Source: Pyrinomonadaceae bacterium (GTDB lineage Bacteria; Acidobacteriota; Blastocatellia; Pyrinomonadales; Pyrinomonadaceae). Taken from it: 64,000 nucleotides of DNA. Positions 1 through 64,000 of this stretch are shown in pieces. Below the pieces are notes generated by a model. The model had not been told where the DNA came from. It saw only the letters and a list, made by a program, of their open reading frames with translations, and did no database searches. A program made the translations under genes and the position numbers. The number at the start of each line of letters is the position of its first letter. Within the stretch, counting starts at the first letter, position 1. The stretch lies in assembly GCA_021463165.1 (NCBI GenBank), contig JAJTWY010000013.1, positions 48,910 to 112,909 on the forward strand, written 5' to 3'.

Positions 1-378
1 GCAGCTAAGATGATGAAATACGGTGGTGTTCCCGAGCAGGACGCGTTGCGTATGATAACGCTCAATCCGGCGATCCAGCTTGGCATTGCCAACCGGACGG
101 GTTCGATCGATGTGGGCAAGGATGGTGATATCACGATCTGGTCCGGCCATCCTTTCAGCGCTCTTTCGCTGGCTGAGATGACGATCATTGAAGGCGACGT
201 GTATTTTGACCGGGCAAAGGACAGAACCATGCGTGCTGAACTCGCAAAAGAAAAAGCAGATCTCGAAAAGCTGGATATGAACCGGGCTCCCGGAACGGGC
301 GGAACGCCTCCGCGTGTTCCTTCGGAGCGGAATAGCGGCGACTATCACGATAACGAGGACGGAGGAAACGAACGATGA
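1..378 (+). CDS. Amidohydrolase family protein, C-terminal part (5' truncated by window edge)
   Basis: ORF runs in from the window start; motif [33 protein letters not shown] is typical of amidohydrolase/imidazolonepropionase-like C-termini. Confidence 0.8.
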
Positions 379-1751
379 GAGGAGTAACAAAAGGTATGAT
401 CGCGAAGTTTCTTTCCCTGGTTGTCGCTGCATCGGTAGGTGCACTCGCGGTATCAGCACAAAGTGACGGGTCACAGCAGAATAAGACCGGCCGGGCCGGT
501 ACTTTTGCGATCGTTGGGGCTAGGGTGGTAACGGTTTCAGGGGCGGTCATCGAGAATGGCACTGTCGTCATCCAAAACGGAAAGATCACGGCCGTCGGCG
601 CCGGTGCGGCGATACCGTCGGGGGCTGAGCGCATCGATGGCAAGGGGCTGCAGGTATTTCCCGGCATGATCGACGCGGCCACTAACATGGGGCTGGCCGA
701 GATCGGCCAAGGGGCGAACGCTACCATGGACGTGCAGGAAGTAGGCACGATGAATGCTAACGCCAAAGCGATCGTCGGTATTAATCCGCATTCGTCACAT
801 ATCAACGTAACACGCGTCAATGGTATTACGTCGGTGCTTTCCCGCCCACAAGGCGGTTTGATATCCGGCCAGGCCGCCTTCATCAACCTCAATGGTTCGA
901 CGCAGGCTGAAATGGCCGTTGTTCCGGTTCACAGCCTTGTTATCAACTTTCCCCGTGTTGCAGGCGGCGGGGGCGGGTTCGGTGGCGGCGGCGGTTTTGG
1001 CGGCGGCGGTGGTGGCCAGGGAGCCGATTTTAACGAACTTATTCGCCGGCGTGATGCCGCAGTTGAAGACCTGAAAAAAATGTTTCGCGAGGTCGAGGCC
1101 TACGCAAAGATGGTCGAGGCTTACGCTAAGGACAAGAGTTCGCCGACACCGACAACTTCGCTGCGGTTTGATGCGATGATCCCATACGTCCGTGGCCAGA
1201 GGCCGATCTTGTTCACGGTCGAACGTGAAAGGGACGTTCGGGCTGTCGCGAGGTTCGTTGCGGACACGAAGGTCAAAGGCATCATCGTGGGCGGGCAGGA
1301 GGCCTGGAAGGCGGCGGATGTGCTGAAACAGAACAACATTGCGGTTATCTACACTAATATCTACACCCTTCCGGTCCAGCAGGACGATCCGTACGATTAT
1401 CTTTACGAAGCGCCCTCGCTGCTTCAGAAGGCAGGTGTCAAGTTTGCGGTCTCGACCGGAAATGCCGGCGAGGAGGCCCGAGATCTGCCCTATCACGCTG
1501 GAATTGCCGGGGCGTACGGCCTCGGCAGAGATGAGGCACTGAAGTCTGTGACGCTTTATCCGGCTCAGATCCTGGGTGTCGATGACCAACTCGGATCGAT
1601 CGAGGTCGGCAAGATGGCAAACGTCGTAGTGGCTGACGGCGATATTCTCGATCCGCGGACGAACATAAAGCATATGTTCATCGGCGGCCGCAAGATCCCG
1701 CTAACAAGCCGGCACACGGAATTGTTCGATAGCTTCAAGGACAGAAAATAG
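375..1751 (+). CDS. Secreted amidohydrolase family protein with internal Gly-rich segment
   Basis: ATGA overlap with upstream gene; signal peptide; [56 protein letters not shown] insert. Confidence 0.8.
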
Positions 1752-1805
1752 CTGGAACAAGTTTAATTCCATGGGGACTTATTGGACGATCCTGTCCGAT
1801 AGGTC

Positions 1806-2267
1806 CTATTTCTTTTGAGGGATCGTCTCGCCATTTTCAAAGAATTCGAGCGAGGCCGAGTTGAGACAATAGCGAAGCCCGGTCGGCGGCGGGCCGTCAG
1901 GAAAAACGTGGCCCTGGTGCCCACCGCATCGCGCACACCTTATTTCAATACGGCGCATTCCGTAGCTGTTATCTTCGATATTGACCAGATGGTCTTTATC
2001 GAACGGCCGATAGAATGATGGCCAACCGGTGCCGGAATTGAACTTATGACTCGAACTGAAGAGTGGCAGGCCACACAGGCGGCAGGCGTAAGTGCCTTCG
2101 AGTTTATTGTCGAGGAGCGTTCCGCAGAATGCCGGCTCAGTTCCGTGATTCATGAGGATCCGGTATTCCTCTTCATTTAGAGCTTCCGCAAGTCGTTCAA
2201 CGGTTGCCTGGTCGAGTTCCGATATCTCGTAACCGGAATCTGATAATGTTCTTTTCATGTCGATCAA
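1806..2267 (-). CDS. msrB: Peptide-methionine (R)-S-oxide reductase
   Basis: [27 protein letters not shown]...[35 protein letters not shown] is diagnostic of MsrB. Confidence 0.95.
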
Positions 2268-2340
2268 TGCTCCGATCCGGCATTAATATTCCATTGTGCT
2301 CGATCAGGCACAGTTTTGCTCGGCGGGCTTGACGGGCCGC

Positions 2341-3372
2341 CTATTCTGTCGATTCTGACCCAAAGACCTTTTTCTCGAGCTTCCTAAGTCGAGAGGCCAT
2401 TTCTCCCAACTTCCTGAACGCTGCTGTTGACCGCAGCCACTCGCGGTTGTCAAAGGCGGGGATGCCGGAGATCACTTTACCGGGTTCTACGTCGTGCGAA
2501 GTCGCTGATTTTGCCGTGATCACAACATCGTCCCCGACCTTCAAGTGGCCGGCGATACCAACCTGGCCGGTGAGGATCACCCGTTTCCCTATGTTCGAAC
2601 TGCCGGCGAGTCCGGTTTGTGAGCAGATCAGCGCGTCTTCATCGATCGTGCACGAATGGCCGATCTGGACCAGGTTATCGATCTTGACGCCTCGTTTTAT
2701 ACGAGTTTCTCCGACAGATGCGCAGTCGATCGCCGTGTTCGCCCCGATCTCGACATCGTCCTCGATCACGACCCGGCCCGTCTGCGGGATCTTTAGCCAG
2801 CGGCGATTCTCATCCTTTGCGTAGCCGAAACCATCCGACCCGATCGTCGTATTGTTGTGAACAATGCAGTTGTGCCCTATCTCGCAGTTCTCGCGGATCG
2901 AAACTCCTGAGTGGATGGTCGAGTTTTCGCCGATCGAAACACCTGGATAAACCGTGACATTAGGCATCAGTCGGACGCCTGAAGCAATATGGCAGTTTGC
3001 ACCTATAACAACATTTGCGTGGATCTCCACGTTCGCGTCAACCTCTGCGGTCTCGTCGATAACGGCAGTCGGATGTATCTGAGGCTCGATCGCCGGTTCC
3101 GGAAAGAAATGGCGCATAGCTCGCGTATAGGCGGCATACGGGTCGTTTGCCCGAAGGATCGCAATATCCGAGCGTTCGATCTCCACACCGTCCTTCAGAT
3201 ATATTGCCGATGCCTTTGTCTCAGCGATCTGAGGGGTATATTTGGGATTGGCGAGGAAGGTGATGTCGCCATCGCCCGCGATGTCGAGCCCTGCCGTCGA
3301 GGTTATATCAAGGTCCGGCGAGCCACGTTCGACGGTTGCCCCGGTCAGTTCCGCGAGAGTACCCAGTTTCAT
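2341..3372 (-). CDS. lpxD: UDP-3-O-acylglucosamine N-acyltransferase
   Basis: Hexapeptide repeats, IGSDGFGYA motif, LpxD N-terminal domain. Confidence 0.95.
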   Translation of the reverse strand: MKLGTLAELTGATVERGSPDLDITSTAGLDIAGDGDITFLANPKYTPQIAETKASAIYLKDGVEIERSDIAILRANDPYAAYTRAMRHFFPEPAIEPQIHPTAVIDETAEVDANVEIHANVVIGANCHIASGVRLMPNVTVYPGVSIGENSTIHSGVSIRENCEIGHNCIVHNNTTIGSDGFGYAKDENRRWLKIPQTGRVVIEDDVEIGANTAIDCASVGETRIKRGVKIDNLVQIGHSCTIDEDALICSQTGLAGSSNIGKRVILTGQVGIAGHLKVGDDVVITAKSATSHDVEPGKVISGIPAFDNREWLRSTAAFRKLGEMASRLRKLEKKVFGSESTE

Positions 3373-3565
3373 AAGAATGTCTCGATAACCTGTTCAGCGA
3401 CGGGTAACACTATTCTTGCAGACAAACTTTACCTTCGCAAAGCCGATATCCGGGGCCCCATTTTTGAGAATTTGCCGACAAGGAGCGACTTGACAGCTAG
3501 TCTCGCACATGGCCGTACCGGCTGAGGTCAATGCGCGAGTGCGTGAGAATGACTCGCGAGGCCTG

Positions 3566-4081
3566 TCACTTACAGGGGATATCCAGTTCCGGTGAGGTTA
3601 TCGGAACCGCCGTTACGGTCCAAGTGTCTCCGGCGGGTACGATCTTTGCGGCAAAGGTCGGTACACGGAGCAACGGATTTGGAATATCGTTACGGGTCTC
3701 AACACCCACACGGGCCCAGTGAAAGCCATCGCACTGATAAAAAGTGATGTCAGTCGAAGTTCGTTTTTCCGCCAGGAGGAAATGATCGCGAACCGTCAGT
3801 TCCATTGCCGCCGAAACGCGCACCTGGTCGCCGGCTTTCGGACGGTTAAGGTACCACAATCCTGCCCCGCCGATGGCGATCAGCACACAAACAACGATCA
3901 GGGTTTTCAAATAGCTTCCGGAACTCTTCCTCGTTTCTTCGACCGTCTGAAAAAGCCGGTCCTTTTCGACGACTATCGGCCCTCTGTCGGCGCGGACCGA
4001 AGCTTGGGCAGTAGTTGTCGTCGAAGGCTGCGCGTTCGCAGGCTTTACCACTTCGTCCAAGAGTCCCTTCTGAAATTTCAT
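3566..4081 (-). CDS. Single-pass membrane protein of unknown function
   Basis: ORF with one TM segment (LKTLIVVCVLIAIGGAGLWYL). Confidence 0.6.
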   Translation of the reverse strand: MKFQKGLLDEVVKPANAQPSTTTTAQASVRADRGPIVVEKDRLFQTVEETRKSSGSYLKTLIVVCVLIAIGGAGLWYLNRPKAGDQVRVSAAMELTVRDHFLLAEKRTSTDITFYQCDGFHWARVGVETRNDIPNPLLRVPTFAAKIVPAGDTWTVTAVPITSPELDIPCK

Positions 4082-4298
4082 GACCTTATGACGAGGTATA
4101 CCACTATAAAGGTTGCGCGAGCAAACAATTTCTCAAAAAAGTGACGCTGGAGCCCGGCGGCCAACGATCAATTTGGGAACCACCTTGGAAAAACCAGAAC
4201 TAGACTCAGAATATCACGCCGCTGCAGCCGGCATCGACAAAGACCGAAAAGGTTTTATAATTTCGTTTTCGCCAACCTAATTTGATTCGGAGACACGT

Positions 4299-4676
4299 AT
4301 GGAAAAATACAAGAAGAGCATATCTCGAGCGACTGATACATTTCGCGAGATATTGCTGTATTACGTTGGGGTTATAGTTGCTTCGGCGTTGCTGTATTCA
4401 TTTCTTGAAGACAAGCCGATCTTCGATTCGTTCTGGTGGGCTTGCGTTACGGGTTTGACCATCGGCTACGGTGATATGTATCCGGTCACGGTCGGAGGCA
4501 AGATAGTTGCGCTATTCCTGATGCACATCGTACCGCTGGTCATCATTCCGCTGATCGTTGCCCGGCTGCTGAGCAATATCATCGAGGATCAGAATGAGTT
4601 CAGCCACGATGAACAGGAAATAATGAAGAACGATATCCAGGCGATCAAACAAGCACTTGGAATCGATAAATCATAA
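4299..4676 (+). CDS. Two-TM potassium channel family protein
   Basis: Selectivity-filter-like [18 protein letters not shown] between two hydrophobic segments. Confidence 0.9.
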
Positions 4677-4736
4677 CGCCGCAATTGAAAAGGCCCCGAG
4701 CTTGAGAGCCCAGGGCCTGTCATCTTGTCGCAATGG

Positions 4737-5078
4737 TTACCAGCCTCCGCCGCCGTATCCGCCGCGGCCACCGCCGCGATTGCCGCCGCCACGATTGCCA
4801 CCGCCATAGCCACCGCGGCCACCACCGCCGCTGCGTTCCTGCGGTTTGGCCTCATTCACCTTGAGCTGGCGGCCATCAACTTCCTTGCCGTTGAGCTGAG
4901 CGATCGCATTTTCACCATCGGCCTGGTTGGTCATCTCAACGAAGCCAAAGCCGCGTGACCGGCCAGTTTCACGATCTTCGATAACATTTGCCGATTCGAC
5001 TGGGCCGATCTCGCCGAAGAGTTCGTTAAGGTCCTGATTGCTGGTGTTGAAGGATAGATTTCCTACGTATAGTTTCAT
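4737..5078 (-). CDS. RRM-domain RNA-binding protein with Gly/Arg-rich tail
   Basis: KLYVGNLSFNT (RNP2), GRSRGFGFVEM (RNP1), tail RSGGGGRGGYGGGNRGGG. Confidence 0.95.
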   Translation of the reverse strand: MKLYVGNLSFNTSNQDLNELFGEIGPVESANVIEDRETGRSRGFGFVEMTNQADGENAIAQLNGKEVDGRQLKVNEAKPQERSGGGGRGGYGGGNRGGGNRGGGRGGYGGGGW

Positions 5079-5391
5079 TTTGTTTTCCTTTCCTATTTGG
5101 GGCTACTGAGAAGTGACCTTAAGCGGACGTTTCTTCCATTTGAGAAAGGCCGGTTCAGGATACTCAAAAAATCTGAGAGCTACTTCTAACTTCTAACAAA
5201 GGGCCTGCTCTCAAACTTATCCAAAACCGTTTAAGACAAAGCGCGAGACCGCAAGGGTGTCGCGAGAGAAGGGTTGACACTTGAGACATTGACAGCTTCG
5301 GCAACAAAAAGCAAGCAAAAGAGCTTGTCGATCGTCCGCATGCTTTGTGCAAGATCGAAATTTCATACAGAATCGTTTATGCTTATAGGTA

Positions 5392-5610
5392 ATGAAGGAA
5401 GAACTAATAGAAATGGCTGGGGTCGTTGTTGACAAGCAGCCAAATGCGTATTTCAAAGTGCAGTTGAACGACAGCGATCATATGGTCCTTGCTACCATTT
5501 CCGGACGCATGCGGCGTAATAGGATCCGCATCCTGATGGGGGATCGCGTGGACGTCGAACTCTCGCCGTACGACCTGACCAAAGGCCGCATCACCTACCG
5601 CCACAAATAG
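5392..5610 (+). CDS. infA: Translation initiation factor IF-1
   Basis: S1/OB-fold, [53 protein letters not shown]. Confidence 0.93.
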
Positions 5611-5689
5611 GGTCAGATCAGCCAGTTTTTCACCAGTATCGGACGGATACCGCATTTAGTAGTGACCGATGTAACACACCGGTGGTATC

Positions 5690-6853
5690 ATGTCGGATAC
5701 TATGGGATCGTCAAATTTTTGCTCATATCCGCTTGCTTTCCTGATCGCTGTGCTGAGCACCGTCACTGTCGCGGCTCAGTCGCCATCCGTCGGCGATGAG
5801 GTTCGATACCAGTGTTTCTGCTTTGGTCAGGAATGGGTCAAAGCAACAGTCTTGAGCGTTGGCGGAGGGAACGTGCGCGTTCGCTTCGGCAATCTGGACA
5901 GTCAGGTTGTAACGCTGCCGATCAATTCGCCGAAGCTTCGGATGAGTGGCACGACGTCGGAGTTTCGTGCGGATCCGATACAACAGGCCTTCAGTGCCGA
6001 GGCCGGACGGTTTCAAAAAGCGGTCGCTGTCTTCGCGCATTTTTACGACCCGCAGTTCAACTATGGCGGGGGTTATGTACGTGCTGAAGAATGGCGACAG
6101 GCGATGACTGAACTGGCCGAGCTTGATTCGCTGTGCAAAACACGATTTCGCGGTGTCAAGAATTTCGAGGGTCCCACTTACATCAAGCTGGGAAGTATCG
6201 ACTACCGTTTTGCCACCTGGTGTGAAGTCGCCGCAAGGCGTACCCAGATCGAGCCGATAGCCCGCGCCGGGATCGCGAAGACGCTTATTAATCTCGGCTA
6301 CACGGAAGAAAATCTCAACTTTGGTTTCAACGAGCCTGACAACCCCGTTCGTTGGGAGACCCAGGAATTGATCTGGCAGCGAGAAAAATGGCGGGCCGCA
6401 AAGCTCGCCTGGCTCAAGCCGAAGTATGCCGAGTACGGTGTGGCGGTACCGGCAGACGCTACTGCGGCTGCCGAAAAGCGAGCCGATCAATTAAAGGAAC
6501 TGGTGCTGGCAGGTGCCCCAAACCGCTCATACAAGCAGCCGCCGTATCGCGACGCCGCAGCTGAAGCGGTGGTGAAGGCGGCGTTTTTGAAGGAATATCC
6601 CGGCGTTCAGGTCGTCAAGATCGGTCTCGACTATCGAACCTGGGTCCAGCGCAAGAGCCTTGACTATATCGCTAGCGACGATATCTTTCGCTACTACAAG
6701 GTCAGCTATAATTCGTACAAACGTGGCACCGCCTTGCTGAAAATTCCGGGCCGCCCGTTCTGCCAGATGCACGATTGGGTCGTTGGATTGAGCGGAAAAT
6801 CGATCGTGCCGGCCGGTGTCGGGGGAAGCGGAACGTTTATGCGGTGTGAGTAG
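5690..6853 (+). CDS. Secreted protein of unknown function
   Basis: Long ORF with N-terminal signal sequence. Confidence 0.65.
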   Translation: MSDTMGSSNFCSYPLAFLIAVLSTVTVAAQSPSVGDEVRYQCFCFGQEWVKATVLSVGGGNVRVRFGNLDSQVVTLPINSPKLRMSGTTSEFRADPIQQAFSAEAGRFQKAVAVFAHFYDPQFNYGGGYVRAEEWRQAMTELAELDSLCKTRFRGVKNFEGPTYIKLGSIDYRFATWCEVAARRTQIEPIARAGIAKTLINLGYTEENLNFGFNEPDNPVRWETQELIWQREKWRAAKLAWLKPKYAEYGVAVPADATAAAEKRADQLKELVLAGAPNRSYKQPPYRDAAAEAVVKAAFLKEYPGVQVVKIGLDYRTWVQRKSLDYIASDDIFRYYKVSYNSYKRGTALLKIPGRPFCQMHDWVVGLSGKSIVPAGVGGSGTFMRCE

Positions 6854-6942
6854 CCAACATTTTGTGGCGACGCCGGGCTGGCTCAGGTCGGCTGGTGAAT
6901 AAGATCCTTTCTAGCTAATATTGAGATAGGAGTTTTCTTATT

Positions 6943-7347
6943 ATGAAACGAGGTTTCTTCGGGTCTTTATTATCTTTTGGTTTGTTGCTGATCTGTGTTA
7001 TGGCCGCGGCGGCCCAGTCGAAATCAGTCGCCGGGGAATGGGACGGGGCATTTGAAACTCCGGGCGGAGCCCGGCCATTCAAACTCGTGCTGAAAGTAGA
7101 TGGCGAAAGGCTAACCGGCACGTCGAAACGCTCCTCGGGTGACGTGCCGATCCAGGGCACGATCAAGGGGAAGGATATTAGCTTCAGCTATACTATCAGT
7201 TACAACGGGAACGACCTGACGATGAGCTTTATCGGTAAAGTAGATGGCGAGACGATGGGCGGATCAGTGTCTTTCGGCGGCAACGCCGATGACGTATGGA
7301 CGGCAAAACGGGCACCCGCCGAAAAGCCAAAATCGGACAAACCATGA
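6943..7347 (+). CDS. Secreted protein of unknown function
   Basis: Signal peptide ending AAAAQS; AGEWDGAFETPGGARPFKLVLKVDGERLTG pattern seen in small exported proteins. Confidence 0.7.
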   Translation: MKRGFFGSLLSFGLLLICVMAAAAQSKSVAGEWDGAFETPGGARPFKLVLKVDGERLTGTSKRSSGDVPIQGTIKGKDISFSYTISYNGNDLTMSFIGKVDGETMGGSVSFGGNADDVWTAKRAPAEKPKSDKP

Positions 7348-7544
7348 CCGCGGAATTCGAGGCCCTCGCTTGCGATCCCGACCTGGAATCTTCGCGTGGG
7401 CCGGGCGGCACTCTCATCTTCGTCGATGGTGGCCAGTATTGTGTCATCGGGACGGAATTCGTAAGCACCGAAGAGAGTGACTGCTACGCATTCGGCTCGA
7501 CGAAAGAAGAGGCCCTGGCTAACTACGCTCTCAGGCGGCAATGA
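7344..7544 (+). CDS. Hypothetical protein, translationally coupled to previous gene
   Basis: ATGA overlap with preceding stop; internal ATG in ORF 7296..7544 (MTAEFEALACDPDLES...). Confidence 0.5.
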   Translation: MTAEFEALACDPDLESSRGPGGTLIFVDGGQYCVIGTEFVSTEESDCYAFGSTKEEALANYALRRQ

Positions 7545-7619
7545 GAGCCAGGTTATGGGTCGTCCTGTTGAATAACTCGCCAACCTAAAGTATCCTGATT
7601 CCACAAAAGGAGAAAAACA

Positions 7620-8507
7620 ATGGAGCGTAAGACGGCAGATCAGTATCCGCAGGAGCTGTTGGACCTTTTTCACGAATGGCAGCATGGCGACCTGGACAGG
7701 CGTTCGTTTATGAGCGGGATCGCGAAATTCGCGGTCGGCGGGCTAACGGTCGCGGCGATCTTTGAAAGCCTCAAGCCAAACTACGCTTGGGCGCAGACGG
7801 TCAACCCCGACGATAAGGACATCAGGGTCGGCTACGAGGTTGTCCAGTCACCCAACGGGAACGGAACGATCAAAGGCTATTTTGCCAGGCCCGCGAAGGG
7901 TAAGAAATTCCCCGCAGTTTTGGTCATTCACGAGAATCGCGGGCTGAATCCTTATATCGAAGATGTTGCCCGCCGGTTTGCTAAGGTGGGAATGATGGCT
8001 CTTGCTCCCGATGGATTGACCTCGGTGGGAGGCTATCCGGGCGACGAACAGAAAGCCGCCGCTGCATTTCGCACCGTCGATGGCAAGAAGATGACAGAGG
8101 ATTTTGTCGCCGCTGCGATGTGGCTGAAGAAGCATAAGGACGGAAACGGCAAACTCGGTGCTGTCGGGTTTTGCTTCGGCGGAGGTATGGTAAACCAACT
8201 CGCGGTTCGACTCGGCAAAGATCTGAATGCCGGAGTTCCGTTCTACGGCAGCCAGGCGGGCATCGCGGATGTGCCCAAGATCATGGCCCCGATGATGTTC
8301 CAATATGCCGGCAACGACCAGCGCATCAATGCAAATATCGCTGCTTACGAGGCGGCCCTCAGAGAGAATAAGAAAACCTTTGAGTCGTTCATTTACGAAG
8401 GCAAGCAGCACGGGTTTCACAACGACACGACGCCGCGCTATGATGCGGAAGCTGCCAAATTGGCCTGGGAGCGGACGCTCGCCCATTTCAAAAAGTATCT
8501 GAAATAG
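7620..8507 (+). CDS. Dienelactone hydrolase family protein with Tat/Sec-like N-terminus
   Basis: VLVIHENRGLNPYIEDVARR, GAVGFCFGGGMVNQLA nucleophile motif, KQHGFHND. Confidence 0.9.
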   Translation: MERKTADQYPQELLDLFHEWQHGDLDRRSFMSGIAKFAVGGLTVAAIFESLKPNYAWAQTVNPDDKDIRVGYEVVQSPNGNGTIKGYFARPAKGKKFPAVLVIHENRGLNPYIEDVARRFAKVGMMALAPDGLTSVGGYPGDEQKAAAAFRTVDGKKMTEDFVAAAMWLKKHKDGNGKLGAVGFCFGGGMVNQLAVRLGKDLNAGVPFYGSQAGIADVPKIMAPMMFQYAGNDQRINANIAAYEAALRENKKTFESFIYEGKQHGFHNDTTPRYDAEAAKLAWERTLAHFKKYLK

Positions 8508-8564
8508 ACCTTCGGACGATGCGGCGTTTTGCCACTATCGCCGTGTTTGCTATCTTGTTAACTG

Positions 8565-8759
8565 ATGAGTAATTCAACTAGAATGTCAAAGACCGTTGGC
8601 CGTTTGGCCTCGCTGGTGTGCGCGGCCGGCGTCATATCGTTTTTCATTGGCTTGTTCGGGGGCCCGCGTTCGATGGTCATCATCGGAGCGGCCCTTATGA
8701 GCGCCTCGCTCATCGGCTTTTTTATCGAAGAGCAGGGAAATCGGAAAGCCCGCGCATAG
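8565..8759 (+). CDS. Small membrane protein
   Basis: 64 aa ORF with two hydrophobic segments. Confidence 0.45.
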   Translation: MSNSTRMSKTVGRLASLVCAAGVISFFIGLFGGPRSMVIIGAALMSASLIGFFIEEQGNRKARA

Positions 8760-8829
8760 CTTCATCCCATCCTCTCCATAAAGCCCATCCCCTCATGTAT
8801 GAAGGGGCCAGATAAAGGAATATTTTTCT

Positions 8830-9300
8830 ATGAAAGATAAAATGTCTTTGCGGGCGAGTGTGCGCTCCGCATTGTTGATCATTGGTTTTTTCGTGGCGGT
8901 TGCGTTGATCCGCGACTGGACACCGACGACGGCCCAGGTCACGCCGACCAAGATCGCGGTCATTGATACCGAAGCGGTACTGCTTCGTTCGAAGATCGGA
9001 AAAGCGATGACCGTCGAACTCGAAAAGGTGCAGCAGGACTCACAACGTCAGTTCAAAGCGGAGACCGACCCCGCAAAACGCGAACAGATCAAGGTCGCCG
9101 CACAAAAGAAATACAACGACACTCGAGATCGCCTGCTCGCTCAGGCCGACACCAAAATGACGCCTATCATCAACTCCGTCGGCAGGGAGATGAAAGCCGC
9201 CGCGATCTTTCGCAAATTCGAATCAGGCCTGATCTACGCCGACGACTCACTCGATATAACCAACACCGTTATCCAACGCATCGACGCCGCCACGCCGTAA
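8830..9300 (+). CDS. OmpH/Skp-like periplasmic protein
   Basis: KIAVIDTEAVL...GLIYADDSLDITNTVIQRID ending typical of OmpH family. Confidence 0.75.
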   Translation: MKDKMSLRASVRSALLIIGFFVAVALIRDWTPTTAQVTPTKIAVIDTEAVLLRSKIGKAMTVELEKVQQDSQRQFKAETDPAKREQIKVAAQKKYNDTRDRLLAQADTKMTPIINSVGREMKAAAIFRKFESGLIYADDSLDITNTVIQRIDAATP

Positions 9301-9323
9301 TAATCGATAAACGGATTTCAAAG

Positions 9324-9467
9324 GAATTGCCACTAGCTTCAGCTAGGGGGCCGAGTGAGGACTACATTGATCCGGGCTTTAGCCAAAAATTTGGCGCTGA
9401 CCCCGAGTTCGGCTAAAGCCGATGATAATATTGAATCCTCACCACGCTCTGAAGAGCGTGGCAATTC
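9324..9467. repeat. Nested palindromic (REP-like) intergenic element
   Basis: Outer inverted repeats GAATTGCCAC (9324-9333)/GTGGCAATTC (9458-9467); inner GGCTTTAGCC (9375-9384)/GGCTAAAGCC (9411-9420); hairpin CCACGCTCT-GA-AGAGCGTGG (9442-9461). Confidence 0.8.
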
Positions 9468-9514
9468 ATCAGGAGCGAGGGTAATTCAGATGACCTTTGA
9501 ATGCTCAACCTGTA

Positions 9515-9580
9515 ATGAATAAAACGACGGGCTGTCGCATCTCGGTTGCGATTTTCCTGACCCTTATTTTGGTGTGCTAG
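9515..9580 (+). pseudogene. Orphan signal-peptide ORF (MNKTTGCRISVAIFLTLILVC), probably a truncated exported protein
   Basis: 21-codon ORF with lysine, hydrophobic core and terminal Cys that stops at the junction with truncated vapC. Confidence 0.4.
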
Positions 9581-9723
9581 AAGCCGGCGGGACGCTCCAT
9601 CTCTGTTACAACACCGATCGCAAGAACCGAATTCGACGATATTTGGTTTAGAAATTCGGCTGCTGTGCTAACACCGCGAGCTTCATCGATCAGAATATCA
9701 GTGTCAATAATGGTGAGGGACAT
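9577..9723 (-). pseudogene. Truncated VapC-like PIN domain toxin (N-terminal 48 aa only)
   Basis: Minus-strand translation MSLTIIDTDILIDEARGVSTAAEFLNQISSNSVLAIGVVTEMERPAGF*; start abuts antitoxin stop; PIN domain normally continues for more than 80 further residues. Confidence 0.75.
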
Positions 9724-9948
9724 CTAGTTAGCCCAATGCTTTTCGCGGACAGAGCGTACCCAGGCCGTGCTATCAGTGATATCGTCGCGATCGAGCCAAA
9801 TGCCAAAGAAAGAATCGTCTTCGAAATTATTTTGAGCAGCGTTTGGAGGTGAGTAAAGCGCTCGCAGACGCGCGATCAGGTCTTGAATCTCGCGTTGGGC
9901 TCCGGTCGGCAGGGCGGCGATCTCTTTTAGGATCTCTTCGCTGGTCAT
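9724..9948 (-). CDS. VapB-like antitoxin
   Basis: MTSEEILKEIAALPTGAQREIQDLIARLR... followed directly by truncated PIN toxin. Confidence 0.65.
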   Translation of the reverse strand: MTSEEILKEIAALPTGAQREIQDLIARLRALYSPPNAAQNNFEDDSFFGIWLDRDDITDSTAWVRSVREKHWAN

Positions 9949-9998
9949 AATATCTCCTTGTCTCATTCTCACTTTTCCTTAAAATATGTCAACGGAAA

Positions 9999-10024
9999 AA
10001 GCCCCGGCTATGTGCCGAGGCTTT
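9999..10024. terminator. Intrinsic terminator-like hairpin (copy A)
   Basis: AAGCCCCGGCtatgtGCCGAGGCTT followed by T-rich, similar to hairpin at 10874-10902. Confidence 0.6.
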
Positions 10025-10084
10025 CTCAGTGAACTAGAGATCGTAATATCAGAGGTGCCCTTACTTACGTGCGGGCTACTGACA

Positions 10085-10186
10085 CTACATACCCATGCCG
10101 CCGGGCATGCCGCCCATGTGGTCGCCGCCCTTTTCGTCGGGGGCGTCGGCGATCAAACGCTTCGGTGGTGAGCATCATGCCGGCGC
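10085..10186 (-). pseudogene. C-terminal remnant of a second groEL
   Basis: Minus strand reads [10 protein letters not shown]-(+1 frameshift)[22 protein letters not shown]; shares the 20-bp block gcttcggtggtgagcatcat with the 3' end of the intact groEL. Confidence 0.88.
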
Positions 10187-10378
10187 TCATTTGGCTAATG
10201 CTGGTTCCTTGGCTTCTTCATAGTGCGGCCGGGTCATTGGTTCAAGACGGTCGTCGAATTTTTTCTGGTATTCCAGGTAGTGCTCTATCATTTTCTGCGT
10301 ATCGTGATCGAAGCTCGCGGAAATCTTGTGCCTGATTTTGCGGACGCGGTCGATCGCGATATCTTTTTCTACGCTCAT
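10187..10378 (-). CDS. Putative antitoxin of a PIN-domain toxin-antitoxin pair
   Basis: MSVEKDIAIDRVRKIRHKISASFDHDTQKMIEHYLEYQKKF...; overlaps toxin stop. Confidence 0.7.
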   Translation of the reverse strand: MSVEKDIAIDRVRKIRHKISASFDHDTQKMIEHYLEYQKKFDDRLEPMTRPHYEEAKEPALAK

Positions 10379-10851
10379 AGTGGTTCTCCCAACAGCTCCA
10401 TCGGAGTTACGAGGAGCGGAGTGTATAGTCCGAGTTTATCATTAGTCTGCCGAATATGTCCGAATTTGTTGGCGTTCGCACGATGTTTGCAGTTCCAAGT
10501 GGGAAGGAAGTCGCATTTGTGATACGACGCAAGAGCCAAGTGGAGAGCGTCGCCTTTGGGGTCATTCGGCATCACCATGTTCATGATATAGAAATCGACG
10601 ATGGGGCCGATCATCTGATCAACCGGCAAGACTGTCAAAGTGCTTACAAGGTCCAACATCAGTTGTTGGTTCGGAAAATCACCCTGCTCGAGTTCTTCGA
10701 TCACGGCAGGACTTATTAGTAACGTGTACTCATCACCGATGCCGTCCCAGAATTTCCGCGTCCAATCACGGCGGGCGATCATGTCGGGTTCGGTGCGGAC
10801 TTCGTGGTAGAAGCTTACGACTGAGGTTTCGACGTAGACGCGGGATAACAT
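10375..10851 (-). CDS. PIN-domain toxin-like protein
   Basis: VYVETSVVSFYHEVRTEPDMIARR...GDALHLALASYHKCDFLPTWNCKHRANANKFGHIR; internal ATG at 10851 preferred over long ORF start. Confidence 0.85.
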   Translation of the reverse strand: MLSRVYVETSVVSFYHEVRTEPDMIARRDWTRKFWDGIGDEYTLLISPAVIEELEQGDFPNQQLMLDLVSTLTVLPVDQMIGPIVDFYIMNMVMPNDPKGDALHLALASYHKCDFLPTWNCKHRANANKFGHIRQTNDKLGLYTPLLVTPMELLGEPL

Positions 10852-10873
10852 GATTCTGGTTATACAACGGAAG

Positions 10874-10902
10874 AAGCCCCGGCGTTTTGTGCCGAGGCTT
10901 TT
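10874..10902. terminator. Intrinsic terminator-like hairpin (copy B)
   Basis: AAGCCCCGGCgttttgtGCCGAGGCTTTT. Confidence 0.6.
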
Positions 10903-10938
10903 GGTTGCGATTGTAGGAGCGGAGAGGGAAACCACCCC

Positions 10939-10974
10939 GGCCGAAGCGGCCACCCCTCCTTTGAAATGGAGGGG
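10939..10974. repeat. REP-like double palindrome in groEL 3' region
   Basis: GGCCG-aag-CGGCC and CCCCTCC-tttgaaat-GGAGGGG. Confidence 0.6.
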
Positions 10975-10986
10975 AGCCGGAAATAA

Positions 10987-12663
<1,677 letters not shown>

Positions 12664-12978
12664 TTAAGCAGCGGCGCCGGCCCTCGAAATGATTCCGAGG
12701 ATCTCGTCTTCGCGCATGATGATGAATTCTTCGCCGTCGAGTTTGATCTCGCTGCCCGAATATTTGCCGAACAGAACGCGGTCGCCTGCCTTAACATCGA
12801 GGGCTTGACGCGTACCATCTTCTTTATATTTGCCCGCACCGGCTGCGATAACTTCGCCTTCCTGCGGTTTTTCCTTTGCCGTATCCGGGATAAAAAGCCC
12901 GCCGGCGGTCTGGTTTACATTGTCTTCGACGCGTTTAATGATCACGCGATCGTGAAGCGGTGTAATGTTAGTTGCCAT
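12664..12978 (-). CDS. groES: Co-chaperonin GroES
   Basis: [35 protein letters not shown]. Confidence 0.99.
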
Positions 12979-13052
12979 AATGGTTCACTCCTTTTAATAA
13001 GTAAGTTTGATAGAATAGCTTTCTCGAAACGCAAGGTCGCGAAAAGCGAAGT

Positions 13053-13079
13053 TTAGCACTCGTGTCTCAAGAGTGCTAG
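13053..13079. promoter_or_regulatory. CIRCE element (HrcA operator)
   Basis: TTAGCACTC-N9-GAGTGCTAG upstream of groES; consensus TTAGCACTC-N9-GAGTGCTAA. Confidence 0.95.
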
Positions 13080-13173
13080 TTTAGGATATGTGGCGGTGTC
13101 CTGTCAATAGGGAGGTCGCGAAATCATAAAATATGAGTACGGTATTATCATATCCGGTCCTGATCTATCCAAA

Positions 13174-14067
13174 ATGTACATATCGGAAATAAATATCTAT
13201 CCCATAAAATCGCTTAAAGGCGTCCAGGTCGAATCGGCGATGGTTCAGGCTCGTGGCCTCGAGCACGATCGCCGATGGATGCTGACCGATCGAGAGGGCA
13301 ATTTCATGACTCAGCGCGAGTTTCCAAAGATGGCGACGATCGGCGTCAAAGTCGAGAGTGGAGAGCTAAGAGTCGAAAGTGAAGCGGCAGGCGAGATGCG
13401 GATCCCGTTCGAGCCGGACCGAGGCGAGCGTCAAAAGGTCACGATATGGCAAAGCATTTGTGAGGCAGAAGTTTATCGCGGCGAGGTTAGCGAATGGTTT
13501 TCGGACGTGCTTAGCACGAGCTGTCAGCTTGCATTTATGCCCGAAACCACAAGGCGAAGGGTGAGTGAGCGGTTTGATCGCGGCGGCGACATCGTGAGCT
13601 TTGCCGACGGCTATCCGCTGCTCGTTATCGGCGAGGCGTCGCTGGCTGACTTGAATCAACGGATCGCGGACGCTCTTGTCACCAAAGGTGAAAAAGGTGC
13701 GGACGAGAGTGTTCACCTTCCGCTGCCGATGAACCGTTTTCGTCCGAGTATCGTCGTTAGCGGCTCGGAGCCGTATGCAGAGGATAATTGGCAGCAGATC
13801 CGCGTCGGCGAAGCTGAATTTCGTGTCACCAAACCATGTGCGCGGTGTGTCATGACAACCGTCGAACAATCTCGCGGCGAATTCGCTGGCAAAGAGCCGC
13901 TAAAGACTCTCGCAACCTATCGCATGGCAAAAGACGTGATGCCCGACCGCGTCGAAGCTCTCGGCCTGACACCGACCGCAGTCCTTTTCGGCCAAAATCT
14001 CATTGGCGAAAGGGTCGGAACTACGATCCGCGTTGGGGACAGTGTTTCTGTTAAGACTAGTGGCTGA
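13174..14067 (+). CDS. MOSC domain-containing protein
   Basis: N-terminal MOSC beta-barrel YPIKSLKGVQVESAMVQARGLEHDRRWMLTD; C-terminal FRVTKPCARCVMTTVEQ. Confidence 0.92.
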   Translation: MYISEINIYPIKSLKGVQVESAMVQARGLEHDRRWMLTDREGNFMTQREFPKMATIGVKVESGELRVESEAAGEMRIPFEPDRGERQKVTIWQSICEAEVYRGEVSEWFSDVLSTSCQLAFMPETTRRRVSERFDRGGDIVSFADGYPLLVIGEASLADLNQRIADALVTKGEKGADESVHLPLPMNRFRPSIVVSGSEPYAEDNWQQIRVGEAEFRVTKPCARCVMTTVEQSRGEFAGKEPLKTLATYRMAKDVMPDRVEALGLTPTAVLFGQNLIGERVGTTIRVGDSVSVKTSG

Positions 14068-16924
14068 TCGGGCAGAAGTCCCTAGGGGCAGAACTCCGTG
14101 AAAAGCTTTTCGGTTCCTTTTTGGGGCAAGTCGACCTCGCCCTCATTCCTGAGACCTCACATACCATCACCGTGACCGTAGCCTCCCGTGAGCTTGGAGT
14201 GGTGGGAGGCAGATCGGCCGCCGTTCCCGAGGGTTCGGAACCGTCCTGCCAGGTCTCGGCGATCGGCGTCGGAGTCGGAGAAGGCCGAGGCATTTGTGGA
14301 TCGCTTTCCGAGGGAAGTTCTTCTAACATCGGCAGCATTGACCGGTTCGGCACGGTTCCGGCGATAAAGAACTCGATACGGCGAAATTCCGGCGGGACGT
14401 TTGTCACGTATATATCTTTTGGCGGTTCCAAGTAATCGTCGCCGATCGGGTTGCCATCGCTGTCCGTCAACCGTGTCGGTGTTTGCGTGGGTGTCGGTGA
14501 AGGTGTTGCGGTCGCTTCAGTGAGGTCGAGTTCGCGGATGAGCGAGCCGTTTCGTATATCGATCTCAGCCTTGCGAAGGTTAGCTGGCATTGCCCAGTCG
14601 CCGTTCCATTCGGGGTGGATGGCAAGAGCCTCCTTCATAAAATCGGCCCAGACGGGCATCGCTGAATCACTGCCCTTCATTCCCAGGTCGCCGCCATTGT
14701 CAAAGCCGACGTAAACTACGGTGATCAACTCCGGAGTGAAACCGACGAACCAGCCGTCGCGCGACGTTCCCGTTTTTCCCGCAAAGGCAGTTTTTCCTGC
14801 GTTATTTCTGAAGCCCCAGCCCTGTGCCTGCGCGGCCGTACCTCGGTTAATGACATCTTTCATGATGTCGTCCATTATGTAAGCCACGTCGGGACGAACG
14901 ACGTTCTTGCGGTCAGGCGCCGGGGCGTTGAGCGTTTTGCCGTCACCGCTTGCGATCCGGGTGATCGGCATTGGATTCACGCGATCGCCGAGATTCGCAA
15001 ACATCGTATAGGCGGTTGCGACCTGCAGCGGCGTAGCCTCTGCGGTCCCGAGGGCCATCGACGGGTATGCTTTCTCGACCTTCGGAAAGCCGGCTTTGTT
15101 CGCAAATGTCATCACCTTTCCGATATTCAGCGACATCGCGATGTCGACCGTTATGACATTCTTGCTCTTTACCAGAGCGTCTCGCAGCGTCGTTTCCTTA
15201 TTCGAAAAGAAATCACCGAAATTTCCGGGCGTGTAAGTCTCCTGATTGAATGTGAAGGTCTTCTTCTCGTCCTTGAAAACGGTTGCTGCGGTGAACTGAC
15301 GCGTGCTCGAATCGTATGCTGAGTTGATCGCTGCGGCATAGACAAAGGGCTTAAAGACCGAGCCGGGCTGCCGCATGGCGCTCGTGGCCCGATTAAATTG
15401 GTTCTCGATGTAGTCGCGTCCGCCAACCATCGCGACTATCTCGCCCGTCTTAGGCCTGATCGAGACAAGAGCGGCATTCAACCCCTGTTTTTTGGGGAAG
15501 TGCTTGTCGAGCGAGGCGAGACGTTTGTTGACTATCTCATACGCCTTTTTCTGAAGGTCGGGATCTATGGATGTATAGACGCGAAGGTGTTGGAGGGCTT
15601 CGGGGTCGCTGATGATCTTCGGCAGTTCCTCGATGGCGTACTGCGAAAAATAGGGCATGCCCTGCAGGTCGCGGGTGTTCGAGACCTGCTTCAGCACGAT
15701 CTCGACGGCCCTGTTCTCAGCGAGTTGCTGGGGGGAGATGTCGCCGGTCTCGGCCATTGACTGGAGGACCTGGTTTCGACGTTCTTTGACGCGTTCCGGA
15801 TGTTTGTATGGGTTGTAGCGGTTCGGGCTCCTGATGATACCGGCGATAAATGCGGCTTCGGCCAATGACAGTTGCGAAACATCCTTTCCGAAGTAGGCAT
15901 TCGAGGCCTCGCCAACGCCGTAGATCGCAACGCCTGTCTGCTGGCCCAGATAGATCTGATTCGCATAGAGCGTGAAGATCTCCTGCTTCGAAAGGCGGGT
16001 TTCGAGTATCAGCGACATATAGGCTTCTTTCGCCTTTCGGGTCAAAGTTTGTTCATTCGAAAGCAGAAGATTCTTGATCAATTGCTGTGTGATCGACGAG
16101 CCGCCCTGGTTTGCCAGCGGACCGTCGTCATCACCCTCATAACGACGCCAGAGCGCACGTGCGATCCCGCGGAAATTGACGCCGTAGTGCTCAAAGAACG
16201 CACGGTCTTCGGTCACGGTGATGGCCTTGACAAGGTGAGCGGGCAGGTCGTTAAAACTCACCGTCTTTCGCCTGCCATCTCCTTCCGCGGCGATCGAACT
16301 TAGTATCTTCGGTTCGATCTTTGCCTCGCTGATCTGGGCTCCGCTGTCGCGGTCACCGATGGCCGCAACGGATCTTCCGTCCTTTGAGAACTTTATTGTG
16401 ATCGAGGGGAAGGCCTTAACGCCATCGATCATTCCGGTAAAGCCCGGCTCGATCGCCAGCTGATCGTTCTCGACGCTGTAGCGGCTGCGTGAAGCGTCGG
16501 CCTTATTGTTCTTTTCGATATAGCCGGCCGATCGAAGATATTCGACCAGATCGGCGGACGATATAGCTTCACCAACACGCAGCGTCTTTGGAGCCGAGTA
16601 GATTCCGGCCGACGGCGTAAACACATTACCGCTCAATAGTTTCTGATCAATTCGATCGGAAAACTCGAACCAGAAGTACGTCGCTGTCAGAAAGGCGCCG
16701 AGAGCCAGGAACGCGGCGATCGCGATCGTGTAGGTGTTGAAGATCAGTCGGATGACCCGTCTGAACCGCGATTCCGGCGGCGCCTGGAACGACGTGCCCC
16801 GCCGCGCCTTTACCCAGCCTTTCGGCGGCATCTTCGAACGGGCTGTTCTTACTGGATTTGGATCGGGCATTTCCTCGATTACGAGCAGGCGGGGGTGGCG
16901 AGGGCGACCTTTTCGCCAAAACAA
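14057..16924 (-). CDS. Penicillin-binding protein 1A (transglycosylase/transpeptidase)
   Basis: TEDRAFFEHYGVNFRGIARA, GGSSITQQLIKNLLLS, SAMRQPGSVFKPFVYAAA, GKTGTSRDGWFVGFTP; exact start uncertain. Confidence 0.95.
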   Translation of the reverse strand: MFWRKGRPRHPRLLVIEEMPDPNPVRTARSKMPPKGWVKARRGTSFQAPPESRFRRVIRLIFNTYTIAIAAFLALGAFLTATYFWFEFSDRIDQKLLSGNVFTPSAGIYSAPKTLRVGEAISSADLVEYLRSAGYIEKNNKADASRSRYSVENDQLAIEPGFTGMIDGVKAFPSITIKFSKDGRSVAAIGDRDSGAQISEAKIEPKILSSIAAEGDGRRKTVSFNDLPAHLVKAITVTEDRAFFEHYGVNFRGIARALWRRYEGDDDGPLANQGGSSITQQLIKNLLLSNEQTLTRKAKEAYMSLILETRLSKQEIFTLYANQIYLGQQTGVAIYGVGEASNAYFGKDVSQLSLAEAAFIAGIIRSPNRYNPYKHPERVKERRNQVLQSMAETGDISPQQLAENRAVEIVLKQVSNTRDLQGMPYFSQYAIEELPKIISDPEALQHLRVYTSIDPDLQKKAYEIVNKRLASLDKHFPKKQGLNAALVSIRPKTGEIVAMVGGRDYIENQFNRATSAMRQPGSVFKPFVYAAAINSAYDSSTRQFTAATVFKDEKKTFTFNQETYTPGNFGDFFSNKETTLRDALVKSKNVITVDIAMSLNIGKVMTFANKAGFPKVEKAYPSMALGTAEATPLQVATAYTMFANLGDRVNPMPITRIASGDGKTLNAPAPDRKNVVRPDVAYIMDDIMKDVINRGTAAQAQGWGFRNNAGKTAFAGKTGTSRDGWFVGFTPELITVVYVGFDNGGDLGMKGSDSAMPVWADFMKEALAIHPEWNGDWAMPANLRKAEIDIRNGSLIRELDLTEATATPSPTPTQTPTRLTDSDGNPIGDDYLEPPKDIYVTNVPPEFRRIEFFIAGTVPNRSMLPMLEELPSESDPQMPRPSPTPTPIAETWQDGSEPSGTAADLPPTTPSSREATVTVMVCEVSGMRARSTCPKKEPKSFSRSSAPRDFCPISH

Positions 16925-17095
16925 AATTCTATAAAAACTCGCGGCTTGCTGTACAGCAATTTATCGCCTTTAATCTAGTTTGATGTACGGCGCGGCGATT
17001 TTGAGGGTTCCCGCTTTGTAACTTTTGTTTTGAGCCTTACCGCCGTTAGAGAAGATCGCAGGAGCGCAGAGCGCCTGCTTTTCAGTTGATCGATC

Positions 17096-17938
17096 ATGAA
17101 GGTTTTAGTTACAGGTGGACAGGGTTATCTCGGCACGCACGTTCGAAGGTCTTTTGACGCCGCGGATCTGTCGCGTCGAGCGGGGCTCGATATCCTCAAG
17201 CCCGAGAATGCGGCTATAGTCAGTAATTTCGACGTCGTTATCCATCTCGCAGCGCTGCTGGATAAATCGCCGGAAAACGCCGGAAACATCTTCCAGACCA
17301 ATGTCGAAGGCACCGTCAACCTCCTCCGTGAGATGAAGGAAGGCGCCGTGTTTATCTTTGCATCGACAAAAGATGTGTACGGAAGGTTTGCAGATAACTT
17401 TTCTCAGGTTGACGAAAAATGTCCCACGCTGTTTGCCGGCCAGTCGCCGCTTGAATGGTCGAAATTGATCGCCGAACGTTACGTTGAGTATTACGCGAAC
17501 ACCCGCAACTTTAGATCTTGCATATTTCGGCTGTCGACCGTTTATGCCCCGATCAGCGAATACAGCACGCCCAACTTTGTCGGCCACTTCGTAGATGCGA
17601 TCAACAAGGGCGAGCGCCTCAGGCTGCCCGGCCGTGGAAACCCGATACGTGATCTCCTTCACGTGGACGACCTGTCTAAGGCATGCGAGGCTTTTTGCGA
17701 TTCAGTGATACGCCACGGACTCTATAATCTGGGTGGTGGGCCCGGCCAAGCCCTTACGCTTAGCGATCTGGTTAGCCGACTTGAACAGGTTTCGGGCCTG
17801 CAGGCAGTCATCAATGAAGAGGATCCGCTTCCTCCGCCAATTCCATTGAATTACATCTCCGATCTTAGCCTGATCGATCGGGAACTCGGCTGGCGGCCCG
17901 AGATCGGCCTTGATGAAGGGTTGAGGACGCTATTCTAG
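17096..17938 (+). CDS. NAD-dependent epimerase/dehydratase
   Basis: VLVTGGQGYLGTHV Rossmann motif; sugar-epimerase layout. Confidence 0.88.
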   Translation: MKVLVTGGQGYLGTHVRRSFDAADLSRRAGLDILKPENAAIVSNFDVVIHLAALLDKSPENAGNIFQTNVEGTVNLLREMKEGAVFIFASTKDVYGRFADNFSQVDEKCPTLFAGQSPLEWSKLIAERYVEYYANTRNFRSCIFRLSTVYAPISEYSTPNFVGHFVDAINKGERLRLPGRGNPIRDLLHVDDLSKACEAFCDSVIRHGLYNLGGGPGQALTLSDLVSRLEQVSGLQAVINEEDPLPPPIPLNYISDLSLIDRELGWRPEIGLDEGLRTLF

Positions 17939-17948
17939 TTAGGTCTTT

Positions 17949-18166
17949 CAACGCAAAGATGCAAAGTGGCAAAGACGCAAAGCAAACGATAGATGAAAAT
18001 GAAATAAGCAAAAGAGATCGTCGATGCCGTCAACGAGGGCATCGAACGCCGGGAGGGCCGGGGCTATTAGAAAGTGTTTATGAAGAGGCTTTATTCGCAG
18101 CGTTGTGAATGGTCTATAACCCAAAAGCCTTTGCATCTTTGCCCCTTGGCGGCTTTTCGTTAAAAA
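17949..18166. mobile_element. Decayed GxxExxY-type element flanked by TTTGC-rich inverted repeats
   Basis: Left arm caacgcaaagatgcaaagtggcaaagacgcaaag, right arm ctttgcatctttgccccttggcggcttttcgtt; interior translates in shifting frames to AKEIVDAV...HRTPGGPGLLESVYEEALF. Confidence 0.7.
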
Positions 18167-18179
18167 CAGGTTTCCTTCA

Positions 18180-19268
18180 ATGAAGATACTCGTACGCGGA
18201 GCAAACTGGATCGGTGACGCTGTGATGTCGATACCAGCTTTGCGCGAACTTCACCGCATTTTTCCTGATGCACGGATAACCCTGCACACGCGTAGCTGGG
18301 CCTATGGTTTGTTTCGCGATGCATCATTCATTGATGAGATCGTCACCTACGACAAGCACAAATGGGCGATCAAGGATGTTGTTGACAATTCGGACTTTTT
18401 AAAGGCAGATGGCTATGATCTCGCCGTTCTTTTCCCAAATTCGTTCGAGTCGGCCCTGACGACTTTCCTTGTCAGGGTCCCGCGACGTATCGGCTACAAC
18501 AAGGACCTCCGAGGATTGCTGCTGACCGATCCCGTCGCGGTTCCGGAGTGGAAGAATCGGCGACACGAGGTCTATTACTATATGAACCTTGTCGCCGAGG
18601 TCGAGAAACGCCTTTTGGGCCGGGAAACAGTTATGTCAGGGCTGCCCGATATTTCGCTCGAAGTTTCTGATGAACGGCTCTTTGCAGCTTCGAAGCTCCT
18701 GACCGACTCCGGAGCGGGCCCGCTTACGAAAACGGTTGCCCTTGGCGTCGGTTCGACAAACTCGCGAGCAAAGCGCTGGCCGGCCGAGCGTTTTGCCGAG
18801 TTAAGCGACCGCCTGATGTCTGAGGCCGATGTCAATGTCGTTCTCGTTGGGTCGAAGGAAGAATCTGAGGTCGCCGCCGAGGTCTTTGACCGATGTTCGG
18901 TCAAGCCGGTCGATCTAACGGGCAAGACCGACCTTGCCGAGGCTGTCGCTGTGCTCGCGGCAGTTGACTTGCTGATCTCCAACGATATGGGCCTTGCACA
19001 CGTCGCTCCGGCGGTCGGGACGGACACTATTGTCATTTTTGGGCCGACAAATCCCGAAACTACTAGCCCGTTTTCCGAGCGGTCGTTTCTCATTCGCCGC
19101 AAGGATGTCGATTGCTCGCCGTGTATGCTTCGCGACTGCCCGATCGACCATCGGTGTATGACGAGGATCGGCGTGGATGAAGTGTTCGACGCCGCAAAGG
19201 GTTTTCTGTTCGCACGATCGATCGGGGCATCGGACGCAATGGATGTCGGAGAAGACGTTATCGGCTAG
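18180..19268 (+). CDS. Glycosyltransferase family 9 (ADP-heptose:LPS heptosyltransferase type)
   Basis: ILVRGANWIGDAVMSIPALRELHRIFP; SNDMGLAHVAPAVGTDTIVIFGPTNP. Confidence 0.92.
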   Translation: MKILVRGANWIGDAVMSIPALRELHRIFPDARITLHTRSWAYGLFRDASFIDEIVTYDKHKWAIKDVVDNSDFLKADGYDLAVLFPNSFESALTTFLVRVPRRIGYNKDLRGLLLTDPVAVPEWKNRRHEVYYYMNLVAEVEKRLLGRETVMSGLPDISLEVSDERLFAASKLLTDSGAGPLTKTVALGVGSTNSRAKRWPAERFAELSDRLMSEADVNVVLVGSKEESEVAAEVFDRCSVKPVDLTGKTDLAEAVAVLAAVDLLISNDMGLAHVAPAVGTDTIVIFGPTNPETTSPFSERSFLIRRKDVDCSPCMLRDCPIDHRCMTRIGVDEVFDAAKGFLFARSIGASDAMDVGEDVIG

Positions 19269-19333
19269 ACAGAGATCACTTTAACTCGTTGCGTCGTAGC
19301 TACTTCGCGATTTTGAGTTTAGAATCTCGTTTG

Positions 19334-19861
19334 ATGGCCAAGCCTGCAATATTTGTCGATCGCGACGGAACCTTGATCGAAGAGGTGAATTTTCTCTCGC
19401 GCGTCGAGGATCTGATCGTATTTCCATTCACGCCGCCATCGATCAAAAAGCTGAAAGAACGCGGTTTTTACGTCGTCGTGCTAACCAATCAGTCCGGGAT
19501 AGCCCGCGGGAAATATACGGAAGCCGATATGCATGCGATCCACGATGCGATACAGGCGGCGGTGGGCGGGCTTATCGATGCGTTTTATTTCTGCCCCCAC
19601 CTTCCCAGCGACGGGTGCCATTGCCGCAAGCCAAATCTGGGGATGATAGAAGCCGCGCAAGGCGATCTTGAGATCGATATGACGCATTCCTGGATGATCG
19701 GTGACAAGAACCTGGATGTTTGGATCGCTGAGAATGCCGGGATCAAGAGCGCGATGGTGATGACGGGATACGGCCCGCGCCATCTCGGAACACTGGAGAG
19801 GAAACCCGATATTATCGACGACGACTTTGGCAACGTCGTCGCCCAGATCCTGCTACGGTAA
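19334..19861 (+). CDS. gmhB: HAD-IIIA phosphatase, D-glycero-D-manno-heptose-1,7-bisphosphate phosphatase-like
   Basis: AIFVDRDGTLIEE, VVLTNQSGIARG, CPHLPSDGCHCRKPNLGMI; internal ATG preferred. Confidence 0.9.
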   Translation: MAKPAIFVDRDGTLIEEVNFLSRVEDLIVFPFTPPSIKKLKERGFYVVVLTNQSGIARGKYTEADMHAIHDAIQAAVGGLIDAFYFCPHLPSDGCHCRKPNLGMIEAAQGDLEIDMTHSWMIGDKNLDVWIAENAGIKSAMVMTGYGPRHLGTLERKPDIIDDDFGNVVAQILLR

Positions 19862-20338
19862 GGGAAGAAGCCGCTTTATGCGCGCAGCAAAATAGAGTCC
19901 AAGGAGCGTGGATGGGATGCTGCCGAAGATCGCGGTCCAGATCATCGGTTTCCCAACATAGTCGAACAGGTTCTGGCCAAAGCGAGATAAGTCATCGGTT
20001 TCGAGGATAGCCGCCGGAAGACAACCCAGTATCGTTGAGACTATAACTGACAGCCATGCGGTGGCCACTCCGGCGAGCCATGGCATGATTCGCCGGTTCC
20101 CGTTCCGGTATATTAATCCTCCGAAAATACGGCCCAGGACGTTTGCGGCAATAAAAAGGGTTAGCGAAACCAGGAAGAATGGAAAGATGAACTGGGATAC
20201 GAAAAAGACCCTTGCGTTTCCAATAGATATCGGAAGTATTATCAACAAAGCTACGGCGTAGCCAATGAGAGTGCACCGCATCGATTCGCGGCCTGCCGCT
20301 TTTGTGATACGGGCATATGCGTCACCTTCCAAAGTCAT
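19853..20338 (-). CDS. Membrane protein of unknown function
   Basis: Multiple hydrophobic segments; start chosen at internal Met (MTLEGDAYARITKAAGR). Confidence 0.5.
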   Translation of the reverse strand: MTLEGDAYARITKAAGRESMRCTLIGYAVALLIILPISIGNARVFFVSQFIFPFFLVSLTLFIAANVLGRIFGGLIYRNGNRRIMPWLAGVATAWLSVIVSTILGCLPAAILETDDLSRFGQNLFDYVGKPMIWTAIFGSIPSTLLGLYFAARIKRLLPLP

Positions 20339-20681
20339 CCTCGATGCGCACGATATCATCCTCGCCAAAGTAGTCGCCCGTTTGAGTCTCGATAAAAACC
20401 AGATCCTCCGAATCGGATGGATTCTCGACCCGATGGGCATCTTCGCGGCCGATATCGATGGCATTTCCAGAATTTACTAGAATTTCAACACCGTTTAATG
20501 TTACTTTAGCTATGCCCTGTACGACGTACCAGTGCTCGGAGCGTCGTGAGTGCCGCTGATAGCTCAGCCGCTTGCCGGGCAGCACTTCGATCCTCTTAAC
20601 TTTGTAATTTTCACCTTCGTCCAGGACGGTAAATGTACCCCACGGACGGCGGTCGAACGCGGGCGACGAGTTCTGTTCCAT
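20322..20681 (-). CDS. Cupin, mannose-6-phosphate isomerase type II-like
   Basis: RPWGTFTVLDEGENYKVKRIEVLPGKRLSYQRHSRRSEHWYVVQGIAKVTLNG. Confidence 0.9.
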   Translation of the reverse strand: MEQNSSPAFDRRPWGTFTVLDEGENYKVKRIEVLPGKRLSYQRHSRRSEHWYVVQGIAKVTLNGVEILVNSGNAIDIGREDAHRVENPSDSEDLVFIETQTGDYFGEDDIVRIEDDFGR

Positions 20682-20683
20682 AT

Positions 20684-22444
20684 ATGAACAGTTTAGGCGA
20701 AAAGGCCGAATCAGCCAATCTAAAGCCGCTTCAGAAGATCCAAACGCTGATCATCGGGCGGCTGGTCGTCATTTTTCTTTTGCTTGTGACCAGCTGGATC
20801 TGGTTCAGCGGGACGCTGCGGCTTTCGGTCGAGAATTTTCCGCAAGGACTCTTCCTTGTCTTTACCATTTCGGTAGGCCTTACGATCGTCTATTTCTTCT
20901 TGCTGCGAATGAGCAAGACGCTCGCCTGGCAGATCCGGACGCAGTTCTTGCTGGACGCTCTGCTGATAACGTGGCTCGTTTGGCGGACAGGCGACATCTC
21001 TTCGCCATACATTACGCTTTACATCGTTTTAATCAGCGTTACGAGCTTTTTCCTGCGGCCGCTTCCGACGTTGCTGATGTCTGCCGTGTGCGCCGGACTC
21101 TTTATCTCGCTCGCGGTTCTCTCGCTGGGTGCTGTTATCGAATCGACGGGACAGGTGCCGGAGATGCAGAAAGCCGTACAGATCGTAAGCTTTCATGTGG
21201 TGGCAATGCTGGTCGTCGGGCTGCTTGCATCCAGGCTGTCGGACCGGCATCGTTCGGTAGATGAACTCGAAGAGACTGCGAAAAATCTTGCAACGCTGCG
21301 GGCTCTTCATGAGCGGATCGTCGAATCTATCCGCTCCGGGCTGATCACGACGGATCTCGATGGCAAGATCTTCACGTTCAATTCCGCCGCGACCGAGATC
21401 ACCGGCTATAGGGTGGATCAGGTGCAGGGCGCCTCGATATATGATCTTTTCGGCGATATCCGCGAGCCGATCGACCTCTCGCTTGCGGCTGCCGGTGACG
21501 GTGACCAACTGCCCCGGTTCGAAACGGACCTGATGACGCCCGACGGATTTGCCGTCCGCATCGGTTACAGCGTTTCGCTGCTATTCTCGGAGAAAAACGA
21601 AGCGAGCGGGCTTATCGTCACATTTCAGGACCTGACGGAGATCCGTTCGATGGAGGAGAGTGTGCGGCGGAAGGACCGTCTTGCCGCGGTTGGCCGTGTG
21701 GCTGCGGGACTTGCACATGAGATCCGAAATCCGCTCGGAGCAATGCGTGGCGCCATCCAGGTGCTTGAATCAAATACGCCGCCGCAATCGATGCAGTCGA
21801 GCTTGATGGAGATCATCCTTAAGGAATCCGACCGGCTCAACAGCATCATTACAAACTTCCTCGGATACGCGCGACCGGCCGCCGGTGAATTTTTTGAGAC
21901 AAATGTTGCCGAGGCGATCGATGATACGATCACGCTTTTGAAACATAGTCCGGACGTCGGGGAAAGCCACCGTTTGCTGTTCCGCGGGGATCGCGAGGCG
22001 GCGAATATACTGGCTGACCCGACGCAGTTGAAGCAGATATTCTGGAACCTCGCAAGGAATGCACTGCAGGCAATGCCGGAGGGCGGTGAGCTGACGATCG
22101 GGCTTGAGCCGATCCCGAACAACCGTATTCGGATCACCTTCGAAGATACCGGCCGCGGAATGGCTCCCGAACAGGTCGAACAGCTCTTTGAACCATTCTC
22201 GAATTCGACATCGGGAGGCACCGGCCTCGGTCTCTCGATCGTTTATCAGATAGTCAAGGACCACAACGGCGTTATAAATGTGCGAAGTCAGGAAGGCAAA
22301 GGCACAGTAATTACCGTCGAACTGCCTGTCAACAACCGGCGTGGACAGGCTGAAGTACCGAAAGACGTTCCGGAACGGGCCGAGGTATCAAAGCTGGAGG
22401 GCCTGCTTAGGGTGGATTCTCGCGGCGAGAACACTTTATCTTGA
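20684..22444 (+). CDS. pilS: PilS/NtrB-type sensor histidine kinase with PAS domain
   Basis: Six-TM-like N-terminus, PAS, GLAHEIRNPLGAMRGAIQVLE H-box, GRGMAPEQVEQLFEPF, adjacent to pilR/pilA. Confidence 0.85.
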   Translation: MNSLGEKAESANLKPLQKIQTLIIGRLVVIFLLLVTSWIWFSGTLRLSVENFPQGLFLVFTISVGLTIVYFFLLRMSKTLAWQIRTQFLLDALLITWLVWRTGDISSPYITLYIVLISVTSFFLRPLPTLLMSAVCAGLFISLAVLSLGAVIESTGQVPEMQKAVQIVSFHVVAMLVVGLLASRLSDRHRSVDELEETAKNLATLRALHERIVESIRSGLITTDLDGKIFTFNSAATEITGYRVDQVQGASIYDLFGDIREPIDLSLAAAGDGDQLPRFETDLMTPDGFAVRIGYSVSLLFSEKNEASGLIVTFQDLTEIRSMEESVRRKDRLAAVGRVAAGLAHEIRNPLGAMRGAIQVLESNTPPQSMQSSLMEIILKESDRLNSIITNFLGYARPAAGEFFETNVAEAIDDTITLLKHSPDVGESHRLLFRGDREAANILADPTQLKQIFWNLARNALQAMPEGGELTIGLEPIPNNRIRITFEDTGRGMAPEQVEQLFEPFSNSTSGGTGLGLSIVYQIVKDHNGVINVRSQEGKGTVITVELPVNNRRGQAEVPKDVPERAEVSKLEGLLRVDSRGENTLS

Positions 22445-22514
22445 ATCGGGGCGTTGAAGTCTGTAAAAATGGTGACGACGGGCTTCCGACAGATCAGCCG
22501 CACAACTCGCAAAA

Positions 22515-23912
22515 ATGGCAAGAATACTAATTGTTGATGACGAGCAAAGCTACCGGCAGCTGCTCACCTTGGTTTTCGAGGAGCAGGGGAATACGGTTCG
22601 TACGGCGATGAACGGCCGGCAGGCGCTTGACCAACTCGCGGCCGAGCCGGTTGACATTGTGATCTCAGACGTAAAAATGCCGGACATGGACGGCATCGAA
22701 CTGCTACGCGCGGTTCGCGAGATCGAACCCGATCTCGGAGTGGTTCTAATGACCGCGTTTGCCTCTGTCGAGACGGCCCGCGAGGCTTTCAAACTTGGGG
22801 CCGACGACTTTATTCAAAAACCTTTCGATGTCGAAGAACTCAAGCTCATCGTTCGCAAGACCCTCGAAAAGCAGGATCTGATCAAGGAGAACCAGGCCTT
22901 TCGCCGAGCTCAGAGAGAACGCGGCAGTGTGAAGAACATCGTCGGATCGTCGGCGAAGATGAACGCGATCTTCCAGATGATCGAAACCGTTGCCGAGGTC
23001 CAGTCCACGGTTCTCGTAACGGGCGAAAGCGGTACGGGAAAGGAATTGGTGGCACGCGCGATCCATGATCGAGGGGCGAGGGCCGAAAAACCATTTATAT
23101 CGATAAATTGTGGAGCTTTCACAGAGACCCTCCTTGAATCGGAGCTTTTTGGGTATGTAAAAGGAGCTTTCACCGGGGCGAATACCAACCGGAAGGGCTT
23201 ATTCGAGGCCGCGCATGGCGGAACGATCTTCCTGGACGAGATCGGCGAGATGTCGTCGGCGATGCAGGTAAAGCTCCTCCGCGTGCTGCAGGAGCGGCGA
23301 GTCAGGCCTGTTGGCGGGCACGAGGAACTTCCGGTCGACGCTCGTGTCATCGCCGCCACGAATCGGGACTTGAAGAAGATGACCGAGGAGAATACATTCC
23401 GCGAGGATCTCTACTATCGCATCTCGGTCATACCTATCCACCTGCCGCCGCTGAGGGAACGCGTTGACGATATCGCGGCCCTCATTGAACATTTTGTTAA
23501 GAAATTCTGCGACCAGGCCGGTAAACATCTCACGATCTCGCCGAAGACGACGCAGATTCTGGAGAAATATGCCTGGCATGGGAATGTGCGCGAACTTGAG
23601 CACACTATAGAACGAGCGGTCGCTCTGGAACGATCGAGTGAGATACAGCCGGAACAACTGCCCGACCACATCACGAACTACAATCCCCAGCGTATCAGCG
23701 CGGAATTCGAGCTTCCCGAGGACGGGATCAACCTCGTCAGTCATCTCGAGAATCTTGAGAAGACCTATGTCGTCGAGGCACTGCGGCAGACCGGGGGAAA
23801 TCAGACGCGGGCCGCCGATCTGCTTAAGATGCCGGTCCGCTCACTGCGGCACCTTCTTGACAAGCATTCGATACGCAGTTTGTCGGCTCAGATGCGTGGT
23901 TCTGACGCCTGA
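22515..23912 (+). CDS. pilR: Sigma54-dependent response regulator, PilR type
   Basis: Receiver domain, VTGESGTGKELVARAIH, ESELFGYVKGAFTGA (GAFTGA), Fis-type HTH. Confidence 0.92.
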   Translation: MARILIVDDEQSYRQLLTLVFEEQGNTVRTAMNGRQALDQLAAEPVDIVISDVKMPDMDGIELLRAVREIEPDLGVVLMTAFASVETAREAFKLGADDFIQKPFDVEELKLIVRKTLEKQDLIKENQAFRRAQRERGSVKNIVGSSAKMNAIFQMIETVAEVQSTVLVTGESGTGKELVARAIHDRGARAEKPFISINCGAFTETLLESELFGYVKGAFTGANTNRKGLFEAAHGGTIFLDEIGEMSSAMQVKLLRVLQERRVRPVGGHEELPVDARVIAATNRDLKKMTEENTFREDLYYRISVIPIHLPPLRERVDDIAALIEHFVKKFCDQAGKHLTISPKTTQILEKYAWHGNVRELEHTIERAVALERSSEIQPEQLPDHITNYNPQRISAEFELPEDGINLVSHLENLEKTYVVEALRQTGGNQTRAADLLKMPVRSLRHLLDKHSIRSLSAQMRGSDA

Positions 23913-23944
23913 TCTGCTAGATTCCCCATCTCACTACAAGAACT

Positions 23945-23991
23945 CGTTGTTAAAAAGGCCGGGGCCCGTTGGAAAATCCCTTGCCAACTAA
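23945..23991 (+). pseudogene. 3' remnant of a pilA-like gene
   Basis: Reads LLKRPGPVGKSLAN*, compare VLKAGPVGTAL...SALAN* of intact PilA; 15-bp identity CCCTTGCCAACTAAC at the 3' end; hairpin terminator follows at 24021-24050. Confidence 0.6.
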
Positions 23992-24093
23992 CGATCACCC
24001 GCGTTCAACGCCGCTTCGGAGAGCGTTCCGGCAACGGAGCGCTCTTTCTTTGTTGTGGGGGCATGTTTCTGGACGCGGGGTTCATGGGCGGTG

Positions 24094-24112
24094 ATTGACA
24101 CTTTTTGTCAAT
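24094..24112. promoter_or_regulatory. Perfect inverted repeat ATTGACA-CTTTT-TGTCAAT, candidate activator (PilR) site
   Basis: About 140 bp upstream of sigma54-like promoter; contains TGTC half-sites. Confidence 0.5.
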
Positions 24113-24253
24113 CGGGAATTGCCAAATCCTGTTAAATCAGCCTCGGATCGCCAAACATGAAGCTCCGAACCAGACTGCAGCAAGGAGGTTGATGGGTTAT
24201 AAACATAAGAAAACAAAGGGGATAGACGTCGCGTTTCCCGGCCTGTCCAAGTC

Positions 24254-24269
24254 TGGCACACGTCTTGTA
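24254..24269 (+). promoter_or_regulatory. Sigma54 (-24/-12) promoter of pilA
   Basis: TGGCAC-N5-TTGTA with GG-N10-GT spacing upstream of pilA. Confidence 0.65.
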
Positions 24270-24334
24270 TCTTAATTCGCGGCCCTGGAAAGGTTCACCT
24301 TGATTTCAAAAACTTAGGAGATTGTGACTTACAA

Positions 24335-24811
24335 ATGAAGAATCAGAAAGGTTTCTCGCTTATCGAATTGTTGATCGTCGTTGTTATCATCGGCATCATC
24401 GCTGCTATCGCTATCCCGAATCTGCTTGCGGCTCGCCGCTCGGCAAATGAAGGTTCGGCCGTTTCGGCTCTCCGCACCCTCCACGGTGCTCAGATGACCT
24501 ATGCTTCGACCTACGGCGGAGCGAACTATGCCCCGTCCCTGACGGCACTGGGAACACCGGGTCTGATCGACTCGACGCTTGCCACCGGTACAAAGAGCGG
24601 TTACACGTTTACCGCAACCAACGTTGACTTCAGCGCGACCGCACCGGCGACGTTCCACGTTGGAGCGACCCCGACATCGGCATCCGGCGTTACCGCAACC
24701 GGCACACGCAACTTCTGTATTGAGACGGATGGTGTGCTGAAGGCCGGACCGGTTGGAACAGCCCTTTCAACGGCTGCTGCCTGTACGGCTGCCTCTGCCC
24801 TTGCCAACTAA
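24335..24811 (+). CDS. pilA: Type IV pilin
   Basis: KGFSLIELLIVVVIIGIIAAIAIPNLLAARRSANE prepilin motif. Confidence 0.96.
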   Translation: MKNQKGFSLIELLIVVVIIGIIAAIAIPNLLAARRSANEGSAVSALRTLHGAQMTYASTYGGANYAPSLTALGTPGLIDSTLATGTKSGYTFTATNVDFSATAPATFHVGATPTSASGVTATGTRNFCIETDGVLKAGPVGTALSTAAACTAASALAN

Positions 24812-24838
24812 CTTCTGATCCGACTCCCACGCGGTCTT

Positions 24839-24870
24839 GAGGGTGTGTTCTTCGGAACACGCCCTCTTTT
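24839..24870 (+). terminator. Intrinsic terminator of pilA
   Basis: GAGGGTGTGTTC-ttcg-GAACACGCCCTC-TTTT. Confidence 0.85.
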
Positions 24871-24963
24871 CTCTTGGTTTAAACTTCCTTTATCGCGATG
24901 TGCTAGAATTGTCTGTGTCCGGATAGGTGTCCTCTGGTCTGGACAAAAAATATTCACATTTCT

Positions 24964-25758
24964 ATGCCCAACGAAGGACCAGGATTTCTGCCCCGGATCT
25001 TGACCATCGCGAAGAATGCATTTCGCGAATCGGTGCGCGACCGCATCCTTTACAACCTCATCGTTTTCGCCCTTCTCATCACGGCGAGTGCGATCTTCCT
25101 GGGCGAGCTCACCGCGGGACAGGAAGCCCGCGTTATCGTGAATCTGGGCCTCAGCGCGACTCTCATTTTTGGAGCCTTCATCTCGATATTTTCAGGTGTC
25201 AGCCTCGTTTGGAAGGAGATCGAAAAGAAGACGGTCTATTCGATCTTTTCGAAACCGGTCGGCAGAGGGGAATTCATAGTAGGGAAATTTTTCGGCCTGT
25301 CCGCTATGCTCGCGGTGAACATCGGTGTGATGGGCATAGGCGTAACGCTGGCATTGTTGTATGTTGGCGGTCGCGGATTGATCGGCGGGGTTTGGGCCTC
25401 CGTGCTTTTGATCTTTCTCGAACTGACAGTCCTCACGGCCGTTGCGATCATGTTCTCGTCGTTCTCAACGCCCGCGCTCTCGGCGCTGCTCACGTTCTTC
25501 GTCTTTCTGATAGGTCATTTCAGCGTCTCGCTCCTTGATCTCGCTAACACGATGGGATCGAGCTCGGCGCTCGGGTTTTTTACTGCGGTCTACTATCTGC
25601 TCCCGAATCTTTCGCATTTTAGTTTCATAACGGAGACCGCAAATGGCATGCTGCCGCCGCCTCAGATGTTAGGCGGCGCGGCGTTGTACGCATTGGTTTA
25701 TAACGTGATCCTGATGACGATAACTGTGGCGATCTTCAGCAGGCGGAATTTCAAATAG
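24964..25758 (+). CDS. ABC-2 type permease (PilI-like by position)
   Basis: Polytopic, RESVRDRILYNLIVFALLI, GVSLVWKEIEKKTVYSIFSKPVGRGEFIVGKF. Confidence 0.88.
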   Translation: MPNEGPGFLPRILTIAKNAFRESVRDRILYNLIVFALLITASAIFLGELTAGQEARVIVNLGLSATLIFGAFISIFSGVSLVWKEIEKKTVYSIFSKPVGRGEFIVGKFFGLSAMLAVNIGVMGIGVTLALLYVGGRGLIGGVWASVLLIFLELTVLTAVAIMFSSFSTPALSALLTFFVFLIGHFSVSLLDLANTMGSSSALGFFTAVYYLLPNLSHFSFITETANGMLPPPQMLGGAALYALVYNVILMTITVAIFSRRNFK

Positions 25759-25760
25759 AG

Positions 25761-26699
25761 ATGGCGAGGCCCGTCGTAAAAAATACCGTTCTTCCCGCAT
25801 TGATCATTATCGCGGGATTCAGTGTGATCGTGGCGATCAGCGGGCCGATCGACCGGACAAAACCCCGATTGCCTGAGACTTTCACCGATTCAGACCTCAG
25901 CATGCACGGGGCGAGAATCCGCGGATTTGCGCTCGGGATGGAGGGGCTTCTTGCGGATTGGTATTGGGTGCGGGCTCTCCAATATATCGGCGATAAGATG
26001 CTCCGGCGGAAAGGTGACAATGTCGATCTCGAGGATCTCACACCGCTCAACCCTCGGCTGCTGTATCCGCTTCTCGAGAACGCGACCGGCCTTGATCCGC
26101 ATTTCATTGGGGCGTATCAATATGGGGCCATCGTCCTTCCGGCCATCGACAAAGAGAAGGCTATCGCGTTTGCGAAACGCGGGATCGAGAATAATCCCGG
26201 TGAATGGCGACTATATCAGCATCTTGGTTATATCTACTGGAAGGTCGGCGACTTTGAGAAGGCAGCGGAAACCTACCAGCAAGGTGCGGCGATAGCCGGG
26301 TCGTCATCGTTCATGCGCCTGATGGCTGCATCAATGAAAACCGAAGGAGGCAGCCGGGCAACCGCTCGCTCGATCTATCGCCAGATGCTTGCCGAAAGCA
26401 CTGAGGAGCCGGTCAGAATAACCGCCGAACGAAGGCTCAAGGAACTCGACTGGTTTGAGGAACGCGATGCCATCAACAAGGTGCTCGAGGATTTCAGGTC
26501 GCGGAACGGCCGCTGTGCGAATAGTTTCGGAGAAGTCGCGGGCGATCTTCTAAGAGTCGCCCTCCCGGAAGGACGTCAATTCCGGGTCGATGCCGCGCGG
26601 AGACTTGTCGATCCGACCGAAGCCCCTTATCTGCTCGACCGCGACGCCTGCACGGTCAAACTTGACCTGGAAAATACGAAACTACCGGTAGAAAAATAG
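25761..26699 (+). CDS. Membrane-anchored TPR protein (PilG-like by position)
   Basis: N-terminal TM, TPR-like HLGYIYWKVGDFEKAAETYQQGA; between ABC permease and ATPase. Confidence 0.7.
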   Translation: MARPVVKNTVLPALIIIAGFSVIVAISGPIDRTKPRLPETFTDSDLSMHGARIRGFALGMEGLLADWYWVRALQYIGDKMLRRKGDNVDLEDLTPLNPRLLYPLLENATGLDPHFIGAYQYGAIVLPAIDKEKAIAFAKRGIENNPGEWRLYQHLGYIYWKVGDFEKAAETYQQGAAIAGSSSFMRLMAASMKTEGGSRATARSIYRQMLAESTEEPVRITAERRLKELDWFEERDAINKVLEDFRSRNGRCANSFGEVAGDLLRVALPEGRQFRVDAARRLVDPTEAPYLLDRDACTVKLDLENTKLPVEK

Positions 26700-27659
26700 A
26701 TGGAATACGCAGTTGAGATCAGAAACCTGACGAAGGATTACGAGATAGGATTTTGGCGGAAAAAACGAGTTCGCGCTCTCGACGATCTATCGCTAAATGT
26801 GCGTTCGGGCCAGATCTTTGGGTTTCTGGGCGGGAACGGTGCCGGCAAGACGACCACTATCAAGACCCTGATGCGGCTTCAGTTTCCGACCGCTGGTTCC
26901 GCGAGCATCCTGGGCGAGGATATTTCAAATGTCAAAATGCATGGACGCGTCGGTTATTGCCCCGAGAACCCATATTTCTATGATTATCTGACGGCGCGCG
27001 AGGTGATGGACTATTTCGGGCAGCTTTTCGGATACGACCGCCCAACTCGTGAACAAAAGACGAAGGAACTGCTTGCCAAGGTCGGCCTGAACGAGAAAGA
27101 CTGGAAAAAGCAGTTAAGAAAATACTCGAAAGGGATGCTCCAGAGGGTTGGTTTGGCCCAGTCGCTGATCAATGATCCCGAGATCGTTTTCCTTGATGAA
27201 CCAATGAGCGGCCTCGATCCCGTCGGGCGTCGCCAGATCCGTGAGTTGATCGCGGGCCTGAGGGCAAACGGCGTGACGGTGTTCATGTCCACGCACATCC
27301 TTTCGGATATCGAGGCTTTGTGCGACGAGGTCGCGATCTTGCGCGGCGGCAAACTGACCGCGGCCGGTGATCTCAACGAGTTGCTCGCGGCGTCAGAAGG
27401 GGCCGGATCGTTCGAGATCAGTGTGGACGGAGTGTCCGCCGAGGCTATACGGGAAGACATCGAGTTTATAGCCGGTGCACAGATAACTGCAAAGCCGCAG
27501 GGAGCAGGGATCATGGTCCTCGATGAGGCTGATATCGAAGCGGTTTTGGCGGTCACGCGGCGTGCCGGCGGACGGTTGACGTCTATCGAACCTGTAAAGC
27601 AATCCCTCGAAGATCTGTTTGTTCGCGATATCGACCCGGCCGATCCGGGTATCAAATAG
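26700..27659 (+). CDS. ABC transporter ATP-binding protein (PilH-like by position)
   Basis: GGNGAGKTTTIKTLM Walker A, YSKGMLQRVGLAQSLINDPEIVFLDEPMSGLDP signature/Walker B. Confidence 0.93.
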   Translation: MEYAVEIRNLTKDYEIGFWRKKRVRALDDLSLNVRSGQIFGFLGGNGAGKTTTIKTLMRLQFPTAGSASILGEDISNVKMHGRVGYCPENPYFYDYLTAREVMDYFGQLFGYDRPTREQKTKELLAKVGLNEKDWKKQLRKYSKGMLQRVGLAQSLINDPEIVFLDEPMSGLDPVGRRQIRELIAGLRANGVTVFMSTHILSDIEALCDEVAILRGGKLTAAGDLNELLAASEGAGSFEISVDGVSAEAIREDIEFIAGAQITAKPQGAGIMVLDEADIEAVLAVTRRAGGRLTSIEPVKQSLEDLFVRDIDPADPGIK

Positions 27660-27668
27660 GGCCTCCCG

Positions 27669-28178
27669 CTAGGGAGCGGCTTTTATTGCGGTGACCTTCC
27701 AACGGATATTTGCCCGGTCGTCCTCTTTTTTGAATCCGTCGAGTGTGAGCGTGATCGGGATGATCTCGCCGGGGCCGAGCGCCGATTGCTGGACGGGAAC
27801 TACGAGTATCCGTCTTTCCTTCAGCACCTCATTGAATTGTGTGACAACACCAACATTCACCTCGAGGACAGTTATCGTCTTTGTGCCTTTATTCCTGATC
27901 TTCCCGTTGATGAACATCGATATCGTGCCCATTCCTGTCGGCGACTGCACCGTGCCGTCAGCGGTTGAAATGATAATGTCCTTCTGGAGATCTTCGAATT
28001 CGGGCGAGCCCTCGCGGAAGGAACCGGCCAGTATATTTGCGGTCTGCTCTTCCATTGAAGGCTTCATTGCGAGGATCGCGATAACGATGCCGATCGCCAA
28101 AACACCCAGTAACGCCCCGGCCGCAAACACCTTGTTGATGCCCTTCTTCTTCTCCTTCGGCTCAAGAAAATCCTGCAT
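27669..28178 (-). CDS. Membrane-anchored protein of unknown function
   Basis: One N-terminal TM; beta-rich C-terminus. Confidence 0.6.
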   Translation of the reverse strand: MQDFLEPKEKKKGINKVFAAGALLGVLAIGIVIAILAMKPSMEEQTANILAGSFREGSPEFEDLQKDIIISTADGTVQSPTGMGTISMFINGKIRNKGTKTITVLEVNVGVVTQFNEVLKERRILVVPVQQSALGPGEIIPITLTLDGFKKEDDRANIRWKVTAIKAAP

Positions 28179-28240
28179 TTGCTTATTCTAACTCAAAAGT
28201 CGCGGCGGCGGTGCCTATTCGGGTATCATCTACATCTGCG

Positions 28241-30490
28241 ATGACCACCGATGTCCCGACCGAGCAGCTCCCGGCCTACGTCGAAGCCGCGCTTCCCGTA
28301 CCGATACGGCGTGTTTTCACTTATAGCGTGCCTGAGAAGATGCGGTCACAACTGAAGGTCGGGGCGCGGCTTAAACTTCCGTTCGGACGCCGGAATTTGA
28401 CGGGCTATGCCGTCGGGCTTCATCCGACCCTTCCGGCTGATGTCGAGGTCGATGAGTCGAAAATAAAGGACGTCATAGAACTCCTCGATGACGAACCCTT
28501 GATCACAGCTGAGATCCTCAGGTTGACGCAATGGGCGGCCGATTATTACGCGTCATTCTGGGGCGAGATGCTAAAAGCTTCGCTACCGGCAGGGATCAAT
28601 GCGGAGCGGGTCCGGCCAAAACGCAGAAAAGCTGTTCGCCTCACTGATGAGCCGGAGGAAGGTGAATTATCCGGCCCGCAGCAGAAACTCATCGAGATGC
28701 TGAGATCAAACGGCGGGGAAATGCTCTTTGCCGATCTGCTTGAGCGGGTCGGAACCAGCGCCTCGCCTTTGAACACGCTTTCCAAGCGCGGAATTGTCGA
28801 GATCTATGTCCAGGAGATCGGGCGTGACCCGTTGGCCGGGGCCAAATTACCCGAAAAAGGTGAGATCCGGTTGACGGGGCCTCAGCAGGCGGCTCTGGAC
28901 GAGATCACATCGGCGATGGGACAGGGGAAGTTTCGCTCGTTCCTGCTCCACGGTGTGACCGGCAGCGGCAAGACAGAAGTCTATATGCGTGCGATGAGCC
29001 AGGCTCTCGACAGCGGGCTCTCGGCCCTGATGCTCGTTCCTGAGATCGCTCTGACCCCGATCTTCTCGCGGCGGCTGCGTTCCTTGTTTGGTTCCGAGGT
29101 CGCGATCCTCCATTCCCGCCTGTCGATCGGCGAGCGTTTTGATGAATGGCGACGGATCCGCCGCGGCGATGCGAGGATAGCGATCGGTACGCGATCGGCT
29201 GTATTCGCCCCTCTCGAGAATATCGGCCTTGTGATCGTCGATGAGGAACACGATGGCTCGTACCGTCAGCATGAATCGCCCTTCTACAACGCACGGGATA
29301 CGGCCGTGATGCGTGCCCATCTTGCCGGCGCTATCGTCGTGCTTGGCTCTGCGACGCCTTCGATGGAATCCTTTTATAACGCACAAACGGGCAAATATTC
29401 TTATCTACAGCTCCCCGACCGAATAGGCAGCCACGGACTAGCTGGCGCCGAGCTGATCGATATGCGAGCCGTCTTCAAGCGGTTCGGAAAGGACATAGCG
29501 CTTTCGCCCGAACTGCTCGATGCGATCGCAGAAACGCACGCTCGGGGTGAGCAAGTGATCATTCTTCTTAATCGAAGAGGTTTTTCGCAGTTCGTACTAT
29601 GTCGATCCTGCGGCGAGACGATGAAGTGCAGGAACTGCGATATCACAATGACCTTTCACCGCGGCGACAGCCGCTTGCTGTGTCACTACTGCAATTATCA
29701 GGAGCGCGTTCCAAAGGTCTGTCCTCATTGCGAAAGCGAATATCTCTACTTCGTCGGCGAGGGGACCGAAAACATTGCCGGAAAACTCGAGAAGAAGTTT
29801 CGTTCGATGCGTATCGCGCGCGTTGATCGCGACACGATGGCGCACAAGGGCGGACTGGAAGATATTCTATTGAAGTTTGCCGCGGGCGAGATCGATATGC
29901 TCGTGGGAACGCAGATGATCGCGAAAGGGCATGATTTCCCCAATGTCACGCTCGTCGGCGTGATCTCGGTCGATATCGGGCTCGGCCTGCCCGATCTTCG
30001 TTCTGCCGAACGGACGTTCCAGCTGATCACACAGGTCTCTGGCAGAGCGGGACGGGGCGAAAAGGCCGGCCGCGTGCTGATACAGACCTACTATCCTGAG
30101 CATTACGCTCTTCGTTTTGCGAAAGAGCAGGATTACCTTGGCTTCTATCAACAGGAGATCAAGTACCGCGAGCGCCTGAACTATCCGCCATTCTTCGTCC
30201 TTGCGTCGATAATGATAAGACACCGAGACAAGGCCTATGCCGCAAAGATGGCGAATCTCCTGCGTCGTTCGCTGGATACCGCGAACAGCGCGAGGACGAT
30301 CCGTGTCCTCGGCCCGGCACCTGCGTCGATCGTTCGGCTTAAGAACGAATACCGATTTCAACTCATCCTTAAGGGTGTGAACAGGCGTGCCCTGCGAGAA
30401 GCCCTCGATATTGCCCTTGCGGACGCGGAACATCATGGCTGCGACCTCCGGACGATCTACGTTGAGATCGATCCGGTAAACTTGATGTGA
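28241..30490 (+). CDS. priA: Primosomal protein N' (replication restart helicase)
   Basis: GVTGSGKTEVYMRAM, DEEHDGSYRQHESPFYNARD, paired Cys zinc motifs CRSCGETMKCRNCDITMTFHR...CHYCNYQERVPKVCPHCES. Confidence 0.97.
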   Translation: MTTDVPTEQLPAYVEAALPVPIRRVFTYSVPEKMRSQLKVGARLKLPFGRRNLTGYAVGLHPTLPADVEVDESKIKDVIELLDDEPLITAEILRLTQWAADYYASFWGEMLKASLPAGINAERVRPKRRKAVRLTDEPEEGELSGPQQKLIEMLRSNGGEMLFADLLERVGTSASPLNTLSKRGIVEIYVQEIGRDPLAGAKLPEKGEIRLTGPQQAALDEITSAMGQGKFRSFLLHGVTGSGKTEVYMRAMSQALDSGLSALMLVPEIALTPIFSRRLRSLFGSEVAILHSRLSIGERFDEWRRIRRGDARIAIGTRSAVFAPLENIGLVIVDEEHDGSYRQHESPFYNARDTAVMRAHLAGAIVVLGSATPSMESFYNAQTGKYSYLQLPDRIGSHGLAGAELIDMRAVFKRFGKDIALSPELLDAIAETHARGEQVIILLNRRGFSQFVLCRSCGETMKCRNCDITMTFHRGDSRLLCHYCNYQERVPKVCPHCESEYLYFVGEGTENIAGKLEKKFRSMRIARVDRDTMAHKGGLEDILLKFAAGEIDMLVGTQMIAKGHDFPNVTLVGVISVDIGLGLPDLRSAERTFQLITQVSGRAGRGEKAGRVLIQTYYPEHYALRFAKEQDYLGFYQQEIKYRERLNYPPFFVLASIMIRHRDKAYAAKMANLLRRSLDTANSARTIRVLGPAPASIVRLKNEYRFQLILKGVNRRALREALDIALADAEHHGCDLRTIYVEIDPVNLM

Positions 30491-30518
30491 TCAGCATATT
30501 GCAGTTTTACTTGATCTA

Positions 30519-31013
30519 ATGAACGAAAAAAAGACAATGCTAAGGCATTTTCTCGCCGCTCTTGCGTATCGCACGCAGAAAGCCCTACGCGCCGCGCCGG
30601 AAGGCTTCAGTAGCTTCGAAGCCGGCAATGGGGTGCGGACTCCGCACGAGCTTATCTGCCACATGCGGAGCGTGATCGGTTATGCCCGGACTTTTATTGT
30701 CGGCGGCAGCTATCCGCGTCCGGTTCCGGGAAAGGACTTCAGCGACGACATCCGGGCTTTCCACGAGGTGCTTACCGATCTCAGCATACGGCTCGCACAA
30801 GGTGAGGACCTGAATGGAATCACTGAGGAGCAGTTGCTGCACGGGCCGTTTTCGGATGCAATGACGCACGCCGGCCAGTTAGCGATGCTGCGACGGCTGC
30901 ACGAGAAGCCTGTTCCCTCTGAGAATTTCATCTACGCGCGTATCGACAAAGAAAATACCTCTGCGGACCAGCCTGACCCGGCTATGCCGGACGCCGATTG
31001 GCCGCAGAGGTAG
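30519..31013 (+). CDS. DinB-like damage-inducible family protein
   Basis: Four-helix layout with HAGQLAMLRRL motif. Confidence 0.65.
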   Translation: MNEKKTMLRHFLAALAYRTQKALRAAPEGFSSFEAGNGVRTPHELICHMRSVIGYARTFIVGGSYPRPVPGKDFSDDIRAFHEVLTDLSIRLAQGEDLNGITEEQLLHGPFSDAMTHAGQLAMLRRLHEKPVPSENFIYARIDKENTSADQPDPAMPDADWPQR

Positions 31014-31030
31014 ATCTCTGAGCGGCGGGA

Positions 31031-33148
31031 TCATTTCATCCCGAGATTCTTGACCAAGAAGCCATAGATATCCGCGGTTTCCTCGATCTGCTTGCTCGTA
31101 GGTTTACCCGCACCGTGTCCCGCCTTGGTCTCAATGCGGATGAGGATCGGTGCGTCGCCGGCCTGAGCGGCCTGCATAGCAGCCGCATACTTGAAACTAT
31201 GGGCCGGGAATACGCGATCGTCGTGGTCGGCAGTCGTAACCAGCGTTGCAGGATATTTTGTTCCGGCTTTTGCATTGTGGTAGGGCGAGTAGGCATACAT
31301 GACCTTGAAATCGTCAGCGTTCGTCGGATCGCCGTAATCACTTCGCCATGCCCAGCCGATCGTGAACTTATCGAAGCGGATCATATCCATAACGCCCACT
31401 GCCGGCAAGGCTGCGCCGAAAAGCTCAGGATGCTGATTCAGCACGGCGCCCACAAGCAGGCCGCCGTTCGAGCCGCCCTGGATGGCGAGCTTTGGCGTCG
31501 AAGTATATTTGTTCTCGATGAGCCATTTGCCCGCCCATGCAAAATCGTCGAAGGTGTTCTGTTTGTTCAGTCGCGAACCTCCTTTCCACCAATCCTTCCC
31601 GTATTCGCTGCCGCCGCGGATACATGCGACCGCGTAAACGCCGCCCATCTCCATCCATCCGATCCGTGAGATCGAAAACCCCGGCGTCGAGGCGATGTTG
31701 AAGCCGCCGTAGCCGTAGAGGATGGTCGGATTAGTGCCGTCAAGTTTGAGGCCTTTCTTGTGGGTAATGAACATCGGCACGCGGGTTCCGTCCTTGCTGT
31801 TATAGAAAACCCGCTTTACCTCAAAATCATTAGGGTTGAATTTCACCTTAGCTTGCCGGAAGAGCGTACTCTTGCCGGACCGCATATCGTAACGATAGAT
31901 CGTCGGTGGCGCATTATAGCTTGAGTAGCTGTAGAAGGTCTCGGTATCCTTGCGTTTGCCGCCAAATCCACCGGCGGAACCGATGCCCGGCAACGCTACG
32001 TCACGCACCCACTTACCGCTCACCTCAAATATCTTGATCTTTGTCGAGGCGTCGTTCATGTAATTGAGAACGAACTGGTTGTTGATGAACTGAACGCCGT
32101 TCAGCGTGTCTGCCGATTCGGGGATCACGTCCTGCCAGCCCTTGGCCTGGGCAAGGGCGTCGATCTTTACGACCTTTCCTCGGGCGGCGTCCTTGTCGGT
32201 ACGGAAATAGAAGACGGAGCCGTCATTGCCGATGAAACTCCAGCTATTCTGAAGATTCTCAACGATCGGCAATATCGGAGCTTTCGCCATGGTCAGATTC
32301 TTAAAATAGACCATATTCATGCGCTCGGTGCCTTTTCCGACGTTGATGATCAGCCAGTTGCCATCTTCCGTTACACTCCCGCCGACGAAGTACTCCTTAT
32401 TGTCGGGACGCTCGTAAACTACAGGATCATCGGATTGCGGCGTTCCCATCTTATGGAAATAGAGCTTTTGGAAGTAGGTGTTGGCCTTGAGCTCCTGTCC
32501 GCGCTCGACCGGCGCGTAGCTGCTATAAAAGAAACCCGAATTGTCATTAAGCCACGAAATGCCGCCGTAACGGTTCGGCGCCAACGTGTCCGGAAGCAGT
32601 TTTCCCGATGCGACATCCATGAATTTCCATTCTGATCTGTCGCTGCCCGCGATCGCGACGCCGTAGGCCCATATCTTGCCGTCGTCAGTGAAAGAGCTTC
32701 CGCCGAGTGCCGCCGTACCGTCGGCCGAGAGCTTGTTGGGGTCAAAAAAGACCGTCCCCGGATCATTGATCGACGATGTCCTGTAAAGGACACTCTGATT
32801 TTGGAGCCCGTCATTCTTTGAGTAGATATAGAAGTTGTCGGTGATCTTTGAGGGGGCCGAGAGACGCTCGTAGTTCCAGATCTCCGTAAGTCTATTCTTG
32901 ATAGCCTCCCGCTGCGGGATAGTACTGAAATAGGAGTCGCTTAGCCTGTTCTGAGCGTCGATCCATGCTCGCGTTTCCGGCGAATCGGTGTCTTCCATCC
33001 ACCGATACGGATCGGCGACCATCGTGCCGTGAAAGTTGTCGGCCTGATCGGCCCTTCGCGGCTTTGGGTAGTCAAACTTTGTCTGGGCCGGCAGTCCGGC
33101 GGCAAAAAAGGCACAGACGATCGCTAGAGCGAAAGATCTCTTAAACAT
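31031..33148 (-). CDS. Prolyl oligopeptidase (S9A)
   Basis: YPKPRRADQADNFHGTMVADPYRWMED; GGSNGGLLVGAVLNQHPELF catalytic motif. Confidence 0.96.
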   Translation of the reverse strand: MFKRSFALAIVCAFFAAGLPAQTKFDYPKPRRADQADNFHGTMVADPYRWMEDTDSPETRAWIDAQNRLSDSYFSTIPQREAIKNRLTEIWNYERLSAPSKITDNFYIYSKNDGLQNQSVLYRTSSINDPGTVFFDPNKLSADGTAALGGSSFTDDGKIWAYGVAIAGSDRSEWKFMDVASGKLLPDTLAPNRYGGISWLNDNSGFFYSSYAPVERGQELKANTYFQKLYFHKMGTPQSDDPVVYERPDNKEYFVGGSVTEDGNWLIINVGKGTERMNMVYFKNLTMAKAPILPIVENLQNSWSFIGNDGSVFYFRTDKDAARGKVVKIDALAQAKGWQDVIPESADTLNGVQFINNQFVLNYMNDASTKIKIFEVSGKWVRDVALPGIGSAGGFGGKRKDTETFYSYSSYNAPPTIYRYDMRSGKSTLFRQAKVKFNPNDFEVKRVFYNSKDGTRVPMFITHKKGLKLDGTNPTILYGYGGFNIASTPGFSISRIGWMEMGGVYAVACIRGGSEYGKDWWKGGSRLNKQNTFDDFAWAGKWLIENKYTSTPKLAIQGGSNGGLLVGAVLNQHPELFGAALPAVGVMDMIRFDKFTIGWAWRSDYGDPTNADDFKVMYAYSPYHNAKAGTKYPATLVTTADHDDRVFPAHSFKYAAAMQAAQAGDAPILIRIETKAGHGAGKPTSKQIEETADIYGFLVKNLGMK

Positions 33149-33309
33149 AACGGGTCCAAATACTCCTATTAGAAAGATTTGGAGTAAGTATAGACCGCGT
33201 TGATGTTATCGCGCAATTTAGCTCGGGCTACTCGTCGTCAGCGGACTTCTCACGGCCCTGCGGCCGTGGGATGATCGGCGTGCGTGCCGAGGCTGGGAAT
33301 AAAAGGTGT

Positions 33310-35586
33310 TTAGAAGACGGGCAATGTTTCGCAGGCCGGCGATCCCTGCGGTTCGTGCTCTTCGGCGGCATTCTCTTCCGGGAGCCAGCTTCGCCTTTCG
33401 TAGAGGAGCCTTTCCATATTCTCTTTGGTCTGAGGGCGGGCCAGTAAGTAGCCCTGGCCGTAGTCGCACCCGAGATTCTGAAGCAGTGAAAGCTGCGAAT
33501 CCGTCTCGATTCCTTCCGCGATCACTTTTTTCTTTAGGTTCTTTGCAAGCGAGATGATCGTTTGCAGGATCTCTGAATTCTCTCCCTTCTCGCCGACGCT
33601 GTATACGAAAGAACGGTCGATCTTCAAGGTGTCGAACGGCAGGCGATGCAGATAGCTCAGGCTGGAGTAACCCGTCCCAAAATCGTCGATGCTTAGTTGA
33701 ATACCGAGCAGCTTGAGTCGCTTGAGCATAGCGATCGAGTGTTCGGCGTTCTCCATCGCGGCGCTTTCGGTGATCTCGAGCTTGAGGCACGCCGGATCGA
33801 TCTTCGACCTTTCGATCGCCTGTTCCACGTCCGTGATCAAGTCGTCGTTTGAAAGGTGTTTGCCCGAGATATTTACGCTGACGATCAGGTTTCGAAAGGC
33901 CGGATCGATCTTTTGCCAGTAGGCAAGCTGCCTCGTCGTTTCCTCGAGTATCCAAACAGTGATCGGAACGATCAGGCCGGACTCCTCCGCGATCGGGATG
34001 AACTTGTTCGGCGGGATATTCCCGATCTCGCTGTGATGCCACCGCAGCAGGGCCTCGAATCCCATGAGGCTCCCGTCCTGAATGTCGATGAGCGGCTGGT
34101 AACTCATCGCCAGTTCTTTGCGGGTCAAGGCCTGACGAAGGTCGTTCTCATACCGGATGCGCTCGAGAAAACGCTCGCGGAGTTCCTTTGTGAAGATCGC
34201 CACTCCGCTGTTCCACTCCTTTGCGTAGTGCATCGCAATGTCTGCGTCGCGAAGCACTTCTTCGGGCGACTCGTATTCCGTATCGCATGGTGCGATCCCG
34301 ATGTTGACACCGATCGACACCTGATTGCCGCTGAGCGAGAAAGGATGCGAAATATTGTCGAGCAGCCTGCGGGCGACCTTCTGCGCCTTGCCGACCGAGC
34401 TGATCCCGGTGAGCAGGACGGCAAACTCGTCCCCACCAATACGGGCGACCATATCCGACGAATTCAGCATACGAACAAATCGCTTGGCAGCGATCATCAG
34501 CACCTTGTCGCCCAGAACGTGTCCGAGACTGTCGTTGATATGCTTGAACTTGCGAAGGTCCAGGAACAGGACGAAGAACGTTTTTCGCGGATCCTGTTTG
34601 TACTCGTCGATCATCACCCGCAACCTGTCACCGAAGTGTTTACGGTTCGGGAGATTCGTCAGCGAATCGTACAGGGCGGCGTGCTGCAGGTCGGTCTCGC
34701 TCTTTCTCAGCGCAGCATTCGCCTTTTCTTCCTTTTCCAGCGTCGCCGCCAGCTCATCCGCGTACTTTTCGGCTTCGCGTCGCCGCTCACGTTCGATCTC
34801 GGCCTTTGACCTTTCGGCGGTCTCCGCCGTGAGGATGGCGTCATTCACTTCGTTGATCGACTGCCGGTAGCTAAGATAGGCGATCAGCAACGCGAGGAAT
34901 GCGATGACGCCCGTGATCCCGTCGCCGTACTGTATGACCTTGAAGAGCAGTGCCGCGAGGCCCGCTCCGACGATCTGCGTCATCGAGCTCGAAAAACAAT
35001 CCTTTCGCCACGTCTCCCAAAACCCGGCGCCTCCGCGGATCCATACGAATGTCGCCGCGAGCAGCGAGGAGACGGCGAACTGGACCAGCGCAAGGCTTCC
35101 CAGTGTCGCTATCAGGTGCTGAGTCGTGCCGGGATCGGGCGTGATGAACGGCGCGCGCGGTACGTTCAGCCAAACAAAATACATTGCCGACACGGAGAGA
35201 GCATTGATCGAGACGTTTGTCAGGATCATCATCCGGCCGAAGACATACCCGCGGGAACGCAAATACAGGCAGTTGGCGAGCGATTCGAGAGCAGCGACCA
35301 CGACCGCTGCCGGCCCGCCGTAGATCAGGAAGGTAAGGAAAACTGCGGCGTCCGAGAAGCTGATCGCAAAGCGGGAACGGGGCAGCGTGAGGCTCAGGCG
35401 TGGAGCCGCCAGCGTTGCGAACACCAGGATCAGAAGGAAGCCCCAACTAAATGTGGTCCCGGGCAGATCAGATAGGGCAAGGCCAAAACCCACGGCCGCA
35501 GCTAGGCTGACCGTGCCTTTAACAAGATAGGAAACGGTTTCTCTGTTCAGGTGGGAGGGCTGTGCGAACAGGTCTGATCTTTTCAC
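33310..35586 (-). CDS. Membrane GGDEF/EAL domain protein
   Basis: N-terminal multi-TM region, RIGGDEFAVLL (GGDEF), MGFEALLRWHH (EAL-like), DDFGTGYSSLSYLHRLPFDTLKIDRSFV. Confidence 0.95.
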   Translation of the reverse strand: MKRSDLFAQPSHLNRETVSYLVKGTVSLAAAVGFGLALSDLPGTTFSWGFLLILVFATLAAPRLSLTLPRSRFAISFSDAAVFLTFLIYGGPAAVVVAALESLANCLYLRSRGYVFGRMMILTNVSINALSVSAMYFVWLNVPRAPFITPDPGTTQHLIATLGSLALVQFAVSSLLAATFVWIRGGAGFWETWRKDCFSSSMTQIVGAGLAALLFKVIQYGDGITGVIAFLALLIAYLSYRQSINEVNDAILTAETAERSKAEIERERRREAEKYADELAATLEKEEKANAALRKSETDLQHAALYDSLTNLPNRKHFGDRLRVMIDEYKQDPRKTFFVLFLDLRKFKHINDSLGHVLGDKVLMIAAKRFVRMLNSSDMVARIGGDEFAVLLTGISSVGKAQKVARRLLDNISHPFSLSGNQVSIGVNIGIAPCDTEYESPEEVLRDADIAMHYAKEWNSGVAIFTKELRERFLERIRYENDLRQALTRKELAMSYQPLIDIQDGSLMGFEALLRWHHSEIGNIPPNKFIPIAEESGLIVPITVWILEETTRQLAYWQKIDPAFRNLIVSVNISGKHLSNDDLITDVEQAIERSKIDPACLKLEITESAAMENAEHSIAMLKRLKLLGIQLSIDDFGTGYSSLSYLHRLPFDTLKIDRSFVYSVGEKGENSEILQTIISLAKNLKKKVIAEGIETDSQLSLLQNLGCDYGQGYLLARPQTKENMERLLYERRSWLPEENAAEEHEPQGSPACETLPVF

Positions 35587-35894
35587 GGCAAGTAGAACCC
35601 TTCTCGGTGTAAACCGAGTTATAAAAAGTTTAACACGTTTAACGCCGAAAAAGCCAGAAAAAATATAGGGTTACGCGGATAACTGTATATTCATTATACA
35701 CCTTGATTTTGTATAAAAAGTATCCATTCATCTAAGTAACTCATTTAGTTCAACTTACAAGATATTCACCGCTGAAGTGTTACCTGGATATACAGTTTTC
35801 CTCAAGATCCAGATCGTCGTCAGTTTCCGCAAGCGGTATCTGTAAATGTTGCAAACACAGGGGATAAAAAGTTGTTTATTGCTGTGGCACGCTT

Positions 35895-35910
35895 TGGCAC
35901 GCGCCTTGAA
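35895..35910 (+). promoter_or_regulatory. Sigma54-like promoter upstream of small repeat protein
   Basis: TGGCAC-GCGCC-TTGAA with GG-N10-GA spacing; 10-bp-phased duplicate TGGCACGC at 35885 and 35895. Confidence 0.5.
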
Positions 35911-35979
35911 ATAGGGAAGTGCAGGAAAGGGCAACAAGCAGGGTTTCAAAAACAAAACTGAACTTTTAGGAGAAGAAAA

Positions 35980-36285
35980 ATGAAAAACACGATCAAAGCA
36001 ATCACACTCGCAGCAATTCTGTTGGTCAGCAGCACATTCACGTTCGCAGCGGAGCGTACACGGGTTAGCGAGCCCAAGGGCAAGGGCTGCGACGCCACTC
36101 AGTCGGAAGGGATCATTGTTTTCGGTGCGAAGGATGGGATCATCGTTTTCGGTATCACCGGGATCATAGTCTTCGGAGCCGCAGACGGTATCATCGTATT
36201 CGGTCGCGGCCAGCAGCCGGCAGCATGCAGCGACAGGACCGGCATCCTCGTCAGCGACAGGACCGGGATCCTCGTCAGCGACTAA
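35980..36285 (+). CDS. Small secreted repeat protein (GIIVFG x4, TGILVSD x2)
   Basis: SD AGGAG, signal peptide MKNTIKAITLAAILLVSSTFTFAA, repeats at codons 44-75 and 87-101, Cys37 and Cys83 flank the first array; terminator-like hairpin downstream. Confidence 0.85.
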   Translation: MKNTIKAITLAAILLVSSTFTFAAERTRVSEPKGKGCDATQSEGIIVFGAKDGIIVFGITGIIVFGAADGIIVFGRGQQPAACSDRTGILVSDRTGILVSD

Positions 36286-36572
36286 CCCGGACACGTCATC
36301 CAGTTTCCACACCGGGGGGAACAAGAGCGGCTTCGTCGAGCGATCGGCGGGCCGCTTTTCCTTTTGTTCAAAAAAGTCGCGAGGCCGCTGACCCGGTCGG
36401 ATAGCTGCGGATTTCCGGCCAATGGTACGAGCAAGAATTCCCTTGACCGGAAATCCTGTCTATGAGACAATGTTGCACAGCATGGGTGTAAGACAAAGTA
36501 GCGATCTTTTTAAAAATTTTCGAGAAAACGGCCAGACATTCGCTCTAAGCCTTTGATATGACTAGACTTGTG

Positions 36573-36686
36573 TGTCCCCGCCAATGGGTGGGACAGCAGT
36601 GGGACAGGCGGTACGCCGGAACTTCGATATGTTGGTAACCCGTTGAGTCTATGATGTTTACGGGATCACGGCAAGTTGAGTGTCCC
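36573..36686. promoter_or_regulatory. Cluster of TGTCCC/GGGACA motifs upstream of RHH gene, candidate operator
   Basis: TGTCCCcgCC-AAT-GGgtGGGACA near-palindrome (36573-36595), further GGGACA at 36601 and TGTCCC at 36681. Confidence 0.5.
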
Positions 36687-36714
36687 AGCGAATGATCTCG
36701 GTATGGAGGTAATT

Positions 36715-36927
36715 GTGAGGCGAACCATCACCATCTCGGTGAACGACGAGATGCACAAAATGATCCGGGAAGGAACGCGGAGCCGTGCGTGCAGCACGGT
36801 CAGCGAGTACCTGCGGCTGCTCGTCCGTCGCGATCAAAAGCCCGAGCCGGCCGTGACCGAGCCGTCACGCAGGCTGCGGCGTGCAAATGAATGCATCGCA
36901 AACACCGATCGAAACTTTGATCTTTGA
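36715..36927 (+). CDS. Ribbon-helix-helix protein
   Basis: GGAGGT SD then GTG; RRTITISVNDEMHKMIREGTRSRACSTVSEYLRLLVRRDQ. Confidence 0.75.
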   Translation: MRRTITISVNDEMHKMIREGTRSRACSTVSEYLRLLVRRDQKPEPAVTEPSRRLRRANECIANTDRNFDL

Positions 36928-36938
36928 AAATCAGGCGA

Positions 36939-38111
36939 TCATCTGCCGGCAGATAAGCGCCGAAGATTCTCGACAGCGTTGGGGAGGACCTCGAGGGTTC
37001 GATCGATATCCTCTTCTTCATTGAATCGGCCGAAACTGAATCGGATGGCGCTGCGGGCACGGTCGTCGTTTTGTTCCAGGGCCCGTATGACCGGCGACGG
37101 TTCGAGGGTGCCGGAGGAGCACGCGGAACCAGTCGAGACGGCAATGCCCTGCATGTCGAGGTTGATCAGGAGAGCTTCGCCTTCGATCTGTCTGAAGGAG
37201 ATATTCGCAATATTCGGCAGGCGTTTTTCGCGATGCCCATTGAAAACGGCATTTGGAATGGTTTCGCCGATCCTGTTTTCGAGCTCATCGCGAAGGCGGC
37301 GAAGATAATCGGACGCCAGGTCGAGTTCGGCTCCGGCGAGTTCACAAGCTCGCCCGAAGGCGACGATATTTGGGACCGATTCGGTGCCGCCGCGGCGTTC
37401 GCGTTCCTGATGGCCGCCGATGTTCTGCGGGTGAAGGCGGACTCCGCGACGAGCGTAAAGGGCTCCGACCCCTTTGGGCGCGTATATCTTATGGGCGGAG
37501 ATCGAAAGCAGGTCGCAGCCGATCTCTTCAACATCGACCGGCATCTTCCCGACGGCTTGAACGGCGTCGGTGTGGAACCAGATCTTGCGGCCCGTATCGC
37601 GGAGCGATCGGATCATTCGCCCGATCTCATTGACCGGCTGGATCGTGCCGATCTCATTATTGGCCGTCATTACGGAGACGAGGATCGTCTCGGCCGTTAT
37701 GGCCGCCTCGACGTCTTCGATCCTGACTATCCCGTTTTCGTCGACGGGAAGGTATGTGACCCAGTAGTCCTGTTTTTCGAGGTCCTCGCAGACGTTCTTT
37801 ACCGCAGAATGCTCGATCGCAGACGTGATGATGTGACGGCCGTGTTTGTTATTCGCTTCGGCAAGGCCTCGAATGGCAAAATTGTTCGCTTCGGTGCCGC
37901 CGGACGTGAAGATGATCTCGTTGGGACGTGCGTTGATCAGCGCAGCGACTTGATGCCGGGCTTTATCGACTGCGGCGCGAGCTTCTTGCCCGTAGAAGTG
38001 GATACTTGATGGATTGCCGAATTTATCGGTCAGATATGGCATCATCGCCTCGACCACTTCGGGGGCGATCGGCGTCGTGGCACTGTTGTCCAGATAAACG
38101 CGGCGGAGCAT
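36939..38111 (-). CDS. Cysteine desulfurase
   Basis: VYLDNSATTPIAPEVVEAM, SISAHKIYAPKGVGALY (PLP Lys), STGSACSSGTLEPSPVIRAL. Confidence 0.96.
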   Translation of the reverse strand: MLRRVYLDNSATTPIAPEVVEAMMPYLTDKFGNPSSIHFYGQEARAAVDKARHQVAALINARPNEIIFTSGGTEANNFAIRGLAEANNKHGRHIITSAIEHSAVKNVCEDLEKQDYWVTYLPVDENGIVRIEDVEAAITAETILVSVMTANNEIGTIQPVNEIGRMIRSLRDTGRKIWFHTDAVQAVGKMPVDVEEIGCDLLSISAHKIYAPKGVGALYARRGVRLHPQNIGGHQERERRGGTESVPNIVAFGRACELAGAELDLASDYLRRLRDELENRIGETIPNAVFNGHREKRLPNIANISFRQIEGEALLINLDMQGIAVSTGSACSSGTLEPSPVIRALEQNDDRARSAIRFSFGRFNEEEDIDRTLEVLPNAVENLRRLSAGR

Positions 38112-38214
38112 ACACAGATACTACCGAATTGGTGGCGGTCAATGGAAGCCGTTCAAGAACAAAAGGCTGCCCGAAACGATCGGCAGCCTCGTGCTTATTG
38201 AGAAAAGGGGTGTA

Positions 38215-38715
38215 TTATTCGAGTCCGGTAAAGTTGACGTTGGACAATGAGCCCTGCACATTGACGAAGATGGGGGCAAAGCGATATCGCTTCGACGCGA
38301 CCGTCAGCGTGTAGTTCTGACCCGTAGCGACCAGATCGAACGTGTATAGGCCGAAGGACGATGTTGTCGCGATGCGCCGAACACCCGATCCGTCGATCAA
38401 CGTGACGATGGCATTTCTCAATCCGATCCCGGTCGGCGTGGTCACGCGTCCGGATACTGAGATATTGGACGATGGGGCCGCCGTTCCGCCCCAAAACCCT
38501 GAGGTAAGCTGAAAGCCGCCGCCCGAAGACGTCGTTCCGGCCAGCGATTGCCCGATGGTACCGTCGATCCGGAAATCGCCGCCCGATGACGCGCCGCCAC
38601 CGCCGGCGATAACGCTCTTTGTCATCTCGAAGTTACCGCCGGATTGGGCAAGCGAGAGGTGTACAGCGGCTAGAACGACAGTCGCTATCGTCGTGGCAAC
38701 AAGCACTTTTCTCAT
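38215..38715 (-). CDS. Secreted protein with carboxypeptidase-regulatory-like (Ig-like) domain
   Basis: Signal peptide; SISGRVTTPTGIGLRNAIVTLIDGSGVRRIATTSSFGLYTFD-type repeat. Confidence 0.75.
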   Translation of the reverse strand: MRKVLVATTIATVVLAAVHLSLAQSGGNFEMTKSVIAGGGGASSGGDFRIDGTIGQSLAGTTSSGGGFQLTSGFWGGTAAPSSNISVSGRVTTPTGIGLRNAIVTLIDGSGVRRIATTSSFGLYTFDLVATGQNYTLTVASKRYRFAPIFVNVQGSLSNVNFTGLE

Positions 38716-38953
38716 ATGGAGCTCCTATATCGGATCGGTTCACACGCATTCTATGTCAATTCGATATTAGGGGTCAATGAAAAACAGCTATTGCGGCTCA
38801 TCTTTATATGCGGCACGGGAAGGCTGGGAACGCCGGAGGTCTGAAAAGCGGATGTAACATTAAATTTCCCAAAATCCCGGGAATAAAGTAATGTGTAAAA
38901 TGGAGCAATGTAGCTGCACATAGAATTAGATTGCAGTTGGACAGGTGAGAATA

Positions 38954-40114
38954 ATGGATTTTGCTACAAAAGAGGTCTTTAAGCGCTGGGCGAGCATCTT
39001 GGTCGGTAGGCCAATTTCCCCAGTTTTCCTGAATATTTTGGTCACGAGCGTCTGTGATATGCGGTGTACGCACTGCTTTTTTACGGACGAACTTGACGAC
39101 CGGCCGCGCAAGAAATTGCAGATGAAAACCGACGAGATCGCCCGGATTTCGGAAACTTTGGGTGGAAATCTCGGTGTCTTGGTCCTCGCCGGCGGCGAGC
39201 CGTTCACCAGAAAAGATCTGCCTGAGATAGTTCGAGCCTTTTACGAGAACAACAAGCTTGACAGCGTTTATCTAATGTCGAACGGCCAGATCCATCCCCG
39301 GATCTTTCCAGATGTTGCCCGCATCATGGACGAATGCCCGAACCTTAATGTCTCGGTCGCGCTCGGAATCGATGGATTGAAGGATGCTCACGAGAAGATC
39401 CGCCGTAAAGAGGGAAGCTGGGATAAGGCGATCCACACGGCTCGAACGCTCCAGCAAATGAAGCGCGAGCAATACCCTAAGCTAGACATTCAGACCTGCA
39501 CGTGCGTGATGCATTCTAACGAAGAGACGATCTTTGATTGGTACGATTTCCTCAAGCATGACCTGAAGCCGGACAAGGTAAATATTAACTATATTAGACC
39601 TCCGTCTGCCGACCCCATCGAACTGGAGTTTGACCATCGTCGCTATCAGCAGCTCTCGAACATGATCCTTGAGGATACGAAAAGCGCGGCCCTGAAGAAC
39701 AACTACGGTGGCGACAGCGGTTTTTTCAAGGCAGCGGTCGACATCTATATGCACGATGTGATCGCCAAAACAAAAGAAGAAGAGAAGGCTCAGCTCAAAT
39801 GCTACGCTGGTTCCGCCGGAGCAGTGATCTACGACAACGGTGCCCTTTCGTCGTGTGAGAATAAGGCTGATGTGCTGAATCTCCGCGATTACGACTGGAA
39901 TTTCCAGGCCGCCTGGAGGACCGATCTGATGGAGGAGCGTCGCAAAGAGGCCGGTGCCGGGTGTTATTGTACCCATGAATCGAACTGCTTCTATCCGTCG
40001 CTGCCCTTCAATGCCGGCCATTTGGTGAATATCAAAAAACTCGAAAAGCAGATGAAAAAGGCCGCGAAATCGGCAGGATTTGCCGCAGCCCGAGAGGTGG
40101 CGTTGAAGGCGTAA
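38954..40114 (+). CDS. Radical SAM protein with SPASM-like C-terminal cysteines
   Basis: CDMRCTHCFF (CxxxCxxC); VLAGGEPFTRKDL; C-terminal CYAGSAGAVIYDNGALSSC...CYCTHESNC. Confidence 0.93.
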   Translation: MDFATKEVFKRWASILVGRPISPVFLNILVTSVCDMRCTHCFFTDELDDRPRKKLQMKTDEIARISETLGGNLGVLVLAGGEPFTRKDLPEIVRAFYENNKLDSVYLMSNGQIHPRIFPDVARIMDECPNLNVSVALGIDGLKDAHEKIRRKEGSWDKAIHTARTLQQMKREQYPKLDIQTCTCVMHSNEETIFDWYDFLKHDLKPDKVNINYIRPPSADPIELEFDHRRYQQLSNMILEDTKSAALKNNYGGDSGFFKAAVDIYMHDVIAKTKEEEKAQLKCYAGSAGAVIYDNGALSSCENKADVLNLRDYDWNFQAAWRTDLMEERRKEAGAGCYCTHESNCFYPSLPFNAGHLVNIKKLEKQMKKAAKSAGFAAAREVALKA

Positions 40115-40122
40115 GCTGGATC

Positions 40123-41301
40123 ATGCATCAAAACACCCCCAAAGTCCTTATCATTTCGTCCGACACCGGCGGCGGGCATCGCTCTGCCGCACAGGCTATC
40201 TCGGAAGGCTTTGAACGGGTTTGGAAGAGCGATTCGTCATTTGTCAAGATCATCAAGGGCGTTGAGGAATCGCATCATATCACCGATAAACTTGTAAATC
40301 TCTACAACTGGACCCTTAAGAACAAGCAGCACTGGATGAAATATCTCTATTGGGCTGTTAATAAGATCAGGCCCGAGACTAGAGAATTCTTTATGAAGCG
40401 GTGCATCGGATTCTGTAGGGACCAGTTTGAAAAGTGGTGTCCGCATGTGGTCGTGAGTGTCCACCCTTTGACGCAGCATATATTTGCGCGGATCCTTCGC
40501 GAACTTAATCTGACAGATCAGGTTCCGCTTGTAACTGTTGTCACCGACCCATGTTATGGCTTTTGGAAAGGATGGGCCTGTGACGATGTTTCGCTCTACT
40601 TGGTCGCGAATGAGGATGCAAAGAGCCAATTGGTCGACTATGGTGTCTCACCTGACAAGATAAAGATTTCGGGGATGCCGGTGAATCCGAAGTTTCGTGA
40701 GGTGGACGAAATAGATGCTCAGAACGCACGTCGCGTTTATGGCCTGGATCCGGATAAATTCACCGTCTTTGTTAATGCCGGTTGGATCGGTGGTGGGAAT
40801 ATACCTCAGATCTTCCGTGAACTGGTGCGGGGCGAACTCGACGTTCAGGCGATCTTTCTGGCCGGCAAGAACGAGGAGCTTCGTATTGAAGCCGAACGGC
40901 TTGCAAAAAACGCCAAGTTCCCGGTAAAAGTTATCGGATATTCAGACGAGATCGAAAAGCTCATGCAGTCAGCAAATGTGATGGTGTCGAAGCTGGGCGG
41001 CCTGACAACTTTCGAGGCTCTTGCCTGCCGTCTGCCGATAATCGCAGATGCGACAACACCGCCGATGCCGCAGGAAGCCGGAACTGTGCAGCTCCTAGAG
41101 AAGAAAGGGGCGGGAATTTTGTTAAAGAATTCGGCCGACATTGTGCCCACGATCAAAGGCCTTCTCATCGACCGCGACCGCTACTCACGAATGAAAGAGG
41201 CGACTGTCGGGATGACCATGCCGAATTCGACCGAGCAGATCATTCGCGAGATAAACGCCATTCTTCCTCATCCGTTTACTACGGCAAAGGCCGCGGCTTG
41301 A
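40123..41301 (+). CDS. MGDG synthase/processive diacylglycerol glycosyltransferase-like protein
   Basis: VLIISSDTGGGHRSAAQAISEGF, MVSKLGGLTTFEALACRLPIIADAT. Confidence 0.9.
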   Translation: MHQNTPKVLIISSDTGGGHRSAAQAISEGFERVWKSDSSFVKIIKGVEESHHITDKLVNLYNWTLKNKQHWMKYLYWAVNKIRPETREFFMKRCIGFCRDQFEKWCPHVVVSVHPLTQHIFARILRELNLTDQVPLVTVVTDPCYGFWKGWACDDVSLYLVANEDAKSQLVDYGVSPDKIKISGMPVNPKFREVDEIDAQNARRVYGLDPDKFTVFVNAGWIGGGNIPQIFRELVRGELDVQAIFLAGKNEELRIEAERLAKNAKFPVKVIGYSDEIEKLMQSANVMVSKLGGLTTFEALACRLPIIADATTPPMPQEAGTVQLLEKKGAGILLKNSADIVPTIKGLLIDRDRYSRMKEATVGMTMPNSTEQIIREINAILPHPFTTAKAAA

Positions 41302-41430
41302 ATCTCGTGATCGTATGGGACAACCGATATACCACGAGCGGCGTGGCGTTTCTCGCTTCCGCGCTTGTTAGTTTTCGACTATTTCATTAACCTTTTTATT
41401 TGTATACTTTAGCGACGGAGAAGGAATCCA

Positions 41431-42180
41431 TTGAGCCTTTTACTTGAAGGAAAGCGTGCATTTGTTTCTGGGGGGACGCGTGGGATCGGTGCGGCGATCT
41501 GCGAGGTTTTCGCACGCGAAGGAGCCGATGTTGCGTTCAATTATCATTCGAGCGACGGTCTAGCTGCCGAGGTTTGTGCAAAGATCGAGGCATACGGACG
41601 CCGTGCCCTCAGCTACAAGGTCTCGGTTACCGATCGATACGGAATGAAGCATATAGCCCGCGAGATCAAAGAGGCTTGGGGCCCCGTCAATGTTCTGGTA
41701 AACAACGCAGCCGTGAACAAAGGAGACAATTTCGCGACAACTACAGATAAAAGCTGGGATTGGGTCGTCGAGACGAACGTCGGCAGCCTTTTTGCCGTTA
41801 CAAAGCCCTTCTACAAACAGATGATCCGCGAGAAGGTCGGGGCTATCCTGAATATCACGTCGGTCGGGGCAATTCGGAGTTTGCCAACTTCGGTTCATTA
41901 CGCCACCTCGAAAGCTGCAATGATTGGATTTACAAAATGCTTGTCGCGCGAGGCGGCGAATTTCGGCATTTCCGTCAACGCGATTGCAGCAGGGATCTTC
42001 GATACCGATCTGGGACAGACCTTGCCTGACCGCTTGCTGGCTATCCACGACCACTGGGTAGCGAAGGGGCGTCAGGGCCAGCCGCACGAACTCGCCGAGA
42101 TCGCCGCCTTTATGACTTCGGACCGAAATAGTTTCATGAGCGGCGAGGTCGTAATCGTTGATGGCGGCGCTATAACATAA
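41431..42180 (+). CDS. SDR family oxidoreductase (FabG-like), TTG start
   Basis: FVSGGTRGIGAAICEVF; YATSKAAMIGFTK; no ATG near the SD, TTG used. Confidence 0.9.
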   Translation: MSLLLEGKRAFVSGGTRGIGAAICEVFAREGADVAFNYHSSDGLAAEVCAKIEAYGRRALSYKVSVTDRYGMKHIAREIKEAWGPVNVLVNNAAVNKGDNFATTTDKSWDWVVETNVGSLFAVTKPFYKQMIREKVGAILNITSVGAIRSLPTSVHYATSKAAMIGFTKCLSREAANFGISVNAIAAGIFDTDLGQTLPDRLLAIHDHWVAKGRQGQPHELAEIAAFMTSDRNSFMSGEVVIVDGGAIT

Positions 42181-42225
42181 TGACTCTTCGTTTGATCTCT
42201 CAGGTTTGTGTGGGTAAATAGTTAA

Positions 42226-43926
42226 ATGAAAAGACTTATCGAATGCGTCCCGAACTTCAGCGAAGGACGCGATATGTCCATCATCCGCCAGATCACCGAT
42301 GAGGTCGAGAACGTCGATGGCGTCAAACTTCTCGACGTCGATCCGGGCGTAACGACCAATCGAACGGTAGTAACATTCGTCGGCGAGCCAGAAGCTGTTG
42401 TTGAAGCAGCATTCCGCGCTGTCAAGAAAGCCCAGGAATTGATCGATATGCGCCGTCATAAGGGCGATCATCCGCGGTTTGGTGCAACGGATGTCTGTCC
42501 GCTCGTGCCTGTCGCCGGTGTGACCATGGAAGAGGCCGCTGAGTACGCCCGGCAGCTTGGAAGACGCATCGGTGATGACCTTGGAATTCCTGTCTATCTA
42601 TACGAAAACGCTGCCACGGAAGAGAAACGGCGGAATTTGGCCAATTGTCGCGAAGGTGAATACGAAGGGCTTAAGGACAAGATCTCAAATCCCGATTGGA
42701 GACCGGATTTTGGCCCTTCACAGTTTAATGAGAGCGTCGCACGCTCAGGTGCCGTGGCCGTTGGAGCCAGGGATTTCCTAATTGCGGTGAATTTCAATTT
42801 GAATACGACTTCGACCCGTCGTGCTAACGCTATCGCATTCGACGTTCGCGAAAAGGGGAGGCAAAAGCGTGAAGGAAATCCCATAGTCGGTAAACCCATA
42901 TTTGATGAGAATGGCGAGCCGGTGATGATCCCGGGATCGCTAAAAGGCACGAAAGCGATCGGTTGGTTCATCGACGAGTACGGCATCGCCCAAGTGTCGA
43001 TGAATATCACCAATCTGTCGCAAACGCCTCTGCACGTAGCATTTGACGAGGTTAGCGAGAAGGCCCGTCAACGGGGAGTCCGGGTTACAGGGCTCGAGAT
43101 CGTCGGCCTCGTGCCCAAAGCGTCGATCTTGGCGGCAGGGAAGCATTACCTTGCAAAACAAGGCCGCTCGATCGGTATTGCTGAGGACGAAATTCTCAAG
43201 ATCGCGATCAAATCGATGGGGCTGGACGATCTTAAACCGTTTATTCCTGACGAAAAGATCATTGAGTACGTGCTCGAGAAGGAGAACGTGGTAAATCGCT
43301 TGATCGACCTGACCGTACGGGGTTTTGCCGAGGAAACCGCATCCGAATCCCCGGCTCCCGGCGGCGGCTCGATCTCAGCATATGTTGGAGCCCTCGGCGC
43401 TTCGCTTGCGGCGATGGTCGCCAATCTTTCTGCCCACAAAGCTGGTTGGGACGAACGCTGGGAGGAATTCTCGGAACAAGCGGTGAAGGCCCAACGACTG
43501 AAAAACGAGCTTCTTTACCTCGTCGATGAAGATACTAATTCATTCGATCGTGTAATGGATGCCTTTGGATTGCCCAAAAGCAGCGACGAAGAGAAGGCTG
43601 CCCGTTCGACGGCGATCCAAGAGGCAACACGCTACGCTACGGAGGTACCATTCCGTACGATGCAGTGTGCTTTTGAGGCGTTTGACGTTATCCGGGCAAT
43701 GGCCGAAAATGGCAATCCCAACTCTGTCAGCGACGCCGGCGTGGGCGCATTGTGTGCTCGTTCTGCTGTCATGGGGGCCTTTCTGAACGTCAAGATCAAT
43801 GCAGCGGGCCTTAAAGACAAAGAATTTGCGGCAAGGATGATCGCTGAAGGCGAACGCATCCAGAATGAGGCCGTTATGCAGGAAGCTGAGATCCTCGCCA
43901 TCGTCAATTCGAAGATCGGCCAGTAG
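42226..43926 (+). CDS. ftcD: Bifunctional glutamate formimidoyltransferase/formimidoyltetrahydrofolate cyclodeaminase
   Basis: IECVPNFSEGRDMSIIRQI; second domain ESPAPGGGSISAYVGALGASLAAMVANL. Confidence 0.95.
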   Translation: MKRLIECVPNFSEGRDMSIIRQITDEVENVDGVKLLDVDPGVTTNRTVVTFVGEPEAVVEAAFRAVKKAQELIDMRRHKGDHPRFGATDVCPLVPVAGVTMEEAAEYARQLGRRIGDDLGIPVYLYENAATEEKRRNLANCREGEYEGLKDKISNPDWRPDFGPSQFNESVARSGAVAVGARDFLIAVNFNLNTTSTRRANAIAFDVREKGRQKREGNPIVGKPIFDENGEPVMIPGSLKGTKAIGWFIDEYGIAQVSMNITNLSQTPLHVAFDEVSEKARQRGVRVTGLEIVGLVPKASILAAGKHYLAKQGRSIGIAEDEILKIAIKSMGLDDLKPFIPDEKIIEYVLEKENVVNRLIDLTVRGFAEETASESPAPGGGSISAYVGALGASLAAMVANLSAHKAGWDERWEEFSEQAVKAQRLKNELLYLVDEDTNSFDRVMDAFGLPKSSDEEKAARSTAIQEATRYATEVPFRTMQCAFEAFDVIRAMAENGNPNSVSDAGVGALCARSAVMGAFLNVKINAAGLKDKEFAARMIAEGERIQNEAVMQEAEILAIVNSKIGQ

Positions 43927-43967
43927 GCCTTACAATCAAGATGCGGGGCTGGCAGCTGGCGGTCGGA

Positions 43968-45023
43968 TTAAGCCCGCTTCGGCAAGAAGGTGAAAAGCAT
44001 ACCTAGAAATGCTGCGGTCCATGCGATGAGAGCGAAGTAGATAAAGACGTTCGGGATCGCCAGCAGCGGTGAAAATGGCAGTGCCTTTGCGAGCTGGAAC
44101 GTGCAGGCAGTGTACATTCCCAACGGAAAAACCATTCCCCAATATTGGGGGTCATATGTGAGGGGCAGCCGTTTGTATAAGTGCCGCCAGGCACCGAGAA
44201 TGAACAGCAGTGGTATCCACCATGTTCCGGACGCCCAGAAAAACAGCGTGAAACCGACCAAAAAGGGCCGGATCTCACCCAGAAAAGGCCAGTCGGGCGT
44301 AGCCAGGATCAGTCTCGCACCGGCAAGCGTCGTGATCGCGACCGCCCCCATGTTGATCCAATACGGTGGTGTCAGTGTCTCGCGAGTAATATCGAGGAAT
44401 GTAAAACGGTAGAAAATCAGCGTGATCAGCATCAAGTAGAGCATGCACCCAATGAGGAACATACATAACGTGAAGAACAGTATCGGCTGAGTGTAATTGT
44501 TAAAATGGCTGGCCAGCAGCGTTCCGAGTACCGATATTGACTGCGTGGCAACCGCTGCGATCAGCCACGCTCCGTTGATCCCCTTCTGAAGTACAGGCTT
44601 GTCTTCGCGAACCGTCATTGCTGTAAAGAACGCGTACATGATCACGGCCCAGCAGCCGAGGCCGAGAAACCATAGGGCCGAGGCGATCTCGTATTGTCCT
44701 TTCACGATGACAAACTGGCTGCCGAGCACGCACGTCGAAGCCACTACCGTAAAGAATCCTGGACCGCGTGCATGGTCCGCCAGGTCCGAGCAGACCCGCG
44801 GAAAAAATCGGATCAACCGCAGGAGGAGCATTGCCCAGAGAACGGCATAGGCGAGGACGTTAAGGTAAACGAGAACCGTCGCGATCCACGACATCTCGAG
44901 GAGGTGCGCGGCGATTGACGTTATCCCCGTAGCCATTACCAGGGCAAAATAGCCGGGGAAAAGATCCGCGACCGCACGCATAATTCGACTGCCGGGTAAC
45001 TTCTGATCTCCTACTGTGGCCAT
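43968..45023 (-). CDS. TDT family transporter (tellurite resistance/dicarboxylate/SLAC1-like)
   Basis: About ten TM segments; GYFALVMATGITSIAAHLL N-terminus typical of TDT. Confidence 0.85.
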   Translation of the reverse strand: MATVGDQKLPGSRIMRAVADLFPGYFALVMATGITSIAAHLLEMSWIATVLVYLNVLAYAVLWAMLLLRLIRFFPRVCSDLADHARGPGFFTVVASTCVLGSQFVIVKGQYEIASALWFLGLGCWAVIMYAFFTAMTVREDKPVLQKGINGAWLIAAVATQSISVLGTLLASHFNNYTQPILFFTLCMFLIGCMLYLMLITLIFYRFTFLDITRETLTPPYWINMGAVAITTLAGARLILATPDWPFLGEIRPFLVGFTLFFWASGTWWIPLLFILGAWRHLYKRLPLTYDPQYWGMVFPLGMYTACTFQLAKALPFSPLLAIPNVFIYFALIAWTAAFLGMLFTFLPKRA

Positions 45024-45038
45024 TACATTGGGCAGCGG

Positions 45039-45293
45039 TTATGAGCGTCTGATCCGAACAGGTTTCCACCAGAGGAACATTGACAGGGCAATCAGCCAGC
45101 ATACGCCCGACGCGATCACTAGAGGCACCAGGTGGTTAAACTCGTGAGCCAACGCAGCTTCGACCGTGGCCGATAGGATCCACATCTGTGCGATATTGAT
45201 CATGACGAACAACGCCAATCGAGCTTGGGAGACGGCCGTGCGTCCTCGATTTTGCGGCTGATTCACCCTGCTGTAGCCGGCACTACGTTTCAT
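45039..45293 (-). CDS. Small two-TM protein in redox operon
   Basis: 84 aa, two hydrophobic helices, overlaps start of downstream ORF. Confidence 0.6.
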   Translation of the reverse strand: MKRSAGYSRVNQPQNRGRTAVSQARLALFVMINIAQMWILSATVEAALAHEFNHLVPLVIASGVCWLIALSMFLWWKPVRIRRS

Positions 45294-45846
45294 TGCCTCT
45301 TACCTCTCTGCCGATCGCAAAAACGCGGCCGTCACGGATCTCAAGTTCGATCTTATCCAAAGGCCTTGGCGGCGGCCCATAGAGGACCTCGCCGGTTGTT
45401 TCGCTAAAACCGCCCTCGTGACACGGACATTCGAGTCGTTTGTGTTCCTTCGAGTAATAGACCGGACACGAAAGATGCGTACACTTTTGGCCGTATGCGT
45501 GATAGCTCCCGTCGTTCGAGCGTATCAGTATCGCCGAATCCTCTGCACCCGGATAGTTGAAGTTCATCGCCGTGCCCGGCATCATCGCCTCAGAATCCGG
45601 GATCGGAGCCGGAGCTAGCGGCTTCTTTGCGCCCGCGTCATAGACTGACTTGGCCGAAAAGCCCGCAGCGCCCACAAACATAGTTGTTGACGTCAAAAAC
45701 AGGAAATTGCAGAACTCTCGTCGCGTAACTTCGGCCTCGCGGTCTCGGTTGTATGGAAATTCGGCCTGATGCGAATCAGTAGCCGTTCGGACATCGCCCT
45801 CGTCGGCCAGGACCCGCTCGATAGTTTGTGACAGATCTGAACTCAT
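45283..45846 (-). CDS. Rieske [2Fe-2S] protein with Tat-like TM N-terminus
   Basis: CTHLSCPVYYSKEHKRLECPCHEGGFS. Confidence 0.95.
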   Translation of the reverse strand: MSSDLSQTIERVLADEGDVRTATDSHQAEFPYNRDREAEVTRREFCNFLFLTSTTMFVGAAGFSAKSVYDAGAKKPLAPAPIPDSEAMMPGTAMNFNYPGAEDSAILIRSNDGSYHAYGQKCTHLSCPVYYSKEHKRLECPCHEGGFSETTGEVLYGPPPRPLDKIELEIRDGRVFAIGREVRGNET

Positions 45847-45860
45847 AAACCCAATTGTTC

Positions 45861-46493
45861 CTAAAATTCGTTACTCTTGTCGGCATCCTCGACCTGCGTG
45901 TCGATCCAAGATTCATGAATTGCCGGATCGATCCCGCTATCACGGCTGTTGACTTCAACTGACTCAGCATCGGTCGGCAGCATCAGATATACCTTCGTTT
46001 CAACACGTTGATTGCCGAATACGTGGATGTTCACGGGCTTGGTCCTGCGGAGCGGCACCACGTCTTCATACTTACCAAAGGTAAGAGCACCCGTCGGGCA
46101 AACGCTTGCGCACATTGGTTTTAGGCCCTCGGCCGTGCGGTCGTAGCACATGTCGCACTTCATCTGCAGGTGCATTGCCGAGTTGTATTTCGGTACGCCG
46201 AAGGGGCACGCGTTTACGCAATTTCGGCAATCCAGACAGCGCGGTTTCAGCGCTGTCATCACTACGCCGTTCTCGTCCTGCTTGATCGCGTCAGCCGGGC
46301 AAACCTGCGCACATGTCGGCTCGTTACAGTGCATACAGATCGTCGGCATCGTGGCCGTCGTCTCGGAGCGGTCGATGTAATCGACAAAGATCATCGAATA
46401 TCCCTTGTGCGTCGAGCATTCGCGGCAGGCTGCGCCGCAGGCTCGGCAGCCGATACAACGCTGTGGGTCAACGAACATCGTCTCTTGTCTCAT
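45861..46493 (-). CDS. 4Fe-4S ferredoxin-type electron transfer subunit
   Basis: CIGCRACGAACREC, CMHCNEPTCAQVCP, CLDCRNCVNACPFGVP. Confidence 0.95.
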   Translation of the reverse strand: MRQETMFVDPQRCIGCRACGAACRECSTHKGYSMIFVDYIDRSETTATMPTICMHCNEPTCAQVCPADAIKQDENGVVMTALKPRCLDCRNCVNACPFGVPKYNSAMHLQMKCDMCYDRTAEGLKPMCASVCPTGALTFGKYEDVVPLRRTKPVNIHVFGNQRVETKVYLMLPTDAESVEVNSRDSGIDPAIHESWIDTQVEDADKSNEF

Positions 46494-48721
46494 TTCCCCT
46501 TCTGCACCTCACTAGCGTCGCGGCCCTTGCGGTCTTTTCCGAGGATCGGCAGCTCGCGCGAATGTATCTTTTCGATCCTTGCCGCACAGGCCTTGAACTC
46601 GGGTATCTTTGACGTCGGATCGAGCACGGCATTAGTTATCTGGTTCGCGGCCAGCTGCTCGCCCCAATGGTATGGGATAAAGATCGTGTCCGGGCGTATC
46701 GTGTTGACGACGAGGGCCGGAAACACGCCCTCACCGCGACGTGATACAACCTTGATCCGTTCGCCGTCATTGATCTGGTACTTCAACGCGGTCTCTGGGT
46801 GTATCTCGACGAATGGCTCGGGGCATTGCTGGACCAGGAAACCGATCCGCCGCGTCTGGTTTCCCGAGAGGTATTGATGAACGATACGACCGCTTGTAAA
46901 GATCAAAGGATATTCGTCATCCGGCTTCTCAGCCGCCCCTTTGTATTCGATAGCGTGGAATTTTGCCTTGCCGTCCGGGTGCGCGAATCTCTCTTCAAAG
47001 AGCCGTGGCGTGCCGGTACTTTCCTCGGTCGGGCACGGCCAGAAAACGCCGTCCTGTGCCTCGATCTTTTCGTACGTTATCCCGTAATAGTCCGCGCTCC
47101 CGCCTTTCGACGCGACACGCAGTTCATCCCAGATCTCACGCGGGCTGTTGAACCCGAAGAACTTGCCTCGACCCATTCGCCGCGCGATCTCCTGCAGTAT
47201 CTCCCAATCGCGCCTCGCCTCGCCCGGTGGATCGATCGCCTTGTTGATCTTGATCACACGGCCCTCGCCGCTGGTAGTCGTCCCTTCGTCCTCGGCCCAG
47301 GTAGTGCCGGGCAGCACCACGTCGGCATACCGAGCTGCTTCTGACATAAAGAAATCGATGCAGACGTTGAACTCGACGGCCTCGAGCGATTCACGGACCT
47401 TGTTCGTGTCCGGCAGCGACACCATCATGTTGCTGCATATAGAGAGCAGGCCGCGTATCTCGCCCTGTCTCATTTTCTCAAAAACCTCGACCGCGGAAAG
47501 GCCGGCCTCCGGGAGTTCCGATTCCTCGATGCCCCACACGCCGGCGATGTATTTTCGGTGTTCGGGGTCGGTGATCATCCGGTAGCCCGGCAATTGGTCG
47601 GCCTTCTGCCCATGTTCACGGCCGCCCTGACCGTTGCCCTGGCCGGTTATAGTGCCGTATCCGCGGCCACGGCTTCCGATCTTACCGGTCGCGAGGACGA
47701 GATTGATATAGCTCAGCACGTTCTCGGTACCGTTCGAGTGGTGCTCGATGCCGCGTGCGTGCATCACCATTCCGGTCTTGGCCCGCCCGTAAAGCTTTGC
47801 CGCCCGGACGATCTTTTCTGCCGGCACGCCCGAGATCTGTGAAGCGACATCGGGCGTGAATTTCAACGCCAATTCTCTCGTCGCTTCCCAATCGTTCGTG
47901 CGGCTGTCGATGAACGCCTGATCGATCAGATCTTCGTTTATGAGGACGTTTAGGATCCCGTTCGTAACCGCCACATCAGTGCCCGGCCTGAGCTGCAGGT
48001 GAATGTCGCCCTGACGCGCCGTCGGGGTCTCGCGCGGGTCGATAACTATCCACGAACCACCGTTGTCCCGTTGTCTCCAGAGAAAACCGTTAATGATCGG
48101 GAATGTCTCGGCACAGTTCGCACCAGCTATTATGAGCACCTCTGCGAACGGAATATCGCTCCAAGGATTTGCCGCGCGGTCGATGCCGAACGCCTTCTTG
48201 TTACCGGCCGCGGCCGACGCCATACAGAGACGGCCGTTGTAATCGACATATCGCGTGCCAAGGCCGAGGCGGGCAAATTTTCCGACCAGGTAGGTCTTCT
48301 CGGTCGTCAGCGAAGATCCTGAATAGACGGCGATCGAGTCCTTGCCGTGTTCCTCTTGAAGCGCCTTGAACTTTGAAACGATCAGGTCAAAAGCCTCTTC
48401 CCAACTGGCGCGCTCGAAAATGCCATTGCGCTTTATCAGCGGATATTGGAGACGGTCGGGGTGATGTACCTGCAAATACGCGGTGACGCCCTTAGGGCAC
48501 AGACGGCCTTCGTTTACCGGAAACTCATAGCGAGGTTCCAAACCGACCACTTTTTTGTCCTCGACAAGCAGCTTCATGCCGCACTGCATTCCGCAATACG
48601 GGCAATGTGTACTCACCGTTTTGTCGATAGTTCGGTCCGCAAGCCATCCGCCATCCGGAGCATCATGCAGGTGCGGGCCAAAGCGGTCGATGATGTTGTC
48701 GAGGTATTGGACCTTGCTCAT
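46490..48721 (-). CDS. Molybdopterin oxidoreductase (NasA/Nap/Fdh-like)
   Basis: CPYCGMQCGMKLLVEDKKVVGLEPRYEFPVNEGRLCPKG; VDYNGRLCMASA probable Mo-ligand Cys. Confidence 0.94.
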   Translation of the reverse strand: MSKVQYLDNIIDRFGPHLHDAPDGGWLADRTIDKTVSTHCPYCGMQCGMKLLVEDKKVVGLEPRYEFPVNEGRLCPKGVTAYLQVHHPDRLQYPLIKRNGIFERASWEEAFDLIVSKFKALQEEHGKDSIAVYSGSSLTTEKTYLVGKFARLGLGTRYVDYNGRLCMASAAAGNKKAFGIDRAANPWSDIPFAEVLIIAGANCAETFPIINGFLWRQRDNGGSWIVIDPRETPTARQGDIHLQLRPGTDVAVTNGILNVLINEDLIDQAFIDSRTNDWEATRELALKFTPDVASQISGVPAEKIVRAAKLYGRAKTGMVMHARGIEHHSNGTENVLSYINLVLATGKIGSRGRGYGTITGQGNGQGGREHGQKADQLPGYRMITDPEHRKYIAGVWGIEESELPEAGLSAVEVFEKMRQGEIRGLLSICSNMMVSLPDTNKVRESLEAVEFNVCIDFFMSEAARYADVVLPGTTWAEDEGTTTSGEGRVIKINKAIDPPGEARRDWEILQEIARRMGRGKFFGFNSPREIWDELRVASKGGSADYYGITYEKIEAQDGVFWPCPTEESTGTPRLFEERFAHPDGKAKFHAIEYKGAAEKPDDEYPLIFTSGRIVHQYLSGNQTRRIGFLVQQCPEPFVEIHPETALKYQINDGERIKVVSRRGEGVFPALVVNTIRPDTIFIPYHWGEQLAANQITNAVLDPTSKIPEFKACAARIEKIHSRELPILGKDRKGRDASEVQKGK

Positions 48722-49822
48722 TTATTCTATGTTGCCACGCGTTCCGGCAAATACCTTGTCGCTCCTGTCTGCTATTGCTGCGTATGCCAGACCGCGCATT
48801 ATGCGCTTACACCGGGGACAATAATCCTGAAGGGTCTGCCCGTTCTCCATCCGATAGTCATAACCGAGCTTATTTACAACCTTCTTAAGATCGTCGATCC
48901 ACATCTGGCCTGCAAAAACCGAGTGACATCGCGGGCAAACCGCCTGCGACATTTCCTGAGAGTGTTTCTGATAGAGTTCCACGCCGACGGACGCCGGGCG
49001 CTGGACAATGTGAAATAACTTGCCGAACGGCAGGAAGAAAAGCGTCATTATCACCAACGCCTGATGCGAGAGCGATATGAACGCGTACATATAACCGTCA
49101 AACCAGAGGCTCGACGCCGTCAGCATCAGGCCCGACACCGATATCGCAAGCAGCAGCATGTGCGGCACAAAATCCAGCAGGAACTGCTGCTGAGCTATCG
49201 CCCCGCGGTCCTTTAGCCGACGGTGAATAGCGATGGCACAACCGGCGATGACCAGTACCGCCGAGATATCGAGGCCGTGGAACATCAGCCATGCCGTAAT
49301 GTTTCGCCCTTCAAGGGCGGGGCCCGCCGGAAAGCCGAAAAGATACGGCCGATAGCCCATGTCGCCCTCGAGTTTGAAGTGAACCCAGCCAAAAACAAGC
49401 GGAAACGTGATAAGTGCGGCAAGAATGCAGCCCCACATTATCAATCCGTGCATCAGCCAGCGTGTCTTACTGCGTTTGAAAATGAACCTTTGCTCGACAA
49501 GGTTTGTTGCAAGCGTCTTGGCTGCTTGGGCGGCATTTCGGGCGAACTTTCGCTTCTGAAAAAAGAGTTGCAGGCCGCGCTTGAAATAGGTCCGTGTCGC
49601 CGGTCGCTGCAGCCATACGGCGTAACGGAAAACGATCGCCCCGAACGCCACAATACTCGCGATCGTGTATCCAAATAGTGCTGAATCGAAGTTCTCGAGA
49701 TTTCGCGAGCCGACGATCACCAGCACCGTCAGCAACGCGGATGCGGCCAATCCAAGCAGCGTCGGATTGCGAAAATTAACACGGGCGGGCGTTTCGGCGG
49801 AAATGTCGTTCTCCATCGTCAC
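48722..49822 (-). CDS. Polytopic membrane redox-type subunit with two C-terminal CPRC motifs
   Basis: Several TM helices; C-terminal CPRCHSVFAGQ...YCPRCKRIMRG; abuts molybdopterin subunit. Confidence 0.8.
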   Translation of the reverse strand: MTMENDISAETPARVNFRNPTLLGLAASALLTVLVIVGSRNLENFDSALFGYTIASIVAFGAIVFRYAVWLQRPATRTYFKRGLQLFFQKRKFARNAAQAAKTLATNLVEQRFIFKRSKTRWLMHGLIMWGCILAALITFPLVFGWVHFKLEGDMGYRPYLFGFPAGPALEGRNITAWLMFHGLDISAVLVIAGCAIAIHRRLKDRGAIAQQQFLLDFVPHMLLLAISVSGLMLTASSLWFDGYMYAFISLSHQALVIMTLFFLPFGKLFHIVQRPASVGVELYQKHSQEMSQAVCPRCHSVFAGQMWIDDLKKVVNKLGYDYRMENGQTLQDYCPRCKRIMRGLAYAAIADRSDKVFAGTRGNIE

Positions 49823-49917
49823 GATCTTGTCAGGCTAAGTATCACGATGGCTTCAGTTTATCGGATAAAAGCCATGGGTGCAAAGTCTCAATGAGCGCAA
49901 GGACGTCGAGCAAAGGA

Positions 49918-50406
49918 TCAACCGGTTTCGAGCTGCTCTTTGGCTCGCTCGATAAAAACTTTGATCATCTCAGTCACGCTTTTTGTCATCTCGTTTGAGA
50001 TCAATGCCTCGCCCGCCATTCCAGCCAGAAAGTGGAGATCACGAGCCTTCTCGCGACGAAGTTCGACGACCTGTGAAAAGTGGACGATCGTTCTATCCAT
50101 CGCCTGGGAGACAAGATCGACGCTGTAACGAAGGAAATTCTGAGTTTCCGTGCGGAGCGGGAGCCATTCGAGATGTTCCTCCGTGTTTTCACCGGGTTCG
50201 AGTGTGAAAGTTTGAAGCATCTTTCCTACAACAGGCACCTCGGCTTCTACCCGCCAATGAGCAACCCCTTTGGAATCAAGATGGATCTGCTCAATACCAG
50301 GCATGAACTGCTTAAAATTTGCAATGTCTGCAAAGAACTTCCGGACCGCGGCGATGTCTGCTGCGATCTCAAAATGGTCGTTGAATGCGGCCTTTATGGT
50401 AAACAT
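49918..50406 (-). CDS. SRPBCC-like (CoxG-type) protein
   Basis: DHFEIAADIAAVRKFFADIANFKQFMPGIEQIHLD...; internal ATG. Confidence 0.65.
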   Translation of the reverse strand: MFTIKAAFNDHFEIAADIAAVRKFFADIANFKQFMPGIEQIHLDSKGVAHWRVEAEVPVVGKMLQTFTLEPGENTEEHLEWLPLRTETQNFLRYSVDLVSQAMDRTIVHFSQVVELRREKARDLHFLAGMAGEALISNEMTKSVTEMIKVFIERAKEQLETG

Positions 50407-50583
50407 ATGGATCAGCCGAAGAGAAGCGGTGACGGCGAGACGCCGATGGCTGAGAACAGACAACCATCGTACGTCCTAAACTTCCGGCGTACGTCCTAAA
50501 CTTCCCGGCACTTGGGTCGATCTGTCGTCGCCCCGCTTAAAAGCTCTCTCTCCTCTTTCCTCCCGGTCTTCGCAAGCGAAGGT

Positions 50584-53397
50584 CTAAAAGATGCCGTTGA
50601 ATGCGATCGCGTTGAAGAATTGCCGCGTCGTCGATCGTGTCATGCCGCGGTAGAACGGATCTTCGGCGAAAAGGACAACATGGCCGCCGCCGACGGATTC
50701 GTCGATGATATACGATGTGCCTTTCAAGAGCCGTTCTGTGTTTCCTTCCCATACAAAACCAGATATCGTCAACGGTTTCTTAGGGTTCGCGTCGAAGATG
50801 ACGGCGTTCGTGCCTTCTTTGGAGTAGCGGAAGAAGTAGCCGCTGGCGATCAGGACCGAGATCTCATTTTGATGCAGGCCATAGTTCAGATAGGTCGTGC
50901 GGTCAACTGTGGCTCGAAAAATCGCACCGGGAAGGGCTTCGGGCACTTTGTTCGCGTTCGCCGAAGGCGATGCGATCGGCGGGAGGCTGGGGGCGATGCC
51001 ATCGGTTTGATCTGTGGCCATTTCGACCGGGGGGTCAACAGGTTTCGGACCAGGCGACGGCGATGGAGATGCGGTTGCGTCGGCCTTGGACTTTTGCTCA
51101 TCGTCATCACTGCCGACAAGCTTCGTCGAGGACAGGCCGACGTCCTTCAATGCGGCAAAGACTGAGGCGCCGCTGATGGTCACGATCGTGCCGCCGTCCG
51201 ACGCAAATGTTTTCAATGCCGAGACGCCTCCCGGGCCGAAGTTGCTCATATATCTGCCGGGCGAACCCTCGGGCAGTATCAGCACGTTGTAGTTCTTTAA
51301 TCCGCCACCCCGAATGCTGGCGATCGTCATTGGAGTGAACTTGATGCCGTATTTATCTAACGTCCACCAGATAGAGCCGTAAGATTCCTGCGTGACACCC
51401 TCGTCTGCGGCGATCGCAATTTTGGGTTCTCTAAGTGAGTTTACGTACTCACCGCCGACGCTGGTATCGCCTTCTTCGGAGTAGCCGGAATTTACGGCAG
51501 TCACGTTGACGCCCAATTCTTTCGACAATTCGACGACGGCGGTGTGGATGGAATCCGGATTTCGCGAGATTCGGATCACAAACGTCCCTGCCGGCCAGTT
51601 GCGATCACCTGCATTCAGCTGTCGATTGGCGACGGCGACCTTATAGCCTTTCTGGAGAAGTCGCATGACCATCGCCGACGTGGTGTCGGTTTCGTAGGGG
51701 ATGATATACGCGATCGAAGCTCGGCCGCTGACGTTACCGCGACGAGCGTTCTCGAGATGAGCGGCATCGACCATCGCACCCTGTACGGGCGTATTTTCTT
51801 CGGTCCACCACGCATTGAGACCAAACCCGAGCGGCAGCGACCATGCCGTTATGTCGTAAAATCCATACTGCTCCTTGGGCTGGCCTTTTCCACGCATTTG
51901 GTTTCGGCGGAACCTGGCCATATTGTCATCAACGAAGGCCTTGTCCTGCGGCGTGTCCTGCTCGAGGATCGCCTTGATGAAGATCCGCTGCGGCTGATCA
52001 AGATCGACGACGTAAGAGCCGGCCGGGAAAGTTTTGGTCGCGGCCGGGGCGTTCTTCTCGCTGAGGTAGCTGTGTGCTGTGTTCGAGGTGAACGGCTGAG
52101 CTGCCACCTTGACCTCGATATTCGAAAGTCTAAGTATCTCAACGAGATCCGCGGCCTTTACGCGGTCGCTGGTCGGGTCGATGACGACACGTTTCAGCTT
52201 CGCCCTGGCGTGCTCCGCCATGCCTTTCGCACGGAAATCGTAGAAGTCCTTGATGCGTTCGACCTTGTTCTTTGCAGTTGTTTCGAGCGTCGTCAGCGAG
52301 GCTACGTAATGCTTTGCGATCGAAGAGCGAAAGGTGACGATCGTACCATCCTCACGAGTATAATTCAGGCCCTTTGGCCCTCCGCCGTCAGTCTCATACG
52401 TCATCCCCGTAGCGCCGTTGAGCGATGGGTATGTATCCCAATATCCCGGATAGAACGCATCGAAAACATCGCGAATGTAGTAATCCCATCGATTCTTATC
52501 AAATGCCGCCGCATTGGCACGTCCGTAAACATCGAGCCATCGGTTATACTGCGGCTGCGGCAGGTTTGGATTGATGGGCAAGGCGACCGGAGGGAAGAAA
52601 TACTGCTCAGGCTGGCCATGATGATCGACCGCGACCTGTGCGTTCCATTCCATATATGCTTTCTGCATATTGCGGCTTTCTTTCTGTGTAAAAGCGAGTG
52701 TATCGCGGTTCAGATTGAAGCGATAATGGCTGACTCGGCCCCATATTGCCCAAGGCTCGCGTTTTTCGATGGCCAGCCTGTCGGGGGAGCCGATGGCCAC
52801 CGAATTGTACCAGGTAACAAATCGTTCGTGGCCGTCAGGATTCTCGCCTGTTAGGACAAGGACGACGGTGTTCCTCAATATTTCCAGCGTTGCAGGCTCG
52901 TTCGAGGCCGCAAGTTGATAAATGACCTGCATGAACGCCTCAAACGACGCCGATTCGTTTCCGTGGATCGTATAGGCCATCCACGCGATGGCGGGATTAT
53001 TTTGGGCGATCGCGTTTGCCTCCGCCGCCGAGGTCTTTCTCGGGTCAGTCAGTTTCGCATTTTGAGCCTTGATCTCGTCGAGCCGCGCCATGTTTTCGGG
53101 CGACGAAATTGCGACCAGATGCTGCATTCGATGCTCGTTGGTCGTTCCGATATCGAAGATCTTTACGCGATCCGGAGCCGCTTTCGCGATAGCGTCGATG
53201 ACCTGTTCCATCTGTGCGTAGGTCGTGTGATGATCGCCTACGTCATATCTCAGTAGCTGCTGCGGGCGGGGAACCCGCTCGTTATATGGCCCGCGTGTGT
53301 AGAAATCGAACTTTGTCTCAGGCTGTTGAGCGATGGCGGAAAATACAAAGACGGTGAGAAGGCAGAAAACGACGGTCAATGATCTTGATCTCATCAT
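50584..53397 (-). CDS. M14 family zinc carboxypeptidase, secreted
   Basis: TIHGNESASFEAFMQVIYQLAA, LVLTGENPDGHERFVTWYN, VDHHGQPEQYFFPP. Confidence 0.9.
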   Translation of the reverse strand: MMRSRSLTVVFCLLTVFVFSAIAQQPETKFDFYTRGPYNERVPRPQQLLRYDVGDHHTTYAQMEQVIDAIAKAAPDRVKIFDIGTTNEHRMQHLVAISSPENMARLDEIKAQNAKLTDPRKTSAAEANAIAQNNPAIAWMAYTIHGNESASFEAFMQVIYQLAASNEPATLEILRNTVVLVLTGENPDGHERFVTWYNSVAIGSPDRLAIEKREPWAIWGRVSHYRFNLNRDTLAFTQKESRNMQKAYMEWNAQVAVDHHGQPEQYFFPPVALPINPNLPQPQYNRWLDVYGRANAAAFDKNRWDYYIRDVFDAFYPGYWDTYPSLNGATGMTYETDGGGPKGLNYTREDGTIVTFRSSIAKHYVASLTTLETTAKNKVERIKDFYDFRAKGMAEHARAKLKRVVIDPTSDRVKAADLVEILRLSNIEVKVAAQPFTSNTAHSYLSEKNAPAATKTFPAGSYVVDLDQPQRIFIKAILEQDTPQDKAFVDDNMARFRRNQMRGKGQPKEQYGFYDITAWSLPLGFGLNAWWTEENTPVQGAMVDAAHLENARRGNVSGRASIAYIIPYETDTTSAMVMRLLQKGYKVAVANRQLNAGDRNWPAGTFVIRISRNPDSIHTAVVELSKELGVNVTAVNSGYSEEGDTSVGGEYVNSLREPKIAIAADEGVTQESYGSIWWTLDKYGIKFTPMTIASIRGGGLKNYNVLILPEGSPGRYMSNFGPGGVSALKTFASDGGTIVTISGASVFAALKDVGLSSTKLVGSDDDEQKSKADATASPSPSPGPKPVDPPVEMATDQTDGIAPSLPPIASPSANANKVPEALPGAIFRATVDRTTYLNYGLHQNEISVLIASGYFFRYSKEGTNAVIFDANPKKPLTISGFVWEGNTERLLKGTSYIIDESVGGGHVVLFAEDPFYRGMTRSTTRQFFNAIAFNGIF

Positions 53398-53451
53398 AGG
53401 TATGGAATTTGATAGTATTCGGACTGTGTTGGTACGTCCAAAGTATAGCAA

Positions 53452-53646
53452 ATGATTCAACGAAGCGAAAAAATCTGTCCGCGCTGCGATGCGCCGAGAC
53501 TAAAAAGCTGGGGCGAACTGAACGATGAAGAGAAGGATATGATCGAGCGCCTCGGGATCATGAGATCAGGCCGGGAGGAAAGAAAAAAGCACCGGTATTG
53601 TACCCGGTGCTGGTTTTCATCCGATTCCGTCAATGATATCGCCTGA
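53452..53646 (+). CDS. Small zinc-ribbon-like protein
   Basis: CPRCDAPRL...YCTRCWF paired CxxC motifs. Confidence 0.6.
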   Translation: MIQRSEKICPRCDAPRLKSWGELNDEEKDMIERLGIMRSGREERKKHRYCTRCWFSSDSVNDIA

Positions 53647-53656
53647 TCTGATGACA

Positions 53657-54187
53657 CTACGGCATCGAGACGGAAACTTTCTTTTCTTCATCCGTAAAAA
53701 CTTTGACCGGCGTTCCGGCTTTGATCTCGGCGTTTTTGCCCTTCTTCAGAAAGCCCAGCGGACCAAAGAGCACAACAAGAGCCACCGTAGTACCCGTTTT
53801 GTCACCGCCTTCTTTTCCCTTAGCGGCCCGGACTTTCAGCTTCTGATTATCGACTGTCGTCGCAGATTCTACCCGGACGCTTAGCTCGCCGCCTCTTCCA
53901 AAGAAGCCGCTTTTCTTGGCCTTGGTTACAACACCTTTGATGATCGAGTTTTTGGCGATGACCGTAACGCCGTCGATCACCACATCCTCATCGACTTTGA
54001 AGGTTATCGGATCATCCTCAACGGCCGTTTTGCTCGATATCGTTTCGGTTGTCACGGCCGATATCTCGGTGCCGTCCGGAATCGTGACCATTTTTTGAGT
54101 CGATCTATCGGGGGCGATCGCGAGAACGTTGAGGGCCGAGAGGAGGCAAAATACCAAAAAGACACTTGTTACACGTTTCATTCTCAT
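53657..54187 (-). CDS. Secreted protein of unknown function
   Basis: Signal peptide MKRVTSVFLVFCLLSALNVLA; start within longer ORF. Confidence 0.65.
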   Translation of the reverse strand: MRMKRVTSVFLVFCLLSALNVLAIAPDRSTQKMVTIPDGTEISAVTTETISSKTAVEDDPITFKVDEDVVIDGVTVIAKNSIIKGVVTKAKKSGFFGRGGELSVRVESATTVDNQKLKVRAAKGKEGGDKTGTTVALVVLFGPLGFLKKGKNAEIKAGTPVKVFTDEEKKVSVSMP

Positions 54188-54468
54188 CTCCTGATAACTG
54201 CGGATTTGAATTTTGGCTCGATTATATCGCTTTCGTCTGCAATGACAAACAAAAACCTCGGCGTATCGCAGCCGGGACTTTTCGAGAGCAAACCTGCGGA
54301 TAACGGGTGAGACCTTGTTACCAAGTTTGCGGGGTGAGTCAGCAAGTCGGTCCGGATCAACGTCTCCGGCCGCACGACGTATCCAACACGTTCCTTTATT
54401 CACCAGATCTTCCAGATCGTTGATGAGGATCTCCGCGAGGGGGCTAACCGAAAATGTCGACGGTATTT

Positions 54469-54927
54469 CTAACCGGCTGCGGCTACGAGATCCGCGATAA
54501 TGATCTTTTTCATCTTGAACATTGCTTCCATCACCCGTCCTGCTTTCTCCCTGTCCGGATCGCCTAGCATTTCCATCAGTATCGGCGGCGTGACTTGCCA
54601 CGAAACACCGAATTTGTCGATCAGCCAGCCGCACGGCTGCTCCTCGCCGCCTTTGCTAAGTTTGTCGTAAAAATGGTCTATCTCATCTTGGGTCTCGGCG
54701 GCGATCATCAGAGATATGCCCTGTGAGAATTCAAAATTTGGATGCGGCCCGGCGTTGTAGCAGGAGAACCTTTGCCCGTCCAACTCAAACGTTCCACCGG
54801 CGACCTTACCGTTCGGCGTTGGAAACGTGGCGAGAATACGGGAATTTTTGAAAACGGACGTGTAAAGTTCCATTGCCTCGCCGGCCTGGTCATTGAACAT
54901 CAAAAAGGTCGTTATTTTCTGGTTCAT
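54469..54927 (-). CDS. VOC family protein (PhnB-like)
   Basis: FNDQAGEAMELYTSVFKNSRI...LIDKFGVSWQVTPPILMEML. Confidence 0.93.
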   Translation of the reverse strand: MNQKITTFLMFNDQAGEAMELYTSVFKNSRILATFPTPNGKVAGGTFELDGQRFSCYNAGPHPNFEFSQGISLMIAAETQDEIDHFYDKLSKGGEEQPCGWLIDKFGVSWQVTPPILMEMLGDPDREKAGRVMEAMFKMKKIIIADLVAAAG

Positions 54928-55286
54928 TTCTTCTTCTCCAAATTCTGTTGTATGCGAAACGTGACGATCTTTGTCAGGAGCTTTGTGGGCAGTGGCTGAT
55001 CGAGAGGGAACTGGACGGTACCCTTTGAGGTCTTGTATTGGGCAAGCTCATTTCTGAATTCAACAATACTGTCGGGGCCACCCGGGTAGAAGCCTATGTG
55101 GTGCTTAAAGCCCGCGAAATAGACAAGCGGGCCGTTTAGCTTGAATGTCGGGATCCCGTAACTTATCGTCTCCTCGGCTTCGGGGGCGAGATCTTTAACC
55201 AGCTTACGGATCTCTTGCAATTTCGCTGCGACCTCGCCAGGAAACTCCGCGATATAGGCATCGATATTTGGGGCCGCTCGTCTCAT
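54924..55286 (-). CDS. DUF1801 family protein
   Basis: IDAYIAEFPGEVAAKLQEIRKLVKDLAPEAEETISYGIPTFKLNG. Confidence 0.88.
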   Translation of the reverse strand: MRRAAPNIDAYIAEFPGEVAAKLQEIRKLVKDLAPEAEETISYGIPTFKLNGPLVYFAGFKHHIGFYPGGPDSIVEFRNELAQYKTSKGTVQFPLDQPLPTKLLTKIVTFRIQQNLEKKK

Positions 55287-55762
55287 ATCGCTGCAAGCAA
55301 CTTGTCGAGTTTTTCATACCCATCATTGACACCGCGTTCCATACCGGATCGAACCATTCCGTCGCGATCGGCCACGGAGAAAAATACCGACTGATGGACA
55401 ACGCGGCTGCGGCCATTTGGCAGGTCCTCGAATGTAGTCTTGCCCATAATGACGTGTCCGCGCTCCGGCAGGCCGTCGAATTCGAATGTGCCGATAAAGC
55501 GTTCCGGCGCAGTCACTTCGTGATAGGTGCCAAAGAATGCATATTTCTGGCCGTCGCGTTCGTGGGTGTATCGATAGGAGCCTCCTTCGCGACAATCCCA
55601 ATGTTCAATGGTCATCTTCATGCCATGTGGCCCGACCCATTGCACATATATCTCCGGGTCGGTGTGTGCCCTGAACACCAACTCACGCGGGGCATCGAAC
55701 TCTCGCGTAATAACGAGCTCCTGTTTGCCCGGTTCTGCGGTAACGACCGTTTGTTTGCTCAT
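55283..55762 (-). CDS. SRPBCC/AHSA1 domain protein
   Basis: ITREFDAPRELVFRAHTDPEIYVQWVGPHGM. Confidence 0.93.
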   Translation of the reverse strand: MSKQTVVTAEPGKQELVITREFDAPRELVFRAHTDPEIYVQWVGPHGMKMTIEHWDCREGGSYRYTHERDGQKYAFFGTYHEVTAPERFIGTFEFDGLPERGHVIMGKTTFEDLPNGRSRVVHQSVFFSVADRDGMVRSGMERGVNDGYEKLDKLLAAI

Positions 55763-55792
55763 CTATTGCTCCTAATTTTCGCCTTGACTTAA

Positions 55793-56140
55793 TTAGCCCT
55801 TCTCAAACGGAAGCATCGGCGTTGCTTCCGATCCCTTCGTCATATTCTCTAAAACCGCGTCAAGCCTCTGATATTCGCGTTCCTTGATCGCCGCGAACTG
55901 CCTGACCCATCGTTCAAGTTCTCTCATAGGTTTTGGATTAATGTAATAAATACGTTGCTGGGCCTTCTTTTCTACACGAACAAGTTTTGCTTCACGTAAT
56001 ACTTTAAGATGCTGCGAGATGGCGGGAGGAGTAGATTTGAAGCCTCGGTAGATCTCCGTTGCCGTCATATTTCCGTTCGCCGCCAATCGTTCGAGGATCG
56101 TCCTTCGCGTCGGTTCCGCCAGGGCTGTGAATGTGTCCAT
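55793..56140 (-). CDS. ArsR-family HTH regulator
   Basis: LAEPTRRTILERLAANGNMTATEIYRGFKSTPPAISQHLKVLREAKLV. Confidence 0.95.
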   Translation of the reverse strand: MDTFTALAEPTRRTILERLAANGNMTATEIYRGFKSTPPAISQHLKVLREAKLVRVEKKAQQRIYYINPKPMRELERWVRQFAAIKEREYQRLDAVLENMTKGSEATPMLPFEKG

Positions 56141-56277
56141 GAGTTTATAATAAAGAGTTTAGTTAATTAAGACAAGAGTAAAATAGACAAAAATGCTATT
56201 GCCCGCAAGTCACGCGGATCGGAGCGAAGGATATCTTCTGCTCGCGATCCTTGGCGTGCCCGGCGGGCAACCAGTTG

Positions 56278-57636
56278 CTAGATCGATTCTCTAATCGCTT
56301 CCTCAAATATTTCGAGGGCGACATCGACATGTTCTTTCGCAAGGATCAGCGGCGGCGACCAGCGGATAGCGTTGGCTCCGCAGCCGAGGATTATGAGGCC
56401 CTTCTGGTAACAAGCCATTTCTATCCGATCGCGAAGTTCAGGGTCGGCGGCGTGCGGATCGTCGCCCGAGCCTTTGACGAACTCGACGCCGAGCATCATT
56501 CCAAATCCTCGAACGTCACCGATAACGCTGTATCTCTGTTTCAGCTCGTTCAGGCCGGCTTCGAGATAAGCGCCGACTTCACGGCTGTTCTCGACGAGGC
56601 CGCCCTGAAGCAGTTCTATGGTCTTGAGTGCAGCCGTGAGGGCGACCGGGTTGCCGCCGAAGGTGGAAGCGTGAGCGCCTTTGTGCCAATCCATGATGTC
56701 GGCACGGGCGGTGCAGGCACCTATCGGCATTCCGGAGCCGAGGCCCTTCGCCATGCAGACTATGTCCGCCTTAACACCCTCATGGTGGTCCAGAGCAAAC
56801 ATCTTGCCGGTACGGCCCATGCCTGACTGTACTTCATCTACGATCAGCATAATGCCGTTCTCGTCGCAGATGCGGCGAAGCTCTCGCACAAACGCGGTCG
56901 GGGCGGGGACGTAGCCGCCTTCACCCTGAACGACCTCGAGTACGATACCGGCTACCTCCGTCGCAGGGGTCGTCGTCTCAAACACCCTGTTCAGCCAAGT
57001 CAGAACGTCGCGGGTAACCGTTGCTTCGTCCGTCTGCTGGTCCGTGACGAAGTGGCGAAACTTGTTCGGATAGGGGATGTGGACAACGTCGAGCGGCTGT
57101 CGCATGAACCCAAGCCGCTGTGCCTTTTTCGAAGAGGTCAGCGATAGAGCCCCGAGCGTGCGGCCGTGGAACGAGCTTTGGAAGGCAATGAACTTCTGTC
57201 GATGAGTGTGATACATCGCCAGCTTGAGAGCTGTTTCGATCGCCTCGGCGCCGCTATTTGCAAAGTGGGTTTTGGTCGGGCCGTCGATCGGCACGATCTC
57301 ATTTAGCTTTTTCCCGAGTTCCGGCATGTGGCGATAATAGAAATCCGTTCCGCACAGATGGATCAACTCGCTCACCTGCTTTTGCAGTGCCGCTACAATT
57401 TCCGGATGGCAATGGCCCGTCGAACACACGGCGACGCCCGCATTGCAGTCCAGAAAGACGTTGCCGTCCGGGTCGGTTATCCAAACGCCGCTGGCGTGGT
57501 CGGCGACGAGCTTATAATCCGGCCGCGGATAGCTCGGCGTCACATACTGTTCGTCGCCTTGGATGATCTCAAGGGATCTCGGGCCGGGAAGTGAGGTTTT
57601 GATAATTGGACGCTGAAGTTCGGTCGATGGTGTCAT
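56278..57636 (-). CDS. Class III aminotransferase (4-aminobutyrate-type)
   Basis: IVDEVQSGMGRTGKMFALDHHEGVKADIVCMAKGLGSGMPIGA. Confidence 0.93.
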   Translation of the reverse strand: MTPSTELQRPIIKTSLPGPRSLEIIQGDEQYVTPSYPRPDYKLVADHASGVWITDPDGNVFLDCNAGVAVCSTGHCHPEIVAALQKQVSELIHLCGTDFYYRHMPELGKKLNEIVPIDGPTKTHFANSGAEAIETALKLAMYHTHRQKFIAFQSSFHGRTLGALSLTSSKKAQRLGFMRQPLDVVHIPYPNKFRHFVTDQQTDEATVTRDVLTWLNRVFETTTPATEVAGIVLEVVQGEGGYVPAPTAFVRELRRICDENGIMLIVDEVQSGMGRTGKMFALDHHEGVKADIVCMAKGLGSGMPIGACTARADIMDWHKGAHASTFGGNPVALTAALKTIELLQGGLVENSREVGAYLEAGLNELKQRYSVIGDVRGFGMMLGVEFVKGSGDDPHAADPELRDRIEMACYQKGLIILGCGANAIRWSPPLILAKEHVDVALEIFEEAIRESI

Positions 57637-57995
57637 GATAATTTCTCCTTCTTGATAGGTGTTGAAAGGCGGAAAATATCCGCCGGTCCACATCGGGCAA
57701 GCCCGATGCTAAACGGTTCTAAATGGAGAAATTAATCGCCCGCGAAGAGGTTCGCTCGCTGTTTTATGGGTCTTAGTTTTGATATCGAGCGCGGTGTCAT
57801 GATTGAGATAATATAACAGAACCACGGTTGGCGTTCAAAAAGCGAGGCGGATCGTTCCACATCATTTTCTGGACCTGACTGAGCCACGCGAATCTTCGCT
57901 CAGGAGCGTTATCGGCCATTCGATAGAGACTTGGTCGTGGCATTCGTCGGTCTCGGATAATGTTACTTTCATACCTTAAACGCTAGAATCGTAGC

Positions 57996-60005
57996 ATGAC
58001 ATCAAAGGCTAAATTTACAAACCGACTGATAGATGAGACATCACCCTATCTTCTCCAGCACGCGCATAATCCGGTCGACTGGTATCCGTGGGGCGAGGAG
58101 GCCTTTGAGAAGGCAAAAGCCGAAGATAGACCAGTGCTGGTGAGCATAGGATATTCGGCCTGTCATTGGTGTCATGTTATGGAGCATGAATCGTTTGAGG
58201 ACGAGGCGACCGCAGCGATCATGAATCAGAATTTCGTCAATATCAAGGTCGATATGGAGGAGCGGCCGGACGTTGATCAGATCTATATGAACTTTGTTCA
58301 ACTGACAACGGGCCGTGGCGGGTGGCCGATGAATGTGTTCCTGCTGCCTGATAAAAAGCCGTTTTTCGGCGGGACCTATTTTCCGCCTCAGCCACGTTAC
58401 GGGATGCCGTCATGGCGTCAGATCCTGCTGAGCATCTCTGAGACATATCGCGAACGTCGAGCCGAGATCGAGCGATCAACGACCGATATCGTCGGCGAAT
58501 TGTGTCGAATGAGCCTTGCGGTTTCGGCGGACGGTCTGTCGACGGAAATGCTCGACAACGCGTACACCAGCTTCCTGAGGAGCTTCGATGCGGTCAACGG
58601 CGGTTTTGGCGGGGCTCCAAAATTTCCTCAGCCAATGGGTCTGGAATTCCTGCTCAGATATCACAAGCGAACCGGTGAGGAACAGGCGCTTTCGATGGTC
58701 GAACACACACTTGAAAAGATGGCTCGGGGAGGTATCTACGATCAGCTGGGCGGCGGTTTTCATCGCTATGCGGTTGATGCAGTCTGGCTCGTACCACATT
58801 TCGAGAAGATGCTGTATGACAATGCCCAGTTGAGCCGGGTTTATCTGCACGCTTTTCAGGTTACGGGAAATGAGCTTTACCGGCACGTGGCGACGGAAAT
58901 ACTGGAGTACGTTCGGCGTGAAATGCTGGATCCGTCGGGCGGTTTCTATTCGACACAGGATGCGGACAGCGAAGGCGAAGAAGGGAAGTTCTTTGTCTGG
59001 TCGCACGACGAAATACTCGACATTCTCGGCGAAACTGAGGGTGCGGCATTTTGCAAATACTACGATGTTACTGCTGCCGGCAATTTCGAGGGGCACAACA
59101 TCCCGAACGTGAAGCAGCCTGACCCGTATCCCCAAGCCGATGAACGATTTGTCGTCGCACGTCGAAAATTGTTCGAGCATCGCGAGTGGCGAGTAAAGCC
59201 CGGCCGGGATGAGAAGGTCCTAACGGCCTGGAATGGACTGATGCTGGCTGCCTTTGCAGATGCCGCGGGGGTTCTGGGCAGCTCCGAGTATCTTCACATC
59301 GCCGAAACTAACGCTGAGTTCCTTCTCAAGTCGCTCAGTCGCAATGGACGACTGCTCAGGACATGGAAAGCGGGGACGGCAAAGTTGAACGCATACATAG
59401 AAGACTACGCAAACGTCGCCGATGCGTTAATAGTCCTTTTTCAGGTCACCGGAAAGCGCGAGTACTTAACCGAAGCTCAGAGGCTTGCGGATATTATGAT
59501 CACCGAGTTCTGGGATGCAGAGAATGGCGGATTCTTTTTCACCTCGAACGATCACGAGGAACTGGTCGTTCGAAATAAGGATTTCTATGACAATGCCACG
59601 CCCTCGGGAAACTCAGTATCGGCCGATGTCCTGCTGAGATTGGCGAAACTGACGGGGGACCAAAGGTATGAGCGATTTGCCGTCACGGTTCTGAGACTCG
59701 CCGCATCGTTCATTCGAAGGCATCCGCAGGGATTCGGCCGGGCCCTCTCGGCGATGGAGTTTTATTTGGGACCAACCAGGGAGATCGTTATCCTGGCGTC
59801 CGCCGATGATGAGCTCCGTCGGGAAGTGATTAAGAGATTTCTGCCGGATGCGGTTCTGATAATGTCGGACGGCGATGACGACGATCTGCCACTGCTTTCA
59901 GGCCGAACCAGAATTGACGGGAAACCGACGGTCTATGTTTGCGAGAACTTCGTGTGTCAGCTCCCGGTTACAAACTTGGAAGATCTGGCGCAAACGCTGG
60001 GCTAA
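57996..60005 (+). CDS. DUF255 thioredoxin-like/glycoside-hydrolase-like protein (YyaL type)
   Basis: [59 protein letters not shown]. Confidence 0.96.
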
Positions 60006-60025
60006 GTACTCACAGAGAAGACACA

Positions 60026-60061
60026 AAAAAGCTCGAACGCCTATAACGCTCGAGCTCTTTT
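60026..60061. terminator. Bidirectional intrinsic terminator
   Basis: AAAAAAGCTCGAACGcctataaCGCTCGAGCTCTTTT between convergent genes. Confidence 0.75.
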
Positions 60062-60079
60062 CGTACTTAGGGACGAGAA

Positions 60080-60382
60080 CTATTTATTAGCCGGTTTGTT
60101 AGCAGCGTTTGCGTTAGCAGCCGGGGCAGCGTTAGCCGGTTTCGCAGCATTAGAAACAGCGTTAGCAGCGGTCGACGCAGCATTCGAAGCAGCATTAGCA
60201 GCATTCGCGATCGCGTTCGCCGCGGTCTGAGCTGCGTTTGCAGCATTAGCCATTGCGTTGGCAGCGGTGTTGGCCGCGTTCGCAGCCTTGTTAGCTGCGG
60301 TGTTCGTGTTAGCAGCTTCGCCGCACGCCATTCCCAGAGCGCCCATTGCGAGAACAGCTGATAGGGCAATTACTTTTTTCAT
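60080..60382 (-). CDS. Small Ala/Asn-rich lipoprotein (paralogue A)
   Basis: Lipobox ALGMAC; repetitive AANAANTAANAMANAANAAQTAAN. Confidence 0.7.
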   Translation of the reverse strand: MKKVIALSAVLAMGALGMACGEAANTNTAANKAANAANTAANAMANAANAAQTAANAIANAANAASNAASTAANAVSNAAKPANAAPAANANAANKPANK

Positions 60383-60610
60383 AACTTAAAGATTCTCCTG
60401 TCTTCTTCAAAGATTAGATCTAATTCAATTTAATTTTAACTTAATCGAAGACCGTGTTAACCCCGGCCTTGTCCCGTGTCTTTCTCAAATTTTCAGGAAC
60501 ATTGCACAATATAGTGTCCGTTGGCGATTAAGTCAACCCCCAAAACACAAAAATATTCAAATTTCTATTCAAAAACTGCTAATTCCTGAGTAACCGCATT
60601 CTATCAAACA

Positions 60611-60642
60611 GAAAAGCACCTCGCAAAACGCGAAGTGCTTTC
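60611..60642 (-). terminator. Intrinsic terminator downstream of paralogue B
   Basis: AAAGCACTTCGCG-tttt-GCGAGGTGCTTTT on minus strand. Confidence 0.75.
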
Positions 60643-60668
60643 CCAATCAACAACAGTATATATAGTGA

Positions 60669-60956
60669 CTACGGCTTCTTTGTAGCGTTAGCAGCCGGAG
60701 CATTAGCCGCAGGCGCATTAGCCGCGGGCTTATTAGCAGCTGGAGCATTTGCAGCCGGGGCGTTCGAAGCAGGTGCGTTCGATGCCGGTGCAGTAGCAGG
60801 CGTGCTAACGGTTTCCGGGGTTGAAGCCGGAACGGTGACATTTGCAGGCTTATTAGCAGTTGCGTTGTTTGCAGGTGCGTTGTTGGCCGCGCCGCCGCAA
60901 GCCATGCCGAGGGCGCTCAGCCCGAGAACAGTTGAAAGTACAATTACTTTTGTCAT
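60669..60956 (-). CDS. Small Ala/Pro/Asn-rich lipoprotein (paralogue B)
   Basis: Same signal peptide and lipobox (ALGMACGGAAN), APAANAPAANKPAANAPAAN repeats. Confidence 0.7.
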   Translation of the reverse strand: MTKVIVLSTVLGLSALGMACGGAANNAPANNATANKPANVTVPASTPETVSTPATAPASNAPASNAPAANAPAANKPAANAPAANAPAANATKKP

Positions 60957-61281
60957 GTTATTAAAGACTCCTAATCTTTACTCAAAGAATTAAAAAACCT
61001 GTTTCCAGGCACCGGCCGATCGTGACACAGCCGTTTTGCTCAGAGCTCTTTCTTTCTCGAAGCAAACGATAATATAGAAATCGAAACGGCTCATGTCAAC
61101 TAAAAAATGTAAAAATAGCAACTTTTTTTCATTTATTTTTTTGCGCGTTTTGCATTAGCAACCCCGGGGCGAGCCAAAGCGGCAAAGAATATTTTTCCTT
61201 GACTCATTTTTTACCGCCAGAGTATCCTTTTAGATAGGGCGATCGCCCTCCGTTTCCCGCTTGATCCCACATCCTCTTACG

Positions 61282-62541
61282 ATGAACGAAGCTGATCTCA
61301 AAGCTCAGGCTCACGGCCGCCGAGCCGCATTTTCGCTCTATACAATTACTACAGTTGGCGTTTCGGTCGCGGCGATAACGGCGACGATCGCTCTCTCGAA
61401 TCTCGAACTTGGAATTGAACAGCGGACTAAAGGCTACTCGGCCGTCATCGCAGTCTATGTCTGTATTTGTGTGCTTTTGTATTTTCGGCAGGCGAGACAG
61501 GATCAGGGCCGGCACGATGATCCCCGTGATGACGCGCTTGAACAAAGCTTGACCGCCATTGACGAGGCAATAGGGTACTTCACGGGGTCGCTGCGGACCT
61601 CTGATGCTTTCCGGCTCGTCGCCGGTCGTGTCAACGACGTTGTTCCATACAATACCATCTCGCTCTATCTCCTGAATGACGAGCGATCGAAGATTGTTGC
61701 TGTCCACGCAGACGGTGCAATGGCAGAATCCGAGCGGGGACGCGAACTGGACATTGACGCCGGGCTTCCCGGCCGGGCTTTTGTGACCGGTGAAGTTGAG
61801 GCCGACAGCGATCTGAAACTCGACAACGGTCAAACTCTCGGTTCTGCGGTCGCTATCCCGCTAAAAAACGGCGACAGCGTGTTCGGGGTCATCCAGCTTC
61901 TTTTTGATCGGGGATATGATCCATTGGCCGCCAACCCGTCACCCTTCGAGGCTCTCGGTACGCGGATTTCTCCGCTTATGCTCGGGGCGATCTCGTTTGA
62001 ACGCACGCAGGCAAATGCCCTGACTGATATCACGACCGACCTTCCGAACGAACGCGCGTTTTACCTTGTCCTGGAGAATCAAGTGGCCGAGGCTCAACGA
62101 AAACGAGGGGAAAGGCCGTTGACCGTTCTAGCGATCGATATCAAGGGTTTTGACGAGATCAATCGTACCTTCGGCCACGTAGCAGGCGATCGGGTGCTTA
62201 ATTTCGCCGCGCAGGTGATAAAGGAGAATCTGCGTCAGATGGACTTTGTTGCCCGGGCGTTGAATGATGAGTTCCTCGTCATTCTCCCGACGGCAGACAA
62301 GGAGGTCTCACATGAGATCATCTCCCGCATACAAAAGGCGTTCTTCCGAAGGGAATTGGCGATCAATGACAAGCAGCGGCTCGAAATAGAACTCAACATT
62401 GGCTGGGCGGCTTTCGGGGAAGACGGCGAAAGGCCCGGACAACTCCTAAGTTTGGCACAGTTAAGAAAGGAGCAGATCAAAACGTCCGGATCACGCAATG
62501 TTCTCTGGTTTCCGCGCGAATCCAGCTATCCCGCCAACTAG
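61282..62541 (+). CDS. GAF plus GGDEF-like domain membrane protein
   Basis: N-terminal TMs; GAF region; GGDEF-like LNDEFLVILPTAD (degenerate). Confidence 0.8.
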   Translation: MNEADLKAQAHGRRAAFSLYTITTVGVSVAAITATIALSNLELGIEQRTKGYSAVIAVYVCICVLLYFRQARQDQGRHDDPRDDALEQSLTAIDEAIGYFTGSLRTSDAFRLVAGRVNDVVPYNTISLYLLNDERSKIVAVHADGAMAESERGRELDIDAGLPGRAFVTGEVEADSDLKLDNGQTLGSAVAIPLKNGDSVFGVIQLLFDRGYDPLAANPSPFEALGTRISPLMLGAISFERTQANALTDITTDLPNERAFYLVLENQVAEAQRKRGERPLTVLAIDIKGFDEINRTFGHVAGDRVLNFAAQVIKENLRQMDFVARALNDEFLVILPTADKEVSHEIISRIQKAFFRRELAINDKQRLEIELNIGWAAFGEDGERPGQLLSLAQLRKEQIKTSGSRNVLWFPRESSYPAN

Positions 62542-62591
62542 GCGCTGAAATTCGTTTTGGCAAAAACTGGTTCGCCTTGTATATTTGGTCA

Positions 62592-63995
62592 ATGGCGAAG
62601 ATAACCTTCTATGGCGGTGTCGGCACGGTCACCGGCTCAAAATACCTCCTCGAACACAACGGACAGAAAGTACTTGTCGATTGCGGTCTTTTTCAAGGCC
62701 TTAAAGAACTGCGCGAGCGAAACTGGCAGGATCCGCAATTCGCCCCGCACGAGATAGACGCCGTAATAATCACCCACGCCCATATCGACCATACCGGCTG
62801 GCTTCCGCGGCTGGTCAAACTTGGTTTCAAAGGCCCGGTGATGACATCCCGTGCGACCGGCGACCTCCTTAAGATCTTACTCCCCGATTCAGCGAGGCTT
62901 CAGGAGGAAGAGGCCGACTATCGTAACCGACACGCTTTGACGAGCCACACGCCGGCCCTTCCGCTATATGATGAAGACGATGCTCGGGAAACGCTCGAAC
63001 GGCTGCTCCCCGTTCCAAATGACGGCCTCCCGCACGACGTTGTGCCCGGAATGAAGGCGAGTTTTCTGGTCGCGGGGCACATCATGGGCGCGAGCCTCGT
63101 ACTCGTCGAAATGGAAAACGCCAGGCCGGATGGGAGTTCTGTACGTTTTCTGTTCTCAGGCGATCTTGGGCATTACGATCAGCCGATAGTCAAGGACCCG
63201 GCACCGCCGCCTGATTGCGACTATTTGATGTGCGAATCGACATATGGCGATCGACTACATGGCGAAGTTGATTCCGAATCGCAGATGGCCCGGATCATAA
63301 ATGAAGCAGCAAGGCGAGACGGCCCTATTCTGATCCCGGCATTTGCCGTTGGCCGAACTCAGGAAGTGCTGTATATGATCCGCGAGTTGGAGGAACAAAA
63401 GAAGATCCCGATCCTACCGGTGATCGTCGATTCTCCGATGGCTGCAAAGGCGACGCAGGTCTATAATCGCTGGCACGAAGAACACGATCGCGAATACGCC
63501 TCGATCCTTGCCCATAAACGCCACCCGCTTAGAACTGCGTCGATGACGACCGCGTCAACTCGGGAGGAATCAAAGAGGCTTAATGAACTGCGTGGTTCGC
63601 GAATCATCATTTCGGCCTCGGGTATGTTGACCGGCGGACGCGTTCTGCACCACGCCATGCGTGTGCTGCCGGATGAGGACGCGACCATCGTCTTTGTCGG
63701 TTATCAAGCTGCCGGAACGACCGGACGGAGGATACAGGACGGCGATCGGGAAGTGAAGATAATGAAGAATTGGATACCGGTCCGATGCCACGTCGAGAAG
63801 GTTGAAGGTTTCTCGGCCCACGCCGATTGGAAAGCGGTGCTCCGATGGCTGAGCGGCCTCTCAAAACCGCCAAAGATGGTTTTCACCACGCACGGCGAGC
63901 CTGAATCAGCCGAAGCGATGGCCGAGCATATACGTGATCGCTTTGGCTGGAACGTAAGGGTTCCTGGCTTTGAAGACAGCGTCGAATTGACCTAG
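62592..63995 (+). CDS. MBL-fold metallo-hydrolase, RNA-processing (beta-CASP) type
   Basis: FYGGVGTVTGSKYLLE, ITHAHIDHTGWLPRLV, FSGDLGHYDQPIVKDP, ISASGMLTGGRVLHH, VEGFSAHADW. Confidence 0.95.
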   Translation: MAKITFYGGVGTVTGSKYLLEHNGQKVLVDCGLFQGLKELRERNWQDPQFAPHEIDAVIITHAHIDHTGWLPRLVKLGFKGPVMTSRATGDLLKILLPDSARLQEEEADYRNRHALTSHTPALPLYDEDDARETLERLLPVPNDGLPHDVVPGMKASFLVAGHIMGASLVLVEMENARPDGSSVRFLFSGDLGHYDQPIVKDPAPPPDCDYLMCESTYGDRLHGEVDSESQMARIINEAARRDGPILIPAFAVGRTQEVLYMIRELEEQKKIPILPVIVDSPMAAKATQVYNRWHEEHDREYASILAHKRHPLRTASMTTASTREESKRLNELRGSRIIISASGMLTGGRVLHHAMRVLPDEDATIVFVGYQAAGTTGRRIQDGDREVKIMKNWIPVRCHVEKVEGFSAHADWKAVLRWLSGLSKPPKMVFTTHGEPESAEAMAEHIRDRFGWNVRVPGFEDSVELT

Positions 63996-64000
63996 ATCCG

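Follow-up and report, generated by a model that had tools for sequence, protein, structure and literature searches.

The repeat gene and its surroundings

The window, by which we mean the whole 64,000-nucleotide stretch of DNA under analysis, carries a small repeat gene that stands divergent to a large GGDEF/EAL gene. The features of this locus are collected in Table 1. Re-reading, translation, and Tandem Repeats Finder placed the open reading frame, the repeats, the two cysteines, and the 24-bp duplication where the original prediction had put them, and the promoter-like element and the divergent gene likewise lie in their predicted places.

Table 1. Features of the repeat locus, in window coordinates
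Feature	Position	Strand	Basis or conservation
Divergent GGDEF/EAL membrane protein of 758 aa; its gene and the repeat gene share the regulatory intergenic region	33310–35586	−	Pfam, 7.6e-41 (GGDEF) and 4.7e-78 (EAL)
Palindromic upstream site 1, TGTATATTCATTATACA (TGKATA-N5-TATMCA)	35684–35700	.	Conserved in homologous loci
Palindromic upstream site 2, TGTATAAAAAGTATCCA, −185 from the −24 element	35710–35726	.	Within a few bp of −185 in most of the 46 loci
Third, degenerate palindrome copy, TGTTACCTGGATATACA, about −117 from −24	35778–35794	.	Between −115 and −120 in most of the 46 loci
Second upstream element, gTAAAc..TTG..........GTTA, −54 from −24	35841–35866	.	At −53 to −56 in 46 loci
Sigma54-type −24/−12 promoter, TGGCAC-N5-TTGAA, TGGCACGCGCCTTGAA	35895–35910	+	Kept in 46/46 homologues
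Shine–Dalgarno sequence, AGGAG	35968–35972	+	TAGGAGAAG or similar before nearly all homologues
Repeat protein gene, 101 aa	35980–36285	+	ORF list and translation; homologues
Predicted Sec signal peptide, residues about 1–24	35980–36051	+	By eye; n/h/c layout kept in alignment
Cys37	36088–36090	+	Near-invariant alignment column
Inner array, four GIIVFG units	36109–36204 (36109–36126, 36136–36153, 36160–36177, 36187–36204)	+	
Cys83	36226–36228	+	Near-invariant alignment column
Outer array, two GILVSD units	36241–36282 (36241–36258, 36265–36282)	+	Within the 24-bp tandem DNA duplication
Probable intrinsic terminator, GC hairpin then TTTT	36323–36359	+	Fold about −30 kcal/mol

In the translated product, the GIIVFG units occupy residues 44–49, 53–58, 61–66, and 70–75, and the GILVSD units occupy residues 88–93 and 96–101. 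The signal peptide was called by eye from the N terminus. Tandem Repeats Finder reports a duplication with a period of 24 and a match of 96% at 36228–36282. This recent tandem duplication of DNA accounts only for the last two units, the GILVSD pair, and not for the four GIIVFG copies, because the codons of the latter differ from copy to copy.

The hairpin downstream of the gene is absent from the output of a strict terminator consensus scan; a terminator-like hairpin with a T-run lies 3′ of the gene in 39 of the 46 homologues described below. Elsewhere in the window (60083–60959), two small lipoprotein-like ORFs are rich in A-N repeats (ANTAANAANAA...; APAANAPAAN...).

A conserved family in Pyrinomonadaceae

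We recovered 46 complete homologues, all from Pyrinomonadaceae (Acidobacteriota), with full coding sequences taken from 53 fetched loci. Within the same genus, the profile matches 39 of 41 genomes at E ≤ 1 and 36 of 41 at E ≤ 0.01, and the gene is usually single-copy. A further 17 genomes of the family were matched by the profile search at E ≤ 0.01, and the weakest of these include non-members (G106, G115, and G145). The repeat gene occurs in 11 of the 53 genera of the class, all within one family, and a phylum-wide profile search of 396 genomes, with at most 13 candidates scored in each, gave no match outside Pyrinomonadaceae. The named relatives are MAGs assigned to Pyrinomonadaceae, Acidobacteria group 4, or Blastocatellia. 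Two diverged members were located by their position beside the GGDEF/EAL orthologue: G110 has MKSKFLAILITVFALASSVLADGGIVTLDGGIVTLDGGIVTLVLALTGGIVT, and G036 has a degenerate form, GALILSR.

The homologues are 76–109 amino acids long (mean 95) and follow a common plan: a predicted signal peptide, one or more repeats, a cysteine, two to four repeats, a second cysteine, and one or more terminal repeats. This R-C-R-C-R order is found in 36 of the 46 proteins, and the cysteine pair that the original prediction had noted around the first array recurs in 45. The unit comprises six residues, G-[IVLM]-[ILVM]-[VILM]-x-x, mostly in 4–7 copies that form the bulk of the mature part, and in most proteins the C terminus is itself a repeat or lies no more than two residues past one. 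The linkers usually measure 0–3 residues, most often two (FT being commonest), and have no constant sequence (FT, T, LV, RD, or none). As judged by eye, an n/h/c-like layout of the N terminus is conserved in the alignment, and the shared plan with its Sec-type N terminus supports the predicted small exported repeat protein.

Exceptions to this plan are found in two genomes. At the G008 locus (L088), the signal region is missing; two tandem ORFs on the reverse strand (MNNTQTSDIRGIIVSDFSRGIIVSDFAKGMLVSD...), lacking both signal peptide and cysteines, lie just 3′ of the sigma54 site at about 1621 and retain the same promoter and palindromes. The G110 member is a short form without cysteines. Therefore, the export signal and the disulfide are not strictly universal.

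The window protein matched no Pfam family at E ≤ 10, including Curlin_rpt and the chaplin domain. NCBIfam yielded no family match and a profile search of the PDB no hit, so that the protein indeed falls outside these curated families, as initially supposed. A scan of IMG/VR returned no viral relative, and a limited literature search turned up nothing published on GIIV repeats from Acidobacteria.

A chance ORF or assembly artefact might be suspected in sequence of such low complexity, the repeats of which also yield a long antisense ORF (35755–36324, minus strand). This reading is refuted by the 46 homologues from independent assemblies, by the preserved promoter, Shine–Dalgarno sequence, terminator, and synteny, and by a pN/pS of about 0.23 between units. 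The repeat ORF is a real, conserved, monocistronic gene of a family confined to Pyrinomonadaceae; its homologues keep the repeat frame and the ORF is maintained, so that these two grounds on which the original prediction could have been refuted fall away.

Units are uniform within proteins and diverge between species

When the units of one protein are compared with each other, the overall pS is 0.56 and the overall pN 0.13. In ten proteins pN between units is zero, yet the codons differ. Unit position 5 is identical in 69% of within-protein pairs but in only 17% of pairs between proteins, and position 6 in 66% compared with 30%. The comparison points to selection that keeps the units of one protein identical at the amino acid level.

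The type of unit varies by species (GIIVAG, GIIVFG, GIIIDN, GVIVNL, and others), even among near sisters. Mapped onto the tree of the neighboring GGDEF/EAL protein, the dominant unit exists in 24 types, and its distribution over 36 species takes at least 25 changes to explain. The proteins of the sisters G018 and G003 differ by five amino acids; a single kind of substitution, I to L, recurs in three units and accounts for three of these differences. Across the six species of the surrounding clade, the signal region shows a pN of 0 and a pS of 0.13, and the repeats show a pN of 0.15. Units may grow alike through gene conversion in short tracts, with synonymous drift afterwards. Such concerted change of all repeats in each species is unusual.

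A sigma54-type promoter with nearly private upstream sites

The sigma54-like promoter of the original prediction recurs, as TGG[CT]A[CT]-N5-TTG[AT], before all 46 genes. It lies 60–91 bp from the ATG in 45 of them and 122 bp away in the exception, L101, the start codon of which may be wrong. By simple arithmetic, TGG[CT]A[CT]-N5-TTG is expected by chance about 0.004 times per 260-bp upstream region, and the more specific TGGCAYN5TTGWAWTA occurs a single time in the window's own genome. Many loci show a small hairpin after the start site. The −12 box reads TTGW (TTG[AT]) and not the textbook TTGC.

A PilS–PilR–PilA cluster is located at 20633–24811 of the window, with a sigma54-type promoter of pilA, TGGCACACGTCTTGTA, at 24254. 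The pilA genes beside pilS–pilR in the window, in G023, and in G027 all carry a TTGT variant of the −12 box (TGGCAC-N5-TTGT), which suggests a lineage-specific −12 preference. The rpoN gene is present in the window's own genome (E = 2.1e-57) and in 153 of 163 genomes of the class. Because the PilR-regulated pilA promoters share this kind of −24/−12 variant and rpoN is present, control of the repeat gene by sigma54 is well supported. A limited literature search found no paper on sigma54 in Pyrinomonadaceae and no described regulon for the lineage.

Further upstream, the palindrome near −185 is often accompanied by additional copies. The relaxed palindrome TGNNTA-N5-TANNCR has at least one match in 45 of the 46 loci, compared with a mean of 0.5 in shuffled sequences, and the gTAAAc/GTTA element reaches 12.2 bits compared with 6.9 in shuffled sequences. 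With Rfam, no riboswitch was found in the intergenic region, the one weak match scoring far below its gathering score.

The exact palindrome, TGKATA-N5-TATMCA, occurs 13 times in ten genomes, and 11 of these sites are at the repeat-gene locus. The other two share one orthologous intergenic region (L142 of G061, 995–2957, and L153 of G000, 57–2044), and therefore the palindrome regulon probably has at least one more member. This region is flanked by a weakly sigma70-like protein (85% identical) and a weakly anti-sigma-like protein. Since the palindromes are found at the repeat gene but not upstream of pilA, the two genes likely respond to different activators.

Enhancer-binding proteins shared by three genomes that have the repeat gene, but absent from two that lack it, were considered as candidate activators. 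They were rejected because their neighbors (ssb, helicase/methylase-like, and similar cargo genes) make them look like mobile-element genes. Short enhancer-binding proteins without a receiver domain are found on apparent integrative mobile elements, several per genome (L212 and L213 on small contigs of G000, L214–L217, and L211).

Gene neighborhood

The GGDEF/EAL gene adjoins the repeat gene in 39 of the 46 loci and, with one exception, is divergent from it; in the exception, L093, the repeat gene is inverted. A cysteine desulfurase gene is present in 36 loci and in most of these faces the repeat gene from the opposite flank, in convergent orientation. However, the locus of G007 (L068) keeps the repeat gene, its promoter, and the palindromes without an adjacent GGDEF/EAL gene, and in G016 the GGDEF/EAL orthologue is retained but lacks a neighboring repeat gene. 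The divergent gene is dispensable at the repeat locus. The original prediction of possible c-di-GMP-linked control is therefore less well supported: such coupling is suggested by the synteny, yet each gene persists without the other.

No curli- or Fap-type chaperone, usher, or secretion gene was found among the conserved clusters of the surrounding 8 kb or so, and no receptor, transporter, immunity gene, or dedicated exporter was seen at the repeat locus. These absences bear on a membrane-active β-peptide with an antimicrobial or contact-killing role. A small, hydrophobic, glycine-rich, species-variable product with predicted export would suit that role, but a single-copy, monocistronic gene with neither an adjoining immunity gene nor a dedicated exporter makes it very unlikely.

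Downstream in the window, radical SAM, glycosyltransferase, and SDR genes (38945–42180) form a set that is kept together in about 20 loci and possibly serves lipid or glycan synthesis; it has no operon link to the repeat gene. The radical SAM gene (38945–40114) lies 2.7 kb downstream of the repeat gene, which raises the question of whether the repeat protein is a RiPP precursor and the substrate of a radical SAM enzyme. In G106 (L103, about 7919–10149), a signal-less ORF ending in KGILVGDNKGILVGDSKGIIIGD does immediately precede the gene of a TIGR03975 RiPP radical SAM methyltransferase (616 bits, with a cut-off of 282). EmrAB-like exporter genes lie beyond it, and this locus may encode a RiPP with the same core motif. 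However, TIGR03975 occurs in only 19 of 163 genomes of the class and is absent from the window's own genome; G106 is the only TIGR03975 genome among the repeat-gene matches, and this by way of the weak RiPP-associated ORF itself. The TIGR03975 loci elsewhere show no GIIV repeats. The radical SAM gene of the window, for its part, is cut off from the repeat gene by the oppositely oriented cysteine desulfurase gene and travels with the glycosyltransferase and SDR genes. Genome co-occurrence excludes maturation by the TIGR03975 enzyme for the main family, and a RiPP precursor of any kind is hardly credible here.

A candidate cross-β matrix protein

We favor, with a probability of about one half, an exported, disulfide-clamped protein that self-assembles into a cross-β matrix. 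Homotypic assembly is preferred because of the predicted export, the cysteine pair around the inner array, and the apparent selection for identical units. Every unit is a β-aggregation hot spot on the AGGRESCAN scale and is hydrophobic on either face of its strand.

The protein would be exported, whereupon a disulfide would clamp the inner array. Its strands would then stack against identical ones, within a molecule and between neighbors, giving a cross-β, amyloid-like assembly on or outside the cell. An enhancer-binding protein would turn the gene on upon a surface or envelope cue, a switch possibly tied to c-di-GMP through the divergent GGDEF/EAL enzyme. Stacking of like on like would explain how units can be identical within a protein while the set drifts between species. 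The amyloid or adhesin role put forward in the original prediction is plausible, and self-assembling secreted repeat proteins are already known as a mode of action.

Several observations speak against the cross-β matrix. AlphaFold, with only six sequences per alignment, gave no confident fold for P0001 and L117 (pLDDT 38.5 and 35.5), curli- or Fap-type accessory genes are missing beside the repeat gene, and the exceptional members depart from the plan, those of G008 lacking signal and cysteines and that of G110 lacking cysteines.

The repeats might instead fold into a soluble or surface-anchored, non-amyloid β-solenoid-like envelope protein or adhesin, in keeping with their regular alternation of strand and short turn at a period of about 8 residues. 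A protein of the same bacterial family has repeats of this period: L104 of G115 (5748–8714, minus strand) encodes a 989-aa secreted subtilase that has an SLH domain and, in its N-terminal part, about 20 DGITVTGA repeats, so that such arrays do occur within cell-surface proteins. We nevertheless regard a solenoid as unlikely, given that hydrophobic residues on both strand faces fit stacked sheets better than a solvent-exposed solenoid and that no confident fold is predicted.

Identity of the repeats would be needed equally by a multi-copy precursor of a peptide signal, and their uniformity within and divergence between species are explained as well by this reading as by cross-β stacking. Here, a Gram-negative, sigma54-controlled precursor, comparable to those of yeast α-factor or neuropeptides, would be exported by Sec and cut by a protease into copies of one short hydrophobic peptide, and the specificity of a cognate receptor would keep species “dialects” uniform. 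Polyproteins with several identical signaling peptides are established elsewhere, according to PMC5850478. The regulatory sites are nearly private to the locus, and the units of the G008 copies are separated by FSR and FAK. Still, we hold a signal precursor to be decidedly improbable. There is no constant processing site around the copies, the linkers being mostly 0–3 variable residues; the conserved cysteines, superfluous for a signal, and the order of units imply that the whole protein matters; and neither a receptor nor a transporter gene co-occurs at the locus.

SHP peptides are encoded as a single copy in a tiny precursor of Gram-positive bacteria, with the Rgg receptor gene next door. 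The streptococcal SHP pheromones of Rgg/SHP systems include DIIIIVGG and DILIIVGG (PMC3679016), short hydrophobic I/V/G-rich peptides that resemble DGIIVGG and the repeat units. This likeness is one of sequence alone and may be due to chance among I/V/G peptides. Unlike SHP, the repeat protein has mostly 4–7 copies, cysteines, and a Sec-type N terminus, and no receptor is seen at its locus.

Comparison with known surface amyloids

For the cross-β matrix, the closest analogies lie among secreted amyloids. Short chaplins carry two cysteines, as do nearly all members of the repeat family. The chaplins and rodlins of Streptomyces are, as PMC5618249 and PMC5618241 describe them, small, secreted, hydrophobic, β-rich proteins that self-assemble as cell-surface amyloid, and the repeat protein is predicted from its sequence to share the first four of these properties. 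It has no sequence relation to them (no Pfam match at E ≤ 10) and differs further in coming from a single gene of a Gram-negative host, in its array of identical six-residue units, and in its sigma54 control.

In CsgA and FapC, each repeat spans about 20 residues or more, exceeding the unit described here, and includes polar ladder residues at fixed positions; there is usually no conserved cysteine pair, and a dedicated secretion operon is present; no such operon is seen beside the repeat gene. PMC9268375 characterizes curlin CsgA and FapC as exported repeat proteins whose imperfect repeats stabilize the amyloid, and the repeat protein is likewise a predicted exported repeat protein.

The family amounts to a natural experiment in repeat evolution, in which 36 species share out some 24 hexapeptide variants, each variant uniform within its protein. 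That the units stay uniform although synonymous codons are free to vary points to selection for like-with-like contact, either through self-assembly or through a receptor. A clear set of sigma54 promoters and activator sites is now available for the Pyrinomonadaceae lineage, and the repeat protein is a candidate extracellular matrix or signaling protein for the Acidobacteriota that inhabit soil and activated sludge, most of which are uncultured.
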